Shown here: positions 1 through 15,053 of the stretch, in pieces | Numbering within the stretch: position 1 is the first letter of the stretch | How the letters are laid out: each line of letters begins with the position of its first letter | Source: Gammaproteobacteria bacterium | GTDB taxonomy: Bacteria > Pseudomonadota > Gammaproteobacteria > Steroidobacterales > Steroidobacteraceae | Length of the DNA: 15,053 nt | Assembly: GCA_003156695.1 (NCBI GenBank) | Contig: PMHN01000193.1 | Coordinates: forward strand, 1-15,053 | Reading direction: 5' to 3' | Notes under the pieces: model-generated | Seen by the model: the letters and a program-made list of their open reading frames with translations, nothing else | The model's database searches: none | What the model was told of the DNA's origin: nothing | Made by a program: the position numbers and the translations under genes

Positions 1-1
1 A

Positions 2-29
2 GCCGGCCAAAGTCACGCCTTTGGCCGGC
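2..29 (-). terminator. Hairpin at left edge, candidate terminator downstream of the pst operon
   Basis: An 11-bp perfect inverted repeat (GCCGGCCAAAG at 2-12 and its complement at 19-29) surrounds a 6-base loop. Read on the minus strand it would end transcripts coming from pstB and the transposase. Position 1 supplies one T after the stem, and any further T tract lies outside the window. On the plus strand no T run follows, so the minus-strand reading is preferred. It could also be a dispersed palindromic repeat. Confidence 0.45.
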
Positions 30-69
30 GGAAACGGAGCTACTGTCCGCCGAAATCGCTTCCAGCGGG

Positions 70-89
70 CTCAACCGGTCGGTGCAACA
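70..89. repeat. IS30 terminal inverted repeat, transposase 3' side
   Basis: CTCAACCGGTCGGTGCAACA matches the reverse complement of 1244-1263 at 17 of 20 positions. The repeat also encodes the last transposase residues (VAPTG) and its TGA stop at 71-73, so coding and end sequence are merged. Confidence 0.8.
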
Positions 90-1219
90 TTTGAGTTGAG
101 TGTATCCGCGGGCGTGGCGAAGCCCAATGTCTTACGGGGTCTGCGGTTCAGCTCAAGCGCCACCCGGTCCAGAACGGCCTGAGAATGCACCGTCAGGTCT
201 GTGCTCTTCGGGAAGTACTGACGCAGCAGGCCGTTGGTATTCTCGTTGCTGCCGCGTTGCCAGGGGCTACTCGGATCGCAGAAGTACACCGCCACGTCGG
301 TGGCGAGAGTGAAGCGCTTGTGGTCGGCCAGCTCCACTCCTCGGTCCCAGGTCAGGGAGCGACGCAGCTGCCTGGGTAGTTTGCGCACTTGACGAGACAG
401 TGCGCTGACCACGCTGTGAGTGTCCTTGCCCGGCACCTTCACCAGCATCAGGTAGCGGGAACGCCGCTCGACCAAAGTGGCGATGTGTGAGTTCTTCGAG
501 CCGGCTAGCAGATCCCCTTCCCAATGACCTGGAACCGCTCGATCCTCCACTTCCGGTGGCCGTTCACTGATGCGTACCGCATCCATGATCTGGGAAGGTG
601 GCACCCGAGTACTGGGCGCCCGAGGCATACGCATGCGGTGCTTGCGGCGCAACTGCTTCACAAGCTCCCGTTTGAGCAGCCCCCGGGCCTGAATGAACAG
701 ACTGCGGTAAATCGTCTCCGGCGACACCCGCATACTGTCATCGCCGGCAAAGCACCTCGCAAGCCATCCGCTGATCTGCTCGGGTGACCAGCGTTGCTGC
801 AGCTTCTGCTGTACCAGCTCTCTTAGCCGTACGTTGCAGGCCAACCGATACGGCTTGGGGCGCCGGGCGCGATGCCACGCACGCTGCTCCGCGCGGCACG
901 CCCGGTAACCTTCTCGGCCACCGTTGCGGCGCAGTTCCCGACTGATGCTCGAAGGGGCACGCCGCAAAGCCCCAGCGATCTCACGCATCGTCGATCCGCT
1001 GGCAATGCCCCGGGAGATCTCCTCGCGCTCGTGCAAATGCAGCGAGCGGATATCGCGCACCCGAGGTCGCGGCGCAAAACCGCCTTGCCTACGCAGAACG
1101 CAAAAAATAGTGGATGGACTCCTACCCAGAGCCCGCCCGATCTCGCTCAGGCTCTCCCCTTGCTTCCAGCGCCGCCATATCTGCCCCTCAAGCTCAGGGG
1201 CTATCTCCCGTCCACTCAT
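71..1219 (-). CDS. IS30-family transposase
   Basis: This 382-residue DDE transposase, the usual IS30 length, would cut and rejoin the ends of its own element. Helix-turn-helix-like segments fall near residues 17-45 and 60-100, matching the family's N-terminal end-binding domain. The catalytic core shows D236 in GHWEGDLL, D292 in TWDRG and E326 in SNENTNG. The D292-E326 pair has the 33-residue spacing typical of IS30, and the FP of RQYFPK follows it. The ATG at 1219 has GGGAGGG at 1226-1232, six bases upstream, which fixes the start. The frame is unbroken and all catalytic residues are present, so the element is probably active or recently active. It may be co-transcribed from the pst operon, because no terminator lies between them. 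Confidence 0.95.
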
Positions 1220-1243
1220 GCCACACCCTCCCGTTACAGATGG

Positions 1244-1263
1244 TGTTGCACTGACCGCTTGAA
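1244..1263. repeat. IS30 terminal inverted repeat, transposase 5' side
   Basis: The minus strand reads TTCAAGCGGTCAGTGCAACA, the partner of 70-89 with three mismatches. It sits 24 bases upstream of the transposase ATG. The repeat can be extended by one more matching base at 1264/69. Confidence 0.8.
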
Positions 1264-1265
1264 CG

Positions 1266-1273
1266 CACCTCCT
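1266..1273 (-). promoter_or_regulatory. Orphan ribosome binding site between pstB and the IS element
   Basis: The minus strand reads AGGAGGTG, a near-perfect Shine-Dalgarno sequence, 18 bases after the pstB stop codon and within two bases of the inferred IS end. No start codon lies at a usable distance: the first GTG, 14 bases on inside the inverted repeat, opens only a five-codon frame. It may be the remnant leader of a gene displaced by the insertion. Confidence 0.4.
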
Positions 1274-1291
1274 GCGATTTTGGCCAATGGA

Positions 1292-2212
1292 CTAGCCGAA
1301 TCGCCCGGTGATGTAGTCCTCGGTGAGCCGGTGGCGCGGGTTGGTAAACACCCGATCGGTCTCGCCGACCTCGATGAGCTCGCCGAGGTGGAAGTACGCG
1401 GTGCGCTGCGAGACACGCGCGGCCTGCTGCATGGAGTGCGTGACGATAACGATCGCATAAGACTCGCGCAGTTCGTCGATGAGATCCTCGATGCGGGCGG
1501 TCGCGACCGGATCCAGCGCCGAGCACGGCTCGTCCATGAGGATGACCTCCGGCTGCACGGCGATGGTGCGCGCGATACACAGCCGCTGCTGCTGCCCGCC
1601 GGATAAGCCGGTGCCGGGGGTCGTCAGCCGGTCCTTCACCTCGTCCCACAGCCCCGCGCGCTGCAGGCTCGTGCACACGATGTCATCCAGCTGCGAGCGG
1701 CTGCGCGACATGCCATGGATGCGCGGCCCATAGGCCACGTTGTCGTAGATCGACTTCGGAAACGGGTTGGGCTTCTGGAACACCATGCCGATGCGCGCGC
1801 GCAGCTGCGCGGCGTCCTGGGATGGGTCCTGGATGTCCTGGCCGTCCAAGAGGATGGTGCCGCTGACGCGCGCACCCGCGATAGTGTCGTTCATACGATT
1901 CAGACAACGCAGGAACGTCGATTTACCGCACCCCGAAGGACCGATCATAGCCAGTACCTGGCGCCGGCCGACATCGAGGGTCACACCCTTCAGCGCCTCC
2001 TTGGCGCCGTAGAAGACGCTGACGTTGCGGCAGGAAAACACCGGGTCCACGACCGCGGGCTCGGGCACGGCCGGCGCAGGCACGCGGCCGCTCGGTTTCA
2101 GGTGACGCAGCACGGCCGCATCGGCGCTGCCGGGGCTCGCGCCCGGCCCCGCCGGCGTCGCGGCGGCGGCTGTTTGCGGATCGCGTGGGCCGGGTGTGCC
2201 TGACTCGCTCAT
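1292..2212 (-). CDS. pstB: Phosphate ABC transporter ATP-binding protein PstB (second, distal copy)
   Basis: This is the cytoplasmic ATPase that powers phosphate import through PstC/PstA. All ABC motifs are intact in the 306 residues: Walker [10 protein letters not shown] at 91-99, Q-loop in VFQKPNPFP around 146, signature LSGGQQQR at 203-210, Walker B VILMDE ending at E228, and switch H259. The C-terminus [10 protein letters not shown] is diagnostic of PstB. About 55 residues rich in Pro, Ala and Gly precede the usual PstB start (family length about 250-260). This is either a real disordered extension or a start called too early, since the ATG at 2212 has no clear ribosome binding site. It lies 11 bases after the upstream pstB and is last in the operon before the IS element. 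Confidence 0.95.
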
Positions 2213-2223
2213 GGGTCAGCCGC

Positions 2224-3024
2224 TCAACCGAAGCGCCCGGTGACGTAGTCGTCGGTGCGCCGGTTTTTGGGAGACGTGAAAATCTGTTCCGTGGGTCCGA
2301 TCTCCACCAGCTCCCCCAGGTACATGAAGGCGGTGAAGTTGGACACGCGTGCCGCCTGCTGCAGGTTGTGAGTGACGATGGCGATGCAGTAGCTCTCGCG
2401 CAGACTCTGCAGCGTCTCCTCTACCCGCAGGGTAGATATGGGATCAAGCGCCGCCGTCGGTTCGTCGAAGAGCAGCACCTCCGGACGCAGGGCCAGCGTG
2501 CGTGCAATGCACAGCCGCTGCTGCTGACCGCCCGAAAGACTGCGGCCGTCCTCGTGCAGCTTGTCCTTGACCTCCTCCCACATCGCCCCGGCGCGCAGCG
2601 CCTCCTCGACCCGGTCGGTGAGCTCGCTGCGGGAGATGCGCCGCGACAGCCGCAGCCCGAAAGCCACGTTGTCGAAAATCGACATGGGGAAGGGCGTGGC
2701 CTTCTGGAACACCATGCCAACACGGAATCGCAGACTCGCTGCATCCACGCTCGGCGCGAGGATGTCTTCGCCGTCGAGCAGCACGTCGCCGGTGGCGCGG
2801 TGCCCGGGGTACAGGGCGTAGATGCGGTTGAACACCCGCAGCAGAGTCGACTTGCCGCAACCGGACGGTCCGATGAACGCAGTAATGCGCCGGTCGGGCA
2901 GCGTGAGATTGACGTCCTTGAGCGCCTGCGTCTGGCCGTAATAGAAGTCCAGGTGGCGCACGTCGTACTTCACGACGGTGGCCGCGGGTGCGGCGGTGCC
3001 GGGCTGCAGCTCGGGGGCGTTCAT
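2224..3024 (-). CDS. pstB: Phosphate ABC transporter ATP-binding protein PstB (first, proximal copy)
   Basis: This 266-residue PstB ATPase has the standard family length. Walker [10 protein letters not shown] is at 52-60, the Q-loop Q107 in VFQKATPFP, signature LSGGQQQR at 163-170, Walker B VLLFDE ending at E188, and H219 in VTHN. The C-terminus DDYVTGRFG is PstB-like. The ATG overlaps the pstA stop as TGATG, and AGGGGGG at 3034-3040 lies nine bases upstream. This fixes the start and rules out a longer frame reaching back to 3120 inside pstA. The adjacent second PstB is clearly diverged, so the two may form a heterodimer, act alternately, or serve different conditions; the sequence does not decide. 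Confidence 0.96.
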
Positions 3025-3872
3025 CAGCGCTTGCCCCCCTGGGCCAGCGAGGACACCACCACGCGCGCGGCGACGCTCAGGACGAGGATGCTCAGCGTGA
3101 TCAGCAACGCTCCCGACCACGCCAGCTGTTGCCAGTTTGGATACGGACTCAGCGCGAATTGGAAGATCACCACCGGCAGGTTCGCCATCGGGGCGCCGAG
3201 GTTGCTGCTCCAGAACTGGTTGTTGAGCGCGGTGAACAAGAGCGGCGCCGTCTCGCCACTGATACGGGCGATGGCGAGCAGCAGTCCGGTGACGATGCCG
3301 CTGCGCGCCGCCGGGTAGATGACACTCGTGATGGTGCGCCAGGGGTAAGCGCCCATGGCGGTAGAGGCATCCTTCATACCCTGCGGCACGAGATTCAGCA
3401 TGTCCTCGGTGGTGCGCACGGTCACCGGGATGGCAATGATCGCCAGTGCCACGGCACCCGCGAGCGCCGAAAAGTGCCCCATGCGGACCACGAGCAGCTC
3501 GTATACGAAGAGCCCGATGATGATCGAGGGAGCGGACAGCAGCACATCGTTTACGAAGCGAACCACCATGGAGAGGCGCGAAGTGCGCCCGTACTCCGCC
3601 AGGTAAGTGCCGGCGAGCATCCCCACGGGTCCGCCGATGAGAATCCCGATGAGCGTCATGACGACGCTGCCGTAGATGGCATTCAGCAGCCCGCCGCTGC
3701 TGCCGGGCGGCGGCGTCATGGCGGTGAATACACTCAGCGACATGCCGCCGACCCCGTTCTTGATCAGTGTCCAGAGGATCGCACCGAGAAAGAACAGGCC
3801 GATGGCGGTCGCAAGGCCCGACAGGCTTAAGGCCAGCAGGTTATAGAACGTGCGTAGCGCGCGGCGGCTCAT
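3024..3872 (-). CDS. pstA: Phosphate ABC transporter permease PstA
   Basis: This inner-membrane permease forms the phosphate channel with PstC. The 282 residues are strongly hydrophobic with about six membrane segments: near 15-37, 66-90, 108-128, 134-152, 190-215 and 250-275. The cytoplasmic coupling (EAA) loop is [20 protein letters not shown] at 168-187, followed by [13 protein letters not shown], the conserved PstA segment contacting PstB. Its ATG overlaps the pstC stop by four bases (ATGA), and its own stop shares a base with the proximal pstB start, so the three are likely translationally coupled. No clear ribosome binding site precedes it, consistent with reinitiation from pstC. Confidence 0.96.
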
Positions 3873-4837
3873 ACGGACGATAGCGCGCGACGGTCAAGCC
3901 GCAGGAGCATAAAGCGCGCGGCCGCGATGACCGTGAAGGTGATGAGGAACAGCAGCGCCCCGAGTGCAATGAGCGAGGACGTGTACAGATCCCCCACCGC
4001 CTCTGCGAACTCGTTGGCAATGGAGGCCGAAATGGTGGTGCCGGGGGCGAGGAGTGAGGAACTGATGCGGTGTGCGTTGCCGATAACGAACGTCACCGCC
4101 ATGGTTTCGCCGAGTGCTCGTCCCAAACCCAGCATGATGCCGCCGATCATCCCGGTGCGTGAGTAGGGCACCACGACCTGCCAGATGACCTCCCAGGTGG
4201 TGGCCCCGAGTCCGTAGCCGGACTCCTTGAGCACGTCCGGCACCGTTTCAAACACATCGCGCATGACCGCCGATACGAACGGGATAACCATGATCGCGAG
4301 CACCAGGCCCGCGGTCAGTATGCCAATTCCGTACGGCGGGCCCTGAAACAACTTGCCGACGAAGGGCAACGGACCCAGGGCATCGATCAGCCATGGCTGC
4401 ACGTGCCGCTGCAGGATCGGGGCGAGCACGAACAGGCCCCAGATACCGAAAATGATGCTCGGGACCGCCGCCAGGAGCTCGATCGCGATCCCAACCGGGC
4501 GCTTCAGCCACACCGGCGCAAGTTCCGTGAGAAAGATGGCGATGCCGAGACTTACAGGAATCGCCAGCAGCAGCGCCAGGAACGAGGTGACGAGTGTGCC
4601 GAATATCGGGGCCAGCGCGCCGTACTCGTCGGTCACCGGGTTCCAGATCTCGCGCGTGAGGAAAGCGAACTTGAAGTGCGCGAACGCCGGCCAGGATCCC
4701 ACCGCCAGCGAGAAGGCGACGCCGCCGAGGAGCAGCAGCACCAGCAGCGCCGCGGCGAACGTGGCGCCCCGGAACATCCGCTCACGCAGCCGCTGGCCCG
4801 CGGCCTGCGCGGGATCTATGGCGGGGACTGGATTCAT
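3869..4837 (-). CDS. pstC: Phosphate ABC transporter permease PstC
   Basis: PstC is the second permease of the phosphate importer. The protein has 322 residues from the ATG at 4837, close to the usual length of about 320. Membrane segments are visible near 25-47, 77-104, 120-140, 170-192, 228-252 and 288-310. The coupling loop is [20 protein letters not shown] at 205-224, followed by [20 protein letters not shown], a PstC hallmark. A TTG at 4849, four codons upstream with GGTGA just before it, is an alternative start giving 326 residues. The gene lies 161 bases after pstS and overlaps pstA by four bases. That spacing suggests pstS can be expressed at a higher level than the membrane components. 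Confidence 0.95.
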
Positions 4838-4998
4838 CGCGGACGGCAACCTGTCACCAGTGGCCTATCTTAATGTGTCCACATAATCGCAAGCGGCGGC
4901 GGCCTCCGCGCTCAAGCCGCAGCCAACGCCGGCGTGGCAAGCGCACACAGCCGCGCGGCGCGCCCGCACGCCATGCGGTACGCGCCTACCTAAGCAGG
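4838..4998 (-). other. pstS-pstC intergenic region
   Basis: These 161 bases are the longest gap inside the pst operon. They are GC-rich and contain loose inverted repeats, for example GGCGTG at 4931-4936 with its complement at 4967-4972, and the palindrome CCGCGCGG at 4951-4958. Near pstC there is a short AT-richer palindrome, TGTGTCCACA. No coding sequence or T-tailed terminator is visible. It could hold an RNA processing or attenuation element that keeps pstS mRNA abundant, but the sequence gives no direct proof. Confidence 0.3.
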
Positions 4999-6018
4999 TT
5001 ACTTGATTTCGGCTTTCCAGGTTGCCCGCACCAGCTTGATCAGGCTGTCCGGCAGCGGCACGTAGTCCAGGTCCGCGGCCATCTTGCCGCCGTTCTTGTA
5101 GGCCCAGTCAAAGAACTTCAGCGCCGTCGCCGTCGCCGCCGGATCCGGCGGTGTGCTGTACAGGAGGATGAAGCTCGCGCCGGTGATCGGCCAGCTCTTC
5201 GCGCCTGGCTGGTTGGTGAGGATCAGATGGTAGCCCGGCGCGTGCGCCCAGTCGGCGTTCGCGGCAGCCGCCTGGAAACTCTCCGCGTTCGGGGCGACCG
5301 CGTTGCCGGCCGCGTTGACCAGATCCACGTACGCCATCTTGTTCTGCTTGGCGTAGGCATACTCCACGTAGCCTATGGCGCCGTCTGTCTGCGCCGTCAT
5401 GTTGGCGACGCCCTCGTTGCCCTTGGCGCCGATGCCCACCGGCCACTGCACCGAGGTGTTAGCGCCGATGGTGCTAAGAAATTTCGGATAGGCGCTCGAG
5501 AGGTAGTTGGAGAACAGGAAGTTCGTTCCGGAGCCGTCCGAGCGATACACGGGCGCGATGGCCGTCGCCGGCAGCGCCAGCTTCGGGTTGGCCTTGCGGA
5601 TGCGTGAATCGTTCCACTTGGTGATCTCGCCCAGGTAGATGGCAGCGACCGTCGCCCCATCGAGCACCATCTGGCCGCCCGATACGCCCTTGACGTTCAC
5701 CACCGGTACGACCCCGCCGATGATCATCGGGAACTGCACCAGGCCCGCCTGCTGCAGGTCCTTTGCCTCGAGCGGCATGTCGGACGCGCCGAACGTGACG
5801 GTCTTCGCCTTGATCTGCTTGATACCGCCGCCCGAGCCGATGGACTGATAGTTAAGGCCAACGCCCGTCTGCTGCTTGTAGGCGTCAGCCCACTTGGAAT
5901 AGACCGGATAGGGAAATGTCGCGCCCGCGCCGGAAATGTCGATGGCGTGCGCGGAGCCGGCGAACGCGACTGCGCCCACCGCCGTCAAGAGCATCCGCTT
6001 CGCACTCAATACGTTCAT
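4999..6018 (-). CDS. pstS: Periplasmic phosphate-binding protein PstS
   Basis: PstS captures phosphate in the periplasm and delivers it to PstC/PstA. The 339 residues begin with a clear signal peptide (MNVLSAKRMLLTAVG...AHA), with cleavage expected after residue 25. The mature protein starts IDISGAGATFPYPVYSKW. Phosphate-contact motifs are GAGATFP at 30-36, GSGGGIKQI at 61-69, GASDMPL at 77-83 and RSDGSGTNFLF at 159-169. The start at 6018 is set by the signal peptide and by AGGAG at 6026-6030 at good spacing. The frame stays open upstream to 6198, but that part covers the promoter and its sequence is not protein-like. A triple PhoB box lies 52-80 bases upstream, so strong induction by phosphate starvation is expected. 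Confidence 0.97.
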   Translation of the reverse strand: MNVLSAKRMLLTAVGAVAFAGSAHAIDISGAGATFPYPVYSKWADAYKQQTGVGLNYQSIGSGGGIKQIKAKTVTFGASDMPLEAKDLQQAGLVQFPMIIGGVVPVVNVKGVSGGQMVLDGATVAAIYLGEITKWNDSRIRKANPKLALPATAIAPVYRSDGSGTNFLFSNYLSSAYPKFLSTIGANTSVQWPVGIGAKGNEGVANMTAQTDGAIGYVEYAYAKQNKMAYVDLVNAAGNAVAPNAESFQAAAANADWAHAPGYHLILTNQPGAKSWPITGASFILLYSTPPDPAATATALKFFDWAYKNGGKMAADLDYVPLPDSLIKLVRATWKAEIK

Positions 6019-6039
6019 GATTCCACTCCTGGGTCCTTG

Positions 6040-6046
6040 ATTATTC
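6040..6046 (-). promoter_or_regulatory. Candidate -10 region of the pstS promoter
   Basis: GAATAAT on the minus strand is the most AT-rich hexamer region between the PhoB box and the pstS start. Its distance from the box is longer than in the Escherichia coli pstS promoter, so the assignment is tentative. Confidence 0.3.
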
Positions 6047-6069
6047 GCAGCGCGGGTCGCGCGCATTAG

Positions 6070-6098
6070 ATGACAATGATATGACGGTCTCATGACAG
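6070..6098 (-). promoter_or_regulatory. PhoB box upstream of pstS (three direct repeats)
   Basis: On the minus strand the heptamers CTGTCAT (6092-6098), CCGTCAT (6081-6087) and TTGTCAT (6070-6076) recur with an exact 11-base period. This is the arrangement of the Pho box consensus, CTGTCAT-AWAW-CTGTCAY. Each adjacent pair matches 15 of 18 consensus positions. The site lies directly upstream of pstS, and phoB is encoded in the same window. Confidence 0.88.
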
Positions 6099-6186
6099 CG
6101 ATCGCCGGTGGCAGCGGCCACCTCCTTGTGACCGCCTCGCACAGTGTTGCTGCGCGACTTTGCACGCGCGTGACACCACGCTGAGC

Positions 6187-6216
6187 TTGCCCGCGCACAA
6201 GGCGTGGCCGTATAAA
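6187..6216 (+). promoter_or_regulatory. Candidate sigma-70 promoter for dapE
   Basis: TTGCCC at 6187-6192 and TATAAA at 6211-6216 are separated by 18 bases and end 33 bases before the dapE ATG. This fits a housekeeping promoter diverging from the pstS promoter. It is called by consensus only. Confidence 0.4.
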
Positions 6217-6248
6217 CGCAAACCCTTAAAGGCTGATGCCGCTCGCCG

Positions 6249-7376
6249 ATGTCACAAACCCTTGAATTGACTCAAGCTCTACTCGCACGACCGTCTGTGA
6301 CGCCGGCTGACGGGGGCTGCCAGCAGCTCATCGCCGAGCACCTCGGCAAGGCCGGCTTTGCCATCGAATCGTTGCCGTTCGGCGAGGTCGCCAACCTGTG
6401 GGCACGGCGTGGCCAGGAGGGGCCCGTGTTCTGCTTCGCCGGCCACACGGATGTGGTCCCCGCGGGCCCACGCGATGAATGGCACAGCGATCCCTTCAAG
6501 CCGGAAATTCGCGACGGGTTCCTTTACGGCCGCGGCGCCGCGGACATGAAGAGCGGACTCGCGGCACAGGTCACGGCGGCTCTCGAGTTCGTGCAGGCGC
6601 ACCCGGGTCACCGAGGGTCCATCGCGTTTCTCATCACCAGTGACGAGGAAGGTCCGTCGACCGATGGCACGCGACGGGTCGTGGAGGTGCTGCGCGCACG
6701 CGGCGAGCGCATCGACTGGTGCGTCGTCGGCGAACCCTCGAGCGAAGCCGCCATTGGCGATACCATCAAGGTGGGGCGCCGCGGCTCCCTAAGCGGCCGG
6801 CTCACCGTGCACGGCGTGCAGGGACACGTTGCGTATCCGCAGCTCGCCGAGAATCCGGTACACACACTTGCCCCGGCGCTCGCCGAGCTCGCCGCGCGTG
6901 AGTGGGACCAGGGCACCGAGCATTTCCAGCCGACGACCTTTCAGGTTTCCAACATCGCCGCCGGCACCGGCGCGCCGAATGTCATTCCGGGCGAGCTCAA
7001 GGCGCGTTTCAACCTGCGTTACTCGCCGGTGCAGACACTGGCGAAGCTCAAAGCCACCGTCGAAGACATCCTGCGCCGGCACCAGGTGCGCTACAGCCTG
7101 GAGTGGTACGTGTCCGGGGAGCCTTTCTATACGCCCCCGGGGCAGCTGTGCCGCGCGGTGGGCAATGCGGTGGCGGAAGTCACCGGCGCGCAGCCGAAGC
7201 TCTCCACCGGGGGCGGCACATCCGACGGGCGCTTTATCGCCCCGCTGGGCGCGCAGATCGTGGAACTGGGCGTGGTCAGCGCCACCATCCACAAAGTCGA
7301 CGAATGCGTACGCGTCGCCGACCTCGACGCCCTGCATCGCATGTACGTCAACGTGCTGCGGCGGCTTCTCGTCTGA
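6249..7376 (+). CDS. dapE: Succinyl-diaminopimelate desuccinylase DapE
   Basis: DapE hydrolyses N-succinyl-LL-2,6-diaminopimelate to LL-diaminopimelate and succinate, a step toward lysine and peptidoglycan precursors. The 375 residues match the family length and belong to the M20 di-zinc peptidases. The expected metal ligands are at the expected places: H66 (in [10 protein letters not shown]), D99 ([10 protein letters not shown]), E134, E162 (GEPS) and H348 (IHKVDECV), with E133 as the catalytic base. The motif [11 protein letters not shown] at 319-329 and the dimerization-domain GHVAYP also fit. This is the only plus-strand gene here. It diverges from pstS and overlaps dsbB tail-to-tail, so it interrupts the phosphate locus without an evident functional link. 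The ribosome binding site is weak. Confidence 0.97.
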
Positions 7377-7848
7377 GGTTGCCGAGCACGCCGGCGGCGC
7401 CGAGGGCCAGTGCCCACAGGCCAACCCAGGCCGGCATGGTGAGACCCAGGAACCGCCAGTTGACCGCACTGCACTCGCCGCTGCCGGTGAGCACCTTGCG
7501 GATCAGCTGCCACACCGGCATGAACTTCATCAGCACGGCCAGCGGCGCGCCGCACGACGGAATGGCACCGGGGGGCAGGCTCTGCACATACAGGTGGCGC
7601 GCCGCGACCCCCAGCGTCGCGAGCGCCGCAAGACCGATGAGCGTGGCGTACACGTAGCGGCCGCCACCGTGCGCGTCATGCAGCGCGGCGGCGAGAAACG
7701 CCAGCCCCACGAGCGCCACGCCGATGCGCTGGAAGATGCACAGCGGGCACGGCTCCAGCCCCAGGTAAAATTGCGAATACAGCGCGTAAGCGAGCAGCGC
7801 CGCGCACGCGGCGAACCCCCCGGCATTGATCAGACGCCGCTCGGACAC
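7348..7848 (-). CDS. dsbB: Disulfide bond formation protein DsbB
   Basis: DsbB is an inner-membrane enzyme that reoxidizes DsbA and passes electrons to quinone. From the GTG at 7848 it has 166 residues and four hydrophobic segments (about 8-28, 42-58, 65-84, 138-157). The two redox pairs are present: C34-C37 in EPCPLC, and C99 with C126 in the periplasmic loop (PSCG and [10 protein letters not shown]). The FLGLTMPAW segment after C126 is typical of DsbB, and R41 matches the quinone-site arginine. A GTG at 7911 would add 21 residues overlapping phoU. The start is uncertain because neither has a clear ribosome binding site. It begins 22 bases after phoU and probably shares its transcript. Its end overlaps dapE by 29 bases. 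Confidence 0.93.
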
Positions 7849-7870
7849 GTGGCGAGTGCTTAAGAGCGCG

Positions 7871-8617
7871 CTAGGCCGATGCCGGCGGCACTGCGGCGGC
7901 GGTACCGCCACGCAGCTCGCGCTCGACGTCGTCGAGAGAGGTGTGGCGGATGTCCTTGCCGTGCACCATGTAGATGACGTACTCGCTGATGTTCTTGGCG
8001 TGATCGCCGATACGCTCGAGCGAGCGCACCACCCACATCACGTCCAGCGCGCGGCGGATGGTGCGCGGGTCCTCCATCATGAAGGTGATGCTCTGGCGCT
8101 GGATCGCCTCGTATTCCTCGTCCACCAGGCGGTCCTGCCGCGCCACCCGCAGCGCGGACTCAACGTCCATGCGCGCAAACGCATCCAGCGCGTCGTGCAC
8201 CATTTCCGATACCACGCGGCCAAGATGCTTGATTTCGCGGTACTTGTCGGCGGGGCGCTCCATGGTCGCGAGTCTGGAGGCGATGTAGCCGATCTTCTCG
8301 CCCTCATCCCCGATGCGCTCCAGATCGGTGATGGTCTTGATGATCGCGACGATGACGCGCAGATCGCCGGCCGCCGGGGCGCGCGTCGCCAGGATCTTGC
8401 TGCAGTCCTCGTCGATGGCAACCTCCATGTTGTTCACCTGCTGGTCATCGAGTGCTACCGACTCCCCGAGCGAGCTGTCGCCCTCCACCAGCGCGGTAAT
8501 GGCTTTCTGCAGCTGTTGCTCGACGAACCCACCCATGCCGAGCACTTTGCTGCGCACGCGCTCGAGGTCCTCGTTGAACCGGCGCGAGATGTGGTGGCTG
8601 AGATCCGCGGTTTCCAT
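7871..8617 (-). CDS. phoU: Phosphate signalling protein PhoU
   Basis: PhoU connects the PstSCAB transporter with the PhoR kinase and keeps the Pho regulon off when phosphate is ample. The 248 residues form the usual two three-helix bundles, each carrying the metal-binding signature: DLERIGDEGEKI around 98-109 and SLERIGDHAKNI around 199-210. The last 15 residues are a loose Ala/Pro tail. The ATG at 8617 overlaps the glycosyltransferase stop as TGATG and has GGAGA at 8624-8628, which fixes the start over the longer open frame. In many gammaproteobacteria phoU follows pstB. Here it sits about 5.7 kb away, downstream of phoBR and two putative lipid-remodelling genes. Confidence 0.96.
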   Translation of the reverse strand: METADLSHHISRRFNEDLERVRSKVLGMGGFVEQQLQKAITALVEGDSSLGESVALDDQQVNNMEVAIDEDCSKILATRAPAAGDLRVIVAIIKTITDLERIGDEGEKIGYIASRLATMERPADKYREIKHLGRVVSEMVHDALDAFARMDVESALRVARQDRLVDEEYEAIQRQSITFMMEDPRTIRRALDVMWVVRSLERIGDHAKNISEYVIYMVHGKDIRHTSLDDVERELRGGTAAAVPPASA

Positions 8618-9714
8618 CAAACGTCTCCGGCGTCGCTCGTCTGTCTGCGCGCGACAACAGGCGCGATCATAGCGGAACTGCGGCGCACGGCCAGCGTGGC
8701 ACGCAGCGCCCGCGGGATCGGGGCCAGGCCCGCGAGGAACTGCGCGGTCGCCGCCTCCCAGCTGAAGGCGGCGGCGCGCCGCGCGCACACGGCTCGGTCG
8801 AGCCCGAGAGCGGACGTTATCGCGATCGCGAGGTCGGTGTGCAGGACACCGGTCACACCCTGCTCTATCACATCGATCGGGCCCGGCACCGGGAAGGCGG
8901 CCACCGGGACGCCGCACGCCAGGGCCTCGATCATGACGAGGCCGAAGGTGTCGGTCAGACTCGGAAATGCCAGCACATCTGCGCCGGCCAGCAGGCTCGC
9001 GAGCTCATCCCCGAAGCGGTAACCGGTAAAGAACGCCTGTGGGTAGCGCCGCGCCAGTGCGGCGCGCTGCGGACCATCGCCGATCATGACCTTGCTGCCC
9101 GGCAGCGGCAGGCCGAGGAATGCGTGCAGGTTCTTCTCGACCGCGAGCCTGCCGACACACGCGATGATGGGCCGCGGCAGGCCGGCAGGCTCAGGGTGGG
9201 GGGCGAGATTGCGAAAGCGCCTGAGGTCCACCCCGCGGCGCCAGCGGTGCAGGTGCGCAAAGCCCCGCTGGGCGAGCTGGCTCTCGAGACTGGCGCTGCT
9301 GACAAAAGTGCGCGCCGCGGCGCCATGAAAATGCCGCAACCACGCGTAGCTTGCCGCGAGGGGCAGCGGCCAGCGCGCGCGCAGGTATTCCGGGTAGCGG
9401 GTGTGGTACGAGGTGGTGAACGGCAGGCCGTGCGCCCGGCAGTAGCCGCGCACCGCAAGTCCCACCGGTCCCTCGGTGGCGACGTGAATCGCGTGTGGGC
9501 GCAACGCCTGCAGTTGCCGCGCCACGTGCGCGCCGGGCGCGACAGCGAGGCGGATTTCCGGATAGCTCGGACAGGCGATGCTGCGCAGCCCCTGCGGCGA
9601 GATGACGCGCACCTCGTAACCCTGCGCCATGAGCGTGTCCGCCGTTGCCTTGAGGGTGGTGACGACGCCGTTGGTCTGCGGCGCCCAGGCATCGCTTGCG
9701 AGCGCGATCCTCAC
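8617..9714 (-). CDS. GT4-family glycosyltransferase, candidate diacylglycerol glycosyltransferase
   Basis: This 365-residue GT-B fold enzyme resembles the MgtA/SqdX-like branch of family GT4. The N-terminal acceptor half shows the glycine loop NGVVTTL at 15-21 and SYHTRYPEYLRAR at 102-114. The C-terminal donor half shows VGRLAVEKN at 187-195, IGDGP at 211-215 and PSLTDTFGLVMIEALACGVPVAAFP at 251-275. The usual E-x7-E pair appears as D255-x7-E263. It starts with GTG, overlapping the phosphoesterase stop by four bases, and its stop overlaps phoU. From this context and family resemblance I infer that it glycosylates diacylglycerol to make a phosphorus-free membrane lipid. Donor sugar and acceptor cannot be read from the sequence. 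A role in glycan or phosphatidylinositol-type mannoside synthesis is the main alternative. Confidence 0.85.
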   Translation of the reverse strand: MRIALASDAWAPQTNGVVTTLKATADTLMAQGYEVRVISPQGLRSIACPSYPEIRLAVAPGAHVARQLQALRPHAIHVATEGPVGLAVRGYCRAHGLPFTTSYHTRYPEYLRARWPLPLAASYAWLRHFHGAAARTFVSSASLESQLAQRGFAHLHRWRRGVDLRRFRNLAPHPEPAGLPRPIIACVGRLAVEKNLHAFLGLPLPGSKVMIGDGPQRAALARRYPQAFFTGYRFGDELASLLAGADVLAFPSLTDTFGLVMIEALACGVPVAAFPVPGPIDVIEQGVTGVLHTDLAIAITSALGLDRAVCARRAAAFSWEAATAQFLAGLAPIPRALRATLAVRRSSAMIAPVVARRQTSDAGDV

Positions 9715-10499
9715 GCGGCGTCGGCGATAAGGCCGTCGGCGGGTTGGCTCAGGGATTGCGTGACGTTCGGCCAGCGCAGCAGCTTCAGCTCACCGCGACT
9801 GGTCTCGATGAGCGCCGAGCAGCTCTCCACCCAGTCGCCGGTGTTGGCATAGAGCGTGCCATCGATGTGGCACAGGTTGGCGCGGTGGATGTGGCCGCAC
9901 ACGACGCCATCGTAGCCGAAGCGCGCGGCGTGGCGGGCGGCAAGCTGCTCGAACTCACTGATGTAGCGCACGCTCGCGGTGAAACTTAGCTTCATGGGCT
10001 CGCACATCGCCCAGTACGGCTTGCCGAGCATCCGCCGCACGTTATTCACGCCGTGACTGACAGCGACGATCCCGCCGTGCAGCGTGTTGCCTAAGCGGTT
10101 GAGCCAGCGCGGACACGACCCAAGCCCGTCGAACTGGTCGCCGTGCAGCACCAGCAGGCGCGCGCCGCGCGCCGTACGATGAACCCATTCGCGGTGGACC
10201 TCGAACTGTCCCTGCAGCATGCCGGCGAGCACCGCGAGGCTGGCGTCGTGGTTGCCCGGGATGTAGATGAGGCGCGTGCCGGCGCGCTGACACGCCAGCA
10301 GCGTCCGCACGACCTGCGTGTGCTCCGCGGTCCAGAACGCGCGCCGCGCCAGGCTCAGGGCGTCGACGATGTCCCCGACCAGCACGATGCTCTGCGCCTC
10401 GATGCCATGCAGGAACTCGTTGAGTTCCCTGACGCGCGCGTGTCTGAACCCTAAGTGGATGTCTGAGAGAAACAGCGTGCGGACCGTGGGTTTGGCCAT
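9711..10499 (-). CDS. Metallophosphoesterase, PlcP-like (putative phospholipase C)
   Basis: This 262-residue calcineurin-type enzyme has every metal-site motif: D13-x-H15 (SDIHLG), G42-D43-x2-D46 (VGDIVD), GNHD at 82-85, HGD at 119-121 and GHIH at 202-205, then GDWVESCSALIE at 221-232. The GNHD and GDWVES motifs resemble the PlcP/UDP-2,3-diacylglucosamine pyrophosphatase-like proteins. True LpxH has GNRDFLLG and lacks GDWVES. Rhizobial PlcP is a PhoB-controlled phospholipase C that releases diacylglycerol from phospholipids under phosphate starvation. There is no signal peptide, so it is probably cytoplasmic or peripheral on the inner membrane. It is coupled to the next gene by a four-base overlap. 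Database tools may label it LpxH-like; I rate PlcP-like as more likely. Confidence 0.8.
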   Translation of the reverse strand: MAKPTVRTLFLSDIHLGFRHARVRELNEFLHGIEAQSIVLVGDIVDALSLARRAFWTAEHTQVVRTLLACQRAGTRLIYIPGNHDASLAVLAGMLQGQFEVHREWVHRTARGARLLVLHGDQFDGLGSCPRWLNRLGNTLHGGIVAVSHGVNNVRRMLGKPYWAMCEPMKLSFTASVRYISEFEQLAARHAARFGYDGVVCGHIHRANLCHIDGTLYANTGDWVESCSALIETSRGELKLLRWPNVTQSLSQPADGLIADAA

Positions 10500-10546
10500 C
10501 TGCGGCTCGTCCGAAAGCTCCTGGTTGGACGGCTTAAGGGTCGCCC

Positions 10547-10576
10547 GCCGCAGTGTCGATTCTGTGACAGTGCGGC
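10547..10576. promoter_or_regulatory. Hairpin and candidate PhoB site between phoR and the phosphoesterase gene
   Basis: An 11-bp inverted repeat with one mismatch (10547-10557 and 10566-10576) encloses an 8-base loop. Inside it, 10553-10570 on the minus strand reads CTGTCACAGAATCGACAC, which matches the Pho box consensus at 13 of 18 positions, with a nearly perfect first half (6 of 7). Two readings compete: a PhoB site for the phosphoesterase-glycosyltransferase-phoU genes, or a structured RNA element or terminator after phoR. T-rich sequence follows only on the plus strand, where no gene needs termination. Confidence 0.4.
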
Positions 10577-10614
10577 TAAATCTTTCTTACGAATTAGCAG
10601 GTTGCAGAGAAAAG

Positions 10615-11943
10615 TTAAGCCGTTGCAGCGCTTGCGGCCTGGGTGACGGGAAGAATGCGCGCCGGCGGGAAATGGCAGGTAAAGGTGCTGCCCTCCCCGA
10701 GGCGGCTTTGCACCTCGAGGGTGCCGCCATGCCGCTGCAGCACGTGCTTCACGATCGCGAGCCCGAGACCCGAGCCCCCGGTGGCGCGTGAGCGACCCGC
10801 ATCCACGCGGTAAAAGCGCTCGGTGAGGCGCGGGATGTGTTCGGGAGGAATGCCGATGCCCGTGTCACTGACGGCGAAATGACCGCCCTCCTTGTCCACC
10901 CACCAGCGCATCTCCAGCGAGCCCTCGCTGCCGGTGTACTTGGCGGCGTTGTCCACCAGGTTGGAAAACGCGGAAGTGATTTCGGATTCGCTTCCCAGGA
11001 GCCGTGCGGCGGAGTCGATCCGCACCCGCACGTCGCGCGGACGCACGCTCCTCGCCACGACATCCTTGCGCAACAGCCCGATGAGCGCCGCCACATCCAG
11101 CGCTTCGCCGACCACCGCTTCGTTGCCTTCCTCGAGCCGCGACAGCTCGATGAGATCACGGATGATGGCCGTCATGCGCACGGCCTGGCGGCGCATCTCC
11201 ATTACCGGTGCCTCAAGCCCCGGGTCCAGTGCCGGATCTGCGCCGAGCGTTTCGAGGTAGCCCGAAATCACGGTGAGCGGCGAGCGCAGCTCATGGGAGG
11301 CATTGGCGACGAAGTCGCGGCGCACCGCCTCCAGGCGCATCTGGCGCGACACATCGCTCACCAGCAGCAGCAGCTGACCGTCGCCGTAGGGGGCGACCTG
11401 CAGCGACAGGTATGAGTCCTCGCCGTTCATCGGGCGGATGACAACCGGCGTGGAGTAGTCGCTACCCGCGAGGTAACGCACGAACTCCGGCTCGCGCAAC
11501 AGGTTCTCGATGCGCATCCCCAGGTCCGCCGTGCGGCGCAGGTTCAGCAGCCGCGCGGCCATGCGGTTGAACCACATGATCTCGCGCTGCGCGTTGAGGA
11601 TGACGACGCCGTTGGGCAGTGCCGCGGTGGAGCGCTGCAGCTGGCGCATGAGTTGCACGAAGCGCTGTTTATGGAAGCGCTTACGGCGGTGCAGCCGCAC
11701 GATCTGCGCGATGATCTCGCCCCATACGCCGCCGACGTTGGGCGGGTCGGCGTAGTTACGGTGGCGCAGCCACCATTCCACGCGGAACAGGTTGGCCAGC
11801 ACCCACGCCAGGTGCAGCGTGAGCGCACACGCGAGTCCCGCCCACGGGTGCCGCCCCACCAGCCAGCCAGCGCCGGCGCCGACGAGTACGGTCCCGAGCA
11901 ATCGACCCGCCGCGAACCACCATGCCTGCGTCGCGGGTTGCAT
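10615..11943 (-). CDS. phoR: Phosphate regulon sensor histidine kinase PhoR
   Basis: PhoR is the membrane kinase that phosphorylates PhoB when phosphate is scarce. The 442 residues begin with two membrane segments (about 8-30 and 34-54), without a large periplasmic domain, as in other PhoR proteins that sense through Pst and PhoU. A charged region and a PAS-like domain follow (about 95-200, with LPNGVVILNAQREIMWFN). The dimerization domain has phospho-acceptor H217 in NASHELRSPLT. The ATPase domain shows NLVDNAAKYT at 328-337, DTGIGIPPEH at 360-369 and GGSGLGLAIVKH at 389-400. The gene starts 23 bases after phoB, with no clear terminator between, so the two form a phoBR operon. Confidence 0.96.
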   Translation of the reverse strand: MQPATQAWWFAAGRLLGTVLVGAGAGWLVGRHPWAGLACALTLHLAWVLANLFRVEWWLRHRNYADPPNVGGVWGEIIAQIVRLHRRKRFHKQRFVQLMRQLQRSTAALPNGVVILNAQREIMWFNRMAARLLNLRRTADLGMRIENLLREPEFVRYLAGSDYSTPVVIRPMNGEDSYLSLQVAPYGDGQLLLLVSDVSRQMRLEAVRRDFVANASHELRSPLTVISGYLETLGADPALDPGLEAPVMEMRRQAVRMTAIIRDLIELSRLEEGNEAVVGEALDVAALIGLLRKDVVARSVRPRDVRVRIDSAARLLGSESEITSAFSNLVDNAAKYTGSEGSLEMRWWVDKEGGHFAVSDTGIGIPPEHIPRLTERFYRVDAGRSRATGGSGLGLAIVKHVLQRHGGTLEVQSRLGEGSTFTCHFPPARILPVTQAASAATA

Positions 11944-11966
11944 GTGATTGAACTTCTAAGGCTCTC

Positions 11967-12662
11967 TTACACCGTGCGCGCCGAAAAGCGGTAACCGGAG
12001 CCGCGCACGGTTTGGACAAAGCGATCGTACCCGAATTCCTCGAGCGCCTTGCGCAGGCGGCGAATGTGCACGTCAATGGTCCGCTCCTCCACGTACACGT
12101 TGCCGCCCCAGATGCGATCGAGCAGCTGATCGCGGGTGTAGACCCGCTCCGGATGCGTCATGAAGAATTCGAGCATGCGGTACTCGGTGGGCCCGAGCCC
12201 CACGGTCCGATCGCCCACCATGACGCGGTGACTTCCCTGGTCGAGAGCGAGTCCTTCGAACTCCAGAAGTTCCTCCACGGCGCCCGATCCGCTGCGGCGC
12301 AGGACCGCATGGATGCGCGCCAGCAATTCACGCGGCGAGAAGGGCTTGGTGATGTAGTCGTCAGCACCGCCTTCGAGACCCGCCACTTTGTCGCCTTCTT
12401 CGGAGCGCGCCGTCAATAGAATGATGGGCAGCTCACGCGTTTCGCGGTCGCGCTTGAGTGCCCGAGTGAGCTCAAGCCCGCTCATGTCGGGCAGCATCCA
12501 ATCCACCAGCATGAGATCCGGACGACGGTCGGCGAGCGCCGCGCGGGCGCCGCGACAGTCCTCCGCCTCGCGCACATCGAAGCCGGCGCGCTTGAGGCCG
12601 AAGGCGATCATCTCCCTGATCGGCCGCTCGTCCTCCACGATCAAAACCTGTTTCGAGCTCAT
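11967..12662 (-). CDS. phoB: Phosphate regulon response regulator PhoB
   Basis: PhoB is the OmpR-type activator that binds Pho boxes when phosphorylated by PhoR. From the ATG at 12662 it has 231 residues. The receiver domain shows the acidic pair E10/D11 in VLIVEDE, phospho-acceptor D54 in LVDWMLPD, T84 and K106 in [14 protein letters not shown]. The winged-helix domain (about 130-229) carries recognition helix [17 protein letters not shown] and ends VRGSGYRFS. An in-frame ATG at 12716 would add 18 residues that do not look like PhoB, so the shorter start, beginning [12 protein letters not shown], is chosen. Neither start has a good ribosome binding site. PhoB is the expected regulator of the triple box before pstS. 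Confidence 0.96.
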
Positions 12663-12737
12663 TCGTTGGCTACGTGCATGGGGGAATATTACAGGGGCAC
12701 TGTGTTGCAGATTCATGACGCGCAGGAAGAATCCATT

Positions 12738-13427
12738 TCAAATCCGTGACGTGCGTGTGACGTCGTCGCGCACATAGACCGGAAGCGCCTCCTGCGCCTC
12801 CACAGTGAGCCCCGCGAGCGCCGCAGGCCAGGCGAGGCGGGCAATTTCGATCGCGCGGGGCAAGAGCTCCTCCTGGACGCTGCCAAAACCGCCATTAAGG
12901 GAGATCTTGAGCTCCGGGTAGACGCGAAAGCCCTGCCCCGCCGCACCGATCGCCCCGCGCCAGGCCGCGGGCAGTTCGACTTCGCCGGCGCGACCGACGT
13001 TCTCGGGGCCTACGAGGCTCGCAAGTCCGTCCGTGCCGCGGTCGAAGCAGGCCCAGTAAACCTCCTGCATGCGCGCATCCTGGCACACGAGCACATGGTC
13101 AAGCTGGCGGACCTCATCGAATGCGCGCTGCGCAATTGCACTAAGGTCCGAAACCGGCACCACCGGCAGCTGCGCCGCGAAGGCGAGTCCCTGCGCGACG
13201 CTCGCCGCGAGGCGCACGCCGGTAAATGCACCCGGTCCGCGGCCAAATGCCAGCGCGCCCACCTCATTGAGCCCGATACCCGCTTCGGCCAGCACGGCAT
13301 CGATCATCGATAAAATATGCTCGGCGTGTCCGCGCTCGGTCAGAAGTTCGCGCGTGATCGCAGCGTCCGCCGACAATAGCGCGGTCGAACACGCCTGCGT
13401 CGCCGTGTCGAGGGCCAGAATCCTCAT
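12738..13427 (-). CDS. tsaB: tRNA threonylcarbamoyladenosine biosynthesis protein TsaB
   Basis: TsaB (formerly YeaZ) partners with TsaD and TsaE to attach threonylcarbamoyl to A37 of tRNAs that read ANN codons. It is an ASKHA-fold protein that scaffolds TsaD rather than catalysing the transfer. The 229 residues show the N-terminal strand ILALDTATQACSTAL and the family hallmark FGRGPGAFTGVRLA at 61-74, close to the standard GPGSFTGLR. Length agrees with the family. The ATG overlaps the yoaA stop by four bases (ATGA), so the pair is probably coupled. tsaB next to yoaA is also the Escherichia coli arrangement, which supports both calls. Its last codons may contain a weak PhoB site for the following phoB gene. 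Confidence 0.95.
   Translation of the reverse strand: MRILALDTATQACSTALLSADAAITRELLTERGHAEHILSMIDAVLAEAGIGLNEVGALAFGRGPGAFTGVRLAASVAQGLAFAAQLPVVPVSDLSAIAQRAFDEVRQLDHVLVCQDARMQEVYWACFDRGTDGLASLVGPENVGRAGEVELPAAWRGAIGAAGQGFRVYPELKISLNGGFGSVQEELLPRAIEIARLAWPAALAGLTVEAQEALPVYVRDDVTRTSRI
12746..12763 (-). promoter_or_regulatory. Weak candidate PhoB site upstream of phoB
   Basis: ACGTCAC occurs twice on the minus strand with the 11-base period of a Pho box (12757-12763 and 12746-12752). It lies inside the last codons of tsaB, 84 bases before the phoB ATG. Only about 10 of 18 consensus positions match. It may be chance, or an autoregulatory site; TAATAT at 12686-12691 could serve as a -10. Confidence 0.25.
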
Positions 13428-15053
13428 GCCGGCTGCGCGGCGTGGGCAAACCTGCGTGCGCCCGCGTGCCGGCGCAGAAATTTGAGCGCCTCATCGACCT
13501 CGCGCGTGATGCGCATGGGCGGCAGCGCGGCGAGAAAAACTTTGCCGTAGCTCCTGCCCGTGAGCCGCGGGTCGCAGATGGCGACGGCGCCAAAGTCATC
13601 TTCGCTGCGGATCAAACGGCCGACGCCCTGCTTCAAAGCAAGCGCAGCCTCCGGCAATTGATAGTCGCGAAAGGCATTGCCGCCCTGCATCTGCAGATGC
13701 TCGACGCGCGCCTTGACCAGAGGATCCTCGGGTGAGGCAAATGGGAGCTTATCGATGATGACGAGCCGCAGCGCCTCGCCTTGGACGTCGACACCCTCCC
13801 AAAAGCTCGCGGTGCCGAGGAGCACTCCGTCGCCGTCGGCGCGAAAATCCTCCAGCAGCCGCTCACGCGGCGCCTCGCCCTGCACGTACAAGCGGTGCGG
13901 CGCCGGATCACCCCAGTGCGTGCGCAGCAGCGTTGCGGCGCGCGCGAGCGCCCGATGACTCGTGAAGAGCACGAAGGCACCCCCGTGCGATGCGTCGATC
14001 AACGGCAATGCCGTCGCGATCACCGCCTCGACGTGCGCTGGACTTCCCGGATCCGGCAGTCCCGCAGGCAAATATAGGAGCCCCTGGTGCGCGTAGTCGA
14101 AGGGGCTGTCGATTTTAAGTTCCTCGGCGTCCGCAAATCCCAGCCGGTTCGAGAAATGACTGAACTCCTCGCCCACCGAGAGCGTAGCTGAGGTAAAGAT
14201 CCACGCGCAGTGATGCGCACGCAGCAGTGTCTGAAAGCGCTCCGCGATATCAAATGGCAGGAGCGTCAATGCAAAGCCGCGCGGCGAAGTTTCCACCGTG
14301 CGTGCCCCCTGCGCGCTGCCTGCGGCGGCAATGCTCTCAAGCGCCGCGGCAAGCTCCCCCGCACGCGCACCGATGTGGGCGAGCGGCGTGTCGGTTCCCG
14401 CGGCAATGAGCTCGCTCCCGAGCACGAAGAGGCATTGCGCAAGCTGCAGGGCTGTCGCGGCGAACTCGAGCGGCATCTCCGACCAGGCGACACGCGCCGC
14501 GACTGGCGGCAGTTCCAGCGCGAGGGTACGCAGGCTCTCCTCGACCTCGCCGAGCGATCGTGCGATGCGCTCGGTGCTATTTGCCGAGACAGCGCCGGCC
14601 GGCCCCTGTCCGGCGTTTTCCAATTCGATGCGCACGCCCTTCAACACGCCCTCGATCCGGCGGCTGCTGAAGTTTGCCCCAAGAAACTGGGTCGCAAGAT
14701 CCGGCAGCTGATGCGCCTCATCCAGAATGAGGGCATCGGCGGAACCTAAGATGTCGCCGAATCCGTCCTCCTTCAAAACAAGATCCGCGAGCAGGAGGTG
14801 GTGGTTCACGATTACGATGTCGGCTTCCTGCGCCGCGCGCCGTGCGGAGGCCACGTGGCAGCGCGAAAAATCCTCGCAGTGAACGCCGACGCAATTGTCG
14901 CGGGTCGATGTAACGGTAGGCCAGATCGGATGCGAATCCGAAAGCCCGCGCACCTCAGCCAGATCACCCGAACGGGTCAGCCGCGACCAGCGTCTCACCC
15001 GTTCAAGCGCCCGATCCGCGCGGGCACTGCTGTCCAGTTCCAGCTGCGCTTGC
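13424..15053 (-). CDS. yoaA: XPD/Rad3-like iron-sulfur DNA helicase YoaA (5' end beyond window)
   Basis: This is a superfamily 2, 5'-to-3' helicase of the DinG/YoaA type, which acts in DNA damage tolerance. In Escherichia coli YoaA works with the HolC subunit of the clamp loader. About 542 codons are visible and the frame is still open at the right edge, so the N-terminal Walker A region is missing. A GTG at 14998 is internal, because the upstream codons continue the family pattern. Three of the four iron-sulfur cysteines are visible (NCVGVHCEDFSRC near 14870-14895). The DEAH box is in ALILDEAHQLPD near 14715, SATLS lies further on, and motif VI is QGVGRLIRSEDDFGAV. It overlaps tsaB by four bases. 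DinG is the alternative, but the tsaB neighbour favours YoaA. Confidence 0.93.
   Translation of the reverse strand, partial: QAQLELDSSARADRALERVRRWSRLTRSGDLAEVRGLSDSHPIWPTVTSTRDNCVGVHCEDFSRCHVASARRAAQEADIVIVNHHLLLADLVLKEDGFGDILGSADALILDEAHQLPDLATQFLGANFSSRRIEGVLKGVRIELENAGQGPAGAVSANSTERIARSLGEVEESLRTLALELPPVAARVAWSEMPLEFAATALQLAQCLFVLGSELIAAGTDTPLAHIGARAGELAAALESIAAAGSAQGARTVETSPRGFALTLLPFDIAERFQTLLRAHHCAWIFTSATLSVGEEFSHFSNRLGFADAEELKIDSPFDYAHQGLLYLPAGLPDPGSPAHVEAVIATALPLIDASHGGAFVLFTSHRALARAATLLRTHWGDPAPHRLYVQGEAPRERLLEDFRADGDGVLLGTASFWEGVDVQGEALRLVIIDKLPFASPEDPLVKARVEHLQMQGGNAFRDYQLPEAALALKQGVGRLIRSEDDFGAVAICDPRLTGRSYGKVFLAALPPMRITREVDEALKFLRRHAGARRFAHAAQPA

Follow-up and report, generated by a model that had tools for sequence, protein, structure and literature searches.

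A putative PlcP-Agt lipid-remodelling cassette with its own predicted Pho box, lodged between phoR and phoU in a gammaproteobacterium

The window analysed here, i.e. the whole stretch of 15,053 nucleotides of gammaproteobacterial DNA, carries the gene order phoB-phoR-plcP-agt-phoU, with every gene on the minus strand (Table 1). There are good grounds for reading the two central genes as a PlcP-Agt membrane-lipid remodelling cassette, which would have its own PhoB-activated promoter and is lodged between phoR and phoU. The enzymes appear to be of a known kind, PlcP-Agt remodelling being known in other Proteobacteria, and it is the wiring that looks new: an accessory pair between phoR and phoU, with a predicted Pho box of its own.

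The original prediction had placed the pair between phoR and phoU with overlaps of 4 bases between plcP and agt (GTGA) and of 1 base between agt and phoU (TGATG), and both coordinates and overlaps match exactly. The 4-base overlap is found in 15/15 loci carrying both genes, window counted in, and the 1-base overlap in 10 of the 14 loci measured. By contrast, plcP-agt is not tightly joined to phoR, since 115 bases separate phoR from plcP in the window (62-192 across 16 loci). The gene-order survey that had been proposed as a check found the arrangement in 14 further loci (L007-L018, L020, and L021; L009 starts within phoR and L011 stops in the first phoU codons), with plcP 66-86% and agt 67-90% identical, which rules out chance or an assembly fault. 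Among the 15 closest loci, L008 and L016 are named Steroidobacteraceae. The true start of phoB is probably near 12662 rather than 12716, because a Pho box overlaps the start of the long ORF.

Table 1. Genes and regulatory elements of the phoB-phoU block and the pstS promoter
Feature	Coordinates	Strand	Evidence
phoU	7871..8617	-	TIGR02135 234.7 bits (cut-off 130.25)
agt-like GT4, predicted diacylglycerol glycosyltransferase P0002, 365 aa, GTG start	8617..9714	-	Pfam GT4 domains; GTcp/Agt motifs and residues; start context
plcP-like metallophosphoesterase P0001, 262 aa, predicted intracellular phospholipase C	9711..10499	-	Pfam Metallophos 41.3 bits (cut-off 21.5); tree; motifs GNHD/GHIH
phoR	10615..11943	-	TIGR02966 386.2 bits (cut-off 334.2)
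phoB	11967..12716	-	TIGR02154 342.6 bits (cut-off 296.2); match from residue 21
GGAG, phoU Shine-Dalgarno match, inside agt	8625..8628	-	Shine-Dalgarno scan
TATGAT, conserved -10-like element of phoU, inside agt 3' end	8666..8671	-	Conservation
Weak -10-like GACCCT, 10 bases past plcP Pho box	10537..10542	-	Conservation judged by eye
Pho box CTGTCACAGAATCGACAC upstream of plcP	10553..10570	-	Score 18.0, fourth best position on both window strands
Two Pho box matches upstream of phoB (12721-12704, 12752-12735)	12704..12752	-	Scores 21.5 and 15.7
Overlapping Pho boxes upstream of pstS (6098-6081, 6087-6070)	6070..6098	-	Scores 24.1 and 18.9

With a matrix learned from the phoB and pstS promoters of relatives, the window being left out of training, the Pho box upstream of plcP ranks within the top five sites of the window; away from the pstS, phoB, and plcP promoters, no site scores above 9.0. 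Of 23 distinct gaps bearing plcP, 22 contain a Pho box (the exception being that of L018, which has no clear one), versus 4/27 gaps without the pair, counting distinct gaps of 20-400 bases from 64 loci and ignoring relatedness. At about the -10 position, A-N-N-C-T can be recognized by eye in 22/23 of the relatives listed, and a scan for consensus promoters gave no hit at this site. The original prediction that the pair is wired into the phosphate-sensing operon thus stands in part: the pair lies inside this gene block in the window, in the further loci, and at some of the junctions in the genus, but it carries its own predicted Pho box and does not simply ride on phoBR.

The start signals of phoU bear on a further claim, that PhoU translation may depend on the lipid genes. 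TATNAT is present in 54/57 distinct leaders of phoU genes whose products reach 84.5% identity or more (shuffled sequences are expected to give 0.28), and in 3/21 more distant phoU leaders. Matches to a -35 element are weak (2-3 of 6 positions in 49 of 59 leaders, 4 in one leader), and because a scan of 8500-10700 for consensus sigma-70 promoters and terminators found neither, it is conservation that speaks for the -10-like element. Under a loose criterion, by which four consecutive bases of TAAGGAGGTGA anywhere within 17 bases ahead of the start region sufficed, whatever their spacing, a Shine-Dalgarno match of at least 4 bases precedes phoU in 13/17 distinct agt-bearing leaders and in 27/30 without agt. 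The GTG start of agt within the GTGA overlap has no such match, which by itself says little in favour of coupling because plcP has one in just 10 of 25 distinct starts.

Across 58 genomes of the genus, 52 phoR-phoU junctions could be read: 20 hold both genes, two plcP only, one agt only, and 28 neither, and one is cut. The plcP-agt pair is accessory in the genus, and phoU is retained in the 28 junctions with neither lipid gene. In one locus (L158), an agt remnant of 28 aa (E 3e-9) is clear and extends upstream of the shared leader, and a second candidate (L159; 18 aa, E 7e-4), mostly within the leader, is no more than suggestive. These two remnant labels were set by hand, and one count used the 67 of 93 loci (62 distinct) that passed a length and strand filter. 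In the family, at least six genomes have plcP without agt at the junction (G160, G184, G005, G007, G043, and G001, the last corresponding to L062). In a search of five of them at E 1e-20, no Agt relative turned up in G160 or G005; plcP in these two genomes must therefore feed another lipid or none.

These data also bear on an alternative in which a single phoB-phoR-plcP-agt-phoU transcript, read from the phoB promoter, makes PhoU depend on plcP and agt being translated. The common direction of all the genes, the Pho boxes at phoB, the contact of the agt stop with the phoU start in most loci, and the blank terminator scan are what such a transcript would predict, but the plcP Pho box within the phoR-plcP gap, the Shine-Dalgarno match and conserved TATNAT of phoU itself, and the junctions that lack the pair while keeping phoU make it improbable. 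A reliance of PhoU translation on plcP and agt was accordingly judged against, and this part of the original prediction finds no support, even if re-initiation at TGATG may add some coupling.

As for the enzymes, the original prediction of a PlcP-like phosphoesterase was borne out: P0001 is PlcP-like and not an LpxH. It scores 21.6 bits against TIGR01854, which needs 190.35, and 27.1 bits against PRK05340, which needs 134, whereas the separate LpxH of the genome (L006), encoded after a ppiB-like gene as in E. coli, reaches 265.3 and 286.2 bits. P0001 is 43.7% identical over 238 aa to the Sinorhizobium meliloti homologue in L071, which we take to be the SMc00171 locus from its LuxR-type and AHL-synthase neighbours and the sinR/sinI numbering, versus 25.6% over 125 aa to E. 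coli LpxH; against the genome's own LpxH, it gives stray matches alone (E 0.9 or worse). In a tree built, like the motif set, without tblastn matches that were interrupted by a stop codon or fell short of about 200 aa, P0001 lies at a distance of 2.6 from the L071 protein and 8.4 from E. coli LpxH, and all 18 PlcPs encoded at junctions group in a single clade with a support of 0.999, on the side of the tree away from LpxH. The ligand motifs of metallophosphoesterases are D-x-H, GD..D, GNHD, H[GA][DN], and GHxH. P0001 keeps them all, including GNHD, which occurs in 115 of 116 PlcP-like sequences, instead of the GNRD of E. coli LpxH, which occurs in none of the 116 but in both LpxH. A search of solved structures gave no match for P0001. 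Identity with LpxH was rejected on the failed cut-offs, the distance in the tree, and the genuine LpxH elsewhere in the genome; a grouping with LpxH in a genome lacking another lpxH, which had been singled out as contrary evidence, is thus not what was found.

P0002 is supported as an Agt-type GT4, a putative diacylglycerol glycosyltransferase, in line with the glycolipid-type partner first proposed. Nine residues of GTcp, the Agt of SAR11, are reported to nearly abolish activity when changed to alanine, and its dyad is His104-Asp256 (PMC8231724). P0002 keeps all nine donor-site residues and the catalytic dyad, to which the comparison was confined, with the same numbering through H104 and one lower beyond; G16, G82, G85, and H104 are present. 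It also harbors GRLAVEKN at 188, with V to L at one site of GRVAxEKN, and FPSLTDTFG at 250 (pattern FPSxTDTFG), followed by LVMIE. Of 55 GT4 proteins compared, with lengths counted from the first aligned residue rather than a mapped start, 51 have a form of the first motif with V, L, I, or M, and the second occurs in 48. The assignment draws on these motif checks and on identity to the glycosyltransferases beside plcP; every curated NCBIfam match of P0002 is under cut-off, its solved-structure matches (24 distinct sequences) are other GT-B enzymes, and 6 of the 120 homologues listed are named 1,2-diacylglycerol 3-alpha-glucosyltransferase/glucuronosyltransferase. That P0001 is instead a second LpxH-like lipid A enzyme or an unrelated phosphodiesterase, and that P0002 acts on lipopolysaccharide or exopolysaccharide, would suit the public names of many homologues (LpxH pyrophosphatase or 'diphosphatase') and the breadth of the GT4 family with its sub-threshold matches, but is most improbable given the separate LpxH, the motifs and tree, the Pho box that accompanies the pair, and the Agt residues.

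PlcP-Agt remodelling is thus very probably the best reading of the pair, with sugar lipids taking the place of phospholipids. During phosphate starvation, PhoB would bind the Pho box at 10553-10570, which is observed and conserved, and drive plcP-agt. Judging from their families, PlcP would release diacylglycerol and a phosphoalcohol from phospholipids by hydrolysis, after which Agt would link the diacylglycerol to glucose or glucuronic acid, the glycolipid replacing the phospholipid. Translation of agt is probably coupled to that of plcP through the 4-base overlap, and phoU is probably made independently from its own start signals, with an extra read-through transcript whenever the Pho box is in use. 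A more tentative reading, less probable than not, builds on the position of phoU behind this box: starvation might raise PhoU alongside the lipid enzymes, and the phosphate released from phospholipids, meeting more PhoU, might then damp PhoR/PhoB, a built-in feedback between the recycling of membrane phosphorus and the sensor; if so, genomes without the pair would make phoU from its own and the phoB promoters alone.

PlcP-like homologues are often labelled 'UDP-2,3-diacylglucosamine pyrophosphatase LpxH' or 'diphosphatase' in public annotation; on PlcP-like proteins, these LpxH and UDP-2,3-diacylglucosamine diphosphatase labels would be a naming error. With this locus, predicted PlcP-Agt remodelling reaches a gammaproteobacterial group that has been seen chiefly in metagenome assemblies, and a single site is available in a graded set of natural states, from the complete pair through plcP by itself, agt by itself, or a remnant to an empty junction. 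Close relatives that carry or lack the cassette allow the effect on phosphate sensing of a Pho box upstream of phoU to be examined.

The PlcP-Agt pathway has been demonstrated with mutants in other bacteria (PMC8528852, PMC9239053). The original prediction knew of no published example of this gene arrangement from gammaproteobacteria, and no account of plcP-agt between phoR and phoU was found among the listed titles and abstract openings of open-licence PMC full-text papers. The S. meliloti protein SMc00171, called a phospholipase C of the Pho regulon (PMC3596328), falls in the same PlcP-like group as P0001, but unlike in the window the L071 gene has no annotated agt beside it. Of 100 other genomes with a match, a class survey covered 39 and examined 40 of their loci (the top 20 matches and 20 lower ones). 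Three of them, from one gammaproteobacterial genus (L201, L202, and L205), and additionally L103, from another genus of the window's family, have phoB-phoR-plcP-agt on the same strand, with the pair about 160-680 bases past phoR; unlike the window, they show no phoU match in the stretch fetched. As here, PA3219-PA3218 (PlcP-Agt1) of Pseudomonas aeruginosa is a gammaproteobacterial plcP-agt operon with a Pho box, whose function is reported from mutants and, for the transferase, an enzyme assay, but it is described as an operon of its own, outside any phoBR-phoU block (PMC8528852). In the type 2 context of SAR11 and Erythrobacter (PMC4796936) and of Methylosinus (PMC9239053), plcP is directly followed by an agt-type GT4 gene, as here, and Pho boxes are reported in plcP clusters (PMC4796936), just as one lies upstream of plcP in the window. 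The texts on these three mention no phoR or phoU neighbours, and the word 'phoU' is absent from the main text of PMC4796936 (0 occurrences), whereas the cassette of the window lies between phoR and phoU and the end of its agt runs over the phoU start signals.

Along the minus strand, the window carries tsaB, phoB, phoR, a metallophosphoesterase gene, a GT4 glycosyltransferase gene, phoU and dsbB; dapE then follows on the plus strand, after which pstS, pstC, pstA and a pair of pstB genes lie again on the minus strand (pstC, pstA and pstB being named from sequence and order). The overlaps originally predicted are present, with GTGA providing four bases common to the phosphoesterase end and the glycosyltransferase start, and TGATG at the glycosyltransferase end having one base in common with phoU. 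The source assembly is 3.05 Mb long, in 381 contigs, and 77% complete.

The tandem pstB genes close the pst operon and are also matched in relatives (e.g. loci L009, L017, and L021); phoU lies apart from them, within the phoBR block. In L062, a locus from another genus, a second phoU-like match (34%) follows the tandem pstB genes. An IS30-family transposase (NCBIfam NF033563, 278.4 bits, cut-off 80) adjoins the second pstB at the window edge. Pho boxes lie across or just ahead of the initial codons of the phoB ORF as listed, so its true start is probably some 54 bases inside that ORF.

Coordinates of the features discussed
Feature	Location	Strand	Remark
plcP-like phosphoesterase gene	9711-10499	-	262 aa
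agt-like GT4 gene	8617-9714	-	365 aa
Pho box preceding plcP	10553-10570	-	
TATGAT, -10-like element of phoU	8666-8671	-	inside agt 3' end
Stretch with Pho boxes and probable phoB start	12662-12752		
Tandem pstB genes	1292-3120	-	
IS30-family transposase	71-1219		
LpxH	L006:1492-2214		other locus of the same genome

Regulation of the pair was approached with an 18-base matrix trained only on sites upstream of phoB and pstS (44 sites, selected by means of an E. coli-type consensus) and subsequently used to score the gaps after phoR, a site being called at a shuffle p ≤0.02. With kinship ignored, a Pho site was found in 22/23 distinct phoR-plcP gaps versus 4/27 distinct phoR-phoU gaps that lack the pair (L158, L165, L183, and L192), with median scores of 15.9 and -5.7, respectively. 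A strong site (19.6) is likewise present in the sole agt-only gap (L174). A second matrix (39 distinct sites) excluded the window and its closest relative from training; its five best window positions, both strands considered, comprised two each at pstS and phoB plus the box preceding plcP, which scores 18.0 against 9.0 for the sixth-best position. These conserved sites argue strongly that PhoB would regulate the pair.

The original prediction also proposed that PhoU translation may depend on that of the lipid genes, and here the evidence points the other way. A Shine-Dalgarno match of 4 bases or more precedes phoU in 13/17 agt-bearing leaders and 27/30 others; by comparison, such matches were found for agt in 6/23 cases, with none for the window gene, and for plcP in 10/25, with just 3 bases in the window. 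Since these counts favour phoU and the 4-base plcP/agt overlap is constant, which is the main evidence, it is most likely agt that is translationally coupled to plcP, and phoU can most likely start alone. In 54 of 57 distinct close-relative leaders (0.28 expected from shuffles, kinship ignored), both with and without the pair, the motif TATNAT occurs 10-75 bases ahead of phoU; it is also present in sister-genus leaders lacking agt (L241, L242, L243, and L245), but in just 3/21 more distant leaders. Against an autonomous phoU start, a standard promoter scan covering 8500-10700 found no promoter, and the -35 matches are weak. In occupied loci, the TATNAT-bearing stretch forms the end of agt. Junction Agts (16 compared) measure 358-366 residues versus 321-360 for 39 others, and their extra tail does not align with other Agts by eye; we infer that agt came to extend over an older phoU leader.

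The phoR-phoU junction could be read in 52 of 58 genus genomes: 20 harbor plcP-agt, two plcP only (G160 and G184), one agt only (G178) and 28 neither, although one of the latter (G193) has an agt remnant; the last (G198) is interrupted by a contig end beside an agt fragment. Three other genera have plcP without agt at the junction (L112, L113, L114, and L062). A PhoB+PhoR+PhoU tree of 62 distinct family loci comprised 39 empty loci, 2 empty loci labelled possible remnants, 16 with both genes, 4 with plcP and 1 with agt. One of the empty loci, L242, groups in this tree as sister to a locus with plcP. L158 retains the last ~28 agt codons and a Pho box before phoU. The simplest history, read off the tree by eye, would have plcP enter before the genus arose, agt join it, and several losses follow. 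Among five searched genomes with plcP but not agt at the junction, an Agt relative is encoded elsewhere in G184, G043, and G007 (53-58%), and none was found at E 1e-20 in G160 and G005. In five genus genomes lacking the junction pair (G054, G133, G172, G187, and G194), another locus carries a different plcP, 42-43% identical to that of the window, with an agt match beside it; the G054 gene has one internal stop within the match.

At E 1e-85 or better, 5/296 genomes of the order sample match, including the window's own, all from its genus; three more family genera match at this threshold in a family search, and are absent from the order-sample matches. In the class sample, PlcP relatives at E 1e-45 occur in 101/369 genomes, and apart from the window's own none exceeds 46% identity. 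No phoU adjoins plcP in any of the 40 class loci examined; in three of them, which belong to a single genus, phoB-phoR-plcP-agt occurs without phoU. The phoR-phoU sandwich of plcP-agt therefore seems confined to the window's family, as far as sampled.

Other genomic contexts were also encountered. On two Bacteroidota-type contigs (L035 and L022), a plcP homologue adjoins phoU and pst genes convergently, apparently a separate association with phosphate genes; two contigs, titled Salinivenus and Bacteroidetes (L027 and L051), have two neighbouring plcP-like matches in tandem. In two other family genera (L102, L104, L096, L097, and L101), plcP follows a gene for an OmpR-type response regulator only 37-42% identical to the window PhoB, which may be a further regulator of this pathway.

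By sequence, the case for a PlcP-Agt pathway is strong. The phosphoesterase, predicted to be PlcP-like, is 43.7% identical over 238 residues to the S. meliloti homologue in L071 and 25.6% over 125 residues to E. coli LpxH. When two LpxH serve as the root of a tree, all 18 junction phosphoesterases included fall into a single clade (support 0.999), lying at a tree distance of 2.6 to L071 and of 8.4 to E. coli LpxH. LpxH identity is contradicted by this tree, by scores of 21.6 and 27.1 bits with two LpxH models requiring 190.35 and 134, by GNHD where LpxH has GNRD, and by a separate, genuine LpxH (L006), one of six Metallophos matches in the genome, which reaches 265.3 bits (cut-off 190.35) and follows a gene resembling ppiB by eye, the neighbour of lpxH in E. 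coli. The LpxH-kind public names of these proteins are therefore probably wrong. L071 lies close to genes for a LuxR-type protein and an AHL synthase, presumably sinR and sinI, neighbours of SMc00171. The latter is described as a Pho-regulon phospholipase C (PMC3596328).

The GT4 is likewise predicted to be of Agt type, on motifs, donor-site residues and identity to glycosyltransferases beside plcP. SAR11 GTcp is described as having two motifs, GRVAxEKN and FPSxTDTFG, and a His104-Asp256 dyad; alanine substitution at each of nine donor-site residues left it almost inactive (PMC8231724). The window GT4 carries G16, G82, G85, H104, GRLAVEKN at 188, and FPSLTDTFG at 250 followed by LVMIE; the dyad and all nine residues are present, with numbering one lower after H104. 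For glycosyltransferases adjoining plcP in other Alpha- and Gammaproteobacteria, identity to the window GT4 is 45-58% in most cases and only 24-36% in some. Among the matches listed, three P. aeruginosa plasmid records (H20-H22 and H31-H33) have plcP-like and glycosyltransferase genes side by side, the latter product being ~53% identical to the window Agt.

PlcP-Agt function is reported as established by mutants in P. aeruginosa (PMC8528852) and in Methylosinus, where loss was limited to the glucuronic acid lipid and spared MGDG (PMC9239053). The enzymes are already known; what looks new is their wiring, with plcP-agt placed between phoR and phoU.
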